Assembly (NCBI RefSeq): GCF_000970305.1 | Contig: NZ_CP009517.1 | Location: forward strand, 1,612,001 to 1,676,000 | Reading direction: 5' to 3' | Length of the DNA stretch: 64,000 nt | Source of the DNA: Methanosarcina barkeri 3 | Lineage (GTDB): Archaea > Halobacteriota > Methanosarcinia > Methanosarcinales > Methanosarcinaceae | Shown: positions 1 through 64,000 of the stretch, one piece after another | Numbering within the stretch: position 1 is the first letter of the stretch | Layout: each line of letters opens with the position of its first letter | Made by a program: the position numbers and the translations under genes | Notes under the pieces: generated by a model | Databases searched by the model: none | The model's input: only the letters and a program-made list of their open reading frames with translations | What the model was told of the DNA's origin: nothing

Positions 1-1613
1 TTTCCTGATGTAGGAGATGCAGAGAATGCAGCAGCAGGCTTTGTTACAACTTTTATATAGTCTGTCTTTGTCACCGTGTCACTGCCTTTAGCATTCTTCA
101 CTGTTAAGCTGACAGTATATACTCCCGCCTTGGAATACTTGTGAGTTGGATTCTGAACGAATGACTTTGATCCATCTCCAAAGTTCCATTGCCACTTTGT
201 TGGTGTTCCTGTGCTTGTATCAGTAAAAGCAATATTCAATGGTGCTTTTCCGGAGGTCGGGGACGCTGAAAAAGCAGCCGCTGGCACAGCTCCTTGTTGT
301 TTCTGGTACTCAACTACAAGGATCTGCTGGAGAGAATCCATGCCTCCGCTTGTTGTGCCCTGGATTCCGGCTTCGTTCCCGGTTGCTTTAATGTAATTTT
401 TCACATTAAAAATCAGGGGACTGCTGGTGCTTGGATTTCCCTGCCATGCATTGCTTGCAACGGTATTTCCATTAAAAAGCAGGTTACCTTCATCGGGGCC
501 GGCACTTCCGGCAAAACTGTATAATTTAGCGCTTGCGACTTTATTCAGATCAACAGACATGCCTGTGAAAGGAGCATATGCTGTAGCCTCTTCGAGAGTG
601 GTTCCGTAACTGGATGCAGATAAGCCCAGTTCGTCGCACTCTTCATTGATGAAGATCTGCTTCCGGGTTTCATTAGAGTTCCGATAGATCACAACCAGAG
701 TACTCGGATAAAGAGCATTGCTATTTCCAGCATTAGACGTCATGACAAGACTGTTTCCAGCAGATTTGAACTGGCTGGTCACATCAAAGACGTAAAGACC
801 ATATTTATACTCAGCATACCCACCAAAATTGCTCTTGTCAGTGTATGGAGTTCCACCTGTAAGCTGATGTCCGTTAAAGGAAGCATCCCATTTAGGTACT
901 CCCCCGGAAGTGGTATCCCAGTTGTAAGCAAGATAGAGCCACACCTTTTCTACGGTAGAACCGCTCGGGATAGGAAGATTGCTTGCAGTCCAGGTTTCGG
1001 TTCTGCTAGTCCAGCCAACAGATTTGTAAGCGGATTCGGGCTGTGTGAAATACAAAAAGTTACCCTGGAGGTCATAAGTCTGTTTGGTAGTGATGTCACT
1101 TCCGCCTTCCCAGTAACGTTTGCCCTTATACCCGTTATATTTGACAGGTTTAGCCAGACTGTTTTTGTTGTTGTTAGCCTCATTAGTTTCAGGGATCAGG
1201 TTCTCAGGATCAACAACTGCAGTATAGGTTACGGTGCTACCTTCCAGATTGCGAATTGTTGGGTCGATCATCGTTAAAGTTACTGTCCCTCCACTAGCTA
1301 TAGATGCAATCGTTGTCGTGTTTACTGGAACTGAACCGGACACATCGCTGGCATAAAGGGCTACGTAAATATTATTTAGAGCAGCAGATCCAGTGTTCTT
1401 GATACCAGTAACCGTTATGGTATTTGATTCCCTGGCAAAGACCGCAGATCCTGGTACAGTGTTTACTATCCCGGATATAGTGAGATCGTTTGTTGCTTGT
1501 GAAACCTGCGAGTTAGTAACTGAAGGGCTTTCACCTCCGTAATTGTCAGCCAAACAGACTCCGCTACTCAGAATCAGAGTTAACAATATCAAAATCAGTT
1601 TCCTATTCGTCAA
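1..1613 (-). CDS. DUF3344/PKD cell-surface protein (3' end cut off by window edge)
   Basis: Secreted surface protein, partial: it begins at a TTG (1611-1613, minus strand) behind a GGAGGAAGA ribosome site and is still open at base 1. The first 23 residues form a signal peptide (MTNRKLILILLTLILSSGVC) nearly identical to those of the genes at 3088 and 5674. It then has a CARDB-like segment (about residues 35-150, ending in a NEANNNK-type turn), a DUF3344 domain (about 160-420) and PKD repeats with the W-x-FGDG motif that continue past the edge. DUF3344 and PKD domains are typical of Methanosarcina envelope or extracellular proteins; the exact role is unknown. The gene is divergent from its paralogue at 3088. 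TTG is kept as start because the same TTG-ACG-AAT context is conserved at 5674. Confidence 0.85.
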   Translation of the reverse strand, partial: MTNRKLILILLTLILSSGVCLADNYGGESPSVTNSQVSQATNDLTISGIVNTVPGSAVFARESNTITVTGIKNTGSAALNNIYVALYASDVSGSVPVNTTTIASIASGGTVTLTMIDPTIRNLEGSTVTYTAVVDPENLIPETNEANNNKNSLAKPVKYNGYKGKRYWEGGSDITTKQTYDLQGNFLYFTQPESAYKSVGWTSRTETWTASNLPIPSGSTVEKVWLYLAYNWDTTSGGVPKWDASFNGHQLTGGTPYTDKSNFGGYAEYKYGLYVFDVTSQFKSAGNSLVMTSNAGNSNALYPSTLVVIYRNSNETRKQIFINEECDELGLSASSYGTTLEEATAYAPFTGMSVDLNKVASAKLYSFAGSAGPDEGNLLFNGNTVASNAWQGNPSTSSPLIFNVKNYIKATGNEAGIQGTTSGGMDSLQQILVVEYQKQQGAVPAAAFSASPTSGKAPLNIAFTDTSTGTPTKWQWNFGDGSKSFVQNPTHKYSKAGVYTVSLTVKNAKGSDTVTKTDYIKVVTKPAAAFSASPTSG

Positions 1614-3087
1614 TCTTCCTCCTGTACTTCAATTAGAGAAAGAATTCCAGAGTTATGTGGACTATTTCCTAGATGAAACAGGAAACAAAGGGGTTTCCAA
1701 AAAAATAGAGTTAGATAGTTATTTTGTTGTAAGAAAAGCGCTTACGTCATAGTCCTACTTTTGGTCAAGTAACACGAAGTGCATTCTTGTTTCTGATTAA
1801 GTTTTATTTACACATTTCTCCAGAATATCTCATCTCGATACCTTTCCATTAGTGGATAATTTTTAATACTTATAAACATTTTATGATTAATTTTTCATAT
1901 ATATCAATCTTTTTAAATGTATTCATAAATACTTTTATTTAATTTTTTGTGAAAATATTATAATTAAAGCGCTTCAAAATTCAATATCAATAAATTTGAG
2001 TAAAAAGTATCAAATTTGCTACTTAGTTTTTCATTTCAACTTGCTAACTAATAACTAGATAAAAAACTATTCTGACGGTTTTTTAACTATTGTAATAGGG
2101 ATGAGACTTACGGAGATGAACCGACTAGGGATCAGACTTACGGAGATGAACCGACTAGGGATCAGACTTACGGAGATGAACTGACTAGGGATCAGACTTA
2201 CGGAGATGAACTGACTAGGGATCAGACTTACGGAGATGAACTGACTAGGGATCAGACTTTACGAAAAATGAGGCTTACTCATTTGAATTAGAAATATGGT
2301 TTTAAACTCTTCTTAGATATAAATTATAATTTAGTTAATGATGGTTACTGTGTTTGATTTTATATATTGAATGCATAACTTAAGTGGGTAAACTGCTATC
2401 TTTAAGGTCAATGAATAGCTGATTTTTGAAAAAAAGAGGTAATATGGCTTTAAAGTTAACTTTGTTGTTAGCCAATTGTGAAAATAGTTTGAATGGAAGC
2501 CTCCTGAAATTTCATGGCCAATAGAGTTAATGGTATTGTTTGATGTCAAAAATAAGTAAAAAGTCGATCAATAGGAGTTTTTTGATTTAACGGATAACAA
2601 ACTCACTTGAGTTTTGTTCAAGATAAGTATCCAGTTTTGAAAAACGAGCATCAATCCTAATTTAAAAAAGAATTGTTAACAGTTATGGTTTCAGGAATTT
2701 ACATCCATTATTTAAAATAAATAGGGTTATTAAATAACAAATATGCAGAGAAAAATTATAAATTTTACACATATAAACATTTGAAAAGATTAATATATCT
2801 GAAAAATTGTTAATAAAATAATTATATGTATTAAAAATAGTTATAATTTGAAAAAAATTCATGAGAAAGAGTCCAAAAATAACTGTCAAAGAAAAGACCT
2901 TCGAAACGGGAATTAATTTGATATATTTAGTCTGGAAAACATCTGATCACACTTTTAGAACAGAATAATAGTTATTTGACTTTTGCTTTTACTAGCAATA
3001 TTCAGGTTCCTGTAATTGTCTTATAAAACTGCCTATGCACAGGTTTCTGGAATTCTTTCTCTAAAATTGATAACAGGAGGAAGGTTA
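1614..3087. other. AT-rich intergenic region between divergent surface-protein genes
   Basis: No convincing gene. It holds a 30-bp tandem repeat (2097-2260) and, from about 2760 to 3060, a leader that resembles the one upstream of the paralogue at 5674. Short open frames here are AT-rich and lack ribosome sites. Confidence 0.6.
2097..2260. repeat. 30-bp tandem repeat, five full copies plus a partial
   Basis: Unit AGGGATCAGACTTACGGAGA plus ten further bases repeats at exact 30-bp spacing (starts 2097, 2127, 2157, 2187, 2217, 2247). Copies differ by one or two bases (C/T near the unit end; the first has G for C). There are no spacers, so it is not a CRISPR. It lies between two divergent surface-protein genes. 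Confidence 0.95.
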
Positions 3088-4500
3088 ATGAATAGGAAAC
3101 TGATTTTGATATTGTTAACTCTGATTCTGAGTAGCGGAGTCTGCCTGGCTGATAATTATGTAGGCGGAATCCCTCTGACCTCTGTCAAGAGTGGAACAGT
3201 AAGTGGGGGTGTCTATTGTGACAGCTACTACGGGACAGGAACTCAGCCAATACACACCGCTAAAACTATAGATAAGACCTTTACATTACCAGCTAACGCC
3301 AAGGTTGAATGGGCAATGCTGCTCACAACCGTATATTGTGGACATATGCAAAATAATTATCAAGGAAAAGCAAAAGTAAGCTTTAACGGGAAAGTCCTCG
3401 GAACAGAAACTCTTAATGTTCCTTTTGTATTCCTTGTCAATGGTGGTAATAATGGGAAAGGATATGTCAAGGTAAACGACCATGTTAACAGAGTAACCAG
3501 TGACTACATGATGTATTATGATGTCACAAGCCTTGTAAAATCCGGCAACAATAAAGCTACCGTACATACGGAACCTAGTGACAATAAATTTGATGGCAGA
3601 ATAAAACTGATTACCCTTGTTGTAGCTTACAATGATGGCAGCGGAAAAAAGATCTGGTATCAGGTAAACCGCGGACATGATGCGGATACTTATTATGTTG
3701 ATGACAATGGTAAAACTTACGTTGGGAGCACAGCTTTTAAAGCAGCTTTACCAGCAGGTTCTACATTAACATCTGCAAAGCTTACAGATATACACATGGC
3801 AAGTACAGACGGGAAATATACTTTTAACGGAAAAAAACTCACCTCAGGCAAACCTCAGGGCACATATTGCGGACTGGATTCATGGAATATTAAAAACAAT
3901 TTTAAGTCTACCGGCACAAACACCCTGAAATATGACAGGACTGGAGCCTTCTATAAAAACGCACTTGCCATAATAACAGCAGAATACAAGACCTCAAGTA
4001 ACAAACCTGTTGCTGCATTCTCTGCATCTCCTACATCAGGGAAAGCACCATTAAATGTCGCTTTTACTGATAAAAGTACAGGAACACCAACTAAATGGAA
4101 ATGGAGTTTCGGAGACGGGAAAACTTCAACCTTAAAGAACCCGACTCATACGTATTCCAAGGCAGGAAAGTATACGGTGACACTAACAGTTACCAATGCT
4201 GTAGGCAGTAACACGGTAACGAAAACAAGTTATATAACGGTAGTAGCAAAACCCGTTGCTGCATTCTCCGCATCTCCTACATCAGGAAAAGTACCATTAA
4301 CGGTTACCTTTACTGATAAAAGTACAGGAACGCCCTCTTCATGGAAATGGAATTTCGGAGATGGGACCTCCTCAACGTCCAAGACAGCTGTACATAAATA
4401 CAGTAAAGCTGGAAAATATACAGTCAGTTTAACAGTGAAAAACGCAGCAGGTAGTAATACTAAAACGGTTTCAAGTTACATAACAGTTAAGAGCAAGTAA
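3088..4500 (+). CDS. DUF3344 surface protein with two C-terminal PKD domains
   Basis: Secreted protein of 470 residues. The open frame could start at 3016, but the ATG at 3088 sits behind an AGGAGGAAGG ribosome site and lines up with the starts of the two paralogues, so it is preferred. A signal peptide (about residues 1-22) is followed by a DUF3344 domain (about 25-300, close to the paralogue at 5674) and two PKD domains (about 308-390 and 392-468), each with a W-K/N-FGDG core and the Y-T-V-x-L-T-V strand. No membrane anchor or sortase-like signal is seen at the C terminus, so retention at the S-layer is unclear. Function is inferred as envelope structure or adhesion. Confidence 0.85.
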   Translation: MNRKLILILLTLILSSGVCLADNYVGGIPLTSVKSGTVSGGVYCDSYYGTGTQPIHTAKTIDKTFTLPANAKVEWAMLLTTVYCGHMQNNYQGKAKVSFNGKVLGTETLNVPFVFLVNGGNNGKGYVKVNDHVNRVTSDYMMYYDVTSLVKSGNNKATVHTEPSDNKFDGRIKLITLVVAYNDGSGKKIWYQVNRGHDADTYYVDDNGKTYVGSTAFKAALPAGSTLTSAKLTDIHMASTDGKYTFNGKKLTSGKPQGTYCGLDSWNIKNNFKSTGTNTLKYDRTGAFYKNALAIITAEYKTSSNKPVAAFSASPTSGKAPLNVAFTDKSTGTPTKWKWSFGDGKTSTLKNPTHTYSKAGKYTVTLTVTNAVGSNTVTKTSYITVVAKPVAAFSASPTSGKVPLTVTFTDKSTGTPSSWKWNFGDGTSSTSKTAVHKYSKAGKYTVSLTVKNAAGSNTKTVSSYITVKSK

Positions 4501-5673
4501 TATTTTAGAAAGTAAAATTCAGACTTTAAGATGTCAGACTTTAAGATGTCAGACTTTAAGATGTCAGACTTTAAGATGTCAGACTTTAAGATGTCAGACT
4601 TTAAGATGTCAGACATTAAGGGCAGTGAGGGGGTACTACACATCTCAAAAACGTCATAATTTTCACATTTTTCTCCTTCAATTTTCCGAGCCTTGCTATC
4701 TTTAGAAGGTAATTCATTAGACCATTCGCGTATTTCAAGTTTATAACTTCATATAGCCTTTTAATATCCTTTAACTCTTTATTTTTGATAAAAATATGAA
4801 ATTTTATAATGTATTAATTGGCTTTTGTATAATTGGCTTTTGTATTAATTAGCTTTTGTATTGGCTTTTGTATTAATTGGCTTTGTTTTTTTGCTTTATT
4901 CAAACAACTTGAATTGCTACTTTACGTTCCTTTAACTTATTATATTTTGTAAGAGAGCGGTATAATCAACTTACAGAGACTGTTAAGTCAAGGTTATAAG
5001 GACAAGATTTTAAATATTTATTTCCAACTTTCAGGAATTATTGGAAAGATAAAGTAAATGTGTTTTAAAGACTATTATATGATATAAATTATATTTAAAG
5101 GAGATAAATATATAAATAGATATTAATCGTTCAGTCGGACTAAATCGGAACGGTAGACACTATGCATAAAATTCAATAAATAAACTTATCAAACTAAATC
5201 TTTAATCGTGAGTTAGAAGATCTGTTTTTATATTTTTTGCTAGTAAACAATTCACATGTAAATCACATATATGTCAAGTGAAAATCTGTATTGATCGACT
5301 GATAATTAGTAAATAAATAATTACGATATACATAATATTTCACATTTTATTGCACCTATAAAACATTTGGAAAGATTAATATATCTGAAAAGTTATTAAC
5401 AAAATGATAATTTATCTTAAAAAGTAGTTAAAATCTGAAAAAACATAGGAGAAAGAGTCCTAAAGATAACTGTCAAAAGGAGCCCCTCAGAAACTGGAAC
5501 TATCTGACCCGTTCAGTTTGAAAAACGCATTTGAGATATTTTCCTTAGAACCCAATAAAAACTACTTAGCTCTGTTTCTACAGGTAATAGTCTAGATTCC
5601 TGTTAGTTTTAACAGGAGCTACTTATTCACAGATCTCTGGAATTCTTTCTCTAATTGAATTACAGGAGGAAGA
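4501..5673. other. Intergenic region with repeats and the leader of the next surface-protein gene
   Basis: No gene seen. Contains the 15-bp tandem repeat at 4521-4620, a run of degenerate ATTGGCTTTTGTATTA repeats at about 4805-4890, and, from about 5350, a leader related in sequence to 2760-3060. Confidence 0.6.
4521..4620. repeat. 15-bp tandem repeat just after a stop codon
   Basis: Unit AGACTTTAAGATGTC, six perfect copies (starts 4521 to 4596) plus a partial, mismatched seventh. Begins 20 bp after the stop codon of the surface-protein gene. Confidence 0.95.
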
Positions 5674-8193
5674 TTGACGAATAGAAAACTGATTTTGATA
5701 TTGTTAACTCTAATTCTGAGTAGCGGAGTCTGCCTGGCTGATAATTACGTAGGCGGGATCCCTCTGACTTCTGTCCACAGCGGAACAGTAAGCGGAGGTG
5801 TCTATTGTGACAGCTACTACGGAACAGGAACTCAGGAAATACACACTGCTAAAACTATAGACAAGACCTTTACATTACCGGCTAACGCCAAGGTCGAATG
5901 GGCAATGTTGCTTACAACCGTATATTGCGGACACATGCAAAATAATTACCAAGGAAAAGCAACAGTAACTTTTAACGATAAAACTCTGGGAACAGAAAAT
6001 CTCAACGTTCCTTATACATACATTACTAATGGAGGTAATGACGGAAAAGCATATGTCCAGGTAAACGACCATGTTGACAGGGTAACCAGTGACTACATGA
6101 TGTATTATGATGTCACAAGCCTTGTAAAATCCGGGAACAATAAAGCTACCGTACATACTGAACCCAGTGACAATAAGTTTGATGGCAGAATAAAACTGAT
6201 AACCCTTATTGTAGCTTACAACGACGGTAGCGAAAAAAAGATCTGGTATCAGGTAAACCGCGGACATGATCCAGATACTTATTATGTCGACGACAATGGT
6301 GAAACTTACGTTGGGAGCACAGCTTTTCAGGCAAATTTGCCATCTGATGCGTCTTTGACAGATGCAACGCTTACAGATTTACATATGGCAAGTACAGACG
6401 GATCATACACTTTCAATGGAAATGCACTTACTTCAGGCAAACCTCAGGGTACTTATTGTGGGCTAGATTCATGGGATGTCAAGGACAGTTTTAAATCGAC
6501 CGGCACAAACGCCCTGACCTATGACCGGACTGACGCGTTCTATAAAAATGCACTTGCTATACTGACGGCCGAATACACTACTTCGTCCTCAGACAATGGT
6601 AGCGGAGACAACTCCTCTGACAACAATACTGGAGACAACTCTTCTGACAACAATACTGGAGATAACTCCTCTGACAACAATACTGGAGATAACTCATCAG
6701 GCAACAATAATGGAAACAACTCCTCTGACAACAATACTGGAGATAACTCCTCTGACAACAATACTGGAGATAACTCATCAGGCAACAATAATGGATATAC
6801 CGGAGACAAGCCTCTTGAGACTTATACTCACGACACTGTAAAAGGCGACATTATTTATGATTACGGAGACAGCAAGTATAGTGGTAAGATATCTTCTGGC
6901 GGCACATATACAGTAAACCACAACCTGAAGCTTCCTGAAAATGCAACTGTAAAACTCGCGAGACTCTATAATTACTGGACGTGGAGTGCTACAGGCACTA
7001 CCGGAGTATATCCTTCCATGAACCTGCAGTTTCAGAATAAAGCTTTGACTCCTGACGCCGAATACAGTGACCAGAAAGGATGGGGCTCTGTATATGATTA
7101 TCCAAGCGGTACCTGGGCTTATGATGTAACGGACCTTGTAAAAGGAAGTGGAAATTATACCACAGTAGTTACAAATGCTAATAGTGAGACTGGGAACTTT
7201 GTCTGCTTTGATGGAATCGGTTTACTTGTAGTGTATGAAGATTCCACAGGAAACGAAACCGAATACTGGATAAATGAAGGCTGTGACATGGTGAGTACGA
7301 TGAGTACTTCAGGGGGTCTGACTCCTGAAGAGGCTACCGTAAAAATCCCATTTGACGGCTCTATAAATCTCAGCAATGTAGACAGTGCCAAGCTCTGGAC
7401 TACAGTTCAGTCTGGAGGACATGATGGCATTAGATTGAAATTCAATGAAATGAACGTATCCGGTGTTTATGACTCGACTCCATACTCGGACCTGGATATC
7501 GATGAAGCAAGGTCTGTCGGAAATTATCTCATGGCCGACAATAATATGGCTCAGATAATTCCTCCTTCGGTTACAGATAATAGTGGAGACTACCTTGCTC
7601 CCTCGAGTGCGATCCTTTCCGTCAGTTATAAGGATGGAACAAACAACGATAATGGAACCAGTGATAACGGAACAAGTGATAATGGAACCAGTGATAATGG
7701 AACCAGTGACAACGGGACCAGTGACAATGGAACCAGTGACAATGGAACCAGTGACAACGGAACCAGTGACAATGGAACCAGTGATAATGGAACAAGTGAT
7801 AATGGAACATGTGATAACGGAACCAGTTCATCTGGATCGGATTCAGCTACGGTATCACTTACTGTGAACATCACACCTGCTATTTGCTTGCAGGTCACAC
7901 CGAACTCAGTCGATTTCGGAACAGTAAAACCAGGAACTCCGAGCGAGTCCGTACCTTTGACCCTTAAAAACAACGGACATGGCAATATAAAAGTAAAGGC
8001 TGAAGTAGAAGACCAGGATGACGGCCCATTCAGCACAGGACTTGTGCTTGACCAGAACAAATGTTCTGAATACAGTAAGACAATAGCTTCAAACACATCA
8101 GAAACTACGAAAGCCCAGCTTGATATACCGGAAAACTATTCGTCTACAGGACAGTTTAATGGAAGCCTTATCTTTTGGGCTGAAGCAGCTTAA
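5674..8193 (+). CDS. Large surface protein with two DUF3344 domains joined by low-complexity linkers
   Basis: Secreted protein of 839 residues; TTG start behind GGAGGAAGA. Order: signal peptide (1-22), DUF3344 domain 1 (about 25-300, nearly a copy of the gene at 3088), a linker of repeated GDNSSDNNT units (about 308-372), a second, diverged DUF3344 domain (about 378-650), a second linker of NGTSD pentapeptides (about 655-720), and a beta-rich C-terminal domain (about 730-839) containing the VDFGTVKPG motif seen in surface-exposed beta-sandwich modules. The linkers are encoded by 27-bp and 15-bp tandem DNA repeats, so their length can change by slippage. They are rich in N-x-S/T sites, as expected for glycosylated spacer regions. 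Function is inferred as an extracellular structural or binding protein. Confidence 0.85.
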   Translation: MTNRKLILILLTLILSSGVCLADNYVGGIPLTSVHSGTVSGGVYCDSYYGTGTQEIHTAKTIDKTFTLPANAKVEWAMLLTTVYCGHMQNNYQGKATVTFNDKTLGTENLNVPYTYITNGGNDGKAYVQVNDHVDRVTSDYMMYYDVTSLVKSGNNKATVHTEPSDNKFDGRIKLITLIVAYNDGSEKKIWYQVNRGHDPDTYYVDDNGETYVGSTAFQANLPSDASLTDATLTDLHMASTDGSYTFNGNALTSGKPQGTYCGLDSWDVKDSFKSTGTNALTYDRTDAFYKNALAILTAEYTTSSSDNGSGDNSSDNNTGDNSSDNNTGDNSSDNNTGDNSSGNNNGNNSSDNNTGDNSSDNNTGDNSSGNNNGYTGDKPLETYTHDTVKGDIIYDYGDSKYSGKISSGGTYTVNHNLKLPENATVKLARLYNYWTWSATGTTGVYPSMNLQFQNKALTPDAEYSDQKGWGSVYDYPSGTWAYDVTDLVKGSGNYTTVVTNANSETGNFVCFDGIGLLVVYEDSTGNETEYWINEGCDMVSTMSTSGGLTPEEATVKIPFDGSINLSNVDSAKLWTTVQSGGHDGIRLKFNEMNVSGVYDSTPYSDLDIDEARSVGNYLMADNNMAQIIPPSVTDNSGDYLAPSSAILSVSYKDGTNNDNGTSDNGTSDNGTSDNGTSDNGTSDNGTSDNGTSDNGTSDNGTSDNGTSDNGTCDNGTSSSGSDSATVSLTVNITPAICLQVTPNSVDFGTVKPGTPSESVPLTLKNNGHGNIKVKAEVEDQDDGPFSTGLVLDQNKCSEYSKTIASNTSETTKAQLDIPENYSSTGQFNGSLIFWAEAA
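6597..6795 (+). repeat. 27-bp coding minisatellite (GDNSSDNNT linker)
   Basis: In-frame tandem repeat encoding Gly-Asp-Asn-Ser-Ser-Asp-Asn-Asn-Thr units with some Gly-Asn-Asn-Asn variants. Provides N-x-S/T sequons between the two DUF3344 domains. Confidence 0.9.
7636..7830 (+). repeat. 15-bp coding minisatellite (NGTSD linker)
   Basis: About a dozen in-frame AATGGAACCAGTGAT-type units encoding Asn-Gly-Thr-Ser-Asp. The N-G-T triplet is an N-glycosylation sequon in every unit. Confidence 0.95.
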
Positions 8194-8207
8194 TAAGGCT
8201 GCTTTTT
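8183..8207 (+). terminator. Hairpin plus T-run overlapping the stop codon
   Basis: AAGCAGC (8183-8189) pairs with GCTGCTT (8198-8204) and is followed by T residues. The 5' arm is part of the last codons of the surface-protein gene. Looks like an intrinsic terminator. Confidence 0.7.
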
Positions 8208-8578
8208 TACTTTTTTAAATTTACAAATAATTAACATTTTTAGTACTTAGCTGATATTTGCCTTTAGTGTCTTTGCTTATTTTTTCTGTTTCTATGCTTG
8301 CATGCGTACAAAAATTGAGTATACATAATCAGTTTTTACATAATCAGTTTTTACATAGTCAGTTTTTAAATAAGCAGTTTTGTCACTCGGAGACTTATAT
8401 AATACGCCTCGGAAATCAATTCTACGCCTTTAAAATTAATTCTACATCCTGAAAACTCATACTCTATCCAGTGAACACTCATCCGGTCCAATATAACTAT
8501 TCACAGTTATCTGGGTTTAAAACAGGAATATTGGAAAGACATATAAGCCGGCTTGCCAGATAATATATTGGAGACCAT
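8208..8578. other. Intergenic region with 15-bp repeats
   Basis: No gene seen. About four copies of ATAATCAGTTTTTAC (15-bp spacing, degrading to the right) lie at roughly 8325-8384. The rest is AT-rich and holds the promoter of the next gene. Confidence 0.6.
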
Positions 8579-9403
8579 ATGAAAATTTTAGAGTGCAAAA
8601 CCATTGATATTGCCCCTACGATCTCAAGACTCCTGAAAATCCCTATGGTTCCGCCAACTGGCAGACCAATTCCTGAAGTCGAGAGCTACGCAAAAGAAAG
8701 AAGTTGCAAAAGAGCAGTGATTATTGTGGTTGACAGTCTGGGGTATTCTCTTTATAATCATTTTTCTTCGATAATGAAGAACTTGAGTAATATCGCTGAA
8801 AAAGGTTTACTCTTCAGGTGCAAGTCCCCTGCGACAATAACCTCCCCTGCCATTGCATCAATATTTACAGGATATCTGCCAGAAGAGCATAATATCTACT
8901 CAACCATGGACATTTACACGGAAAGGACAAAAGACTCGGAAAACCCGAGACTGAAAAGCATTATGGAATGGGCTTGTAGGGCAGGTATGAAAGCGTCAGC
9001 AGTTATAGAGTCTGAAGGTGCGGAAAGTTTCAGAGGACGGATAAAAGAATATTATGGAGTTCCTAATTCCGAAGATATTCTGGATTATGACCTTAAAATA
9101 ACGAACTATGCGCTACATGCCCTTAAAGAAAAGCCCGATATCCTGGCAGTTCACCTCAGAACCCTTGACCGTTTTTCCCATAGAGCAGAAAACTGGAAAG
9201 AACTGAAAAAGGCTGCAATAGCCGTGGATGAAAATCTCGGTGAGATTTATAGACACGCAGAAAAAGGAACGATTTTCTTTATCTGCGGAGATCACGCAAT
9301 TCATGGGGGAAAAAAGTGGTTAAAGGATGCGCAAGGAGAAGATATCAAAAATCACAGGCAAAACTTTGTAGCCCTTATAGTAGCCTGTAATCAGGAAGTC
9401 TAA
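8579..9403 (+). CDS. Alkaline-phosphatase-superfamily hydrolase (phosphodiesterase-like)
   Basis: Soluble 274-residue protein with the metal-binding pattern of the type I phosphodiesterase/alkaline phosphatase superfamily: Asp in IIVVDSLG (about residue 52), Thr in ATITSPAIASIFTG (nucleophile position), Asp/His in LRTLDRFSH and the Asp-His pair of CGDHAIHGG near the C terminus. These enzymes use two metals to hydrolyse phosphoesters, phosphonates or sulfates; the substrate cannot be read from sequence. Start ATG has GGAG upstream. A 16-bp tandem repeat begins inside the last codons and includes the stop. The convergent neighbour is a HAD phosphatase. Confidence 0.75.
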   Translation: MKILECKTIDIAPTISRLLKIPMVPPTGRPIPEVESYAKERSCKRAVIIVVDSLGYSLYNHFSSIMKNLSNIAEKGLLFRCKSPATITSPAIASIFTGYLPEEHNIYSTMDIYTERTKDSENPRLKSIMEWACRAGMKASAVIESEGAESFRGRIKEYYGVPNSEDILDYDLKITNYALHALKEKPDILAVHLRTLDRFSHRAENWKELKKAAIAVDENLGEIYRHAEKGTIFFICGDHAIHGGKKWLKDAQGEDIKNHRQNFVALIVACNQEV

Positions 9404-9454
9404 GATTCAGGAAGTCTAAGATTCAGGAAGTCTAAGATTCAGGAAGTCTAAGAT
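9391..9454. repeat. 16-bp tandem repeat that duplicates the gene end and stop codon
   Basis: TCAGGAAGTCTAAGAT repeated four times exactly. The first copy encodes the final Gln-Glu-Val-stop of the upstream gene, so stop codons are reiterated after the true end. Confidence 0.95.
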
Positions 9455-9518
9455 TTTATAAGCCTTTTAATCTGAGTTTTCAGTCAACCCTTTTGGTCTT
9501 ACCTATAAAGTTTACATG

Positions 9519-10139
9519 TCAGAACTTTTGCTCTACTTTAAGAACCTTGGTGAAACACCGGATTGTCCGGCTCGTGTTCTTATGCAGGATTCCGATACCG
9601 CCTGCTTCTTCCCACTCACGGATATTCTCGGAGTTATCATCAATAAGAACCCTTGCAGATCCCGATTGTAAGGCTTTTTCAGGGCGGTAACAGAGAATTG
9701 CGGCCTCTGCATAAGAAGGCCCGAGTTCTTTCCTGATCCATTTGATTTTTCCCTCTCTTGCATTGATTAAGGCTTTTTTCCTCTCAGGTCCGGGAAGCGC
9801 AGAAAGGATTGTCGGACAAAGGCCCGAGCTTCTAAGGAAGCCATGCAATTCTTGCCCTCCGGGCATCCAGGACATCTCAGACCAGAACTCGATTCCTGCA
9901 GATGTGATCTTTTTCCAGAAGAGTTCTCTGTCGTTACTGTACCAGAACATCATATTACCACCGAGCTTTTCACAGGCTGCGGTGAAATCCGTAAGGACTC
10001 CATCCATATCAAGGAAAAGTTTTATTTCCTCTGCGGATTCGGAAGAAAAAGAGATATCATGCGAACGGCTTGAGATAGAACCCTCAAAGCTTACAGGTCT
10101 ATTCTGGATAAAATTGCGCTGATTGAAGGAAATAGACAT
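9519..10139 (-). CDS. HAD-superfamily phosphatase, 5'-deoxyribonucleotidase-like
   Basis: 206 residues. After a roughly 38-residue non-conserved N-terminal stretch comes HAD motif I, LFLDMDGVLTDF (about 41-52; Asp nucleophile and Asp acid/base), then a cap region rich in aromatic residues, the motif II region (PTILSALPG, about 114), a Lys-Trp-Ile segment (about 137) and motif IV, VLIDDNSENIREWEEAGG (about 168-185). This layout fits the 5'(3')-deoxyribonucleotidase branch (5NT_C), which removes 5'-phosphate from (d)NMPs, but other small-molecule phosphatases are possible. Convergent with the phosphodiesterase-like gene. The N-terminal extension may mean the true start is further in, although no better ribosome site was seen. 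Confidence 0.7.
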   Translation of the reverse strand: MSISFNQRNFIQNRPVSFEGSISSRSHDISFSSESAEEIKLFLDMDGVLTDFTAACEKLGGNMMFWYSNDRELFWKKITSAGIEFWSEMSWMPGGQELHGFLRSSGLCPTILSALPGPERKKALINAREGKIKWIRKELGPSYAEAAILCYRPEKALQSGSARVLIDDNSENIREWEEAGGIGILHKNTSRTIRCFTKVLKVEQKF

Positions 10140-10267
10140 AATACACTTCCCTTGATTGTTCTAGTAGAAAATGACTTCCCATTAATTATTAGGACACCAT
10201 AATAAAAAAAGTAATCGTCGTAAAAAAACTGACATGATAGATAAAAATTTGAAAAGAAGGATTAAGG

Positions 10268-10660
10268 TCAATCTTCCTGAACAAACACCACTGTCTTTGC
10301 AACAATATCGTGAAAAGCCTGCTTTTTTGAGGTAAAAAGGATAAGTAGAAATCCTACAAAAAAGGGAATTACAGTAAGAATTTTCAGAATAAAACGCTTT
10401 GTTGCCTGCGTAAAGGAAATTCTGTTTCCGTTAAGGTCAGTAACAATAATGTTCACAGCTTGCTTGCCCACTGTTGACTTCAGGGTCGAACTCTCCTGAA
10501 AGACAAAGTAAACCCACATAGTAAGAAAGAACAGAATATAGAAAAAAGTTTCATCCAGGGTTTCTGTAATTAGCTCTAAAAACATAAAAAGAAAAACAAT
10601 TACGGAAATGTCGATTATTGAGGCTATAAGCCTCCTGGAAATGTCAGAGTATGATTGCAT
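10268..10660 (-). CDS. RDD-family integral membrane protein
   Basis: 130 residues. The ATG at 10660 follows GGGGAG with a 6-nt gap, favouring it over the TTG one codon earlier. The RDD signature is visible: Arg in SRRLIASIIDI (residues about 9-19), the second membrane pair around residues 20-60, G-K-Q-A-V-N-I in the loop (about 65-71), FTQATKRFILK (about 82-92) and a final KKQAFHDIVAKTVVF. Three transmembrane segments are predicted by eye. RDD proteins are linked to transport, with Na+(Li+)/H+ antiport shown for some members; the role here is unknown. Confidence 0.85.
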   Translation of the reverse strand: MQSYSDISRRLIASIIDISVIVFLFMFLELITETLDETFFYILFFLTMWVYFVFQESSTLKSTVGKQAVNIIVTDLNGNRISFTQATKRFILKILTVIPFFVGFLLILFTSKKQAFHDIVAKTVVFVQED

Positions 10661-10987
10661 CAAGATCTCCCCAATATAATTTATACAGATGATGTGCTGA
10701 ATAATAAAGTTAACTCGGGAAATGAGAACGCAAAAACGAAAAACATTGAAAGCACGGAGTATAAAAGCAGAAATGACTCAATAGATATGCATTAAGAAAC
10801 AAAATACTTCGATGAGTATGCATTGAGAAATAAGAAAGATTCAATGAATATACATTGAGAAGCAAAGCCAATAATAAAAAAGAAGGTTAAAAAGGTATTA
10901 CTCATCATAGAGAAAAAAATCTTAACTTCTAATCATTATTTTGTCACTGTTGTTACTTTGCTTTTGTCACTGTTGTTACTTTGCCTA
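10661..10987. other. Intergenic region, degenerate repeats
   Basis: Contains three diverged copies of an ATATGCATTGAGAA-like motif (about 10780-10862) and a duplicated TTTTGTCACTGTTGTTACTTTGC (two copies, about 10940-10983). No gene is seen. Confidence 0.55.
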
Positions 10988-11399
<412 letters not shown>

Positions 11400-11722
11400 A
11401 TAAACCCCTTTTTATTTTTTACAAAGGTAATGGATTTCTCTCAAAAAGAGAGCCTGTTTTTGTAGACATTTACTTATGGGTTTTCGAAATTATAAAAGTA
11501 TCTTTAGAAGTGAAAACTAATGTATAAAATAAACTCCGTTACGCTACAAGCTTATAAAGTATAAATTAAAATAGTATGCTTGTAAAAGGTAAAGCGATTT
11601 AACTGATTAAAAGAGTTTATATAAAACTCCGACAGGAAAGATATGAGAGCCGAATCAGGATGCCGTACATGAAAAAACAGCTCTCTGCGATAGAGTGAGC
11701 TATTGAAAGCTATAGAGGAGAT
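11400..11722. other. Divergent promoter region
   Basis: No gene. The right part (about 11640-11720) contains a possible leader fold for the downstream gene: GAGAGC near 11646 can pair with GCTCTC near 11681. Confidence 0.4.
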
Positions 11723-12859
11723 ATGCAGACCTTAGTTATATGCATAGACAGAGATAACGATCTGGGCGAAAAAGCAAAACTCGAAACCCCGATAGTAGGA
11801 CGGGAGGCAAATGTTCAGGCTGCCGTCGCACTTGGGATCGCAGACCCGGAGGATTCTGACACAAATACGATTTTCGGCGGAATCAAGATTCTTGATGAGT
11901 TACGGGCAAAAGGAACTGATGCTGAGATAGTTTCTTTTGCAGGAGACAAAAATGTTGGAGTGATCTCGGACCAGAAAATTGCCGAGCAGCTTGAAACATT
12001 CCTCAATGTGAATGATGTGCAGAGAGCAATATTCGTCTCGGACGGGGCAGAAGACGAAACGCTTGTACCTATTGTCCAATCCCGTATGAGAATTGACTCC
12101 GTGAAAAGAATCGTAATAATGCAGAGCCAGAATCTGGAAAGTACTTACTATATCCTGAAACATGTCTTCAGTGACCCGAAAATCTCCCAGACTTTCTTTG
12201 TACCTTTAGGACTCGCTTTTCTCATTTATGCAATATTTTTGCTTGCCCGTTATCCAGACGGGGCAGTTGTGGGAATTCTTGCAGCTGTAGGGCTTTACAT
12301 GTTATACAGAGGTTTTGGGCTGGACGACCTTGTTGCTCTTGAAAAGGAAAAGCTCTGGGACGCTTTTCTTGAACAGAGAATGGTTTTTATCAGCTATATG
12401 GCCGCCCTGCTTACAACCCTTGTAGCAACTGCATACGGAGCTACGGAGGTATGGAGACTTTACTCGGCAGACGGGGTATGGTATCAAGGGATTCTTACGC
12501 TTATCTCAGTATTCATCAATGCTTCAGTCTGGTGGTATGCAGGAGCCATATTGCTTGCCAATTTTGGAAAAATCTTTGATTTAAGGATGGAAAATAAGCC
12601 CATTTATAAAAACGTTGCAATTTCTTTATTTGTGATCGCAACAGGGCTGCTTTTCTGGGGTGCAAGTACATACATTTTAGCGACAGCTTCCCTTTCGAAA
12701 GGCGCTACCAGTGACGCAACCCTCGCCCTCCAGTACTTTGTGTATTCGGTTGCAGTTGCGATTCTTATTGCCCTTGCAGGCATAAAATACAGTGTATCAA
12801 ACCAGGTCTCCGAAAACGAAGAGAAAGGAAGAGGCAGAAGAAAGAAAAAACTTGCCTGA
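11723..12859 (+). CDS. DUF373 family membrane protein
   Basis: 378 residues. The N-terminal soluble half (about 1-150) begins LVICIDRDNDLG and contains KLETPIVGREAN and SDTNTIFGGIKIL, the conserved features of archaeal DUF373 proteins; the Asp-rich first strand suggests a metal or nucleotide site. The C-terminal half has about six to seven hydrophobic segments (residues about 155-350) and ends in a basic tail (RGRRKKKLA). GGAG precedes the ATG. The family is widespread in Euryarchaeota with no assigned biochemical role. It is not obviously in an operon with the phosphorylase 90 bp downstream, although co-transcription is possible. Confidence 0.9.
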   Translation: MQTLVICIDRDNDLGEKAKLETPIVGREANVQAAVALGIADPEDSDTNTIFGGIKILDELRAKGTDAEIVSFAGDKNVGVISDQKIAEQLETFLNVNDVQRAIFVSDGAEDETLVPIVQSRMRIDSVKRIVIMQSQNLESTYYILKHVFSDPKISQTFFVPLGLAFLIYAIFLLARYPDGAVVGILAAVGLYMLYRGFGLDDLVALEKEKLWDAFLEQRMVFISYMAALLTTLVATAYGATEVWRLYSADGVWYQGILTLISVFINASVWWYAGAILLANFGKIFDLRMENKPIYKNVAISLFVIATGLLFWGASTYILATASLSKGATSDATLALQYFVYSVAVAILIALAGIKYSVSNQVSENEEKGRGRRKKKLA

Positions 12860-12948
12860 CCCAAGCGATCTGCAAAAGAGTTTAAGGCTAAACAAGGCTG
12901 GATTAAAGGAAAAATAGGGTAATAACAAAACTACTTGGAAGATAAAAA

Positions 12949-13725
12949 ATGGAAAAAGTAGATGAAAACATTGAGATAGCGGTGCTAGGTGGCGTTGGTT
13001 TTAACTCTTATCAGGAATTCGAAAGCCAGCCAATACATACTCCATATGGAGAAGTCACAGCTTATCTTACTACTATAAAAGGGAAAACAATTGCAGTAAT
13101 CCCCAGGCATGCAGGAGAAAATCATATTCCTCCTCACAGGATTAATTACAGAGCCAATATCTGGGCTGTGCACTCAGTCGGAGCAGAACGTGTAATCTCC
13201 ACGAACTCCGTAGGCTCAATGAGAGGACATCCGGTGGGCAGCTTTGTAGTACTTGATGATTTCATAGACTTTACCCGAAACCGACCTTCTACCTTTTATG
13301 ATGACAGAACCGTACATGTCGATGTATCTGAACCTTACTGCCCTGAGATCAGGACAGCTCTTAGAGCCGCTCTGGAAAAACAGGGACTGTCCTATACCGA
13401 AGGAATTTATGCCTGTACGGAAGGTCCGCGTTTTGAGACCAGGGCCGAAATCCGCATGATGAGTCAATTTGCAGATGTCGTGGGCATGACAGGCGTACCT
13501 GAAGTGAACCTTGCAAAAGAACTCAGCCTCTGTTACGCTTCTCTTGCTATTATCACAAATCAGGCCTGCGGAATGACCACACAGAAACTGACAGCTGATG
13601 AAGTCACTGATGTTGTGGGAAAAGCTCAGGACGCAATCTTTGAGATTATTTCGGACACTATAGAAAACATTCCGAAAACTCGAAACTGCAGATGCAGATT
13701 TGCAAAGGAAGGAGCCTGTTTGTGA
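12949..13725 (+). CDS. mtnP: Methylthio-nucleoside phosphorylase, 6-oxopurine type (MTAP/MTIP family)
   Basis: 258 residues, PNP/MTAP family. Visible motifs: phosphate site in VIPRHAGENHIPPHRINYRANI (first part), TNSVGSMR, the family block CTEGPRFETRAEIRMM (about 161-176), VGMTGVPEVNLAKEL, and ITNQACG near residue 204. In adenine-using MTAP the base is held by Asp in a T-D-Y-D motif; here the position is Asn (Asn204), as in 6-oxopurine enzymes. The likely substrate is therefore methylthioinosine (or inosine/guanosine), fitting the methanogen route in which methylthioadenosine is first deaminated. Four Cys near the C terminus (NCRCRFAKEGACL) are unusual and may bind a metal or form a disulfide. 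Followed at once by a 14-bp tandem repeat. Confidence 0.8.
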   Translation: MEKVDENIEIAVLGGVGFNSYQEFESQPIHTPYGEVTAYLTTIKGKTIAVIPRHAGENHIPPHRINYRANIWAVHSVGAERVISTNSVGSMRGHPVGSFVVLDDFIDFTRNRPSTFYDDRTVHVDVSEPYCPEIRTALRAALEKQGLSYTEGIYACTEGPRFETRAEIRMMSQFADVVGMTGVPEVNLAKELSLCYASLAIITNQACGMTTQKLTADEVTDVVGKAQDAIFEIISDTIENIPKTRNCRCRFAKEGACL

Positions 13726-13850
13726 ATTATACCTGAGCAATTATACCTGAGCAATTATACCTGAGCAATTATACCTGAGCAATTATATCTGAGCAATTAT
13801 ATCTGAGCAATTATATCTGAGCAATTGTATCTGAGCAATTATATCTGAGC
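13725..13850. repeat. 14-bp tandem repeat starting at the stop codon
   Basis: Nine copies of AATTATACCTGAGC (later copies ATATCTGAGC), beginning with the last base of the TGA stop. Confidence 0.95.
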
Positions 13851-14538
13851 TAAAGATCAATGAACCTATGCTTCTTTCTATAAAACCTTACTTAAAGACT
13901 AACAGAATAGTTGCTTCTATATGAATAAATTCCACGTTGCATACTTTCGAATAATAGCTTTATAAAAACACTTTCATCAAATACTTACATTAAACGCTTT
14001 CTTGATACCATTTTCCAATAGTTTCTTACCCAAATAGTTCTTAAAATAATCTTCCTAAATAGCATATTCAGCAGTATCGAGATACAGCCAGCACCGGACA
14101 ATTTTATTAATATAATAATTAAGTGATAAAATATTTATATAATAATGACCATAAGATGAGGTTGCAAAGAAAATAAAGGATAGACTTAGAAGGTAAGAAG
14201 GTGTGTTCAGGAAGAATAAAAGAAAACATTGCGCACTGTAAAATACTCTAAACATAAATATTACTCAGAGTTCAAGTACTAACTTTAATAGAACTTAACA
14301 AACTCAACATAATCCATTGCGTTTGAACAAAATATAATCGAGGTGGACAGAACCCCACAAATTCGAATAAACTTAACACACTTGAACAAACTTTACCTGC
14401 GATACAAACTATGTGCTCGAAATTAAGAAAATAATAGAATATTGACTCCTAAACTTTCAAAATCTAAGCTTTAAAGGAAAATTTGCAGGTTTTGAAGGGA
14501 AGCTTACATATACCATTCATATATCAGGATAAAGAATC
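13851..14538. other. AT-rich intergenic region
   Basis: Nothing supported. Scattered TATA-like stretches, for example around 14105-14140, and no gene with a ribosome site. Confidence 0.5.
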
Positions 14539-17016
14539 ATGCTCTGGGTCCTAGGTTACGCTGAAAAATCAAAGATAAAAGTTATGGCTATAAAGGACCG
14601 GATGAAACAGCCGCTTTATATGGCCGAGCTCCTCATAAAAGATAGTTACAAAGGACCGCGCCCTCTTAAAATCAGGCTCCTCACCGGCAAGAAAAAGGAA
14701 GAATTCATTCCTCCACAGCAATTTATAGAGCTCCTGCGTAGTGCAAACCGAATAATGCTCGCAGAGGGAGGAGATCCTGCAAATGAGGCTGCTTTTCTGG
14801 AAATGCTTGAAGGTTTTCAACTTAAAGCTGATAAAGTAAAAATTTGTAAACATTGCTGGATAAATGGACGTTTCAACTTTGTAAACAGTAAATCCATTAA
14901 GTACAATAACGAACTGATCTGTCTGGATTGTGCAAAAGAAGAACTTTTGCGTGCAGTCCGTTCGGCTGGTGTGCAGTATGGAGAAAAATCCATAGATTTC
15001 CTAGAACAGGTGCTCTCAAAAACCCGAGATCTTGACAGGACTATCCGAATGTTGAGCCCTGAAAGGCTGGACCCTGAGTTCACACGTTACGATACTATAA
15101 GGACAAATCCCGACAGTGCTACAGTCAGGGTAAAAAGCCTGCCCCTTCAAAAGAAATTCAAGGAGATGCTGCTTGAAAAATCCGAAACCCTGCTGCCTGT
15201 TCAGGCATTATCGATAGAAGCAGGACTTCTGGAAGGAAAAAACCAGTTTGTAGTCTCGGCAACAGCAACCGGAAAGACCCTTATAGGGGAGATGGCAGGA
15301 ATCCATAACATTCTTGATAAAAAAGGAAAAATGCTTTATCTCGTTCCCCTGGTTGCACTTGCAAACCAGAAGTACGACCAGTTCAAAGAGCGTTATTCAA
15401 AGCTCGGGCTCACAACTTCCATAAAGATCGGTGCAATTCTCATAAAAACTTCTCAACGCGTGAAGATGCAGACCAGCCCTGGTGCGGATATCATAGTAGG
15501 GACTTACGAGGGCATAGACCACATGCTTCGGTCGGGAAATGCCGATTTTCTTGGTAAAATCGGAACTGTAGTAGTGGACGAAGTCCATACTCTCGAAGAC
15601 CAGGAAAGGGGTCACAGGCTGGACGGGCTTATTGGAAGGCTGAGGTATGTAGCACCAGAAGCTCAATTCATCTATCTCTCTGCAACCGTTGCAAATCCCT
15701 CAGGTTATGCGAAGAAACTCGGAGCCCAGCTTGTCCGTTACGAGCACAGGCCGGTTCCTATTGACAGGCACCTTCTTTTCTGCCAGGAAAACGAAAAGGC
15801 AAAGTTGATTTCCCAGCTTGCTAAAGAAGAATATTCAATGCTCTCTTCCAAAAAGCATAGGGGACAGACAATCGTATTTACAAACTCCCGTAGAAACTGC
15901 CACAAGCTTGCAGGAGCTCTTTCAATTCATGCGGCACCTTACCATGCCGGGCTTTCCCAGTATGAGAGAAAGAAAGTCGAAACTCGCTTTGCAAAAGGAG
16001 AGCTCCCAGTAGTTGTAACCACGGCTGCTCTTGCGGCTGGAGTGGATTTTCCGGCTTCCCAGGTGATTTTTGAGTCCCTGGCAATGGGAATAGACTGGAT
16101 TTCAGTCCAGGATTTTCTGCAGATGAGCGGCAGGGCAGGAAGACCTGACTACCATGATAGAGGAGTTGTTGTGCTTATGCCCGTGCCTGGAAAATCGTAC
16201 TCAAGTTCACAGTCCGATACCGAAGAAGAGGTTGCAATTAAACTACTCCAGGGAGAAATGTTATCAGCAGGCGTACAGTACGGAGAAACCGAACAGCTCG
16301 AGGAAGTACTTGCATCGGTTGCAGTCACCTCCTCAGTGCAGGATCTAAAAATGATCCATAACCAGATGTTTGGAAGCTACGACCTAAACAAGTTGGTTCT
16401 GCGCCTTCAGAGCTATCGTTTTGTGGAAAGAAAAGGAAACCGGATAACGCTTACGCGTTTTGGAAAAATTATTTCAGCTCATTTCCTTGAGGTATCGAAA
16501 GCTTTTCTGATTAGGGATGCAGTACTTGGAGAGAACGAACCCCTGAAGATTGCAACGAACATGGAGTTTTTTGATGCAGCGTATTTCAAGTACGCAAATC
16601 AGATAGGAAGCTCCCTACATGTAAATATGCCTTCAAGGATTTTTCAGGGAGCTACACTTGACATAATTTTTGACGGAGAATCCCTTTCCCATCTTGATGC
16701 AAAAATTCAGGGACTTCTGCTGGATTTTGCTTCGGACTTTTTAACCTGTAAATGCAAAGATTCGCCTTACTGTGGCTGCGCAGAACAGAAGTTCTCGGAA
16801 AAAATAATCAAGCTGCGTACAGAAGGACTTGAGCCCGGACAGATTATAAAGAAACTTGAAGATAAGTATGGAATTTCAGCCTATCAGGGTGATGTCTTCG
16901 GGTACCTGGACAATGCTGTCCGAAACCTTGACGCCGTAGAACTTATAGCAAAGGTACATTCTAAAAAAGGAGTTGCAGAAGAAGCAAAAAAGCTTAAAAA
17001 GAAAGTTCAGGGTTAA
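14539..17016 (+). CDS. Zinc-ribbon SF2 DEAD/DEAH-box helicase (DUF5814-type)
   Basis: 825 residues. The N-terminal part carries a zinc ribbon: CKHC (103-106) and CLDC (128-131). The helicase core follows: Walker A ATATGKT (about 241-247), a LVPLVALA motif Ia, DEVH (347-350), LSATVANP motif III, TNSRR motif IV, and QMSGRAGRP motif VI (about 530). It is close to the Ski2/Hel308 group of DNA/RNA helicases. A second Cys cluster (CKCKDSPYCGC, about 735) near the C terminus may bind another metal. The substrate is unknown; the combination is found in methanogens without an assigned pathway. An internal ATG at 14584 is an alternative start, since no clear ribosome site precedes 14539. Confidence 0.85.
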   Translation: MLWVLGYAEKSKIKVMAIKDRMKQPLYMAELLIKDSYKGPRPLKIRLLTGKKKEEFIPPQQFIELLRSANRIMLAEGGDPANEAAFLEMLEGFQLKADKVKICKHCWINGRFNFVNSKSIKYNNELICLDCAKEELLRAVRSAGVQYGEKSIDFLEQVLSKTRDLDRTIRMLSPERLDPEFTRYDTIRTNPDSATVRVKSLPLQKKFKEMLLEKSETLLPVQALSIEAGLLEGKNQFVVSATATGKTLIGEMAGIHNILDKKGKMLYLVPLVALANQKYDQFKERYSKLGLTTSIKIGAILIKTSQRVKMQTSPGADIIVGTYEGIDHMLRSGNADFLGKIGTVVVDEVHTLEDQERGHRLDGLIGRLRYVAPEAQFIYLSATVANPSGYAKKLGAQLVRYEHRPVPIDRHLLFCQENEKAKLISQLAKEEYSMLSSKKHRGQTIVFTNSRRNCHKLAGALSIHAAPYHAGLSQYERKKVETRFAKGELPVVVTTAALAAGVDFPASQVIFESLAMGIDWISVQDFLQMSGRAGRPDYHDRGVVVLMPVPGKSYSSSQSDTEEEVAIKLLQGEMLSAGVQYGETEQLEEVLASVAVTSSVQDLKMIHNQMFGSYDLNKLVLRLQSYRFVERKGNRITLTRFGKIISAHFLEVSKAFLIRDAVLGENEPLKIATNMEFFDAAYFKYANQIGSSLHVNMPSRIFQGATLDIIFDGESLSHLDAKIQGLLLDFASDFLTCKCKDSPYCGCAEQKFSEKIIKLRTEGLEPGQIIKKLEDKYGISAYQGDVFGYLDNAVRNLDAVELIAKVHSKKGVAEEAKKLKKKVQG

Positions 17017-17266
17017 GATATCAAAAACGTTTTTACAAATAAAAGTATCAAAGCACTTTTACAAATAAAAAATATTAAATATGTCTTTATGGACAAATAT
17101 ATCAAAAACATTTTTGCAGATAACACTGTATAACGAATTAAAAAGTTCCTGCTTATGTGGGATTGTATTGTTTATATTAGAGAATTGACCAGCTTTTTAA
17201 GGGCCGGTCAGTATAACGGATCAAAATCTGATCAGATACTCTGAGAGCAAAAATAGAGGTAATTTC
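17017..17266. promoter_or_regulatory. Intergenic region with an inverted repeat
   Basis: Near-repeats of ATCAAAAACGTTTTTACAAA type follow the helicase stop. TTGACCAGC at about 17185 and GCCGGTCAG at about 17202 form an imperfect inverted repeat that may be a terminator or an operator for the next gene. Confidence 0.35.
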
Positions 17267-17665
17267 ATGACCGAGGATGCAGAATCCAGGGAAAATATCG
17301 AAAGCACAGCTTCCAAAAAGATTAAGAAAGGCATTACAATCGAGTTTGTAAAGCCTGAGAACTTCAGGCAGATATATGCTATCGGAGCTGCGGGTGGGCA
17401 CAGCCCTTATGATTTCAGGATCGGTTTTTATAATGACACTCCAAAACTGTTCGGAGATGCCTCGGAATCAAGGGTTATCCAGAGAAGCGTAGAAACCGAA
17501 GTGATACTTTCTCCGGTAGCTGCACTTGAGCTTTCCCGCTGGCTGACCCAGCATATAAATGAATACGAATCCGTTTTCGGGCCTATTGCAAGAGCAATCC
17601 CGAGACCAAGAAAAGAGTCTGCAAAGCTTGCTGACGAAAGTACGGATCTTCAGGGTTACATCTGA
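17267..17665 (+). CDS. DUF3467-like small protein
   Basis: 132 residues. Contains the DUF3467 pattern: F-x-x-I-Y-A-I-G-A-A-G-G-H (about 44-56) followed by DFRIGFYND and a C-terminal LSPVAALELSRWLTQHINEYE helix. The family is small, soluble and of unknown function, found in bacteria and methanogens. The charged N terminus (about 1-25) is probably disordered. GAGGT precedes the ATG. Stands alone between the helicase and the LSm leader. Confidence 0.75.
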   Translation: MTEDAESRENIESTASKKIKKGITIEFVKPENFRQIYAIGAAGGHSPYDFRIGFYNDTPKLFGDASESRVIQRSVETEVILSPVAALELSRWLTQHINEYESVFGPIARAIPRPRKESAKLADESTDLQGYI

Positions 17666-17759
17666 CCATTATATACGCCTCTCCACTCAATCAGAATAAA
17701 ATACCGGATAAAAGAATTGTAAAAGCTATTTGACCCGGGAGTCTTTTGAGAGCTCTTGG

Positions 17760-17930
17760 AGATCGATGGTTATATATCTCTGTAAAGGATAAGTAGTTTT
17801 CAGTTTTCTTAAAAGCCGGTGGAGTGACAACATAAAGAAATTTCTCAGTCGCTGGTATAAAGCGGCTGATACAGACAGCAAGTAAACCGCGGTTGCGGTT
17901 GTGGTTTTAATGCGACTTGCTCCTCACTGG
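17760..17930 (+). ncRNA. Candidate structured RNA or long structured 5' leader of the LSm gene
   Basis: A TATA-like box (TTATATATC, about 17770) precedes a GC-richer stretch that folds. CAGTCGCT (17846-17853) pairs with AGCGGCTG (17861-17868) over 8 bp with a 7-nt loop. GCAAGT (17878-17883) pairs with ACTTGC (17915-17920), enclosing AAACC/GGTTT and CCGC/GCGG pairs. GC content is well above the flanks. No coding frame is seen. It could be a separate small RNA or an untranslated leader of about 200 nt; the family is not recognised. Confidence 0.45.
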
Positions 17931-17995
17931 CTTGGGACGTAAAAAACAGAAAAGAGTACGGGGAGAATTCAGAATAAATCAGCGAGGGTTTAAAT

Positions 17996-18220
17996 TTGTT
18001 CCCAAATAAAAAAGTTCAGAAAATTGTTGGATCAAGAATCCAGGTAGAAATGAAAGGCGACCTTAATCTGCTTGAAGGCACTCTTAAGAGCGTGGATGAC
18101 TATATGAACCTTCATCTCGTGGACACCATGGAGATTGTAAAAGGAGAAAAAGTTCGTTCCCTTGGTTCAGTAGTACTTCGTGGTAATAACATTATACTGA
18201 TCACTCCTGTAGAAGAATAA
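17996..18220 (+). CDS. LSm (Sm-like) archaeal RNA-binding protein
   Basis: 74 residues, TTG start with GAGGG 9 nt upstream. The Sm1 motif is seen in VEMKGDLNLLEGTLKSVDDYMNLHL (first part, about 18-40, with the Asp-x-x-Met-Asn RNA-contact residues) and Sm2 in VLRGNNIILI (about 61-70, with the R-G-N triad). Archaeal LSm proteins form heptameric rings that bind U-rich RNA and associate with tRNA precursors and small RNAs. The 31-nt gap to the downstream winged-helix gene suggests an operon. In many archaea LSm precedes rpl37e; that gene is not here. Confidence 0.93.
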   Translation: MFPNKKVQKIVGSRIQVEMKGDLNLLEGTLKSVDDYMNLHLVDTMEIVKGEKVRSLGSVVLRGNNIILITPVEE

Positions 18221-18251
18221 AACTTCATAAGGAACATTATAGTGTGGAATC

Positions 18252-18653
18252 ATGGATCTTGAAGAAGAAGCCTATAACATAATAAAAAGACATAAAGAAG
18301 GCGTTTTCCAGAACGTAATCTGGAAAGAGCTGGATATCGACAGCAGAAAATGTTCCAGAATCATAAAGAAGCTTCTGGATAAAGACCTAATTATAAGAGA
18401 AATTGGAGTCTCAAACGGGGCAAGAACATACCTGCTGAAAGCAAAGGAAGAGGTTAAGGAAAAATATGACCTCCTGCTTTCAGGACCTTTGTTTTCGGCC
18501 TGTACAGGCTGTACGGGTGACTGTCAACCTGAATACTGCGGGAGACTCAGCGAATGGATTGGCAACCTCATTCAAGAAGAGGACAGATCGGAAGATATAG
18601 GTGATATGGAATCCGATATCGAAGATGAGGAAGAAGCTGAAGAAGAAATGTGA
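18252..18653 (+). CDS. Winged-helix protein with four-Cys cluster, TFE-beta (RPC39-like) candidate
   Basis: 133 residues. Residues about 1-65 form a winged helix (EEEAYNIIKRHKEG ... CSRIIKKLLDKDLIIRE) with a beta wing at SNGARTYLL. A Cys cluster follows, Cys84-x2-Cys87-x3-Cys91-x4-Cys96 (CTGCTGDCQPEYC), then an acidic tail. A winged helix next to a C-terminal cubane [4Fe-4S] cluster is the plan of archaeal TFE-beta, homologue of human RPC39, which works with TFE-alpha in RNA polymerase pre-initiation complexes. The alternative is an Fe-S HTH regulator of another family. Co-location with LSm suits a basal RNA role. No strong ribosome site; GTGGA lies close upstream. Confidence 0.6.
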   Translation: MDLEEEAYNIIKRHKEGVFQNVIWKELDIDSRKCSRIIKKLLDKDLIIREIGVSNGARTYLLKAKEEVKEKYDLLLSGPLFSACTGCTGDCQPEYCGRLSEWIGNLIQEEDRSEDIGDMESDIEDEEEAEEEM

Positions 18654-18727
18654 GGAAGAAATTCCCTAATTCAACAACCAATAACATTTTGAAAGGTACT
18701 GGCAGCCGCTAACTATATATAGAAAAA

Positions 18728-18758
18728 CCCCTTATTGAAGAACCCCTTCAATGAGGGG
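18728..18758 (+). other. 13-bp hairpin just upstream of tRNA-Glu
   Basis: CCCCTTATTGAAG (18728-18740) pairs with CTTCAATGAGGGG (18746-18758) with one G-U and a 5-nt loop. It ends 19 bp before the tRNA and follows the winged-helix gene by 75 bp; it may be that gene's terminator or part of a tRNA leader. Confidence 0.65.
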
Positions 18759-18777
18759 AAAATAAGATACAACAAAA

Positions 18778-18852
18778 GCTCCGGTAGTGTAGTCCGGCCA
18801 ATCATTCCGGCCTTTCGAGCCGAAGACTCGGGTTCGAATCCCGGCCGGAGCA
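18778..18852 (+). tRNA. tRNA-Glu (UUC), copy 1
   Basis: Folds as a tRNA: acceptor GCTCCGG/CCGGAGC, discriminator A, T arm TCGGG-TTCGAAT-CCCGG, anticodon loop CTTTCGA giving anticodon TTC (Glu). The outermost anticodon-stem pair is a C-A mismatch. CCA is not encoded (the sequence after the A is TCAT). Identical to the second copy at 19541. Confidence 0.95.
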
Positions 18853-19540
18853 TCATATTCTTTTTTGCACATTTGTCTTAATATAAGTCTCTTATACTGA
18901 TAATGTACTTTTTCATTATACTGATAATATGCTTTTTCATTATACTGATAATATGCTTTTTCATTGTACCGAGTAACCCAAATTTGACAGAATTTATTAA
19001 TTGGCAAAGTATTTTTCTACAAAAAACGTGTAGTATTGACGCAGAATTTTTTGGAAAAATGAAAATAGCAAAAAATCGAGAACAATGTACGGAAACCTCA
19101 AATGTAGGGGAAAACAGGGGCATGAAGCTCCTTTTTCATTTTAATTTTTATTTTTCTGTCAAATTAGGGGAGTAATGTGCTTTTTCATCACGTATTCTAC
19201 TTAAGTATAAGGACATTTTCTATTTACTTATAACATATTTCCTGATATTCATAAAGTCAATGTTATCAATTGCAAATACTAAGGTTGAGCGCGAAAGTTT
19301 ATGATTTATGACCTGTCCGCTTAGATTCCTTATATCAAACATATTTTTAGAAAATCTTTTAGAAATTTTAGAAAACTTTTGAGAAAATTTTACTCTACCT
19401 ATAAAAAGGAATATGAAATAAATCAAACAGTTATTACATAAAAGATTATCTCATTAATTGATTACACTAGAAACTGCAGACAAGGGACAGATTTATATAT
19501 TACTAAAGTCTATTGAAGGTCTCGCTGTGAGATGCAATGT
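18853..19540. other. Spacer between two tRNA-Glu genes
   Basis: AT-rich, with three 24-bp tandem copies (18892-18965, unit TTATACTGATAATGTACTTT plus four bases). TTTATATA at 19492 is a probable TATA box for the second tRNA. No gene with a ribosome site. Confidence 0.6.
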
Positions 19541-19615
19541 GCTCCGGTAGTGTAGTCCGGCCAATCATTCCGGCCTTTCGAGCCGAAGACTCGGGTTCGA
19601 ATCCCGGCCGGAGCA
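19541..19615 (+). tRNA. tRNA-Glu (UUC), copy 2, with encoded CCA
   Basis: Same 75 bases as copy 1. Here the discriminator A is followed directly by CCA, so the 3' end may be templated, unlike copy 1. Confidence 0.95.
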
Positions 19616-20036
19616 CCATGTTCTTTTATATGGAACTTTTTTCATTAGTAATCAGTAATTATTCTATGCTATTTTTTACTTGACCTTTTATTTTTTATGT
19701 GATCTTATGCATTTATTACATGACTTTTTATATATTTTTATACAATTTTACGTGATTTTACTGTAATGATTTTTATTATAATATTCTAATAATATTTTAT
19801 ATAATATTTTATTTTCTTTATATATGAGTACAGAAAAAATTAGATGTTAAGGCTTTGCTTGTTTGTTAAGTTTCTTAATTGTTTAACTTTCCATTCTGCA
19901 TTTTTAACTCTCTACTCTGCATTTTTAACTCTTTACTCTGCATTTTTAACTCTCTACTCTGCATTTTTAACTCTTTACTCTGCATTTTTAACTCTCTACT
20001 CTGCATTCTTAACTCTAATTTTCTCCAGCTGCTTAT
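19616..20036. repeat. AT-rich spacer ending in a 21-bp tandem repeat
   Basis: From about 19895 to 20017 there are six copies of TCTGCATTTTTAACTCTCTAC (given as consecutive 21-bp units with T/C variation). The repeat lies about 20 bp beyond the stop codon of the minus-strand gene at 20037. The left part (19616-19890) holds nothing identifiable. Confidence 0.9.
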
Positions 20037-20960
20037 TTAACCCTTTTTCAGGATAAAAGAACGAAACTCCTTTATTTCCCTTATTTTTTCCAGATTTTGT
20101 TCCGTATCAAGCATTCCTGCCGTGTTGATGGATTCAAGCGCAGCTTTTGCGGCAAAGCAGGCTCCTTTGAGGCCCTGCTCCAGAGAAAGCACCCTAATCG
20201 TTTCCAGAGACCATGCTATTTGGACAAGTATGTTTTTCATTCCGTGCCGAGAGACCTCAGTTCCCAGGTTTTCAAGTGCCTCGATTACTGCCTTTACGTA
20301 AGACTCGCTATTTTCCCTTACAGCAGCATTACCCAGATCTTCAAGAGTAACCGCAGCTTCCAGAGTACAGGTTTCTATTGCCTGTTCGGCAGAAGCAATT
20401 CCTATCTCCCCAAGGTAATCGATAGCAGTAATTCCAGCCTTATAAAAGCCTTTTTCTATGGATAACATAGATACCTGCATAAGGTAAACCTCAGAAAGGC
20501 TGACCAGCGTTTCCATTTTAATTCTTGAAAAGCTCTTCCCGCAAATTCCAAGTGATTCGGCTGCACTTCTGGCTGCCATTTCCAGGCCTTTTCCTGTAAA
20601 CTCCAGGGCAAGACTCCCGACAATGGATAAAGTCTTTATAGCAATCTGGACCCTTTTTTGACCGGCAGCCTCAAGAGCTATATCTCCAAGAATACGACCT
20701 GAAACTGAGCATGCCTGCTCCATTTTCATCTCGGCAGATACTCTCGCTATATCCCCTATAGAAATGATTAGTGCTTTTATATCTAACTCATTCTCAGCAT
20801 CGGCTTCAAGGGGGATTAACTGGAGTGCAAAGCCCTTAAGTTTGTCAACAGCTTCTACTGTTCCTTTCAGGTCCCCACTATATGCTTTTTTGAATCCTTC
20901 CTCAATAGTCCTGACTTCATCCAGATCGTTTACATTAACTGACGATATACCATACCCCAC
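20037..20960 (-). CDS. All-helical protein of unknown function
   Basis: 307 residues, GTG start; a stop lies 13 codons upstream, so no longer form is likely. The protein is a string of amphipathic helices with loosely repeated A-x-x-x-L-x-x-I/L-G motifs roughly every 40 residues (SIGDIARVSAEM, RILGDIALEAAG, YLGEIGIASAEQ, TLEDLGNAAVRE), suggesting an alpha-solenoid of HEAT or TPR-like type. No signal peptide or membrane segment. No family is recognised. It stands alone, with a tandem repeat after its stop. Confidence 0.7.
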   Translation of the reverse strand: MGYGISSVNVNDLDEVRTIEEGFKKAYSGDLKGTVEAVDKLKGFALQLIPLEADAENELDIKALIISIGDIARVSAEMKMEQACSVSGRILGDIALEAAGQKRVQIAIKTLSIVGSLALEFTGKGLEMAARSAAESLGICGKSFSRIKMETLVSLSEVYLMQVSMLSIEKGFYKAGITAIDYLGEIGIASAEQAIETCTLEAAVTLEDLGNAAVRENSESYVKAVIEALENLGTEVSRHGMKNILVQIAWSLETIRVLSLEQGLKGACFAAKAALESINTAGMLDTEQNLEKIREIKEFRSFILKKG

Positions 20961-21502
20961 AATAGTCTTTGTAAGTCCTATTGTTCTTACATCAGATTAG
21001 TTTTCCTATCGAAAGCGACTTTTGACTTGCTCTTCAACTCTACAACCTTTAGAACCAGTGTTTAATGAAAAACGGATAAGTATCACCTTTTAATTGTTTA
21101 ACATAAGTAAATTTCACATATTTATGGAGAAGTTAAGAATTAAACCAGGTCAAAAAAACAAGCTCAAAAGGCACATTTATTTTCACAACTGTTTAACAAA
21201 GTTATTACATGACAGAGTTATTACATGACAAATTGACACGTGACAAAATCGACGTATGACAAAATTGACACATACTTTTCTAGTTGGAAAATTCTCCCTT
21301 AAATTTGAAGATGAAACTAATATAAGTATAATGCAGGCTACTAAAGCATAAAGTTTATATATTAATGTACATTATTATGCCTTATAGTACGAAGTTGTGT
21401 AATAGAATTACCACGTTCAATTGAATTGTCGAGTTTATAATCACAGTAATTCAGATTACGGGAGAATTTCCCGAAGAGTATTTACAGGTTGTGTGGTTTT
21501 TA
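20961..21502. other. Divergent intergenic region before the ECF operon
   Basis: Contains degenerate repeats of ATTACATGACA/TGACAAAATTGACAC type (about 21190-21275). TTTATATATTAATG at about 21352 is a good TATA box for the operon, leaving a leader of about 120 nt. No recognisable riboswitch. Confidence 0.5.
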
Positions 21503-22027
21503 ATGAAATCTCAGGATATTGCCATTGTTGGAATTTTGCTTGCAGTCGGCGCAATAGTGCGCTATTTATCCCTTATAATTCCGGGTCCTATCGTTTCAAA
21601 TCTTGTAATAGCGTTTTACTGCCTTGCCATAATCCTTGTAATGCCCACATTTACGGAAGTAATAGGTATAGGGATTGTAGCAGGCATAGTGTGCGCATTT
21701 CTCAGTCATTCGATATTTCCGCCTGCAAACCTTATCAGTGAGCCTGTGGGTGCCATTGCCTGCCTTGTCACGTACACAAGTCTCAGGAATAAGTTTTCAT
21801 TTTCTCCCGTGCCTTCAACGCTGGTAGGAACTCTGATCAGCGGATCAACATTTGTAATCGTTGCAATGATTATGATTGCTCCTGCGATACTTTCCAAGTT
21901 CGCAACCATGGGAGCTTTTGTAGCTGCTACGGTCCCGATAGTAATAGGGACCGCAATCGTCAATGCAATCATTGTGCAGATACTTTACCTGCCTGCCTCA
22001 AGGGTGCTTGCCCGGGGGAAAGCATGA
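21503..22027 (+). CDS. ECF transporter substrate-binding (S) component
   Basis: 174 residues from the ATG at 21503; an upstream GTG at 21491 is possible. Five to six membrane segments fill the protein, starting IAIVGILLAVGAIVRYL; the early A-V-G-A-x-x-R and the small-residue first helix are typical of ECF S components, which bind a vitamin or metal-like substrate and dock on the shared energising module. The substrate cannot be read from the sequence. The stop overlaps the next start (ATGA), so the gene is translationally coupled to the ATPase. Confidence 0.75.
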   Translation: MKSQDIAIVGILLAVGAIVRYLSLIIPGPIVSNLVIAFYCLAIILVMPTFTEVIGIGIVAGIVCAFLSHSIFPPANLISEPVGAIACLVTYTSLRNKFSFSPVPSTLVGTLISGSTFVIVAMIMIAPAILSKFATMGAFVAATVPIVIGTAIVNAIIVQILYLPASRVLARGKA

Positions 22028-23529
22028 TCGAATTGAAAGATTTTTCATACACCTACGGAACAGCTGAAAACCCTGTCCTGAAAAAAATTAACCTTGAGGT
22101 CCGACAGGGAGAACTGCTTCTGGTTACCGGGCACAGTGCAGCCGGAAAGACAACACTGGCTCTTGCTATGGCAGGCGTCCTGCACCATGAAATAGAGGGC
22201 AAGACCGAAGGAGAAATCATTTTCAAAGACCGAAACATAAAAAGTTTTAACGGCATGAAGGAACTGAGCCGACATATCGGGATGGTTTTTGATGATGCGG
22301 AATCACAGCTTATCTTCACAAGTGTCGAAGAGGAAATCCATTCCGGGCTTGAAAACCGGAGTTATTCCAAAAAAGAACTGAGACACAGGCTGGAAGAAGT
22401 AATGGAACTCTGCGAAATCAGCCATCTTAGAAACCGGGCCCCACATGCTCTTTCCGGAGGGCAGAAGCAAAAAGTTGCACTTGCAGCAACCCTTGCCCTC
22501 GATACCGAAGTCCTTATCCTTGACGAAGCTACAGCCGAACTGGATACAAAGGCCGTAAGAAGAATCTTTTCAATCTTGAAACGGCTGAAAGAGTCCGGAA
22601 AGACTATCATAATCATAGACCACAACATAGACGATTTCCTCGAAATCGGGGATAGGGTTGTGCTGCTTGAAAAGGGCAAAATAAAAGCTATAAAAAGTCC
22701 GACTGATTTTTCAGCGTCTTCTCTTGCAGCATCTTCTCTCTCTTCAGAACAGGAAATTTCTGAAACTAGCAGACAAAATCTTTATATGCCTCAGAATAAG
22801 GTTAAGGAAAGACAGCCCATTATTTCCGTAAAAAATCTCACACAGCGTTACGGAGAAGTCCTGGCACTCGACAGCATAGACCTGGAGATTTATCTTGGAG
22901 AGCTCGTTGCTGTGCTGGGCGAGAATGGTTCAGGCAAAACAACCCTTGTCAAACACTTCAATGGACTTTTACGCCCTTATTACGGAAGCGTAATTATAAA
23001 AGGCCTCGAAACTTCAAAAACTCCTGTAAACGAGCTTGTCAAACACACCGGCCTGGTCTTTCAGAACCCTGACAATATGCTTTTTGAAGATACCGTCGAA
23101 GCAGAAATTGCTTTCGGATTAAATAATATAAATATAGAAGGGCTTGAAGCTGAAAAAGCAATATCCGATTCCCTTGAACTTGTAAATCTTGAGGAAAAAC
23201 TGAGAGTTTTTCCTCGAAACCTGAGCAGGGGAGAAAGGCAGAGGCTGGCAGTTGCCTGCGTAATTGCCATGAAGCCCGAACTTATCGTGCTCGATGAACC
23301 TACAACAGGTCTGGACGCCGAAGAATCGGACAATATGATGCACCTTATACGAAAGCTTCAGCAGGAAGGGCACACAATAGTCATGGTAACCCATAACATG
23401 CAAATAGTAAAAGACCATGCTGAGAGGGTTATTCGCATGGCTGACGGAAAAATAATCGAAGATACCAGAAAGGAAACTGCAGATAGCGAGCAGGTGAACA
23501 GAGGACATATTGGAGGCATTTGTGCATGA
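22024..23529 (+). CDS. ECF transporter ATPase, two ABC domains fused (EcfA-A')
   Basis: 501 residues with two complete ABC cassettes. Domain 1: Walker A GHSAAGKTT, signature ALSGGQKQK, Walker B LILDEATAELD. Domain 2 (from about 262): Walker A GENGSGKTT, signature LSRGERQR, Walker B LIVLDEPTTGLD, H-loop VTHN. Most bacteria encode EcfA1 and EcfA2 separately; the fused form is common in methanogens. Both sites keep the catalytic Glu. A Ser-rich linker (SSLAASSLSSEQE) joins the halves. The ATG overlaps the S-component stop and the stop overlaps the EcfT start. Confidence 0.93.
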   Translation: MIELKDFSYTYGTAENPVLKKINLEVRQGELLLVTGHSAAGKTTLALAMAGVLHHEIEGKTEGEIIFKDRNIKSFNGMKELSRHIGMVFDDAESQLIFTSVEEEIHSGLENRSYSKKELRHRLEEVMELCEISHLRNRAPHALSGGQKQKVALAATLALDTEVLILDEATAELDTKAVRRIFSILKRLKESGKTIIIIDHNIDDFLEIGDRVVLLEKGKIKAIKSPTDFSASSLAASSLSSEQEISETSRQNLYMPQNKVKERQPIISVKNLTQRYGEVLALDSIDLEIYLGELVAVLGENGSGKTTLVKHFNGLLRPYYGSVIIKGLETSKTPVNELVKHTGLVFQNPDNMLFEDTVEAEIAFGLNNINIEGLEAEKAISDSLELVNLEEKLRVFPRNLSRGERQRLAVACVIAMKPELIVLDEPTTGLDAEESDNMMHLIRKLQQEGHTIVMVTHNMQIVKDHAERVIRMADGKIIEDTRKETADSEQVNRGHIGGICA

Positions 23530-24311
23530 AGGAGATTATGCAGTATATTAATAGTGACAGCTTTTTACACAGCATGAACCCACTCTCCAAAATTGTAGCT
23601 GTTGCAGGAATTATAGTTCTGAGCGTTTTTACAACGAGTTCCATAGTCCTGGCGCTTATGGTACTTGGAATCTTTCTGGTATCCCTCAAAGCCGGACTCC
23701 ATCACGAACTTATCAGACAGCTCAAACTTCTTGTTTTCCTGAGTTTGAGCCTGATCCTGCTAACAGTTTTTACCATGAAAAGTGGAGTAACCCTGGGATT
23801 TCTTATCCCTGCAGGAACTCTTACTGCCAAGGGGATCTTTCCAGTTACTACCGGAGCTCTGGATTTTGGAGTGGTTCTTTCCCTTCGATTCTTTGCAATG
23901 CTCTTCGCCTTTCAGCTTCTTGTGGTCACTACAAGGCCCAGTGACCTCATGAAAGCTCTTCTGGAAATCCACATTCCTGTGGATTATGTGCTTATGTTTG
24001 TAATTGCCCTTCGGTTTATCCCGAGCTTGCAGGTCGAAGGCCAGCGCATTCATGAAGCCCAGCTTGCAAGAGGTTACAATCCGGGAAAAGGGCTTCGTGG
24101 AAAGGTAAGGAGTATAAAGCCGCTTCTTGTGCCCCTGGTAGCAAATTCTCTTGGAAGAACCCAGGTCCTTGGCCTGACCATGGATATGAGGGGATACAGA
24201 GACAGACACAGCGTGGACAAGGACCGGCTTGCCTGGAATAGAGTAGACTTTGCAGCCGTAGGCTGTGTGGCTCTCATGGGAATCGGCATAGTACTTACAG
24301 GACTTATATGA
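23526..24311 (+). CDS. ecfT: ECF transporter transmembrane (T) component
   Basis: 261 residues from the ATG at 23526 (GGAGG 9 nt upstream, overlapping the ATPase stop). About five membrane helices, and the family's coupling-helix Ala-Arg-Gly motif in EAQLARGYNPGKG (about 178-190), with a second MDMRGYRDR motif near 220. EcfT links the ATPase dimer to the S component. The gene set and order (S, A-A', T) form a complete dedicated transporter. Confidence 0.93.
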   Translation: MKEIMQYINSDSFLHSMNPLSKIVAVAGIIVLSVFTTSSIVLALMVLGIFLVSLKAGLHHELIRQLKLLVFLSLSLILLTVFTMKSGVTLGFLIPAGTLTAKGIFPVTTGALDFGVVLSLRFFAMLFAFQLLVVTTRPSDLMKALLEIHIPVDYVLMFVIALRFIPSLQVEGQRIHEAQLARGYNPGKGLRGKVRSIKPLLVPLVANSLGRTQVLGLTMDMRGYRDRHSVDKDRLAWNRVDFAAVGCVALMGIGIVLTGLI

Positions 24312-24315
24312 ATTA

Positions 24316-24333
24316 TCCTCCAAAAATGGAGGA
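24316..24333 (+). terminator. Hairpin after the ECF operon
   Basis: TCCTCC/GGAGGA with a 6-nt AAAAAT loop, 5 bp after the ecfT stop. There is no strong T-run. Confidence 0.5.
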
Positions 24334-24912
24334 ACTCAAAATTTTCGGCTTTTCTTTATAATCCTTACCTTGCATTTCGGATTTCGCTCCTTTTAACAGA
24401 AATTCTGCCACTTTTTGTGTAAATACCCAGGGAATTGGCTTATTTACTTTATTTTCAAAAAACTGAACTCGCTAGTTGAAATCACTCATTTAATTGCTAG
24501 AATGTTCACCAGTACAGAGATATTAAGGGGATATTAAGAAAAGTTAAAAAGGATTTTTAATTGACTTTTTATGTCAATATTAATTTAATGTGTTTATAAA
24601 TGAAATTATACGTCCATATAATGAGCAACACTTGTTAGTACACACACAAATAAAAGTGACTCATCAAAGGACTTAAATAGAATAGGACAGTTATTGGTTG
24701 TTTGAAGATTTGAAAAGGTAAAATTGGGGGAAAACTCAAAAGCTGAATTTCAACCGGGAGAAAAACTAGATTGTTTGTACGATTTACCTGGATTAAAAAA
24801 TTATGCTAAAAATTATGCTAAAAATTATGCTAAAAATTATGCTAAAAATTAATCAAAAATAGTTAAATTAAACGTAATTAAATGTCCAAGTTAAGCTAAA
24901 AGTTAGTTAATT
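24334..24912. other. AT-rich intergenic region
   Basis: No gene. Four 12-bp copies of ATTATGCTAAAA occur at about 24795-24850. Possible promoter sequence for the hairpin element to the right. Confidence 0.5.
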
Positions 24913-25000
24913 GATTGAGAGCCCTTTTTGATGACCCTTGAGCTCTCAATCGGTGAAACCCCCTTGAAGAATACTCCCCCATATTCTTCCCATAGTTGCA
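24913..25000. ncRNA. Candidate structured RNA, hairpin element copy 1
   Basis: GATTGAGAGC (24913-24922) pairs with GCTCTCAATC (24942-24951), extendable outward with U-G and A-U pairs. Then comes GGTGAAACCCCC and a second hairpin, GAAGAATA/TATTCTTC, whose loop is CTCCCCCA. Related in sequence and structure to copy 2 at 25038. No coding frame. Strand is assigned only by the C-rich loops, so it is left open. Confidence 0.5.
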
Positions 25001-25034
25001 AGAGACCAGTACAAACATTTAATTGATTGTGGTG

Positions 25035-25105
25035 ATTGATTGAGAGTTCCTTTATGATCCTGAACTCTCAATCGATGAAACCCCTACAGAAAAACTCCCC
25101 ATACG
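25035..25105. ncRNA. Candidate structured RNA, hairpin element copy 2
   Basis: GATTGAGAGTTC (25038-25049) pairs with GAACTCTCAATC (25062-25073), extendable by three more pairs, then GATGAAACCCC and a downstream ACTCCCC. The stem top differs from copy 1, but the pairing is kept. Confidence 0.5.
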
Positions 25106-25366
25106 CTATGCACAAAGGTGTACTATTGCGCTTCTCTTACAACTACATCCTTCTAATGCTGAAATCTTATATATAATAAATTACGTTAAATATTCAATTG
25201 CCCATCGTTTTTGTATTGTCATAAACTTTTTAGCACGGGAATAAATTTAAGTACTCTTCAAAAATACAATCAATATTTAAAATTTGCTGACATCTAATTT
25301 TTTAATAGCTTTGAAATTTCAAAGCGTAAGAATTAACGAATTGAAATTCAATTGAGAAAGAAAATC

Positions 25367-25391
25367 GACCTTAATGGTCGATGAAACAACC
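25367..25391. other. Small hairpin with the same trailing motif as copies 1 and 2
   Basis: ATCGACC/GGTCGAT stem with a 5-nt loop, followed by GAAAC. The hairpin-then-GATGAAAC arrangement resembles the two larger elements, but the evidence is thin. Confidence 0.3.
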
Positions 25392-25440
25392 TGGATAGTA
25401 ATACAACCAGTCAACTTTTTAACATATACTACCGGTAATT

Positions 25441-25700
25441 ATCATGGCAGTTAATAGTTGTTAATAACTATTGATAACTATCAATGGCTGTCAGAATGGC
25501 TGTCAGTAGTTGTTAATAGCTATCAGTAGTTGTTAATAGCTATCAGTAGTTGTTAATAGCTATCAGTAGTTGTTAATAGCTATCAGTAGTTGTTAATAGC
25601 TATCAGTAGTTGTTAATAACTATCAATAGCTATCAATAGTTGTTAACAGCTACCAATAAATATCAATGGATATCAATAATTATCATAACTATCAATAACT
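25441..25700. repeat. 20-bp tandem repeat array
   Basis: Six near-perfect copies of TATCAGTAGTTGTTAATAGC at 25502-25620, grading into degenerate copies on both sides. No spacers, so not a CRISPR. It lies about 150 bp beyond the stop of the acyl-CoA ligase gene. Confidence 0.93.
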
Positions 25701-25703
25701 GTT

Positions 25704-25792
25704 GAGGACTTCGATAAACCTCTGATTTCAACATATTACTTATATACCCTTTATAAGCAACTAGCCAAAAATCTGGGTTTATCGAAGTCCTC
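25704..25792. mobile_element. MITE-like element with 17-bp perfect terminal inverted repeats
   Basis: GAGGACTTCGATAAACC at 25704-25720 is exactly inverted at 25776-25792, with a 55-bp AT-rich core and no coding capacity. It looks like a miniature inverted-repeat transposable element; a long terminator hairpin is the alternative. A partly similar sequence occurs at about 28872-28930. Confidence 0.55.
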
Positions 25793-25847
25793 TGTTATTA
25801 ATAAACTGTTAACTATCAATAGCTACTGACTTTAATAAATCGCTACT

Positions 25848-27488
25848 TTAACCTTGCTTATTAAGAAGTTCCACAGACAGTTCTCTTAACCTGTACTTTT
25901 GAATCTTACCGCTTGCTGTCAGCGGGAATTCGCCTACAATGAATACATGCTTTGGAACCTTATAGCGGGCGATCTTGCTTAAGGCATAATCCCTGATATC
26001 GGCTTCTGTAAGGTCTGCACCTTTCTTGAGAATCACAAAGGCACCTACAATTTCCCCGTATTTTTTGTCAGGGATACCGACAACCTGAACGTCCGTAACT
26101 TCAGGTATGGTGAGCAGGAGTTCCTCAATCTCCCTTGGATAGATGTTTTCTCCTCCCCTGATAATCATGTCCTTAATCCTACCTGTGATCCTGTAATAAC
26201 CGTTTTCGTCACAGGTCCCAAGGTCTCCACTGTGAAGCCAGCCATCTTCATCGATAACTTTTTTCGTTTCTTCAGGCATCTTATAGTAACCTTTCATCAC
26301 ATTATACCCGCGACAACATATCTCTCCTACAGTGTTTGGGGGCAGCGGTTCATTGGTATCGGGATCAACAACCCTGACTTCTACGCCCGGGAAATGCTTA
26401 CCAACAGTTTCGACCCTGAGTTCCAGAGGATCATTCACATCAGTTTGGGTCATACCAGGAGATGCTTCCGTAAGTCCGTAAACACTGGTAATCTGATAGC
26501 AATGCATATCATTTACGACTTTTTTCATGGCTTCTACTGGGCAAGTGGAACCTGCCATAATTCCTGTCCTCAGGGAAGATAGGTCGAACATGTCAAACAT
26601 CGGATGCGTATATTCGGCAATAAACATTGTAGGCACACCGTAAAGAGCCGTACATTTCTCTTTATGTACCGCAGCAAGCACCAGTAGAGGATCAAAAATT
26701 TCGAGCATAACAAGCGTTCCTCTATGGGTCAGAATGGCCATAACTCCGAGCACTATCCCGAAACAGTGAAAAAGTGGCACAGGAAAACAGAGTCTGTCCA
26801 CATAGGTGAACTTCTGCCGATCTCCAATAGAAAGCCCGTTATTTAAGATATTTTTATGAGTCAGCATGACTCCTTTAGGAAAACCTGTCGTTCCTGATGT
26901 ATATTGCATATTGACAACATCGTCACAGTCAACACTGGCCATAATCTCGCGGAGCTCGTTATCAGGGTAATGGCTGCCAAGAAGCATGAGCTCGTTTGTA
27001 TTGTACATACCCCGGTGCTTTTCCTGTCCTACGTAAATTATACTCTTAAGATAGGGAAAGTTTTTGCTTTTCAGTCTTCCTCTCTCAGAGGTTTTGAGCT
27101 CAGGGACAAGTTCATTTATTATTTCAATATAATCAACGTCTCTGTAGCTATCAATCATAGCCAGGGCTTTCATATCGGACTGTTTTAATACGTATTCGAC
27201 CTCATGGCTCTTGTAGGCAGTATTCACAGTAACAAGCACTGCCCCGATCTTTGCTGTGGCAAACATGAAGGTAAGCCAGTCAGGGACGTTTTTTGCCCAG
27301 ATTCCTACATGGTCTCCTTTTGTTATGCCTATAGCTAGCAGCCCTTTTGCAAGGTTATTGACCCTTTCGTTGAACTGCCCATAAGTAAAACGAAGGTTGC
27401 GGTCAGGATAAACAATAAACTCGTGGTCAGGGTCTACAGCCACCTGTTTTTCAAAGTAGTTTCCGAGGGACTCTTCTATAAGATGCAT
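25848..27488 (-). CDS. AMP-forming acyl-CoA synthetase
   Basis: 546 residues. ANL-superfamily motifs: the P-loop [18 protein letters not shown] (about 195-212), [10 protein letters not shown] (A4/A5 region), GWLHSGDLG with the conserved Asp (about 420-428), [15 protein letters not shown] hinge (A8), and the catalytic Lys in [11 protein letters not shown] near residue 532. It activates a carboxylic acid to acyl-AMP and then acyl-CoA; length and motifs fit medium-chain or branched acyl-CoA synthetases known in Methanosarcina, but chain length is not evident. It is the last of three minus-strand genes (regulator, thioesterase, ligase), so likely part of an acyl-CoA module. Confidence 0.9.
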
Positions 27489-27555
27489 TGTATCAGCCTC
27501 TCATTTGCATTATCATTTTTTTGGAGCTGTCTGCTTGCGAACAGAGATATCCAGT

Positions 27556-27592
27556 ATGCTCCAAAATTATGCTCCAAAATTATGCTCCAAAA
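27556..27592. repeat. 13-bp tandem repeat after the thioesterase stop
   Basis: Three copies of ATGCTCCAAAATT between the ligase start and the thioesterase stop, 30 bp past that stop. Confidence 0.85.
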
Positions 27593-27621
27593 CTCGATTT
27601 GCGGGCAGTCAGTCAAGTAAT

Positions 27622-28065
27622 TCAAGTAGAGCAAGGGGAATCCGTATCCGTTTCAGCATTATTCATCGCAGGAAGCATGTGTGAGGTCAGAATTTCGCGG
27701 ATAGAATCAGGAAGAGGAATTGCTTTCTGGAGTTTGAAGTCGTAATAAACCAGCACTGCCTGACCCTTTACCTTGAGTTCGCCTTCCTGCCATGCTTCGT
27801 GTCCAACAGTAAATGAACTGTTCCCTATCTTTGCAATATAAGTCCTGATTTCCACATCCGACCTGAAGTACATCTGGTGCAGAAAATCAAACTCAGTCCT
27901 GACTAGAATAAGGTGCCATACATCAGGGCTAAGATCAAGGTCCGGTGAAAAAAGCCGGAACACGGAGTTTCTTCCAATTTCGAACCAGACCGGGAGGACA
28001 GTATTATTCACATGCCCAAGCCCGTCTATGTCCCCAAAACGCGGACTAACAATTGTACTGAACAT
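27622..28065 (-). CDS. Hot-dog acyl-CoA thioesterase (YbgC/FadM-like)
   Basis: 147 residues. The N terminus has the 4HBT pattern R-F-G-D-I-D-G-L-G-H-V-N-N (about 9-21) with the catalytic Asp and His-x-Asn, followed by the long hot-dog helix and a five-stranded sheet. It hydrolyses acyl-CoA thioesters. Placed between the XRE-cupin regulator and acyl-CoA synthetase genes, it probably acts on the same acyl groups. The last 15 residues (NNAETDTDSPCST) are not conserved-looking. Confidence 0.88.
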   Translation of the reverse strand: MFSTIVSPRFGDIDGLGHVNNTVLPVWFEIGRNSVFRLFSPDLDLSPDVWHLILVRTEFDFLHQMYFRSDVEIRTYIAKIGNSSFTVGHEAWQEGELKVKGQAVLVYYDFKLQKAIPLPDSIREILTSHMLPAMNNAETDTDSPCST

Positions 28066-28171
28066 TTTGATTCCTTAACTCTCAAGTACTTGTGTTTAAA
28101 TTTCTGAAATCTGGAGTTTCTCCAGCCAGTAAAAATTAAGTGCCCACTCTCTCCTCTGCCTGATTGCGGCT

Positions 28172-28750
28172 TTACAGAGGAGCATAGATTACAGCTAGAA
28201 TTTTTGCGTCCTCTTTCCCTGCTGCATGTACATCATGCGGGATAATAGAGTCATAATAAATGCTGTCTCCGGCGTTTAGCCTATGGACATCCTTTCCATA
28301 GAATATCTCGATTTCCCCGGACAGGACATAAATGAACTCCTCTCCTTCATGAGAAGATGGTTGGTGGCTTTCCTCGGGAGACGGATGAATATCAATGATA
28401 AAAGGCTCCATGTTGCGGTCTGCTTTATCGGAGGCAAGGGAATAAAACTCAAGAGCACTCTTCTTGGGTTTTTCAGTCTTCCCTGAAAAACGGACTACAT
28501 TCTCTGACAGTCCTTCCCTGACAATTACAGGTCCGCTCTGGGGCATATCATCCAGAAAAGTACCAAGCCGGACGCCTAAAGCCCGGGCAATCTTTAAAAG
28601 AGGTGTTAAGGAAGGAACAAGGGCCCCATTTTCTAGCTGCTGGATTGATTCCTCGCTGCTCTGACTGGCTTCAGCCAGTTCTTCAACAGTCATCTCCCTG
28701 GCTTCTCTAAGCTGGCGTATCTTACTACCGACACGGTTCTCTTCTGACAT
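28172..28750 (-). CDS. XRE-family regulator with C-terminal cupin sensor domain
   Basis: 192 residues from the ATG at 28750, which has GAGG 8 nt upstream; a GTG five codons earlier contains that ribosome site and is less likely. Residues about 10-68 form the XRE helix-turn-helix ([20 protein letters not shown]), and about 120-190 a cupin with H-E-G-E-E-F and G-D-S-I-Y-Y-D-S-x-x-P-H metal motifs. This architecture usually controls an adjacent metabolic operon, the ligand binding in the cupin. Repeats of ATAAGCC around its promoter are possible operators. Confidence 0.88.
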
Positions 28751-28792
28751 TTTTAATTTCCTCACAAATTATACGGGTAGCGGACCTGGCAG

Positions 28793-28891
28793 AAAAATAT
28801 AAGCCAGTATCCTTTGATAGCCTCAAAGGCTTATCTCTTTTGCATCCATCTATTATAAAAAAATATCTTTAATGGATACCCTATATAAGCC
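28793..28891 (-). promoter_or_regulatory. Promoter of the acyl-CoA module with ATAAGCC repeats
   Basis: Minus-strand TATA box CTTATATTTTT overlaps ATAAGCC at 28799-28805; the inverted copy GGCTTAT is at 28828-28834 and a third, direct copy at 28885-28891. The spacing suggests binding sites for the divergent-side XRE-cupin protein (inference). Confidence 0.4.
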
Positions 28892-29443
28892 ACTGTGATA
28901 AAATGAATAAAGATACTTTATCGAAGCCCAAGTATAATTTGTCAAATAGTTTGTAGATTATGAGAACTAGTTTTATGAAAACTAATTTTATGAGAGCTAA
29001 TTTTGTGAGAACTAATTTTATGAGAACTATATTGGATATCGTTGTAAAAATAATGCTTTAAAGTTTTGTATCCATGAAGTCCTAATATGGGCAAATAAAA
29101 CATTGGCTGTGCGTAATTGAGAGTAAAAGGTAATTAGTATTCAAGGTCAGTTCCCTTGTAAATTCAAGGAACTTAAAAAAAATTTGTCTTAGATATTTAT
29201 ATTGAAACAGATGCGTACCATACAAAGTAGGAAGTTATTCTTGACTATAAACTGTCTGAAACAAGATACAAAGAGTAAAACAAGATACAAAGAGTAAAAC
29301 AAGATACAAAGAGTAAAACAAGATACAAAGAGTAAAACATAATATGAATGACGGATAGCAACAAAAATTTGAGAAATAATTGAACATCGGCAAAGACCAA
29401 AAACGAAACATACGGATAATACTATTTTTGAGGAGTTGAGCTT
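28892..29443. repeat. Intergenic region with two tandem-repeat arrays
   Basis: A 15-bp array (GAGAACTAATTTTAT, about 4.6 copies, 28962-29030) and an 18-bp array (AAACAAGATACAAAGAGT, four copies, 29259-29330). No gene otherwise. Confidence 0.9.
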
Positions 29444-29512
29444 ATTAATAAAGTAAACGAGCAAAAAACTAATGTTCGATTAGTTGAGAAAAACGAAGAA
29501 AATATTGAGAGA

Positions 29513-29989
29513 ATGCTTGAAATCGATTATGATGCTTTTGATGATAACTTACTTAGTAACTGGTCTCTGGTACCTTATCTACGATATGGACACGTTTTCG
29601 GTCTCTATGCCTGTAACTCCTTGAAAGGTTTTGCTATATTTATGAAAGAGTGGGATAATCCCAGATTTGCTTATCTGGTTGAGATAGCAGTAGAGAAAGA
29701 AAGTCAAGAAAAAGGATACGGATATTATCTCTTACTACAATCTCTAACGCACCTGAAAAATAACGGATTATCCAGTGTTTTCTTAACTGTTGATCCAAAC
29801 AACTTACGAGCCCGGCATATTTATTGTGACAAATTTGGATTTAAACTTGCAGAATATCGAAATAATGAATATGGACAAGGTCGTGACAGAATGTTTCTTC
29901 AGCTAAACCTTGAGAATTGGACTCCAGGTGCTAGTGAACACACCTCCCTGGAACCTGAGCCGTCAGGTGAAGGATTCATGGAGGAGTAG
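29513..29989 (+). CDS. GNAT-family N-acetyltransferase
   Basis: 158 residues from the ATG at 29513. Acetyl-CoA site V-E-x-x-x-Q-E-K-G-Y-G-Y-Y-L-L (about 61-77) and a later V-D-P-N-N-L-R-A-R-H-I-Y-x-K-F-G-F (about 103-120) are standard GNAT motifs A and B. The ATG has no ribosome site, whereas the reading frame stays open upstream and encodes a GNAT-like N terminus (NVRLVEKNEENIER). GAGGAG lies 8 nt before an in-frame ATT at 29444, so translation may begin at that ATT and give 181 residues. The substrate is unknown. The C-terminal tail is acidic and Ser/Pro-rich. Confidence 0.8.
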   Translation: MLEIDYDAFDDNLLSNWSLVPYLRYGHVFGLYACNSLKGFAIFMKEWDNPRFAYLVEIAVEKESQEKGYGYYLLLQSLTHLKNNGLSSVFLTVDPNNLRARHIYCDKFGFKLAEYRNNEYGQGRDRMFLQLNLENWTPGASEHTSLEPEPSGEGFMEE

Positions 29990-30008
29990 TTCACCCAATC
30001 TTTGCTCT

Positions 30009-31106
30009 TTACTCAAACTGAAAATTGCAACTTATGCCTTCAGGATCAAAACATAGATTACAGGATACGCATCTTGCTTTTTTAACCTTCCCTGATTTGA
30101 ATTTCAAAACAATGTCAGGTTCGCTGATAAACACCCTGCTCATGGAAACCAGATCGGCAAATCCGTTTTCAAGCAGCTCATTAATAACCTGAAGAGACCT
30201 GATTCCACCCACAAGAATGACCGGAATATTTACTGCACTTTTTATTGCTTTAGAACAGTCCCTGAAATATGCTTCTTTGGCAGGAGTATTGATTGCGGTC
30301 CTTATAGTTACCCCACCTGCCTCACTGATTCCTCCGCTGACCTCAATTGCACAGATTCCAGCCTTTTCCAGAAGCTTTGCAATTTCTATAGCCTGGAAAA
30401 TGTCAAGTCCCAGTTTAGCCTTTGAACAGCAGGGCTGAAAGCCATCGGTAGCATTCATTTTGACCAGAACAGGAAAAGAGTCACCAGCCTCTTCTTTTAT
30501 GCGCCTGGCAATTTCCGTGACTATCCTTGCCCGATTTTCTATCGAACCTCCCCAGAGGTCAGTCCTCATGTTCGTATAAGGAGAAATGAAACTACTTAAA
30601 AGGAAGCCATGGGCACAGTGGAGCTGTACCCCGTCAAAGCCTGCCTTTTTTGCCCTGACAGCCGCCTTTGTAAAAGCTTCGATTACTTCCAGGATTTCCT
30701 GTTCGGTCATTTCCCTCGGCATAACTGCCGAATGTCCGTCTTTTACTCTCGAAGGAGCCATAGGAACCGGATATTCGTCCGAAACACTTGCCTGCCTGCC
30801 TCCATGAACGATCTGGAGCACGATTTTACTTCTGTACCTGTGCACCCTTTCGGTTATCTTCCTGTAGGGTTCAATAAAACGGTCATCATAAATCCCCTGC
30901 TGGTAAATATCACTCTGACCGCCCGGAAGAACATAAGAATAACCGGTTATAATCAGCCCAACCTCGTTTTTTGCAAGCTCTTCATAAAGGTCTCCGAGCC
31001 TGGAAGTTGGCGTTCCGTCTTCTTTAGCCAAAAATTCGTGAGTTGCAGACCTTACAAAGCGGTTCTGGAGTTCCAGGTTGCAGACAGTGATAGGGTCAAA
31101 AATCAT
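30009..31106 (-). CDS. NADH:flavin oxidoreductase, Old Yellow Enzyme family
   Basis: 365 residues starting MIFDPITVCNLELQNRFV; the longer open frame (from 31193) adds a hydrophobic stretch not seen in the family, so the ATG at 31106 is preferred. Typical OYE features: N-R-F-V-R-S-A-T, LQIVHGGRQA with the flavin-contacting His, F-D-G-V-Q-L-H-C-A-H-G-F-L-L-S-S-F-x-S-P, and a phosphate-binding V-G-G-I near the end. C-terminal Cys motif C-V-S-C-N-L-C-x7-C resembles the [4Fe-4S] site of 2,4-dienoyl-CoA reductase-type OYEs, but the protein stops there and lacks the second FAD/NAD domain. It is probably an ene-reductase with Fe-S electron input. No operon partner. Confidence 0.85.
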   Translation of the reverse strand: MIFDPITVCNLELQNRFVRSATHEFLAKEDGTPTSRLGDLYEELAKNEVGLIITGYSYVLPGGQSDIYQQGIYDDRFIEPYRKITERVHRYRSKIVLQIVHGGRQASVSDEYPVPMAPSRVKDGHSAVMPREMTEQEILEVIEAFTKAAVRAKKAGFDGVQLHCAHGFLLSSFISPYTNMRTDLWGGSIENRARIVTEIARRIKEEAGDSFPVLVKMNATDGFQPCCSKAKLGLDIFQAIEIAKLLEKAGICAIEVSGGISEAGGVTIRTAINTPAKEAYFRDCSKAIKSAVNIPVILVGGIRSLQVINELLENGFADLVSMSRVFISEPDIVLKFKSGKVKKARCVSCNLCFDPEGISCNFQFE

Positions 31107-31235
31107 GATGAAAAATAGGATAAGGAAGGGTAAATAATTATCCAGGACTCCTGGATAAAGGAAATTTTTTGTTAGGCATAAAGTTTTTTTCAACTACAGC
31201 AAGAAAGAAAAAAGGAATTTACTCAGAAAGAAGGC

Positions 31236-32093
31236 TCAGGCAATCTCGCTTACGAACTCAATAGGGTTATCCGGATTATTAATGATATTGATATGCAGTT
31301 TTTCTGAACCACCTAAATTAGCAGCGTAACTTGCCGTTACTCTTTGTTCAAAAGTAAATTTATTATCTAAAATAATTTTATACCTGTAGTATCCCGGTTC
31401 GACAGTTATTTCAGGCGAAAAGATTTCATCCTCAGGGTTCATTGCATAGTTTTCTTTGAATACGGAATTATTATAGAAATCAAAAAGCTCGATAGTGATT
31501 TCATGGCTTTTTTTATCACTATTTCTCAGCGAAAATTTTAATGGATCTAACGAATGATGTTTTTTAATTTCTTCCTCTCCTTCTTCACTATAATACCTCC
31601 ACAGAAGATGGACAGTTTTTCCCTCATATTTCTCGTCCGTTGAAGCAATCCCATATGATTGATTGAAAAAATCTACATTAATGCAACCGTCAATTGTATC
31701 GTTTTTTACTGTGAAAAAAACACTACTTTGCGGCTTTCCGTCAATATAACCCATATAAGAGTTTACATTTGGTTTTTGAATCTCTCTTTCTTGAAGTTTA
31801 AGTTCGTAATCTTCTCCCATAAGGCTCAGATTTACGGTTCCGTTCGAGGCTAACTCCCTGAACTTTGCAGGGTTCACTATTACAGTTTCAAAACGATCGC
31901 ATGATTCAGGAGCCGTGATGGAGCTGTTGCCAAGTTGTACTCCTTTAAATATGCCGTTTTCATCAATTTCTGATGTTTTTTGGATTATATTTTTGTCATC
32001 CTGAATGTTCTCATTACTGGAGCCAGAGTAAATAGAGAAACCTACAATTCCCAACAAAATTAACGTTGCAACTGCTAGAACGATAAAGCGCAT
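31236..32093 (-). CDS. Membrane-anchored extracellular protein of unknown function
   Basis: 285 residues. One N-terminal hydrophobic segment (about 3-23, FIVLAVATLILLGIVGFSIY) without a lipobox Cys serves as signal anchor; the rest is predicted outside the cell. Two Cys (in SCDRFE and DGCINV) could form a disulfide. The C-terminal half reads like a beta-sandwich (FSPEITVEPGYYRYKIILDN). No family recognised. It is an isolated minus-strand gene with its own AT-rich promoter. Confidence 0.7.
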   Translation of the reverse strand: MRFIVLAVATLILLGIVGFSIYSGSSNENIQDDKNIIQKTSEIDENGIFKGVQLGNSSITAPESCDRFETVIVNPAKFRELASNGTVNLSLMGEDYELKLQEREIQKPNVNSYMGYIDGKPQSSVFFTVKNDTIDGCINVDFFNQSYGIASTDEKYEGKTVHLLWRYYSEEGEEEIKKHHSLDPLKFSLRNSDKKSHEITIELFDFYNNSVFKENYAMNPEDEIFSPEITVEPGYYRYKIILDNKFTFEQRVTASYAANLGGSEKLHINIINNPDNPIEFVSEIA

Positions 32094-32293
32094 AACATTA
32101 CCTCAAAAGTTAATGAGTTAATACATGTATTTGTTAGAATGTTAATCAATTTATCTAACAAAATTAAAAGGGTCAGAAAAATAGAAAATATAAATTGAGA
32201 AATAGCACAGATTCAAGCGCATTTTCGTTAAAAACTCATTTGAAGACCGGTTTTCCAATTTTGAGATTTCAGCGGCATGTTCACTTCAGATAG

Positions 32294-32839
32294 TTACTTC
32301 TTCAAACCTCGGAGTACATTCTGCAGAAAACCTTTCTTTTCAAAATACTGCTGATGATACTCTTCAGCCATATAGAATTCCGAAACCGGCACAATATCAG
32401 TAACTATCGGGTTTTTAAAAGCTCCTGATTTTTCAAGCTTCTCTTTTGAGGCAAAAGCAGCAGCTTTTTGCTTCTCGTCATGATAAAAGATAACCGAGCG
32501 GTATTGTTTTCCGACATCAAGGCCCTGCCTGTCCTTTGTAGTAGGGTCATGGACTTTCCAGAAGACGTCAAGTAAGGTCTCATAAGACACGACCTTCGGG
32601 TCGAAAATCACCCTAACTGCTTCGGCATGCCCGGTGTCAAGGGTGCAGACCTGTTCATAAGAAGGGCGTTCAAAATGCCCTCCGCTGAAGCCAACCGCAG
32701 TTGCAACCACACCTTTAACCTGTCGGAAAGCTTCTTCAATACCCCAGAAGCAACCTGCAGCAAAGGTTGCTTTTTCCAGATCGCCTCCAGGATTTTCGAA
32801 AAAGTCTGGATTCATTTCAGCTGTATTGTTTCCTTCCAC
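32294..32839 (-). CDS. msrA: Peptide methionine-S-sulfoxide reductase
   Basis: 181 residues. Catalytic Cys30 in [11 protein letters not shown], with [16 protein letters not shown], the TGHAE motif and [24 protein letters not shown]. It reduces the S-epimer of methionine sulfoxide in proteins, using thioredoxin. No C-terminal resolving Cys is seen; the second Cys (about 62) may take that role. The next gene upstream (PEBP lipoprotein) is only 22 bp away and may be co-transcribed, which would fit envelope or oxidative-stress repair. Confidence 0.96.
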
Positions 32840-32860
32840 TATCTTCCCCCCATAAACAAG

Positions 32861-33445
32861 TTATTTCCTGCTGTATTTTCCCATCAACTCCCCTTCAGCA
32901 GTAATATGTCCTATCATTTCCTTTTCGAGTTCTTTTCGTCCTGCTCCTGCTTTAAGATCAAGATTTTTGTCCAGAGCATAGACCCTGAAGAAATACCTGT
33001 GCGTGCCTGAAGGTGGACATGGCCCTCCATATCCTATTTTCTTGAAATCATTTAAACCTTCGACCCCAGGTATACTGTCTTCTTCTATTTTCGCCATAGG
33101 TTCTATGTTCCAGACGATCCAGTGTGTGAATGTCTTTGGAGAGGCGTCAGGATCGTCTACTATGAGTACCAAACTCTCAGCCTCTTCGGGAATGCCTTCG
33201 AATTCAAGAGGCGGATTTATATTTTGCCCATCACATGTGTACTTTCCTGGAACACTACCGTTAGATGCAAACGCGCTGCTAGAAACATTTATACTTTGAA
33301 TGTTCATGCTTTCATCCCCTTTACCGGTTTCGGGAGACTCCTTATTTACAGGTGCCTCAGCTTTCTTATTTTGGACACATCCCGAAATGAGAACCATTGC
33401 TGCAAACAAGAATATCAAAACAACTGCACCGGTCTTTCTATTCAT
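32861..33445 (-). CDS. PEBP/YbhB-family lipoprotein
   Basis: 194 residues from the ATG at 33445 (GGAG 12 nt upstream; a GTG three codons earlier is possible). A lipobox-like signal LISGC (Cys about 23) suggests lipid attachment. The Raf-kinase-inhibitor-like fold is marked by DGQNINPPLEFEGIPEEA, DDPDASPKTFTHWIVWNI and GPCPPSGTHRYFFRVYAL. Ligands of prokaryotic PEBP proteins are poorly known. Probably co-transcribed with msrA. Confidence 0.88.
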   Translation of the reverse strand: MNRKTGAVVLIFLFAAMVLISGCVQNKKAEAPVNKESPETGKGDESMNIQSINVSSSAFASNGSVPGKYTCDGQNINPPLEFEGIPEEAESLVLIVDDPDASPKTFTHWIVWNIEPMAKIEEDSIPGVEGLNDFKKIGYGGPCPPSGTHRYFFRVYALDKNLDLKAGAGRKELEKEMIGHITAEGELMGKYSRK

Positions 33446-33771
33446 ATATGGCACCAGCTCCTGACAGCAGGAAAATTGCTCAACACTGAAATATTAAAGC
33501 TAAAGAGATATAACTTTAAGGCTTAAAGCTAAAGCTGCGCTATAATTAATCTCAAAAAACTTGTTCCTGCAGTAAAGTTAAGACCTGGTTTGAAGTGTAT
33601 CCTCCTAATCAAATTTCAAGCGAGAAATCCGGCAGATACGAGGGTAACTCCTCCCACTAACCTCGTCGTAAAGTTTTATATCAAATTGCATCAAATTACA
33701 TCAAATATTAGAAGAAAAGCCCTGCAGCCGCCTTGAGAACTACGGACTGATGCCTTGAGAGAAAAGCAAGT
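33446..33771. other. Intergenic region
   Basis: No gene. Three ATCAAATTRCA copies (11-bp spacing, 33679-33708) about 65 bp beyond the stop of the minus-strand zinc-ribbon gene. Confidence 0.6.
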
Positions 33772-33978
33772 TCAGTCTTCCACTTCAAGAGAATTAATAA
33801 TATCGTTGACTGTAAGTTCTCCTTTAGCTACGCGCTGGACAAGTGGATAGATAAATGAGCAATCATCCATTGCAGCCCAACGTGCTTCTCCTACTCGTCT
33901 TACAACTTCATCCAGTATTTCGCCACATGTCTTGCAGTATCTTCCTTCACTCTCTGCTCCACAACTTTCGCATTTCAT
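33772..33978 (-). CDS. Small zinc-ribbon protein
   Basis: 68 residues; ATG at 33978 with GGGGA 6 nt upstream. N-terminal CxxC pairs CESCGAESEGRYCKTCG bind zinc. A helical tail follows (EVVRRVGEARWAAMDD ... LVQRVAKGELTVNDIINSLE), with an additional Cys near residue 40. It may be a protein- or nucleic-acid-binding adaptor; no function assigned. Monocistronic. Confidence 0.8.
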   Translation of the reverse strand: MKCESCGAESEGRYCKTCGEILDEVVRRVGEARWAAMDDCSFIYPLVQRVAKGELTVNDIINSLEVED

Positions 33979-34295
33979 AAAAATTCCCCTATAACCTATG
34001 GGAACGTAGGAAATAAATAAATTATGGTAATATGTGAGCATATTTGTACAGTCCGAATAAATCAGAGGCAAAAAAGGAAAATTAAGGATCTGGATAAGTA
34101 AAAATTACCTTGGGATTACTTAAAGAAATATTACAAGTATAGAAAATCCGCTAAGCTTATAGATCTAATTTTCAAATCAAACTACAGGAAATCCAATTCG
34201 TTAAAACGTATAGAGAGGCATACAGGCCTGAACTTTCCTACAGGCCTGAGTTTTCCTGCCCCTGGTTATCTTCACCAAACTTTTCCAGACCGCAA
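33979..34295. other. Intergenic region
   Basis: Nothing firm. ACAGGCCTGA is directly repeated at about 34219 and 34239 (TACAGGCCTGA, each nearly palindromic) and may act in termination of the DUF362 gene. Confidence 0.4.
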
Positions 34296-35174
34296 TCAAG
34301 CAAGATTAGCAAGGATTTCTTCGGTTTCCTCAACCCCTGAATTCTTTAAAGTCACTTCTTCCCTTCCGCGTATCCCTAGCCCAAGTTCTATCGCCCTTCT
34401 GATCTGAGGCTGGACCCAGACTGAATGCTCTTGAATTTTCGGAACCGTACCAAGAGTTTTCAGGAGAGCAAGACCCACAGCATCATTTGCAACAACATCC
34501 GAGCTTGCCAGTACAATACCAGGCTCTCTGAGCGTTCCAAGGTCAGGGCCTCCGGCCACAAAGCACTTTGTAGCGTCCGAAATATAAAAATCAGGCTTAT
34601 AAACAAGATTTGATTCGGCAATCATGCTCCCGAAAAGTTCGTCCATATGTTGGCCATGAGGAAGCTGTCTCCTATCCCGGTCTGCGGTTATGCTGATCTG
34701 CGATTTCAAGCCCATGGTAAAGGTTGCAGTCCAGTGGGTTTTGATTACAGGAAGAGCAATTACATAATCTACCGAGTCAAGAAACTCGGGAACATAAAAA
34801 CCATCCTGCCAGGAGTAAGCGCCATCAGGCTTCATATGATAGCGTTTCATATGATCAAAGGTAAGGATTTCGTCTATTCCTTCTGACTCCGCAGCCTGCC
34901 AGAGCCCAAGCTTCCTGAGTACCATTTCGGTATCCAATGTGGTCATTGATTTTTCAGCAACAATTATTTTTTCAGGGCTGCATTTTCTTGCTTCCCTTAT
35001 AGCTCCCTTCAGGATCTCAGGATTTGTCGAGCCAGGAGGCGGGTCTGCAGTATTTGCATTCGGCCTTATCAGTACAGTAGATCCTTTTTTAATTCCAAGC
35101 CCTCCTGCAAGCTCTACTGCGACTTTTACTGATTCCAGAGTGTCTTTGTTTCTTGAAAGACCAATAACTGCCAT
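34296..35174 (-). CDS. DUF362-domain protein
   Basis: 292 residues from the ATG at 35174 (GGGAG 9 nt upstream); the longer frame begins in AT-rich repeat DNA. DUF362 features: KKGSTVLIRPNANTADPPPGSTNPEILKGAIREAR, ALPVIKTHWTATFTMGLK (a conserved K-x-H motif) and the final D-A-V-G-x-A-L-L helix region. The family is common in anaerobes, often with ferredoxin domains; none is present here. The reaction is unknown. Confidence 0.88.
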   Translation of the reverse strand: MAVIGLSRNKDTLESVKVAVELAGGLGIKKGSTVLIRPNANTADPPPGSTNPEILKGAIREARKCSPEKIIVAEKSMTTLDTEMVLRKLGLWQAAESEGIDEILTFDHMKRYHMKPDGAYSWQDGFYVPEFLDSVDYVIALPVIKTHWTATFTMGLKSQISITADRDRRQLPHGQHMDELFGSMIAESNLVYKPDFYISDATKCFVAGGPDLGTLREPGIVLASSDVVANDAVGLALLKTLGTVPKIQEHSVWVQPQIRRAIELGLGIRGREEVTLKNSGVEETEEILANLA

Positions 35175-35267
35175 ACTCAAAACTCCCACATAGTAATACG
35201 TAGCTGAAAATATAAAAATATAGTTAAATATATAAAAACGAAGCTTGTAAGCTCCCAAAAAAGATAC

Positions 35268-35362
35268 AAACCAAAAAGAATAAAATAAACCAAAAAGAAT
35301 AAAATAAACCAAAAAGAATAAAATAAACCAAAAAAATGAAATAAACCAAAAAGAATAAAATG
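35268..35362. repeat. 19-bp tandem repeat
   Basis: About five copies of AAACCAAAAAGAATAAAAT, one shortened, between the DUF362 promoter and the end of the PhoU/RCK_C gene. Confidence 0.9.
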
Positions 35363-35466
35363 AAAAATTTGTAAAATGATTCCGAGACTTTCACTCCAGG
35401 TTTATACTTCCTATGAATGATCCTGCATCACCAGCAGGAAAAGGTGAAAATTACCAGGTAAGGAGA

Positions 35467-36666
35467 TTACTGGTTCAGTTTACACTCACACATTTCTATA
35501 AGCGCTCCTTCTCCAATCCTTGACCCGCGTGCAATAAGCATATCTCCTGCCTGAACAATCGTGTTACCTTTCGGAGCATAGACCCAGCGGTCAGCTCTTT
35601 TTATTGCCATTACATGCAGTCCGGTCTCAGTTTCAAGCTTCAATTCAAAGAAAGTCTTTCCGACTATAGGAGAGCATTTCTCGACCTGGAGCCTGGTTAT
35701 AACCTCTTCGGAATTCCTGACTGCGAGGGTGATAATGGGATGGAGTTCGATATCTCTTAGTACAGTATCTGCAATTCCGTAAGCAGCATCGGAAATAGCT
35801 TCAGAGGCACTTGCAAGGTGAAGGATTCCCCTGAGCATGTTCACATCTTCAAAATGTTTTGCGGTTTCAAGCACCCAGTGCTGGAGTTCGTATTTCATAG
35901 AATCCATTTCGGACTCCAGGGCACTAACCTCATATGCAATATCCTCGTTGTCAAAAAGAATAGCAGAGTATGCAAGCCCTACCGAGAGTTCGGACATATT
36001 CTTCATATCTACTATAATATCCACGGCATGTTCAAGATCTTTTAAAATTTTATTGTGCTCGATTTCCCTTGGTACGAATTTCCTTGTCGTTGCCATCTCG
36101 AAAAACAGTGTGACTCCTTCATCATGCCCTCTGGCAATCAATACATCTCCTTGCCGAAGGCGAGTTTCCTTGTCAGGGTCATAAATCCAATCCTCGTTTC
36201 TCCTGATAGCAATAATCCACATGCCTGTCTCGAGATCAAGTTCAAGATCGCCAAGCGTACGTCCTGACATTGGAGATTCTGCAGCAACCGTTGCCCTTAC
36301 AATGGTTTCTTCCGCTTCCCTGAGAGCAACTTTCAGTTCCATCGGAATTCCCATGTTCATAAGAACTATCTTGGCAATATCGCCTGCGGCGTTAGCGATG
36401 TTTTCCGAGCACGCAGCAACCTGTAAAACTCCAAGGAGGCCTTCGGCCTCGTCAACCCTGCGTGTGCTTAACATCGCGACCATCTTAATTTGGTAATCGA
36501 GAGTATCCATCTTATCTTCAAGATTGAGTACCTCTTCTGCAACGTCCTCATCATCGTAAACCATTGCAGAGTATGCAAGGTCTACCATGAGTTCGGAAGT
36601 GTCCTTCATCTCAGTCAAAAGATCCTTGAGGTTCTTAGGACTGTATCTGAATTCTTTAGGGAACAT
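35467..36666 (-). CDS. Duplicated PhoU-RCK_C regulatory protein for the adjacent MgtE transporter
   Basis: 399 residues with an internal duplication: PhoU-like helical domain (about 10-115), RCK_C/TrkA-C domain (about 118-200; MSGRTLGDLELDLETGMWIIAIRR), a second PhoU-like domain (about 210-310) and second RCK_C (about 312-395; VGKTFFELKLETETGLHVMAIKR). RCK_C domains sense ions or nucleotides. Cytoplasmic. The gene follows two half-length MgtE genes on the same strand about 350 bp downstream, suggesting that it gates or regulates that divalent-cation channel; this is inferred from context. Confidence 0.87.
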   Translation of the reverse strand: MFPKEFRYSPKNLKDLLTEMKDTSELMVDLAYSAMVYDDEDVAEEVLNLEDKMDTLDYQIKMVAMLSTRRVDEAEGLLGVLQVAACSENIANAAGDIAKIVLMNMGIPMELKVALREAEETIVRATVAAESPMSGRTLGDLELDLETGMWIIAIRRNEDWIYDPDKETRLRQGDVLIARGHDEGVTLFFEMATTRKFVPREIEHNKILKDLEHAVDIIVDMKNMSELSVGLAYSAILFDNEDIAYEVSALESEMDSMKYELQHWVLETAKHFEDVNMLRGILHLASASEAISDAAYGIADTVLRDIELHPIITLAVRNSEEVITRLQVEKCSPIVGKTFFELKLETETGLHVMAIKRADRWVYAPKGNTIVQAGDMLIARGSRIGEGALIEMCECKLNQ

Positions 36667-37013
36667 AGTCTCTAGATCAACTCTACCTTGTGCTGGTGTG
36701 TATGAGTATGTACTTAATAGTAATTATTAATTATTAATTTTTGATTAATCAGGTTTTAAGAACCTGACTGGAATATAATAGATCAGATAATAACGGTAGT
36801 AAGTATTGTAGTAAATAATGGCAGTAAATATTGTAGTTAAATAATGGCAGTAAATGTTGGTAGTAAATGATGGTACCAAATAATGGTAGTGATATGGCAG
36901 TAAATATTGGTAGTGATATGGCAGTAAATATTGGTAGTGATATGGCAGTAAATATTGGTAGTGATAATGGTTTAGTAAACAATGGTAGTAAAACTGTTTT
37001 ATAAAAACATTAC
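36667..37013. repeat. Intergenic region with 24-bp tandem repeats
   Basis: Array of GGTAGTGATATGGCAGTAAA plus TATT units (24 bp) at about 36884-36970, with degenerate copies from about 36790 to 36990, starting about 25 bp past the stop of the MgtE half-gene. The left end is the PhoU/RCK_C promoter. Confidence 0.9.
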
Positions 37014-37592
37014 TTATAAAATATTCAGTATGTACAGGGCCATGAAAATTCCTGTAACTCCAACGAGGTCTCCAAGGCTTGCTATGAAAGGAATGACCGT
37101 ATCATCCGGGTCCATTCCGAACCTATGAGAAACAAAGGCAATGGCTACTGTTGCAGAGTACACAACTGCAAGTTCTATGATAACGGCAATAAGGCTGATT
37201 TCAAGAATGGTGAGAAAAGGCATCCCGTACCCCAGGAAACTGCTTGCCAGAAAGACCAGTATGCTGACAGAAATTGAAGAAACAAACCCTACGATTGAAG
37301 CCGCAATAACACTATTGTGTACAACCGGGTTACTTCTTAGATTATCTCCAAGCCCCATGTGGAAAGCCGATGAAAGCCTGGCCCCAAGCATGCTTCCTGT
37401 ATCCCCTCCGATTTTGATAAGGGAAGGGATAAGAATCAGTATTGCTGGCATAGATATCAAATTTTTTTCTCTTGAATTAAGAAGCTGCCCTACAAGAATT
37501 CCCATTACACATGTTATTATAAGTACCGGCAGCCCTCGCTGAATGATACCGTTAATTGTGTAGTAAGGAGTCTGGTGCCCTGTTTTCCTCAA
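37014..37592 (-). CDS. MgtE-like divalent cation transporter, half-subunit B
   Basis: 192 residues, TTG start overlapping the stop of the upstream half-gene. Five membrane helices of the MgtE transmembrane domain, with the Gly-rich pore motif GGDTGSMLGARLSSA (about 58-72) and the ion-site region FGMDPDDTVIPFIASLGDLVG (about 157-177, first 20 residues most conserved). It lacks the cytoplasmic N and CBS domains of bacterial MgtE. It should pair with half-subunit A in the membrane to transport Mg2+ or related cations. Confidence 0.87.
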   Translation of the reverse strand: MRKTGHQTPYYTINGIIQRGLPVLIITCVMGILVGQLLNSREKNLISMPAILILIPSLIKIGGDTGSMLGARLSSAFHMGLGDNLRSNPVVHNSVIAASIVGFVSSISVSILVFLASSFLGYGMPFLTILEISLIAVIIELAVVYSATVAIAFVSHRFGMDPDDTVIPFIASLGDLVGVTGIFMALYILNIL

Positions 37593-38215
37593 AACATCAC
37601 CACCAATTTTGCAGAGAGGAAAAGCATGAGCATGGAAACGATATCCCCGATAGTTGCAATCGAAGGCGTAACAACATTATCAGGATCAAAACCAAACCTG
37701 AACATTCCTACAGCCAGCAGAGCTGCAACAAAAGAGAGAATCACCCCGGATGTAAAAGCTGAAATCACGCAGATAAGAGTAAGTTTAAAAACACCTGCAC
37801 TTTCGAAGCCCAGAGCAAGGGTTACATAGTGCCCGAGAATCCCGAGAATAAAAGCGGTAATAACACTCAGGATCAGGGAACCTGAGATGTTGTTCATGAG
37901 TTCCGGGTTATGCCTGTCAAGATCCGTAATCAGTCCCAGGTGAATTGCACTGCCAAGCCTGGAACCAAGGGTCGAGGAAATATTTCCCCTGAGCCCGAGT
38001 ACTCCTGGATAAATTACAAGCAGTCCAGGGATCATCCCAAGTTCATCGGTCATCCCGGAAAGTATAATCCCTGCAGCCACGCCCCCTACAGTAGCAATAA
38101 GTTCAAAAGGCAGCGCCTCACGTACTATTGACGAAACACTCGCGTATTCGCTCAGGTATTTTTCAATATACTGGGACTCGAAAAGGTCTTCGTCCCTGTG
38201 AGACTCTGAGGGCAT
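37589..38215 (-). CDS. MgtE-like divalent cation transporter, half-subunit A
   Basis: 208 residues. A cytoplasmic N terminus of about 35 residues is followed by five membrane helices with GLRGNISSTLGSRLGSA (about 73-89) and FGFDPDNVVTPSIATIGDIV (about 172-191), matching half-subunit B. Together they resemble a eukaryotic-like SLC41 tandem transporter split into two genes, joined by a 4-nt overlap. The start of this gene and its promoter are duplicated at 39376-39536. Confidence 0.87.
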   Translation of the reverse strand: MPSESHRDEDLFESQYIEKYLSEYASVSSIVREALPFELIATVGGVAAGIILSGMTDELGMIPGLLVIYPGVLGLRGNISSTLGSRLGSAIHLGLITDLDRHNPELMNNISGSLILSVITAFILGILGHYVTLALGFESAGVFKLTLICVISAFTSGVILSFVAALLAVGMFRFGFDPDNVVTPSIATIGDIVSMLMLFLSAKLVVMF

Positions 38216-38256
38216 GCGCTTGTATTACACACTAATAATATTAAAATAATCGCTAA
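38097..38256. repeat. Direct repeat, left copy (start of MgtE half-gene A and its promoter)
   Basis: Matches 39376-39536 over about 160 bp with a handful of substitutions and one indel. This copy is the intact gene start. The two copies flank pyrF. Confidence 0.93.
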
Positions 38257-38430
38257 CTTCTGAAAAAGAAGGCCTGTCCAAAAATTATAAGTTTAAGATT
38301 CCATTAATTGAAAACAGAAAATTAAAGATTAGTGACGCTTAAATTACCCTATTAAATTTTGATTTCCAGAAAAAATTAATAATTTGCAACCTTTACATGA
38401 TACTCAACTGGCAATAGATAATGGTTAGAG

Positions 38431-39321
38431 TTATCTGTCCAGGGTGTTCAAAGATTTTTGAAATGATTCGATGCGTTTACGGACAAGCATCGCATAGTCT
38501 TCTTCTGAGAGATTCAAATCATCTACTTTTGTTATTCCCCGAGATACAGAAACTAAAACACCGGAAGAATTTTGGCGGCGGAGGAAGCGAATATCTTCGG
38601 CCTTTCCACCTTGTGGCCCTATGCCTGGTGCCAGGATGACCGAATCAGGCATCAGGTTGCGAAGCCTTTTCCCATCTTCGGGGAAAGTTGCTCCAATAAC
38701 AGCGCCAACAGAACCCAGTCCTGTTTTCCCTTGCGTTTCTGCAGCCCAGTCCGCTACAAGCTTCGCAATGCGGTCAGAAACGCGAGTTCCGTCGACGATT
38801 TTGTCTTGCAACCATCCAGAGCCCGGATTTGATGTTTTGACGAGAACAAAAAGACCTTTACCATATTTACGCGCGCAGTCGATAAAAGGTTCCAATGTAT
38901 CTGGCCCCAGGAATGGATTAACGACCAAACAATCAACCTCAAGATTTGAAACGGAGCCAGCCTCCGCAGGGGTCAAATATGCACGGGCATATGCTGCTGC
39001 CGTGGTTCCAATGTCACCTCGTTTTGCGTCGAGAATAACCCCCATATTTCTTTTTTTGGCAAGAGCGATTCCCTGTGCCAGAACATCAATACCCTTTGAA
39101 CCGAAAGCTTCGAAAAAAGCAGACTGAAATTTGACAAAGCCAACTTGATCTGCCGCTACGTCAAGGAGAAATAAAACGTATTTTTCCAAAATTTCCGTTG
39201 CAGACCTATCGGCTTTTTTAAAAAAGAGCGGAATATCCTCGAGAACAGGATCAACACCCAGAACAAGCTCACCATATGATTTTGTTTGTTCCGTAACAAA
39301 ATCTCCCCAATGCATGCTCAT
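38431..39321 (-). CDS. pyrF: Orotidine 5'-phosphate decarboxylase, bacterial-like type 2
   Basis: About 297 residues from the ATG at 39321 (AAAGG 9 nt upstream; TTG at 39330 and ATG at 39327 are alternatives). It converts OMP to UMP, the last step of UMP synthesis. Active-site Lys/Asp array in LDAKRGDIGTTAAAYARAYL; substrate contacts in KFQSAFFEAFG and VLVKTSNPGSG; phosphate site in APGIGPQGG. Length and the AKRGDIG-x-T context match the 'type 2' PyrF of actinobacteria and other bacteria rather than the shorter archaeal enzyme. It lies between 160-bp direct repeats of mgtE DNA, pointing to acquisition by transfer and integration. GC content is higher than that of the flanking intergenic DNA. 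Confidence 0.9.
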   Translation of the reverse strand: MSMHWGDFVTEQTKSYGELVLGVDPVLEDIPLFFKKADRSATEILEKYVLFLLDVAADQVGFVKFQSAFFEAFGSKGIDVLAQGIALAKKRNMGVILDAKRGDIGTTAAAYARAYLTPAEAGSVSNLEVDCLVVNPFLGPDTLEPFIDCARKYGKGLFVLVKTSNPGSGWLQDKIVDGTRVSDRIAKLVADWAAETQGKTGLGSVGAVIGATFPEDGKRLRNLMPDSVILAPGIGPQGGKAEDIRFLRRQNSSGVLVSVSRGITKVDDLNLSEEDYAMLVRKRIESFQKSLNTLDR

Positions 39322-39375
39322 ATCCATCAACCTTTCTCTTTGAAGAATCCAGAGGCGTTTATTAACTACATCCTT

Positions 39376-39536
39376 ATAAGTTCAAAAGATAGCGCCTCAC
39401 GTACTATTGGACGAAACACTCGCGTATTCGCTCAGGTGTTTTTCAACATACTGGGACTCGAAAAGGTCTTCGTCCCTGTGAGACTCTGAGGGCATGCGCT
39501 TGTATTATACACTGATAATATTAAAATAATCGCCAA
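39376..39536. pseudogene. Direct repeat, right copy: fragment of the MgtE half-gene A start
   Basis: Duplicate of 38097-38256 containing the promoter and about the first 40 codons of the MgtE gene on the minus strand. One extra G (ATTGGACG instead of ATTGACG) shifts the frame, so the fragment is dead. Confidence 0.9.
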
Positions 39537-39707
39537 TTTTAGAAAACAGGTAAACATTGACTTTTATATTAAGGTTATGATTTGAAAAATCATTTTCGAT
39601 TAATTCTTAATTTCTTTAATCTAGGAAAACAAAAATAGAAAATATATTATAGAATATGCCTTCATATTCATATACCATTGAATAAATTTACATTAGAGGC
39701 GTTTAAT

Positions 39708-40838
39708 GTGGATTTTATCGACCAAGTAAAGTTTCTAGCTGCAAAGATTCCGAGTTTATCTGCAAATATAAAAACTGAAGAAGCAACGAAAAATGCCCTA
39801 GTGATGCCTCTTCTTAATATTCTTGGGTACAATGTCTTTGATCCTACAGAGGTAGTACCTGAATTTACAACCGATTACGGCACAAAGAAAGGTGAAAAGG
39901 TAGACTATGCTGTTTTTCAAGATGGAAAACCAGTTATACTGATCGAGTGTAAGAATATAGATGCCGATTTGGATACGGTTCATGCGTCTCAATTGTTTCG
40001 GTACTTTACCGTAAGTGAAGCAAAAATAGGAATTCTTACAAATGGGATTGTATATCGTTTTTTTACTGATATTGATGCTCCAAATAAAATGGATGAAAAA
40101 GCTTTCCTAGAAATTAATCTGTTAGATATCAAAGAACCTTTAATTAACGAATTAAAGAGATTTAAAAAGGAATCATTTAACGCTGATGATTTAGCATCTA
40201 TAGCTTGTGATTTGAAATATACTAAGGAAATAAAACTAATTCTTGCTAATGAAATTAATAATCCATCTGAAGAGTTTGTTAAATTTTTCGCTAAGAAAGT
40301 AAAGGATGGAGTTTTCACTCAGAGTGTAAAGGAGAAATTTACTAACATCACAAGAAATGCTCTCAATCAGTTCATCAACGATAGAATAAACGAAAGATTG
40401 AAATTTGCAATGACTAACACTGTTAACTCTACTCCAACAGATGATGATATCGAGAATCCTCCAAATGAATTTGAAAATACTATTCAAGACGAAATTGTGA
40501 CAACTGAAGATGAATTGCAAGGTTATTATATTGTAAAATCCATTCTTTGTGAAAATCTGGATATAAAAAGAGTTTATATTCGAGATAAGAAAAATTATTG
40601 TGGCATTTTGTTGGATGACAACAATAGAAAACCTATCTGTCGGCTCTATTTCAATTCCAAAAAGAAATACTTGGGTTTGTTTACCGATAATAAAAATGAA
40701 GAAAAAGTAGCAATTGAGGACTTAAATGACATCTATAACTATGCGGAAAAACTGAAGGTGACAGTCAACAACTATGACAATAAAAATACAGAAGGAGCGC
40801 TTCCTAAATATCAAATTGCAGGCGACCACTCACCCTAA
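39708..40838 (+). CDS. Stand-alone HsdR-N-like PD-(D/E)XK nuclease
   Basis: 376 residues from the GTG at 39708 (GAGG 8 nt upstream), matching the MDFID/MDFKE start of the family; TTG at 39678 has no ribosome site. The N-terminal half has the type I restriction R-subunit endonuclease pattern TEEATKNALVMPLLNILGYNVFDP, then G-E-K-V-D-Y-A-V-F and ILIECK, giving the Asp and Glu-x-Lys catalytic triad. No helicase motor or methyltransferase lies nearby. A C-terminal domain (about 285-360) may bind ligand or DNA. It could be an orphan restriction-like defence nuclease. AT-rich codon use suggests transfer. Confidence 0.82.
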   Translation: MDFIDQVKFLAAKIPSLSANIKTEEATKNALVMPLLNILGYNVFDPTEVVPEFTTDYGTKKGEKVDYAVFQDGKPVILIECKNIDADLDTVHASQLFRYFTVSEAKIGILTNGIVYRFFTDIDAPNKMDEKAFLEINLLDIKEPLINELKRFKKESFNADDLASIACDLKYTKEIKLILANEINNPSEEFVKFFAKKVKDGVFTQSVKEKFTNITRNALNQFINDRINERLKFAMTNTVNSTPTDDDIENPPNEFENTIQDEIVTTEDELQGYYIVKSILCENLDIKRVYIRDKKNYCGILLDDNNRKPICRLYFNSKKKYLGLFTDNKNEEKVAIEDLNDIYNYAEKLKVTVNNYDNKNTEGALPKYQIAGDHSP

Positions 40839-40848
40839 GCTGGCTGTC

Positions 40849-40867
40849 CAACAATTACTTTAAGTAA
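40849..40867. terminator. Palindrome after the nuclease gene
   Basis: AATTACTTTAAGTAATT, near-perfect palindrome about 12 bp beyond the stop; a weak terminator candidate. Confidence 0.35.
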
Positions 40868-41094
40868 TTATTAAATTCCTTCTTTTTAGAGAGAAAGGTT
40901 TTATATGCCGTATATTTCGCATGTTTTTGTTCTGAAATTGAATTTTCGGATATACTCTTAAGAGGTATTCATGACCTCTTGTGCTTTCAATATAATAAAC
41001 TAAAAGAGTAGAGGACCAAAATAAGTTATACCGCTTTTTCGGTTTTCGGAAAAAAGATAAATAACTTGCAGCCGTTACGGATATAGGTATCAAT

Positions 41095-41325
41095 ATGGTA
41101 ATAGGAGTCACAATGATAAACGTGCTGCCAGGTTATGAAAAGGCAGCATATCGAGAATTGAAAAACATCGAGGGGATTAAGGATGTTTACCATGTTTTTG
41201 GGGAGTATGACTTTGTAATAATAATAGACGTTGAAGACCTTAATATCCTGAACGATGTGGTAGATAGAATAAGGGAAAGCGAAACCGTAACAGCTACCAA
41301 GACAATCGTTGGAGCAGAACTTTAA
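41095..41325 (+). CDS. Stand-alone Lrp/AsnC ligand-binding (RAM) domain protein
   Basis: 76 residues: VIGVTMINVLPGYEKAAYRELKNIEGIKDVYHVFGEYDFVIIIDVEDL (start), the beta-alpha-beta-beta-alpha-beta fold of the Lrp effector domain, ending VTATKTIVGAEL. No helix-turn-helix is present. Such proteins are ring-forming amino-acid sensors that can modulate full-length Lrp partners; the partner is not in this window. No clear ribosome site upstream of the ATG. Confidence 0.85.
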   Translation: MVIGVTMINVLPGYEKAAYRELKNIEGIKDVYHVFGEYDFVIIIDVEDLNILNDVVDRIRESETVTATKTIVGAEL

Positions 41326-41755
41326 GTTATCAGGATTCAAAACCAGCACAAACTTGTCAGGATAAAACAGACGGAATGACAAAACTGAAGCAACATATTT
41401 TTTATTAGATCCTGGATTTCTACCTTAACCTTTTATTAAGACCTAAACTGTCTTGAGTTCTTTTTTTAAAGTATTTTTTAAAACCTAAAACCCACTTGAA
41501 ACAATCAGTAATGCAGAAAAAATAACAGTGCCTTGATACCTTAGAATTACTTCTTACATTTTATGAAATGTCTTAAGTATATCAGATCCATTAATACACA
41601 TCATCAATAATGCAATATTAGGACGAAATTTATATAAGTTTGCCTTTTTATGTTTTGAATTATTTTCTCTCGCTCTTTAAATCTAAAATGTATGTAATTC
41701 TTAATTAACTTGAAGTAAGATGATTACAAAAACTTAATTTAAAATGTGATGTTTT
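41326..41755. other. AT-rich intergenic region
   Basis: Only a good TATA box (TTTATATAAG, about 41629) is seen, probably for the downstream membrane protein. No gene. Confidence 0.5.
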
Positions 41756-42166
41756 GTGAAAGTACAAAAACTCAAACCTGAAGAGATTTTTGGATTAGTG
41801 TTAGGCGGCGTACTTAGTTTGATTATGTCTAGGTTGTCTTTTAAGACGAGCGATGTATTACATTTTTCCAACCAAATAGTTGTTTGGGTTAATATAGGTC
41901 TTATCGTTTTCTTCATAATACTGGGGCATTATATAGTCTCAAGGAAAGTAATTGACGAAAAAAAGAGGACTGAAGACATAATAGGGCTTAAAAGTAATCT
42001 ACTGGGTTTTTTTCTATGGCTTATTGTAATAATAATTGCAACTTTGTTGAACATAGAAATTAATAAGACTACGATTACAACGGGAGGTTACGTTATAATA
42101 CTTTTGATCTATCTTTACATGGAAAAGAGAGAGGTTAAAACACAGAACATTATGCAGATAAATTAA
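41756..42166 (+). CDS. Small four-helix membrane protein, unknown
   Basis: 136 residues, GTG start without a strong ribosome site. Four hydrophobic segments (about 10-25, 40-62, 80-98, 105-122), separated by a charged cytoplasmic loop (VSRKVIDEKKRTEDIIGLK). No family recognised. Transcript likely starts at the TATA box near 41629. Confidence 0.65.
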   Translation: MKVQKLKPEEIFGLVLGGVLSLIMSRLSFKTSDVLHFSNQIVVWVNIGLIVFFIILGHYIVSRKVIDEKKRTEDIIGLKSNLLGFFLWLIVIIIATLLNIEINKTTITTGGYVIILLIYLYMEKREVKTQNIMQIN

Positions 42167-42635
42167 TGAGAGCTATGTAGCCAATAGGATAATGGTGCAT
42201 AATTGCATATCTGCCCTCATTTCTGCTCCTATAACAATAAAATATAATAAATTAATGCTCTTTAAGTAATGCTTTTTAAGTCAATGCTTATTTAAGTCAA
42301 TGCTCTTTGAGAATCGTGTTTTACAAAACAGATGAATCAAAACTTTGAACTTCTTGATACTAAAATAGTTAGCATTAGATAACATTAAACGCTAAAATCG
42401 TAAAATACTGAAAAAGTAAAATACTAAAATCGCAAACGTTAGAAAAGTAAAAATACAGAAATAGTAAAGCATTAGAATAGCAAAATGCTAAAACAGTAAG
42501 CATAACAATTGGATTAACAACTGGATTAAAAATTGCATTACTTTTAAGGCAGAAATTCCTGCTTTAGATATAGTGTAAAAGAATATTTAAAGCAGTATAA
42601 CCGTACATTGATTTTTCAACCTGAGGTAAATTTTC
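42167..42635. other. Intergenic region upstream of topoisomerase VI
   Basis: Degenerate repeats (TAAGTCAATGCTYTTT at about 42260-42310 and AAAATACTAAAATCG types at about 42390-42500). No gene. Confidence 0.5.
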
Positions 42636-44501
42636 ATGGAAATCCCTATTGCAGAAGAACTTGCCAAAAATCAAAAGTCAATAAGCGTTGCAGAATTTTT
42701 TGAAAAAAACAGGCAGATATTGGGTTTTGACTCGGCTCCTCGAAGCCTCATAACAACTGTAAAAGAAGCTGTTGATAATGCTCTTGATGCCTGTGAAGAA
42801 GCAGGAATTCTGCCTGATATCCTTGTCCAGATTGAAAGAACGGGACAGGACTATGTAACTGTTATTATAGAAGATAACGGGCCAGGAATTATAAAAGAGC
42901 AAATTCCTAAGGTTTTTGCAAAACTTCTTTATGGTTCCAGGTTCCATGCCCTCAAGCAAAGCAGGGGACAGCAGGGAATAGGGATTTCCGCAGCCGTGCT
43001 ATATTCCCAGATGACTGCGGGCAGGCAGACGAAGATTCTCTCCAAAACCGGCACCGGTCAACCTGCTCATTATTACGAGCTTATGATCAATACCGGCACG
43101 AATGAGCCTGATATCCTTAAAGACGAGATTAGGGAATGGTTCCGTCCGCACGGGACTCAGATCGAGCTGGAAATGAAGGCTTCATACGTAAAAGGGAGAA
43201 GGCAGTCAATTTACGAGTATCTCAAAGCTACTGCAATTGTGAATCCCCATGCAAGAATTACCCTTGTAGATCCTGACGGCAATGAGGAGGTTTTTGAAAG
43301 AGCTACGGATAAAATGCCAAAGCCAGCCGAAGAAATCCTGCCTCATCCTGAGGGTATAGAACTTGGTACTCTGATGAAAATGCTCCATTACACTGAGCGC
43401 CAGAAACTTGCTCCATTCCTCCGCTATTCTTTTTGTAAAATAGGCCTGTTAACTGCCGAGGAAATCTGCAAAGCTTCAGGGCTTGACCCTGAAATTGATC
43501 CTCATGCTCTTGGCCGCCATGAGGCAAGAAAACTGATTGAGGCTTTTGAGAAAGTAAAGATCATGGCTCCTCCTACGGACTGCCTTTCACCGATAGGAGA
43601 AGAGCTGATTTACAGGGGACTTGAAAAAGAAACGAGCGTGGATTTTATTGCCACAAGCACCCGAAAACCCGCAGTATATTCCGGAAATCCTTTTGTAGTG
43701 GAAGTGGGGCTCGCTTACGGAGGAAACCTTCCGAAAGAAGAAAAGATCAGTATAATGCGTTTTGCTAACCGTGTGCCTTTGCTTTACCAGCAGGGAGGCT
43801 GTGTGACCACGCATGCCGTAGAGGACATTAAATGGAAACAATACGGTTTAAACCAGCCAGGAGGTGGAGTTCCTGTAGGGCCGGCCATTCTCCTTATTCA
43901 CGTTGCTTCCATCAACGTACCTTTCACTTCGGAATCAAAAGATGCTATTGCTGATATTCCTGTAATCAAGGAAGAAATTGACCTCGCGATCAAAGATGTT
44001 GCAAGAAAGCTCAAGCACTACTTAAGCAAACAGAGCAATCTCAAGAAGCGAAGAGAAAAAGAGATTATCATTACAAAAGTACTCCCTAAAATGGCTGTAA
44101 AAGTTGCGACTATTCTGGAAAAAGATGTTCCTGACATTAATCCTGTTGTTGCAAAGATTATGGGAAATCTGCTTGTACACAGAAAAGTTAAGAGGAATGA
44201 GGATGGGACTGCAGACGTTGTAATAAAAGTCAAGAACTTTGGAACCTCTGCATATGCTTTCAGGGTCCATGAGATGCTGCCCTGGACGATCCTCGGAGCA
44301 AAGCCAGAACCAAAGGTTGTGACTATGGGCAATGATTATGACTATGTATGGGATATCTCAGCAACAGTTGGGTCTTCAAAAGTGCTCAGTTACAGGATAG
44401 AATCCGCAACCGACAGAGAACTTGGAAAGTTTCCTGACCTTGTTGTGGAAGGGCTTGAAGAAGAACTTGTAACCGGGGCAAAAGCCTTTAAGGGGGCATA
44501 A
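42636..44501 (+). CDS. top6B: DNA topoisomerase VI subunit B
   Basis: 621 residues. GHKL ATPase: N box [14 protein letters not shown] (about 44-57), EDNGPGI (G1), [20 protein letters not shown] (G2, about 101-120), a switch Lys in the transducer domain (about 425, [13 protein letters not shown] region) and a C-terminal Ig-like domain (about 510-621) seen in methanogen Top6B. With Top6A it forms the A2B2 type IIB topoisomerase that relaxes and decatenates DNA. Stop and the next start are separated by a single base, so the two are coupled. Confidence 0.97.
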
Positions 44502-44502
44502 A

Positions 44503-45612
44503 ATGGCCAGAGAAACAAATAGCAAAACAATCCAGGGAGATGCTCTTGCAAAGGAAAAGCTGCTTGAGCTTGCAGAGAAGATTTACAACCAGTTCGAAAA
44601 TGAGGTTGTTCCAAGTGTAAGTCTTCCAAGCCGGACAAAGGCAAACATAGAATATTCCGATGAGAGCGATGTCTGGGTCTACGGGGACAGAGAAAGCGAA
44701 AGGAGCGCAAAAACCGTAAAAGGGGCATTTCAGCTCCTTAAGACTACTTACGCGACAGACTTCCTTATAAATGAGCATCTGGCCCATAACCGCGGCTCAA
44801 CGCTTCGAGAACTTTACTATATCTCGGAAGGTTGGGAAGCTGCAAAATTCAAAGAACAGGCTGAAAGCGACCGCCTGATAGAAGACCTTGAACTTCTTAC
44901 AGCCCTTCAGAGAGAGTATTTCCATATGCGCCCTGAAGAAGACGGAGCTACCATGTTCGGTCCTCTTGAAATTACAGAGCAGACAAAGCGCGGGGAAAGA
45001 AACATACACTGCCAGAAGGACGTCGGGGAAGGAGGATACCAGATCCCCTTCAATGTTGAAAATATCGAATTCAAAACCCACGATGCAAGCATGATTATTG
45101 CCATAGAAACCGGTGGTATGTACGCACGTTTGATGGAAAACGGATTTGATGAAGCCTACAATGCAATCCTTGTTCACCTGAAAGGCCAGCCTGCCCGATC
45201 AACCCGAAGGATTATCAAACGTATGAACGAGGAATTAGGTATTCCCGTAGCCGTTTTTACGGACGGCGACCCGTGGTCTTACAGGATCTACGCCTCGGTT
45301 GCTTACGGAGCTATAAAAAGTGCTCATCTCTCGGAATTTATGGCAACCCCAGCAGCTAAATTCCTTGGCCTCCAGCCCTCGGATATAGTCGAATACGAAC
45401 TCTCGACCGACAAGCTTACAGAACAGGACATAAACGCACTGCGAAGCGAACTTTCCGACCCGCGTTTCGAATCCGACTACTGGAAAGAACAAATCCAGCT
45501 CCAGCTTGATATAGGGAAAAAGGCCGAACAGCAGGCTTTTGCAGGCAAAGGCCTCGATTTCGTAACCGAGGTATACCTGCCCAACAGACTCAAAGAAATG
45601 GGTATGCTGTAA
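44503..45612 (+). CDS. top6A: DNA topoisomerase VI subunit A (Spo11-like)
   Basis: 369 residues. Winged-helix/CAP domain with catalytic Tyr in TLRELYYIS (Tyr105/106) and Toprim domain with Glu in [11 protein letters not shown] and Asp-x-Asp in [14 protein letters not shown]. It cleaves both strands through phosphotyrosine links with 2-nt overhangs. Start is coupled to top6B. Confidence 0.97.
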
Positions 45613-45782
45613 CACCCGAGTCCCGTCCCCCGAGTTCCGTCCCCCGAGTCCCGTCTCGGGAGGACGGGGCCGTTTCGCTCACTTAGTTCGCTCAAGCGGA
45701 TTAATTTATGAGCAAAGAAGTTTCACTTTCCGAGTTCCGGCTCGGAAGGACGGGGCCGTTTCGCTCACTTAGTTCGCTCAAG
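45613..45782. repeat. GC-rich repeats and hairpins after top6A
   Basis: Three CCCGAGTYCCGTCC units at 45615-45655, and a 36-bp exact direct repeat (45661-45696 and 45747-45782, beginning AGGACGGGGCCGTTTCGCTC). CCGAG/CTCGG hairpins precede each copy. The GC content contrasts sharply with the surroundings. Confidence 0.9.
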
Positions 45783-45961
45783 AAGGCTGAATTAGGGAGT
45801 AAGAAAAACTACATTTTCAACGAACTAAGGACATTTTGATTTACCCGAATTTTGTTTTGGTTCATGCATCGTGGTTACAACTTTCTGTAATAAGGTTTAA
45901 GCGAAAACCCCAAGAAACGTTTAAGTTTGAGTACCTTATCCCCAAACCCTATTGGCGTGAT

Positions 45962-46000
45962 AAACCGGCGCAACGGTTTTGATCAACCGGCGCAACGGTT
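45962..46000. promoter_or_regulatory. Pair of palindromes upstream of gyrB
   Basis: AAACCG-GCGCAA-CGGTTT at 45962-45979 and AACCG-GCGCAA-CGGTT at 45985-46000. The two are 23 bp apart centre to centre, about two helical turns. They could be protein-binding sites; no regulator is identified. Confidence 0.45.
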
Positions 46001-46711
46001 TCAGCACAAATATTTTCAAAAAAGGCTTGAGCGATAATTGTGCAATGAAGTTTTTCCCATAGCAATGGTTCTGTTCAATGCTTGCTGGTTAAGTTTATAT
46101 AGAAAACGTTATAAATTAATATATAGAGATGTTGTTTTTTAAAAACTGTAAGGAAACCCTATTGGAGATGATATACCAGGGCATCCAGAAAGTACATCAT
46201 GATAACCAGAAGGCATTATAAACTGCTATTTTTATTCGGGAATTGCTTTTGAGGTTTGAAAAGATATCCTGGAACTGTATATGTAAAAATCTGCTGATAA
46301 GCAGTATAAATGCCGCGACTCCTGTTTTGATTCCTTGTGAAACACGAATTTTGCGAGCAAAACAGCAAATATTAATTTAAACTAAAGACGTATTAAAAAA
46401 TTAGTCTGAAAAGCGCATATTTGGATGCAAAATTATGCTAAAAATTACCTGTTTTGAGAGGGTTGGTACTGAAAAATCTTGTGCAATTTTCAGGGAATCT
46501 AAAGGCTTAAAATGTATGAGCGCATATTGAATTTGGTTCGTGGAAGAAAAGATAAAATTAATATATAAAAAGCAGTTAATAAAAACTGCAGGCTTATAGG
46601 ATTGATACGAATTCTAAGATCTATTTTGATAAAAGTTTTCCCGCGAATTTTTTAAAAAAAATGTAATGTTACGTAACTTAGATAACTTTACTAGATTTTT
46701 ATGGAGAATAA

Positions 46712-48619
<1,908 letters not shown>

Positions 48620-48630
48620 GGTGGCTAAAA

Positions 48631-51504
48631 ATGGCTAAATTTGAAGACGAGAAAAAACCCGAAAATGAATTGAAAAAGTCTTATCAGTCTACTCTTATCC
48701 CCGAAAAGAAAGATGAAGAAAAAGATGAAGAGGTGGAAAATAAGGACGGTTCAATCGACCTTACACAGGAAGATTCGAGCAAAAAAGTGGAACTAAACGT
48801 GTCCGACCCTGCTTCAGACGATCCGGATGACGAAGGTATGGAGCCAGATAAGAGTGGAGTTACTACCATCCTTATCGAAAACGAGATGAAACGCTCTTAC
48901 ATTAACTATGCGATGAGTGTAATTGTTGGAAGAGCTCTTCCGGATGCAAGGGATGGCTTTAAGCCAGTTCACCGCAGGATCCTTTTTGCCATGAAAGATG
49001 CAGGGATTACGCATGACAAGCCTTACAAGAAGTCAGCCCGTGTGGTAGGAGACGTGCTCGGTAAATATCACCCACACGGAGATACTGCGGTCTATGACAC
49101 TATTGTGCGTATGGTCCAGGATTTCTCACTTCGTTATCCTTTAATTGACGGGCAGGGTAACTTCGGGTCAATAGATGGGGATTCGGCTGCTGCCATGCGT
49201 TACACTGAAGTCCGCATGGACAGAATCGCAGAAGAGATGCTGGTAGACATCGACAAGGAAACAGTACCCTTCATGCCAAATTACGACGGGTCAATGGAAG
49301 AACCCGAAGTCCTCCCTGCAAAACTTCCGAATCTTCTTGTCAATGGATCCACTGGTATTGCAGTAGGAATGGCAACAAACATGGCCCCTCATAATATCGG
49401 AGAGGTCATTGACGGCATTCTTATGCTTATTGAAAATTCTGAGATCACAATTCCTGAACTCATGACTGTAATCAAAGGGCCGGACTTTCCTACACGTGCT
49501 CACATTCTTGGAACAGCAGGCATAAAATCGGCTTATATGACCGGAAGAGGCTCTGTAAAGATTCGGGCCGTTGCCGATATTCAGGAGTTAAAAAAAGACA
49601 GACAGCAGATTATCATAACCGAGCTTCCCTACCAGGTAAATAAGGCCAGGATGATTGAGAATATTGCCCAGCTAGTTAGGGAAAAGACAATCGTAGGAAT
49701 TTCCGACCTTCGTGACGAGTCTGATAGGGAAGGAATCAGGGTTGTTATCGAGCTTTCTCGAGGCACGAACCCAAAGGTTGTTTTGAACCAGCTTTATAAG
49801 CATACTCAAATGGAGACCACTTTCGGGATAATTAATCTGGCTCTTGTTGACGGAAAACCAAAAGAGCTGAACCTCAAGGAACTTCTTCAGATATATCTTG
49901 AGTACAGGATGGAAATTATCCAGAAGCGTACTCTTTATGACCTCAAGAAAAGCGAAGAAAGAGCTCATGTCCTTGACGGGCTTAAGATTGCCCTGGATAA
50001 CATAGACGAGATCGTTGCTCTGATAAAGGGCTCAGCAAACGCTGATGAAGCTAAGCAGGGCCTGATGGAGAATTTTGCCCTTGATGAGATTCAGTCAAGA
50101 GCTATCCTTGATATGCGCCTGCAGCGCCTGACAGGACTTGAAACTCAGAAGGTACTTGAGGAGCTTGAAGGTCTTGTAAAGCTGATAGGTGAACTCCGAA
50201 AAATCCTTGAAAGTGATGAACTCAAGTACGAGATAATCAGGAATGAACTTCTTGAGCTCAAGGAAAAGTATGGGGATGCTCGCAGGACAAAAATCGTGCA
50301 GGCTGCTTCTGAAGTAAGGGAAGAGGATCTGATTCATGAAGAAGAAGTTGTTGTCACAATTACTAACGGAGGCTACATAAAGCGCATCCCGCTCAGGACT
50401 TACACCATGCAGCGCCGCGGAGGTCGGGGTATAATCGGCATGGAAATGAAAGAAGAAGACTTCGTGGAGAATCTCTTCATTTCCTCAACCCATAACTATA
50501 TCCTTTTCTTCACAAACCTTGGAAGGCTCTACTGGGAAAAAGTATATGAGATCCCTGAAGGCTCCCGACAGTCCAGAGGCAAATCCATAGTGAACCTTCT
50601 GGAGCTTAAGGAAGACGAAACAGTTAACGCAATGATCCCTGTCAAGGAGTTTGATGAAAACCACTATCTGCTTATGGCAACAAGGGCAGGCACGATCAAA
50701 AAGACTCCTCTCTCGGAATTCAAGAACCCGAGGAAAGCAGGCATAATTGCAGTCACACTGGATGAGGACGACGAGCTTGTAAGAGTTCTCCTTACCAATG
50801 GCAAAAAAGAAGTCCTGATGGTTTCAAAGAAAGGCAAAGCTATCCGCTTCTCTGAAGAAGATGTCCGTCCTATGGGTCGAACCGCAAGAGGTGTCCGGGG
50901 TATGACTCTTGAAGGCCAGGGCGACGAAGTTGTCAGTCTGGACATTGTCGACGAAACCACGACCCTCCTGACCGTAACTGAAAACGGCTTTGGCAAGAGA
51001 ACGGAATACTCCCAGTATCCTGCTCACCGGCGTGGCGGAAAAGGTGTGATAACAATCATTACCAATGAGAGGAACGGTCCGGTCTCAAGAGTTCGCTCCG
51101 TAGCCAATGACGATGAACTTATCTTCACCAGTGCCGAGGGTATCATTATCCGCATTCCTGCGAAAGAGATTTCGATCCAGGGCAGAAATACTCAGGGCGT
51201 AAGGATCATTAATCTCAAACCCGGCGACAAAGTCGCAGGTATAGCCAGGATTGAAAACGGAAAAGCCGAAAAGAACCTGAAACTCATAGCCTTTGAAGGT
51301 AAAGAAGCTATAGAAGCAATTGGAGCCGGAGAAGGAGCTGCGATCTTAGAGGACGAAGGTGAGGAACTCGATGAGTTTGCCGAATCAGAAGACTTTGAAA
51401 TTATCGACGAAGACGAAGAAACCGAAGAATTAGAAGATGACGAAGCAGAAAAAGATGATGACGCAGAAGAAGAGGACGAAAACGAAGAAATTGAAGAAGA
51501 CTGA
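48631..51504 (+). CDS. gyrA: DNA gyrase subunit A with acidic N- and C-terminal extensions
   Basis: 957 residues. After an unusual hydrophilic, acidic N-terminal extension of about 75 residues (KKDEEKDEEVENKDG ... DPDDEGMEPD) the standard domain begins at ENEMKRSYINYAMSVIVGRALPD. Catalytic Tyr191 in MRYTEVR. The beta-pinwheel contains the GyrA box QRRGGRG (about 594-600), which marks gyrase rather than topoisomerase IV. The last 60 residues are almost entirely Asp/Glu. Bacterial GyrA normally starts close to the conserved domain, so the N-terminal extension is the odd feature. GAGGTG ribosome site. Confidence 0.96.
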   Translation: MAKFEDEKKPENELKKSYQSTLIPEKKDEEKDEEVENKDGSIDLTQEDSSKKVELNVSDPASDDPDDEGMEPDKSGVTTILIENEMKRSYINYAMSVIVGRALPDARDGFKPVHRRILFAMKDAGITHDKPYKKSARVVGDVLGKYHPHGDTAVYDTIVRMVQDFSLRYPLIDGQGNFGSIDGDSAAAMRYTEVRMDRIAEEMLVDIDKETVPFMPNYDGSMEEPEVLPAKLPNLLVNGSTGIAVGMATNMAPHNIGEVIDGILMLIENSEITIPELMTVIKGPDFPTRAHILGTAGIKSAYMTGRGSVKIRAVADIQELKKDRQQIIITELPYQVNKARMIENIAQLVREKTIVGISDLRDESDREGIRVVIELSRGTNPKVVLNQLYKHTQMETTFGIINLALVDGKPKELNLKELLQIYLEYRMEIIQKRTLYDLKKSEERAHVLDGLKIALDNIDEIVALIKGSANADEAKQGLMENFALDEIQSRAILDMRLQRLTGLETQKVLEELEGLVKLIGELRKILESDELKYEIIRNELLELKEKYGDARRTKIVQAASEVREEDLIHEEEVVVTITNGGYIKRIPLRTYTMQRRGGRGIIGMEMKEEDFVENLFISSTHNYILFFTNLGRLYWEKVYEIPEGSRQSRGKSIVNLLELKEDETVNAMIPVKEFDENHYLLMATRAGTIKKTPLSEFKNPRKAGIIAVTLDEDDELVRVLLTNGKKEVLMVSKKGKAIRFSEEDVRPMGRTARGVRGMTLEGQGDEVVSLDIVDETTTLLTVTENGFGKRTEYSQYPAHRRGGKGVITIITNERNGPVSRVRSVANDDELIFTSAEGIIIRIPAKEISIQGRNTQGVRIINLKPGDKVAGIARIENGKAEKNLKLIAFEGKEAIEAIGAGEGAAILEDEGEELDEFAESEDFEIIDEDEETEELEDDEAEKDDDAEEEDENEEIEED

Positions 51505-51515
51505 ATAACGTATTC

Positions 51516-51541
51516 GAGTGAAGAAAAATAGTTCTTCACTC
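51516..51541 (+). terminator. gyrA terminator hairpin
   Basis: GAGTGAAGAA (51516-51525) pairs perfectly with TTCTTCACTC (51532-51541), 6-nt loop. Located 12 bp after the gyrA stop. No T-run follows. Confidence 0.65.
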
Positions 51542-51940
51542 AAACTGCTGTCGGAATAAAGACTTTGTGGGGTAGTTTTCCGGTGGCAGGCTTTTTGTTT
51601 GGAGGGAAGCCGGGAGGTAGACGTATTTTTCAGGACGCAGGTTTTTGAATAGGTTTTTTTGAAAGACTGATTACCGGAAGGTGTAGTTTTTAGAATTTTA
51701 ACTATTCAGGGTCAATTTGAGTTTTGATTCTTCTTAAAAACAAGTGCCATACAGCAGTGAACTCACAGGACGAATAAAAAGCAAATATGGATGATGAGAT
51801 CAATTATCTCCATAATAGGCTTATACTGCTTTTTTAGGTAATTTCCTCAGAGGTGTCAAACATTTATCTGTACAATAATATTGCACAATACTATTACACA
51901 ATAATATAACAGATAATTGATAATAAAGAACATTAGGAAG

Positions 51941-52067
51941 TTGTATATACCTGGACCAACATTATAACTTATAACTCAATCGCCTGAATAAATTGCCCAA
52001 AGTGTCTATATAAACAATAATTTCCCGAACAATGGTGAGCGAGTTAACATAAAGGGGGTATAAAATA
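51941..52067 (+). promoter_or_regulatory. Conserved promoter of chagasin-like gene 1
   Basis: The box AAGTTGTATATAC at about 51938-51950 and the following 110 bp align with the region upstream of the second copy (box at 52835-52844). Both have the TATA box about 115-125 bp before the ATG, implying a long leader. Confidence 0.55.
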
Positions 52068-52385
52068 ATGCAAGAATTAAAGATATTACCGCCAATTAAT
52101 GCAAAAGTTGGAGACATATTTGAAATATCAATACCGTCAAATCCTGCTTCGACCGGCTACAACTGCTTACTATCAGAGATGCCACACTGTGTTTACTTTG
52201 TGGAATCAACATATGTACCCGATGAACCTATAAAACCAGGAAGCGGAGGAATTAGCAAGTTCAAGTTTCTTGCAGTCAAGAAAGGTGAAGGCAAGATTAT
52301 TTTCCATAGCGTGAGATTCTCTCACCCTCCGGAGATACTGGAACCTACAGTTATGCAACAAAGATTTGTTGTAGTAAACCAGTAA
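52068..52385 (+). CDS. Chagasin-like cysteine protease inhibitor, copy 1
   Basis: 105 residues, family I42. The three protease-contacting loops are visible: NPASTGYNC (25-33; the N-P-T-T-G-Y motif), a Gly-rich G-S-G-G loop (about 58-62) and R-F-S-H-P-P-E (about 84-90, R-P-W position). These small beta-sandwich proteins block papain-family proteases. No signal peptide, so it would act in the cytoplasm. GGGGG ribosome site. Highly similar to the copy at 52958. Confidence 0.85.
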   Translation: MQELKILPPINAKVGDIFEISIPSNPASTGYNCLLSEMPHCVYFVESTYVPDEPIKPGSGGISKFKFLAVKKGEGKIIFHSVRFSHPPEILEPTVMQQRFVVVNQ

Positions 52386-52406
52386 AATGGCTTTGTTTTG
52401 CCATTT
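52385..52406 (+). terminator. Hairpin after chagasin-like copy 1
   Basis: AAATGGC/GCCATTT, 8-nt T-rich loop, overlapping the stop region. The same hairpin follows copy 2. Confidence 0.6.
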
Positions 52407-52957
52407 ACATTTCACTTTTTTTTAGTTACTCATTCTAATTTACTTTAAGTTTCAGTCAGTTACTATTTTCAACCAGTTACTATTCTCAACCTATTTTTTG
52501 CGGATTTTGTTCTTCAGAACCGTGTGAATTTTGCTGCTTTTTATAAAGTAGATTTATAAAGAGCTAAATCAGAAAAATTCTAGAAAGAAATGAAGAGAAA
52601 TGGGAGTTTAACGGAGTCAAACGGAGTAAAATGGAGAGAAATGGAGAGAAATGGAGAGAAATGGAGTAAAATGGAGAGAAATGGAGTAAAATGGAGAGAA
52701 ATGGAGTAAAATGGAGTAAAATGGAGAGAAAGTCTAAAAGAGTCATATTAATTATTATTTATAAAGAGTTAATACATATTTTTTGTGATGAAATAAAAAA
52801 TAGGTATTATATAATATTATATAATGTTAGAAAGTTGTATATACTTAAAATACATTTTACCTTATAACTTAACCGTTTTTAGATAAATTGTGTAAAGAAT
52901 TTTCACACAATATTATCAGAAAAATGGCGAGAGTTAACACAAAGGAGGAACGAAATA
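52407..52957. repeat. Intergenic region with 10-bp tandem repeats
   Basis: About thirteen decamers alternating ATGGAGAGAA and ATGGAGTAAA (52605-52735). The right part is the conserved promoter of copy 2 (TATA at 52835-52844). Confidence 0.85.
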
Positions 52958-53272
52958 ATGCAAGAGTTAGAATTATTGCCCCCGATACATAAGAAAGTTG
53001 GAGAGATATTCGAAATTTCAATACCATCGAATCCTGCTTCAACCGGTTACAACTGCTTACTGTCAGAGATGCCAAGTTGTGTTTACTTTGTAGAATCAAC
53101 GTATGTACCCGATGAACCTACTATCCCGGGAAGAGGTGGAACCAGCAAGTTCAAGTTTCTCACGGTCGAAAATGGAGACGGTAAAATTATTTTTCATAGT
53201 GTGAGATTTTCTCACCCTCCTGATATACTGGAACCTACAGTTATGCAACAAAGGACTGTTATAGTAGAGTAA
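52958..53272 (+). CDS. Chagasin-like cysteine protease inhibitor, copy 2
   Basis: 104 residues, sharing most of its sequence with copy 1, including NPASTGYNC, a G-R-G-G loop (Gly-Arg-Gly-Gly instead of Gly-Ser-Gly-Gly) and R-F-S-H-P-P-D. The difference in the second loop could shift the target protease. AAAGGAGG ribosome site. Promoter and terminator are also duplicated, so the unit copied was a whole transcription unit. Confidence 0.85.
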   Translation: MQELELLPPIHKKVGEIFEISIPSNPASTGYNCLLSEMPSCVYFVESTYVPDEPTIPGRGGTSKFKFLTVENGDGKIIFHSVRFSHPPDILEPTVMQQRTVIVE

Positions 53273-53353
53273 GTAGAGTAATAAAATGGTTTTATAGTAA
53301 GAGTAATAAAATGGCTTTATAGTAGAGTAATAAAATGGCTTATTTTGCCATTT
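53266..53353 (+). terminator. Stop-codon repeats and hairpin after copy 2
   Basis: GTAGAGTAA of the gene end is repeated, then AGAGTAATAAAATGGCTTTAT-type units (about 53285-53340) lead to the hairpin AAATGGC/GCCATTT at 53333-53353. Confidence 0.7.
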
Positions 53354-53687
53354 ATCTTCCATTTTTCCATAACAATTCATTCTATTTTGCATTAAGTTTC
53401 TGTCAATTACTATTTTTCAGCCTGTTTTTTGCGAATTTTTGAATTGACTTTTTGAGTGAACCATGCCTTAATCAGAAATTTTTCAAATTTCTGAATTCAG
53501 GGTAGGTTTGAGTTTCGCTGAACCTTAAACGAGGTATCATAAGACTTCGAAGCAGGCGGCGAAAACCGAAAAAAGTGAAAGCATTTAATTAATATTCATA
53601 AATTAAAACAAAAAACTAATAAGGTAATGATTAAAAAGGATTAGCAAGTAACAATTTATTTTATGTCAACACTTATTGAGGTAAATC
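53354..53687. other. Intergenic region and promoter of the PARIS-like pair
   Basis: No gene. AT content rises towards the start of the ATPase gene; a TATA-like TTTAATTAATATTCATAAA at about 53584. Confidence 0.45.
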
Positions 53688-55073
53688 ATGAGATTAAAAC
53701 AGATTTCGATAGAAGGCTTATTTGATTTATACAATTATAATATTCCTTTAAGTACGGATGAAAGAGTGACTATAATAATTGCCCCAAATGGCTACGGAAA
53801 AACAACTATTTTTAAACTTATTAAAGCAGCAATAGATGTTGACATTGAATATATTAGAAAAATACCATTTAATATATTTAAAATCGAATTCGAAAACAAA
53901 GAATTGTTAGAGGACATTGAAGAAATCTCAAGCATTGAAATTACAAAAGAAGGTATTCTTTGTAGCAATGATGAAATTCCACATGAGCTTGTGAAATGTA
54001 AAGTAACTGAATCAGGTGGAAAAACTGAGGAATATAATCTAACTCCGGATAAATACCCAAAAGATGATTTTGAACTTAGGAATATTTTGAAATTTATAGA
54101 AATAAATATGCAAATCGAAAGAGTTGGGGTTAATAAATGGAAAGATTTGAAAACAGGTGACATACTGGAGATTTCAGATTTAATTAAAATTTACGGATAT
54201 CGCTTTCCTCCTTCTTATTCCAATTTGCCTGATTATTATAAGTTAAAAGATGAGTTGAAGGAAATAAAAGTCCATTTGATAGAATCTCAAAGACTAATGA
54301 AATACGATTCTCAAATAGATTATCAAGAACATGATCCAAACAGGAAAAAAGTCGTACCGGTTCAAGTAGTTCTCGAATATTCTGAGGACCTTGTAAAAAG
54401 AATAGAAAATAAAAATTCGGAATATGCAAGTATATCTCAGAAGCTCGATAGTACGTTTCCTCACAGATTAATTCAAAATGCAGGTTCCGATGCTGTTGAG
54501 ATACTTGATGAGAAAGCAATCTATGAAAGGATTCAAGAAATAGAGACCAAAAATAAAAATCTTATGGAATTAGGTATTTTAGAGTCCAGAGAATCCAATG
54601 AATTACCTCAAGAAAATATGACAGGTGAAAGAAGAAAAGTCCTTACACTTTATATTGAAGATACCGAAGCAAAATTATCTGTGTTTAATGATTTGGCAAG
54701 GAAAATGAGCTTATTTAAAGAAATAATCAATAAGCAATTTTCAAATAAGTCAATTGAGGTTAAAAAAAGCAAGGGTTTCGTTTTTAAATTCAAGAATGGC
54801 AAAGTATTGACTCCTGAAAAATTATCTTCCGGCGAGCAACACGAAGTTATAATAAACTACGAATTGCTGTTCAAAACCGAAGAGAACTCAATAATTCTAA
54901 TAGACGAGCCTGAAATCTCATTGCATATAATGTGGCAAGAAGAAATAATCAAGAATTTACTGAGAATTGCAGAACTTAATAAACTAAACATTATTGTTGC
55001 GACACATTCACCTCAAATTATTGATGATCGTTGGGATTTAACAGTTGACCTTGAAGAGGGTGAAGGTCAGTGA
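53688..55073 (+). CDS. AAA (AAA_15-like) ATPase, AriA-type PARIS sensor
   Basis: 461 residues. ABC/SMC-like ATPase: Walker A APNGYGKTT (32-40), a long charged central helical insert (about 150-360), signature LSSGEQHE (about 379-386), Walker B IILIDEPEISLH (about 402-413) and H-loop ATHSP (about 438-442). Followed by an overlapping DUF4435 gene, the arrangement of the two-gene PARIS system, in which AriA senses phage-encoded anti-restriction proteins and releases AriB. GAGG ribosome site. Codon use is AT-rich compared with the gyrase genes, consistent with transfer. An OLD/Septu-type ATPase was considered, but the partner gene favours PARIS. Confidence 0.82.
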   Translation: MRLKQISIEGLFDLYNYNIPLSTDERVTIIIAPNGYGKTTIFKLIKAAIDVDIEYIRKIPFNIFKIEFENKELLEDIEEISSIEITKEGILCSNDEIPHELVKCKVTESGGKTEEYNLTPDKYPKDDFELRNILKFIEINMQIERVGVNKWKDLKTGDILEISDLIKIYGYRFPPSYSNLPDYYKLKDELKEIKVHLIESQRLMKYDSQIDYQEHDPNRKKVVPVQVVLEYSEDLVKRIENKNSEYASISQKLDSTFPHRLIQNAGSDAVEILDEKAIYERIQEIETKNKNLMELGILESRESNELPQENMTGERRKVLTLYIEDTEAKLSVFNDLARKMSLFKEIINKQFSNKSIEVKKSKGFVFKFKNGKVLTPEKLSSGEQHEVIINYELLFKTEENSIILIDEPEISLHIMWQEEIIKNLLRIAELNKLNIIVATHSPQIIDDRWDLTVDLEEGEGQ

Positions 55074-55942
55074 GAGATAAAATAAAAGCCGAAGCAATTG
55101 CAAATGAAATTTGTATGAATAAAAAATATCGCAAAGGAGCAATTGTTTTGGTTGAAGGGATAACAGATAAGGTCCTTTTCAACAAGTTTGTCGACACTGA
55201 ACACTGTCATATAAAAGATGCGACAGGAAAACAAAAAGTGATTAAAGCAATTCCAATGATTAAAGAAAGAAATCCGGCTTTAAAAGTTTTAGGTATTGTA
55301 GATTCTGATTTTTATCGGCTTGATGGCCAAGTTTTGAATTCTGACATTTTGATCACAGATACTCACGATATTGAAACCATGATGATAAAGACAAAAGCTC
55401 TCGATTATGCAATGAGTGAGTATGCAAACGAAGAAAGGTTGAAAGCTTTTTTTGAAAAAAACAGTAAAAACTTGAGAGAAACTTTATTAGAAAGTTCGCT
55501 TTGGATAGGATATTTGTTATGGATATCTCAAAAAGGTTTTCCTCTAAGTTTCAATGAATTGGATTTTAAAAAATTTGTTGACAATGAGAACTTGGAGTTT
55601 AACTTGGACAACTTCATTTTTGAAATACTGGGCAAAAACGGAAATTTCCGGTACGATGCACAAACTTTAAAAAACAAACTGAACGAAGCCTTTGATATAG
55701 CACATGACAAATGGCAGGTCTGTAGAGGTCATGATATGATTAAAATATTAATTTTGGGGCTTCAATATATATTCGGCGTTTGCGATTGCAGAAAATTAAA
55801 TCAACAACAACTTCATGATATTATTGAATCAAAGTTAATAGAAGCTTATAATTCCTCAGATTTTGTTAAAACAAAGTTATATGATTCAATAAAAAGATGG
55901 GAAACGGAAAATGATCAAATTACCCTAAACCCGAACTTATGA
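55070..55942 (+). CDS. DUF4435 Toprim nuclease, AriB-type PARIS effector
   Basis: 290 residues, GTG start overlapping the ATPase stop (GTGA). The N-terminal half is Toprim/DUF4435: catalytic Glu29 in IVLVEGITDK, the Asp78-x-Asp80 pair in GIVDSDFYR, and TDTHDIETMM. The C-terminal half is helical (about 140-290). In PARIS, AriB is kept inactive by AriA and acts as a toxic nuclease (tRNA cleavage has been shown for characterised systems). All three acidic residues are intact, so the protein should be active. No anti-phage trigger or toxin neighbour is otherwise present. Confidence 0.82.
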   Translation: MRDKIKAEAIANEICMNKKYRKGAIVLVEGITDKVLFNKFVDTEHCHIKDATGKQKVIKAIPMIKERNPALKVLGIVDSDFYRLDGQVLNSDILITDTHDIETMMIKTKALDYAMSEYANEERLKAFFEKNSKNLRETLLESSLWIGYLLWISQKGFPLSFNELDFKKFVDNENLEFNLDNFIFEILGKNGNFRYDAQTLKNKLNEAFDIAHDKWQVCRGHDMIKILILGLQYIFGVCDCRKLNQQQLHDIIESKLIEAYNSSDFVKTKLYDSIKRWETENDQITLNPNL

Positions 55943-56029
55943 ATTTCAGATTTACAACTTATTTTTAACATCAAAGTTCTCTTTTTCAACTCATTACATA
56001 TAACTGACATTACATATAGATCGAAAAAC

Positions 56030-57088
56030 CTAAAATTCCCTAAACCGATTCTCCTCCAACTTCTTCTCCCTACTTTCTTGCTCACTCGCATAAGCCACAT
56101 ACTCTCCGCTCTCCTTATCGAAAACGAACCTGTAAACTGTTTTGAAATAAGCCCAGTATTTGACATACTGATCTCTTGCATCGCTCAGCCTAACCGTCAC
56201 CGAGCCATTTTCTTCCGAAACGCTGTAAACAGGATAATCGATCTCCTGAGGAACAGCTGTGCTGTAGAGTTTTCCGGCTTTTTCAATATAAGCGGAGGCA
56301 TCGGGAACGTCGCCGGTAACGTTGATTTTCTCGATATAATCACTTTTTCCGATCCCGGACCAGTAGCTCACTTCCATAACCCTGTAATGTGTGGAATTAT
56401 AAGGATAAGCGGCAAGAAACTTCCCGAAAGACGAGGGATAGGTGTCTTCATAGCTGATTTTTGCGCCTTCCGCGCTGGAAATATAATTCACAAGAAATAA
56501 TTTTGCCACCGGCAGGACTGCAAGCCAGACCACAAGCACGATTAAAAGCGCGGGATAGAGTTTGCTCCGGTTTTCCGTAACAAATGTACAGAAGTTATTG
56601 AATTTTCCATTCCATTTGCCTCGGTTTTTCATGTAAGCCACGAGTAAAACGAAAACGGGCAGAAGAGGAAGAATATTTGCCAGCGGATCGAAGAAGTAAA
56701 TGGCTCCGAGAGTGGATGTTCCGGTGCTGAATGGATAGAAAGGACGCATTTTCCAGCTTGTCGCGTAATCAAGATAAACATGGGAAAATATAGCTGCAAA
56801 GCCGGCAGCTGTAAATAAGCGGTCTTTTGTTTTAAGCCAGATTAAAAACGTGACAAGCAGAATGAAAAGGATTGAATGAAGAAATTCCCTATGGCCGAAC
56901 AGGTAAAAGAGCTGGTTTCGAGTTTCGTGGCTTACGCTGCCACCAAGAAGGGCAAATATAATGTATGGAATAAAATCCAGGTCAGGAAGGATTGCCAGAA
57001 ATCCGAGAACGTTTCGCTTTTTTCCTTTGAAGCCAAGAGTAAGGGCAATCAGAAGGCCGACTCCCAGGTGGGAAAGTGTATTTACCAT
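56030..57088 (-). CDS. Membrane-bound metal-dependent hydrolase (YdjM/DUF457-like)
   Basis: 352 residues. N-terminal His-rich membrane domain: TLSHLGVGLLIA (His7), ILPDLDFIPYI, GHREFLHSILF and FSHVYLDYAT together give the conserved His/Asp set of the family. About five membrane helices in the first 200 residues. The C-terminal 150 residues form an extracellular domain (YRVMEVSYWSGIG ... VYRFVFDKESGEYVAYASE). Related bacterial proteins are LexA-regulated or phospholipid-linked, but the reaction is not settled. Convergent with the AriB gene. Confidence 0.82.
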   Translation of the reverse strand: MVNTLSHLGVGLLIALTLGFKGKKRNVLGFLAILPDLDFIPYIIFALLGGSVSHETRNQLFYLFGHREFLHSILFILLVTFLIWLKTKDRLFTAAGFAAIFSHVYLDYATSWKMRPFYPFSTGTSTLGAIYFFDPLANILPLLPVFVLLVAYMKNRGKWNGKFNNFCTFVTENRSKLYPALLIVLVVWLAVLPVAKLFLVNYISSAEGAKISYEDTYPSSFGKFLAAYPYNSTHYRVMEVSYWSGIGKSDYIEKINVTGDVPDASAYIEKAGKLYSTAVPQEIDYPVYSVSEENGSVTVRLSDARDQYVKYWAYFKTVYRFVFDKESGEYVAYASEQESREKKLEENRFREF

Positions 57089-57624
57089 TTGTCTTCTTCC
57101 TGACTGATTTTTTATTTTTATTTTTAGTGAAGTCCAGGTATTTTATTCAATACTTTGGATAAATTTCTGGAAAAATCTCTTATAGTTTGCATCTTTTACC
57201 TTTAAATAGATGTAATGTATAATTATATTTTGCATCTGGAATTGCCATACGGCAATTTAGTGTGTGTTTAACAAAATAAAATAGCAGAGTCGCCCTAAAC
57301 AGAATCGTTTTAATTGCAAAGTTCTGTTAAATCATTAAGGGGAAAACTGGTTAGCAGCTTTGTATGGAGCTTTTTAAACTGGAGTTTGAAGCCGGAGGCT
57401 TAAGTCAGTACATGAACTCAGTGTAAATCAAATTCCATAGATAAGTTCTGTAGATAAACTCTAGGTATAAGTTCCATGTATATATTCCGTGATAAGTTCC
57501 ATGATAAATTCCACGGATAAATTCCACGGATAAATTCCACAGATAGATTTTACAGATAAATCTCGTGTGGACTCGTTCCAAACAAACTTTGCAAAACCAG
57601 CAATAAGGAATAGGGGAAAATAAT
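57089..57624. repeat. Intergenic region with 13-bp repeats before superoxide dismutase
   Basis: About ten diverged copies of GATAAATTCCACG (13-bp spacing) from about 57437 to 57566; the central three are near identical. They end about 60 bp before the sod start and so lie in its promoter or leader. No gene. Confidence 0.85.
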
Positions 57625-58236
57625 ATGGATAAAGGGTTATATAAATTACCAGATTTGAAGTATGGCTATTCAGACCTTGAACCTTACATTTCCGAAGAAC
57701 AGCTACGCATCCACCATGACAAACATCATCAAGCTTATGTGAACAATGCAAACTCACTCATAGAAATGATGGACAAGGCAAGAAAAGAAGGGACCGACTT
57801 TGATTATAAGGCAACTGCAAAGGCCCTGTCTTTTAATCTGGCTGGCCATGTCCTTCATGATTACTTCTGGTGGGAGATGACTCCCGAAAGCAACTCAAGC
57901 AAAGAGCCTGTCGGAGAATTGTCTGAAGTAATCAAAGAAGATTTCGGAGGCTTTGACAGGTTTAAAAAGGAATTTTCCCAGGTAGCATCAAGCGTGGAAG
58001 GATCAGGGTGGGCGGCATTAACCTACTGTAAAGATACTGAAAGGCTCATGATCATGCAGATAGAAAAGCATAATGTAAATTTGGTCCCTGATTATCCGAT
58101 TATTATGGATCTGGATACTTGGGAGCACGCTTACTATATTGATTATCGCAATGATAGAGCAAAATTTATAGAAGCCTTCTGGAACATAGTAGATTGGGAA
58201 GAAATCGACAAGTACTTTAAGAAAATGAGGAAATAA
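57625..58236 (+). CDS. sod: Iron/manganese superoxide dismutase
   Basis: 203 residues. Metal ligands: His in EQLRIHHDKHHQAYV (about 29), His in NLAGHVLHDYFWWEM (about 76), and Asp and His in DTWEHAYYIDY (about 162-166). It converts superoxide to O2 and H2O2 in the cytoplasm. Iron is most likely in an anaerobe, but the motif does not settle Fe versus Mn. Ribosome site AGGGGA. Single gene, followed by two hairpins. Confidence 0.96.
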   Translation: MDKGLYKLPDLKYGYSDLEPYISEEQLRIHHDKHHQAYVNNANSLIEMMDKARKEGTDFDYKATAKALSFNLAGHVLHDYFWWEMTPESNSSKEPVGELSEVIKEDFGGFDRFKKEFSQVASSVEGSGWAALTYCKDTERLMIMQIEKHNVNLVPDYPIIMDLDTWEHAYYIDYRNDRAKFIEAFWNIVDWEEIDKYFKKMRK

Positions 58237-58251
58237 CCAAGAAGTTATTTC
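58230..58251 (+). terminator. Terminator hairpin after sod
   Basis: GAAATAAC (58230-58237) pairs with GTTATTTC (58244-58251); 6-nt loop. The 5' arm contains the stop codon. Confidence 0.6.
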
Positions 58252-58278
58252 TTACACTCGCCTAATTAAGATAAAATT

Positions 58279-58312
58279 TTCCGATTACTTTTTGATTTGA
58301 AAGTAGTCGGAA
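58279..58312 (+). terminator. Second, stronger hairpin after sod
   Basis: TTCCGATTACTTT (58279-58291) pairs with AAAGTAGTCGGAA (58300-58312), 13 bp with one G-U, 8-nt loop. Confidence 0.6.
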
Positions 58313-58494
58313 TATTCAATTTAATTCGAAAATTCTTTTTAAACGGTGAAATTTCATTTTATCAGTGAAATTTCATTCAGTTGTGAAACTTCATTTAGTC
58401 ATTAACAAAATTATTTTTATTGAAAGAGAACGACACAATTCCTAACAATTCATAATTTAGTGCATCGATTCCTAATTGATTCCTCTTTCTTTTA

Positions 58495-58810
58495 GATTAT
58501 AGTTCTTCCAGGCACTTCGTTCCGCTCTTGAGTTTTATATTTCCATTTAAAAATGACCGTCTTTTCGTTTACTTGGTTTATATATTGGCTAAATCTTTCT
58601 TCTAATTTTTTTATTGATTCAACTTATTCCTCTCAATAAGCTTCTTGTCATTTTGCTGAAAAAAACTTTCAATTATATTTAGCCACGAAGTATTTTTGGG
58701 TGTGAACACAAATTCAAATTTGTCAGGAACAATTTCCAGGTATTTTCGAGTTTCCCTTGAAGTATGAACTTTTGTAGCTATCATCAAAATTTTGATTTCT
58801 CTCTTGGGTA
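58495..58810 (-). pseudogene. Decayed IS630-family transposase fragment
   Basis: Minus-strand translation gives HTSRETRKYLEIVPDKFEFV, then FTPKNTSWLNIIESFFQQN, the hallmark DDE region of IS630 transposases (normally H-T-S-K-E-T ... TPKHGSWLNxVE). The frame shifts near 58645, after which ESIKKLEERFSQYINQVNE and VIFKWKYKTQERN continue in another frame. The upstream catalytic Asp region is mutated (KILMIATKVHTS), and the N-terminal two-thirds is missing. No terminal inverted repeats found. Confidence 0.8.
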
Positions 58811-59791
58811 AATTAACTTAGGTTAAGGAATTGAATGAATTCCCAGCTTTTATATTTTTCAAAAATCTGTAATTGGTTTTTCCGGAGAACAAATAGTTCA
58901 AGTTAACAGCGAAAAATTTTATATTTATTACATTTATAATTATATCTGTTACATCTATAATTATGTCTGTTACATCTATAATTATGTCTGTTACATCTAT
59001 AATTATGTCTGTTATATATAATTTCTTCGTGTTTTAGTGTGATGCCCTTTACCAGCATTAGATATGAGTAAACGTTTCCAATTGCTTGAACACCTGGTTT
59101 TTATTGTAAGAAATAGTTACTGATCCTGTTTTTTCGTTTTTAGATTTCTTAATTAGTTAATTGGCCTCTATATATATAGCTAAGACACTGGCTGCTTTGT
59201 GATCAAACTCTATATAGACTTTACATGTATAATAACACAGTTGTTGTGCCGTAATACTAGTAAAAACTGTAAAAGTAGGTATATGTATTGATGTTACACT
59301 TATTTTTATCACCAGGCTTTGGAACTTAGTCTTGAAGAAAGCGTTTTAATATTACATATAGAAAATACTTCAAACGGATAAGTCCTAATATTGATACATT
59401 TTCCTTGGATATTTGACTTTTATTCGCCATCAATATATTTACATACTTATTCTGATGTTTTTACAACAGAACTAATTTGATAAGTTTGATAAATTTGTCA
59501 AATGAACCAGTCTATTGACAATCTGTTTTATCTTTTTATTGTAAAATAAGGCTATTTAGATTTTGTATATAATAGTTTTCATAATGGATGATTAATTGAT
59601 ATATTATATTAATTATTATAAGAAAGGTTATACTTTTAGAATTAATGTTTCCGTTTTTGTTATATAGTTTAATCTATAATATACAAATTAGCCAACATAA
59701 TATTATGTAGGACTATTAATATAATGGCAAGGCGTCTAGCTTCTAAATCACTTGATTTAGACTATGATCCAACCATATGGGAGTTCAAAGT
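58811..59791. other. AT-rich intergenic region
   Basis: Contains a 21-bp tandem repeat (TTATGTCTGTTACATCTATAA, about four copies, 58930-59015). No other gene signal. TTAATATAATGG at about 59715 could be the promoter of the small secreted protein. Confidence 0.6.
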
Positions 59792-60148
59792 ATGAGTAAA
59801 TATAAAGGAATAAGAGTAACATCTCTAGTTGTTGGGGTTCTGTTTTTTGTGGCATCAATACAGACTTCGTTTGCGGCATTTGACTCCACAAACTGGAAAT
59901 GGGATACACCGATTGAAAACAAAACAACTGAAAGTATAACATGGAGTAATATAACGTGGAGCTCAATAAACGGTTCTACTGACAACACAACTCCAGGAAA
60001 TACAACCGGGAGTCAAACAAATGGTTCTGACCCATCTTTTGATCCTGCGGACATTTCTACGTTCCTTAGTTCCAAGAACATTTCAATACCAGTTATAAAG
60101 CAAATACCAATTATAAAGCAACTACCAAAAATAACTAAATATAGATAA
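59792..60148 (+). CDS. Small secreted Thr/Asn-rich protein
   Basis: 118 residues from the ATG at 59792, which has GGGAG 8 nt upstream; an ATG five codons earlier is unlikely. A signal peptide (about 1-28, ending TSFAAF) is followed by a low-complexity region rich in N-x-S/T sequons (NITWSSINGSTDNTTPGNTT) and a basic C-terminal tail with two IIKQ/VIKQ repeats. Likely extracellular and glycosylated. No family recognised. Its last codons and stop are tandemly duplicated downstream. Confidence 0.65.
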   Translation: MSKYKGIRVTSLVVGVLFFVASIQTSFAAFDSTNWKWDTPIENKTTESITWSNITWSSINGSTDNTTPGNTTGSQTNGSDPSFDPADISTFLSSKNISIPVIKQIPIIKQLPKITKYR

Positions 60149-60177
60149 AAACAAGACTAGATATAGATAAAAACAAG
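60133..60177. repeat. Duplication of the gene end and stop codon
   Basis: The sequence ATATAGATAAAAACAAG occurs twice 22-23 bp apart; the first copy includes the last Tyr-Arg codons and the TAA stop. Confidence 0.85.
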
Positions 60178-60744
60178 GGATTTACTGAAATATTTAAAAA
60201 TCTGTCCAAAATTCAAAGCTAACTTGAAACTGCACATGAATGGTGAGATCCAATATGGTTCTGTTGTAAAAATATGGGTTATTCTACAAAACCAGTGAAA
60301 CTCACAATTAGGAAAGTTAATAATTCTCATCACTCGGAAAAATAGTACATAAAGGTATTAGTTATAGTTTCAAAGTGCGAGACAGAAACTTTTGCAACAG
60401 GACCCCATTGTTGTGCTGTGACGCCATCATCTAATTAAAAAATTAAAAATTTAGATGATGTTATCTTATTTTTATCACTAAATTCTCAATTTTTTAACGT
60501 ATTCTTCTGCCACTATGAATATAGACAAGAGAAGTGTAGAAAAGTATAAGAAAGTATGGAAAAAAAGTATAGAAAGTAAGAATATAGAGAAATATAGTAA
60601 GTAAAAGTGAAATTCTAGAAATAAGTTCCTGGATAACAGGAGAAATGAGCACAAATTCTTAAGAAAATCTGTACCTTCTTGAAAATAAAATGAATAAGTG
60701 AAAAGATATATCCTCTCAGGTTCCCGGATCGAGAATTTAATGAT
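60178..60744. other. Intergenic region
   Basis: AAGTATAGAAAGTAAGAATA-type purine-rich near-repeats at about 60535-60605. No gene. Confidence 0.5.
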
Positions 60745-61173
60745 TTACAGAATCGGATTCTTCAATGTCCTGTCAAAGAAGCTTATCATCCCATATTCAT
60801 TCTTCGCAGCAAAACCTTCAAAAAATTCTTGGTCTTTTTTAATCATGAAACCGTGAACCTCAACCTGGTAAACCTAAAGCTCGAAATATTTATCGGCTGT
60901 ATCCAGTTCACCTGACTACTTGCAAATATCAGTTACATTGCTATACTGGTCCCGAGTTCCGTGTATCATAAGCACGAGCGCATCAAGCTGGTCTATCAGA
61001 CTGGCCGACCTGTCTGGCTGGATTTCAGATCCTTCCGTATAAGGGAAACCATACCAGGCGACTCCAGATTCAAACTCCTTAATCTGGGGCAGGAAAAGCA
61101 TGGTATACCTGCCGCCGGCACAAAAGCCAGTAAGGCCGATCCTTTCAATAATCTGGCATACCTGACCGAACAA
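60745..61173 (-). pseudogene. Dienelactone hydrolase pseudogene
   Basis: Minus-strand reading gives IERIGLTGFCAGGRYTMLFL (nucleophile elbow G-F-C-x-G-G), VAWYGFPYTEG and LVLMIHGTRDQY, a clear dienelactone hydrolase C-terminal half. After an in-frame stop (about 60913) it continues as ADKYFEL, a second stop, VYQVEVHGFMIK and FFDRTLKNPIL, where the catalytic His would be. The N-terminal 80 or so residues are missing. Two internal stops and truncation mark it as dead. Confidence 0.85.
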
Positions 61174-61596
61174 GATAATTTCTGATTATATTTATAAAAA
61201 TTATATGTCAATAGATATAAAATAGAGGGATTAAATTTTTCTTAAAAGGGAAGTCAGGAAGTTTCCGGTATATATTCCAGATAAGTTTTTCTTTATTGTG
61301 CTAACTGTATTCAGTTTAAGTATTCAAACGTTCATATTAATAGACAATGTAAAAGCTGCAGGCTCTTACATAAAAAATGGTTTTCTTGTATATTATTAGG
61401 GACTCGGGAAAAGCTCGCAAAAAGGATCGTGAAAACAGGCATTTAAAGCTTTTAGCTGGCAATAGATCACTGTTTCTTTTACCTTGTTAGTAACGTCCAT
61501 AAAACGAATTCTTAGGTGATCCGACTGTAAAGTCAAACATATTAATATATCATTTAAAATATGTATTGGATGTAAATTAAAAAGGAGATATATAGC
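61174..61596. other. Upstream region of the methyltransferase operon
   Basis: No gene. ATATTAATATATCATTTAAAATATG at about 61539 (first 20 bases) holds TATA-like sequence close to the start, while a GC-richer block (about 61400-61520) may be part of a longer leader. Confidence 0.45.
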
Positions 61597-62700
61597 TTGG
61601 TAAGTGAAATGACTCCAACCCGAAGAGTTCTGGCAGCAGTGCTAGGAGGCAGAGTTGACTACGTACCCCCTGCAAACCCCCTCGCTCAGACCACAACGGA
61701 ATTGATGCAGATATGCAATGCTTCGTGGCCAAAAGCCCACTTTGACAGCAAGATGATGGCAGATCTTGCAGCTGCTCCCTATGAAGTATGCGGTGTTGAG
61801 GCTGCACGTCCTCAGTTTGATATTTCTCTCGAAGCAGAAACTATGGGGTGCAAGCTTGACTGGGATAAAACGGAAAGACCCCCAGTAACCAGCCCTGCTT
61901 ATACGAATCCTGCTGACATAACCTGGTCCGACAACCTGGAAGAAAACGGAAGAATTCCGGTAGTCCTTGGAGCAATCGACGAATTAAGGAAACGTTACGA
62001 CGGCATGCTTCCTATCATCCCCGGCCTTACCGCTCCTTTTACGGTAGCAGGTCACATAGCAGGCGTAGAAAATATGGCTAGATGGACAAAGACCGACCCT
62101 GAAAAGGCCCATTCTTTCATTGAAGCAGCAACTGATTTCGTGGTAGCTTACGGGAAATTACAGGCTGCTTATGGGGCACATATCCTCTTCCTCGCCGACC
62201 CATCGGCTTCCAGCAATCTGATCTCTGCAGAAACGTACAGAGAATTTGTACTTCCTGCTCACAAAAGAATGGCAAAGGAAATCAGCTGTCCTCAGATATT
62301 GCACATCTGCGGAGATGCAAGTAAACTCCTGCCTTACATAAAGCAGAGCGGTATTGACTGCTTCTCCTTTGATACCGTTCCAGTCTGGTATTGCCGTCAA
62401 GTAATGGGCAACGAGATGTCCATTCTTGGAAGCCTGGATGTCATAGACCTGATGCCTAACGGCACTCCAGAACAGGTTTATAACAGAACCAGGGAATGCA
62501 TCTTGCAGGGAACCGATATTATCGGGACTGCATGTGGTGTTTCATCTGGAACCCCACTCGAAAACCTCAGAGCATATGTAAGGGCCTGCAAAGAAACCCC
62601 AATCCCGAGATACGACGACGTGGAAGACCTTATCAGGCAGATTGGGATCGGTATTGGAAAGAATATGAAAGAAAATGTCTTGGGTGGGATGAAAGAATGA
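61597..62700 (+). CDS. Methylcobamide:CoM methyltransferase-like protein (MtaA/UroD family)
   Basis: 367 residues, TTG start 9 nt after AAGGAG; ATG at 61609 is an alternative. UroD-fold protein of the MtaA/MtbA/CmuA group: [20 protein letters not shown] at the N terminus, and zinc ligands His236-x-Cys238 in ILHICGD and Cys313 in [10 protein letters not shown]. These proteins activate coenzyme M thiolate with zinc and accept the methyl group from a corrinoid protein. The next gene encodes exactly such a corrinoid protein and overlaps by 4 bp. The methyl donor is unknown, since no substrate-specific MT1 protein (MtaB, MtmB, MttB-type) is in the window. Confidence 0.88.
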
Positions 62701-63524
62701 TCAGGCACATCGACATTGCAGTTCAGAAAATCTTCGAGATGAAAGAAAAAGAGCCTGCAAAATTCAAAAAACTCATCGATGAGGGGATTATTATAGGCCT
62801 TGGGGTAGATCTTGGAGATAGGAGTAAAGAAGTGAGCCCTGCCAACCAGGTTAAGAAGCAGAGCGGGCCGAAAGATCCCGAATATGCAGCTGTGACAAAA
62901 GCTGTAATCGAGGGAAATAGTGATGAAACAATAAAACTTACAGCTGCCTTGCTTGCAAAAGGAAAAGATCCAACAGACCTGGTCTCAAATGCCCTTATGC
63001 CCGGAATTCAAACTGTCTGTGAGCTTTACGACATTGGAAGAAGCTATCTGCCTGAAATCCTGCTAGCAAATGAAGCCCTTATAGAAGGAGTGAAACTCTG
63101 CCAAGGACAGATAAGAGATATCCACTTCCAAGGGAAGGTAGTATCCCTTGTAATTGAAGGGGACCTGCATGACATAGGCAAGAATATCGTAGCTGCTATT
63201 CTCAGAGCAAATGGATTCGAAGTAGTTGATCTTGGAAGTGACATAACGGTCGAAGCAGCTGTTAAAGCCGTAAAAGTAACAAATGCTGACCTTGTCACCG
63301 GAACAACCCTTATGAGCACAACCAGAGAAGGCCTCAAAGCCCTTGCAAATGCTCTGGAATCCGAGTGTGTCCCTGTGGCCTGTGGAGGTGCTGCCGTAGA
63401 CAGGCGCTTCGTTAATACCTTTAGCAATTCGATATATGGAAGAACACCACTTGATGCAGTAAAAATCGCAAAGAAGGTCTGTGAAGGAAAGAGCTGGGAA
63501 GAAGTCCGCAAAGAACTTTATTAA
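62697..63524 (+). CDS. Corrinoid protein (MtaC-like)
   Basis: 275 residues from the ATG at 62697, overlapping the upstream stop (ATGA). Order: an unusual N-terminal stretch (about 1-60), a helical cap domain ([20 protein letters not shown], about 62-140; [14 protein letters not shown]), and the B12-binding Rossmann domain with [10 protein letters not shown] (His158, lower cobalt ligand), DLGSDI and GTTLMSTT, ending in [11 protein letters not shown]. It carries the methyl group as methyl-Co(III). The extra N-terminal 60 residues are not usual in MtaC (inference from memory of the family). Coupled to the methyltransferase gene. Confidence 0.9.
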
Positions 63525-64000
63525 TTATACTTTACTTCCTGTTTTTTATATTTTATACTCGAAATTTATCTCGCTTTCATTTTTGGAATTCTTAACTCTG
63601 GAAAACAATTTATGTAAAACGAGTAAATAGAGATCAAAAAGAGTCCATAGAGATGGAATAGTAATTGACTAAAGTAGGACTTACACACTTGAGGAACAAA
63701 ATCAACTACGGAAATTGTGGATATAAGTTAGATATTAAACAGTTAACGGTCTGATGCTGTTGACTTTTAAGTTCAACTGCGTAGTCCTATAGAGTAGTTT
63801 TACTCCGTAAATTCAGAAATTATTATCCGACTCTGAAGAGAATTCTCGCTATCAAAGATACAAAACGATGTAAATTTAAATAGTTTTCCAGAATATATCG
63901 TCATAAACTCAATAATGTGAAATAAAACTAAATTTTTTACTGATTCGAGATATCCAGTTAAAACAGAAACTCAATGGATAAAATTGAGTACATCTGCAGG
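63525..64000. other. Intergenic right edge
   Basis: No gene or clear hairpin in the last 476 bases. Short AT-rich stretches only. Confidence 0.5.

Follow-up and report, generated by a model that had tools for sequence, protein, structure and literature searches.

Few archaeal small RNAs have a known mode of action. In Methanosarcina mazei, dRNA-seq has yielded 199 trans-encoded sRNAs, about one-fifth of which are conserved in M. barkeri and M. acetivorans (PMC3432209). The characterised Methanosarcina sRNAs all act by base pairing with RNA (PMC5867862, PMC3510493), those studied so far pairing with mRNAs via C-rich or linker segments, and base-pairing sRNAs commonly carry duplicated modules, as do M. 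mazei sRNA162/sRNA171 (PMC3510493). Several conserved cold-induced sRNAs that share a motif upstream of the promoter have been described in a related genus, in Methanolobus psychrophilus (PMC5378194). The bacterial RNAs CsrB, CsrC, RsmY and RsmZ are structured RNAs in which short G-rich motifs, with GGA as the motif of the group, are repeated in loops and unpaired stretches, some 18-22 sites in the case of CsrB. The classic partner of RNAs of the CsrB/RsmZ type is CsrA.

The predicted small RNA gene described here lies in a 64,000-nucleotide stretch (the window) of the M. barkeri 3 genome, which comprises 4.56 Mb in a single contig. Like M. mazei sRNA162/sRNA171, sRNA154 and sRNA41 of the same genus, it is an intergenic gene for a structured RNA with several stem-loops, and like sRNA162 it has a duplicate and a single-stranded linker. 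However, while the M. mazei sRNAs pair through anti-ribosome-site segments or a linker, the present RNA is opposite in chemistry, with repeated G-tracts exposed. The sRNA154 gene is flanked by MM3337 and MM3338 and follows an NrpR operator, whereas the present gene is found between an acyl-CoA ligase gene and an ECF-transporter gene; its neighbours thus differ, and the operator sequence GGTA-N6-TACC was not found in the examined region upstream of the TATA box. As in the CsrB group, short G-rich motifs recur in the loops and single-stranded parts, but there are about six G-tracts, the few conserved sites read GGGG(G) or GGGA rather than forming GGA-rich hairpin loops, and the motif in the P4 loop is not GGA in all species. 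A search of Rfam 15 returned no family at the gathering score and nothing at E values up to 5, the best weak match being SNORD25 with 14.7 bits against the 39 required. The element has its own promoter, a structure conserved on the predicted transcribed strand and no conserved reading frame, in common with archaeal intergenic (trans-encoded) sRNAs, and although the gene is absent from Rfam, its transcript may be among the reported M. mazei sRNAs.

The core of the element is a repeated hairpin, GATTGAGAG...CTCTCAATC, with a flanking GGGGTTTCA/TGAAACCCC block, of which two copies lie 122-125 bp apart between two convergent neighbours, a CbiQ-like ECF-transporter gene (23520-24311, plus strand) and the acyl-CoA ligase gene (25848-27488, minus strand, with its stop at 25848). 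Direct repeats connect 24939-24962 with 25061-25084 (92% identical, offset 122) and 24910-24928 with 25035-25053 (offset 125), and an inverted repeat connects 25035-25049 with 25062-25076. These repeats bear out the initial annotation of this DNA, which had placed two hairpin elements at 24913-25105 with the same stems and spacing; it was also right that the tops of the stems differ (AGC/GCT versus AGTTC/GAACT) with pairing kept in both, and the second hairpin that it ascribed to copy 1, with a CTCCCCCA loop on the plus strand, was found at 24966-24989. The location holds, but the conserved unit is larger than the extent given there, with a promoter (25168-25183) at one end and oligo-T runs around 24796-24860 at the other. 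Folding of the 250-nt stretch was better than that of dinucleotide shuffles by 6.0 s.d. on the minus strand and 7.0 s.d. on the plus strand, with none of 200 shuffles as good.

Three independent lines of sequence evidence (G.U versus A.C pairs, promoter and oligo-T) agree that the predicted RNA is transcribed from the minus strand. At the variable pair positions of 25 aligned sequences, the minus-strand reading gives 82 G.U cells, spread over 24 pair columns, against 4 A.C cells in 4 columns, which argues for the minus strand because each G.U would become an A.C mismatch if read on the plus strand. The stem of copy 1 illustrates this: its end had been set at AGC/GCT, since a plus-strand reading makes the following pair C.A, whereas on the minus strand that pair is U.G and the helix extends by two further pairs. 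Upstream on the minus strand, the Methanosarcina loci share a strongly conserved promoter, AATTTATTATATATA, preceded by a conserved A/T-rich box. In the window, the promoter core (TATA) TAATTTATTATATATA occupies 25168-25183 (minus strand); it is present in nearly all loci and precedes every copy in the sister genera, where the promoter accompanies each single-module copy. The A/T-rich box ATTGAATATTTAACG, directly upstream at 25184-25198 (minus strand), is conserved in the Methanosarcina loci and partly so before each copy in two sister genera, and is possibly a BRE or an activator site. Of four genomes tested, three contain the exact 16-mer TAATTYATTATATATA, with one copy each in M. barkeri 3 and G009 and three in G036, and every copy belongs to one of these RNAs; the fourth genome, G001, in which the homologous locus is C1:1690069-1690327 (minus), lacks it. 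Finally, all 26 loci have a minus-strand oligo-T run no more than 110 nt downstream of the last hairpin, as against oligo-A in 2 loci.

The gene body is placed at 24860-25149 on the minus strand, where covariance model R1 matches with 269.9 bits (G000:C1:1636903-1637149, minus), an assignment supported by the G.U/A.C count and the downstream oligo-T. Judged from the TATA spacing, transcription would start near 25145-25149, and the 3' end is predicted between 24900 and 24796, which would give a transcript of about 250-350 nt. The T5-T6 run array at 24796-24859 (minus strand; 12-bp unit AAAAATTATGCT on the plus strand) is likely to be the termination zone, in keeping with the oligo-T found downstream in 26 of 26 loci. 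Within it, 24796-24851 is a 12-bp tandem repeat of 4.7 exact copies that places a T5 run every 12 bp at the 3' end of the RNA; its copy number differs in M. spelaei, and other loci have unrelated T-rich repeats at this place.

All parts of the RNA lie on the minus strand. A long-range helix, P1, is formed by a 5' strand at 25133-25145 and a 3' strand at 24993-25005; its 13 consensus pairs are paired in 99.7% of cells, and one column shows an A-U/G-C double change in 10 sequences. Module A begins with a G-rich segment, GGGGAGUUUUUCUGU (25086-25100), identified from the alignment, which corresponds to hairpin P3 in the mazei group and is degenerate in the group of M. barkeri 3. It continues with an unpaired linker, AGGGGUUUCAUC (25074-25085), in which AGGGGUUUCA is at least 90% conserved per column across 25 loci, and ends with hairpin P4 (25038-25073), a 12-bp stem with 99.0% of cells paired and double changes at 4 pairs. 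Module B repeats this order with hairpin P3 (24966-24989; GGGGGAG loop region, 97.8% of cells paired, double changes at 2 pairs), the unpaired linker AAGGGGGUUUCACC (24952-24965; GGGGGUUUCA at least 90% conserved per column) and a P4 of again 12 bp (24913-24951; 99.3% of cells paired, double changes at 2 pairs). Since the two modules share a single promoter and the long-range helix, they most likely form one RNA in Methanosarcina.

Across the 25 aligned Methanosarcina loci, the consensus of 49 pairs is paired in 99.0% of cells, and double changes affect 9 pairs and 37 cells, compared with 12.7 in shuffles, none of 500 shuffles being as high; slid controls likewise fall short of the observed pairing and double changes. 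The selection on stem structure proposed by the initial annotation is therefore supported. In the lower stem of P4 the sequence itself is fixed and does not covary freely, which would be expected of a recognition site. Conservation of unpaired positions is highest in AGGGG(G)UUUCA of both linkers, GGGA of the P3 loop and AAUCAC after P4, so that three of four conserved unpaired runs (the two linkers and the P3 loop) contain GGG or longer. A coding function was considered and rejected: the ORFs present are all small, their frames are not conserved, and linker-to-linker spacing falls in all three classes modulo 3 while the P4 loops vary in length by one or two bases, which argues against translation and agrees with the earlier view that no protein frame spans the intergenic element.

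The locus is present in 26 of 31 Methanosarcina genomes (blastn, 251-bp query), and the M. barkeri 3 genome is close to M. spelaei, the match in G028 (M. spelaei MC-15) showing 98% identity across the query. The covariance search of other Methanosarcina genomes suggested at the outset was carried out with R1, which represents the whole RNA in 250 positions and 49 pairs; it recovers those 26 genomes together with 5 more from two sister genera in the family. Conservation of the RNA's sequence, structure and promoter thus extends over three genera. A single-module covariance model gave the identical set of genomes, and model R2 found no match in those genomes of further genera of the family that were tested, a point of difference from the Methanolobus sRNAs. 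When 84,980 genomes were scanned with an exact pattern, model-confirmed copies were confined to Methanosarcinaceae. Pattern matches labelled Freyarchaeota, planctomycete and others were unsupported by the covariance model, and the "Bacteroidales" UBA1797 match (L112, DCFT01000224.1) was rejected as mis-binned, its contig also carrying a Methanosarcina-type ligase. Matches fetched in a promoter 15-mer search for relatives in other genera of the family were unrelated, except for a truncated copy in G039, and plasmids gave no match.

Copy number is modular. Methanosarcina has one locus with two modules and one promoter, with the exception of G022, which has two loci. In one sister genus, G036 and G038 carry three separate single-module genes, each with its own promoter; G039 has two copies and a third cut by an assembly gap, and the second sister genus has one copy per genome. 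The initial description of the element as tandem small RNAs is thus literally correct in one sister genus only, and probably does not hold for Methanosarcina with its shared promoter and long-range helix. In contrast to a housekeeping RNA, the present one is dispensable, because the 99% complete genome G024 keeps the ligase gene with no RNA beside it and no confident copy elsewhere. In one Methanosarcina genome that lacks the RNA (G017:C110; L149, L151), the neighbouring acyl-CoA ligase is in pieces with internal stops.

Sequence comparison establishes that the element is structured, under selection and does not code for protein, that it carries a promoter and an oligo-T end, and what its strand, conservation and modular copy number are. 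With regard to function, we tentatively favour a stand-alone minus-strand sRNA gene that would act in trans as a G-rich, multi-site protein decoy, a reading that we would put somewhat short of probable. From its own TATA promoter to its oligo-T end, the gene would give a minus-strand RNA of the above length, from near 25149 to 24860 or beyond, in which a single module occurs twice (P3, whose loop is G-rich, the unpaired linker AGGGG(G)UUUCA, and P4 with its almost fixed stem), the first of them closed by P1. Identical G-rich single-stranded sites, repeated on rigid stems, would then bind and titrate an RNA-binding protein as CsrB/RsmZ RNAs do, but with a different protein, or with a C-rich RNA as the partner of the decoy. 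We favour this reading because the repeated unit joins a fixed stem to fixed G-tracts and because no conserved complementary target was found. Multi-site presentation is achieved by repeated modules within one RNA (Methanosarcina), by two such loci (G022) or by three genes (G036, G038). Against a decoy stand the base-pairing action of the characterised Methanosarcina sRNAs, the frequent occurrence of duplicated modules in base-pairing sRNAs as well, and the absence of CsrA (PF02599) from the M. barkeri 3 genome, the family being found in three control genomes. The more specific proposal of a modular, multi-copy decoy peculiar to Methanosarcinaceae, whose GGGG sites on fixed stems would titrate either an archaeal protein that binds RNA or the cells' own C-rich sRNAs, we regard as doubtful. 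If a decoy role were true, this would be, to our knowledge, the first CsrB-like titration system in archaea, and as the gene is small and occurs in species amenable to genetics (M. acetivorans, M. mazei and M. barkeri), the question of a protein- or RNA-titrating decoy in archaea is directly testable.

Nearly as likely as a decoy, in our analysis, is a trans-acting antisense RNA whose G-rich linker and loops would pair with C-rich mRNA stretches or, as an RNA sponge, would capture other sRNAs such as sRNA41/sRNA154 by their C-rich anti-ribosome-site loops, because the characterised Methanosarcina sRNAs all pair with RNA (PMC5867862, PMC3510493). The linker is indeed unpaired and the most conserved of the unpaired parts, but in a target search covering exact 10-mers of this one segment, its complement TGAAACCCCC was only weakly above the reversed control (42 versus 25 matches in seven genomes), and 7 of the 42 were the genes' own sites. 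No match outside the gene itself recurs across the genus, those upstream of alaS being common to two species only, and an mRNA target reached through this complement was consequently rejected; moreover, a 9-bp stem of fixed sequence is not required for pairing. It is improbable that the RNA binds ribosomes, with the linker AGGGGGU mimicking a Shine-Dalgarno site and occupying the 3' end of 16S rRNA. Ribosome-associated sRNAs are known in Haloferax (PMC6104027), and pairing of the module B linker with GGAUCACCUCCU reaches -11.0 kcal/mol, which beats 98% of shuffles; however, a perfect site would give -17.3, about 20% of shuffles equal or surpass the module A linker and both loops, and a conserved G in place of the A of the true site weakens the pairing in every species, so that module B is the one part with a slight possibility of pairing to the end of 16S rRNA.

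Two readings that dispense with a minus-strand gene fare worse than either decoy or antisense RNA. The initial annotation, which assumed the plus strand, proposed tandem sRNAs whose C-rich loops mask ribosome-binding sites, a mechanism with precedent in sRNA41 and sRNA154 (PMC5867862). The plus strand folds well too and carries T-runs to the right of the promoter region, but the 82:4 asymmetry, the minus-strand promoter that accompanies every copy and the oligo-T that each locus has to the minus side of the structure make this very unlikely, and the C-rich loops are the complement of the G-rich loops, the RNA being the minus strand. As the plus-strand T-runs lie on the other side of the promoter region, they are compatible with a second, plus-strand transcript that may exist besides the minus-strand RNA. 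We give even less credence to the idea that the element has no gene of its own and works in cis on the acyl-CoA ligase mRNA, as its 3' UTR or a processing structure. The ligase gene precedes the RNA on the same strand, both in the window and in those Methanosarcina and G036 loci that were examined, yet about 700 bp separate its stop from the RNA, with the RNA's own promoter in between; in G035 different genes flank the RNA and the ligase is found on a separate contig, and G024 retains the ligase without the RNA.

Further repeated elements were observed in the window. Between the ligase gene and the RNA promoter, 25495-25700 is a tandem array of about 7 copies of the 20-bp unit AATAGCTATCAGTAGTTGTT, decaying to 10-bp units. 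An element of about 90 bp at 25704-25792 has 17-bp perfect inverted ends, GAGGACTTCGATAAACC...GGTTTATCGAAGTCCTC, and matches about 12 other places in the genome at 74-96% identity, which gives it the appearance of a MITE. Two tRNA genes at 18778-18852 and 19541-19615, 763 bp apart, have equal Rfam scores and are possibly the product of a duplication.
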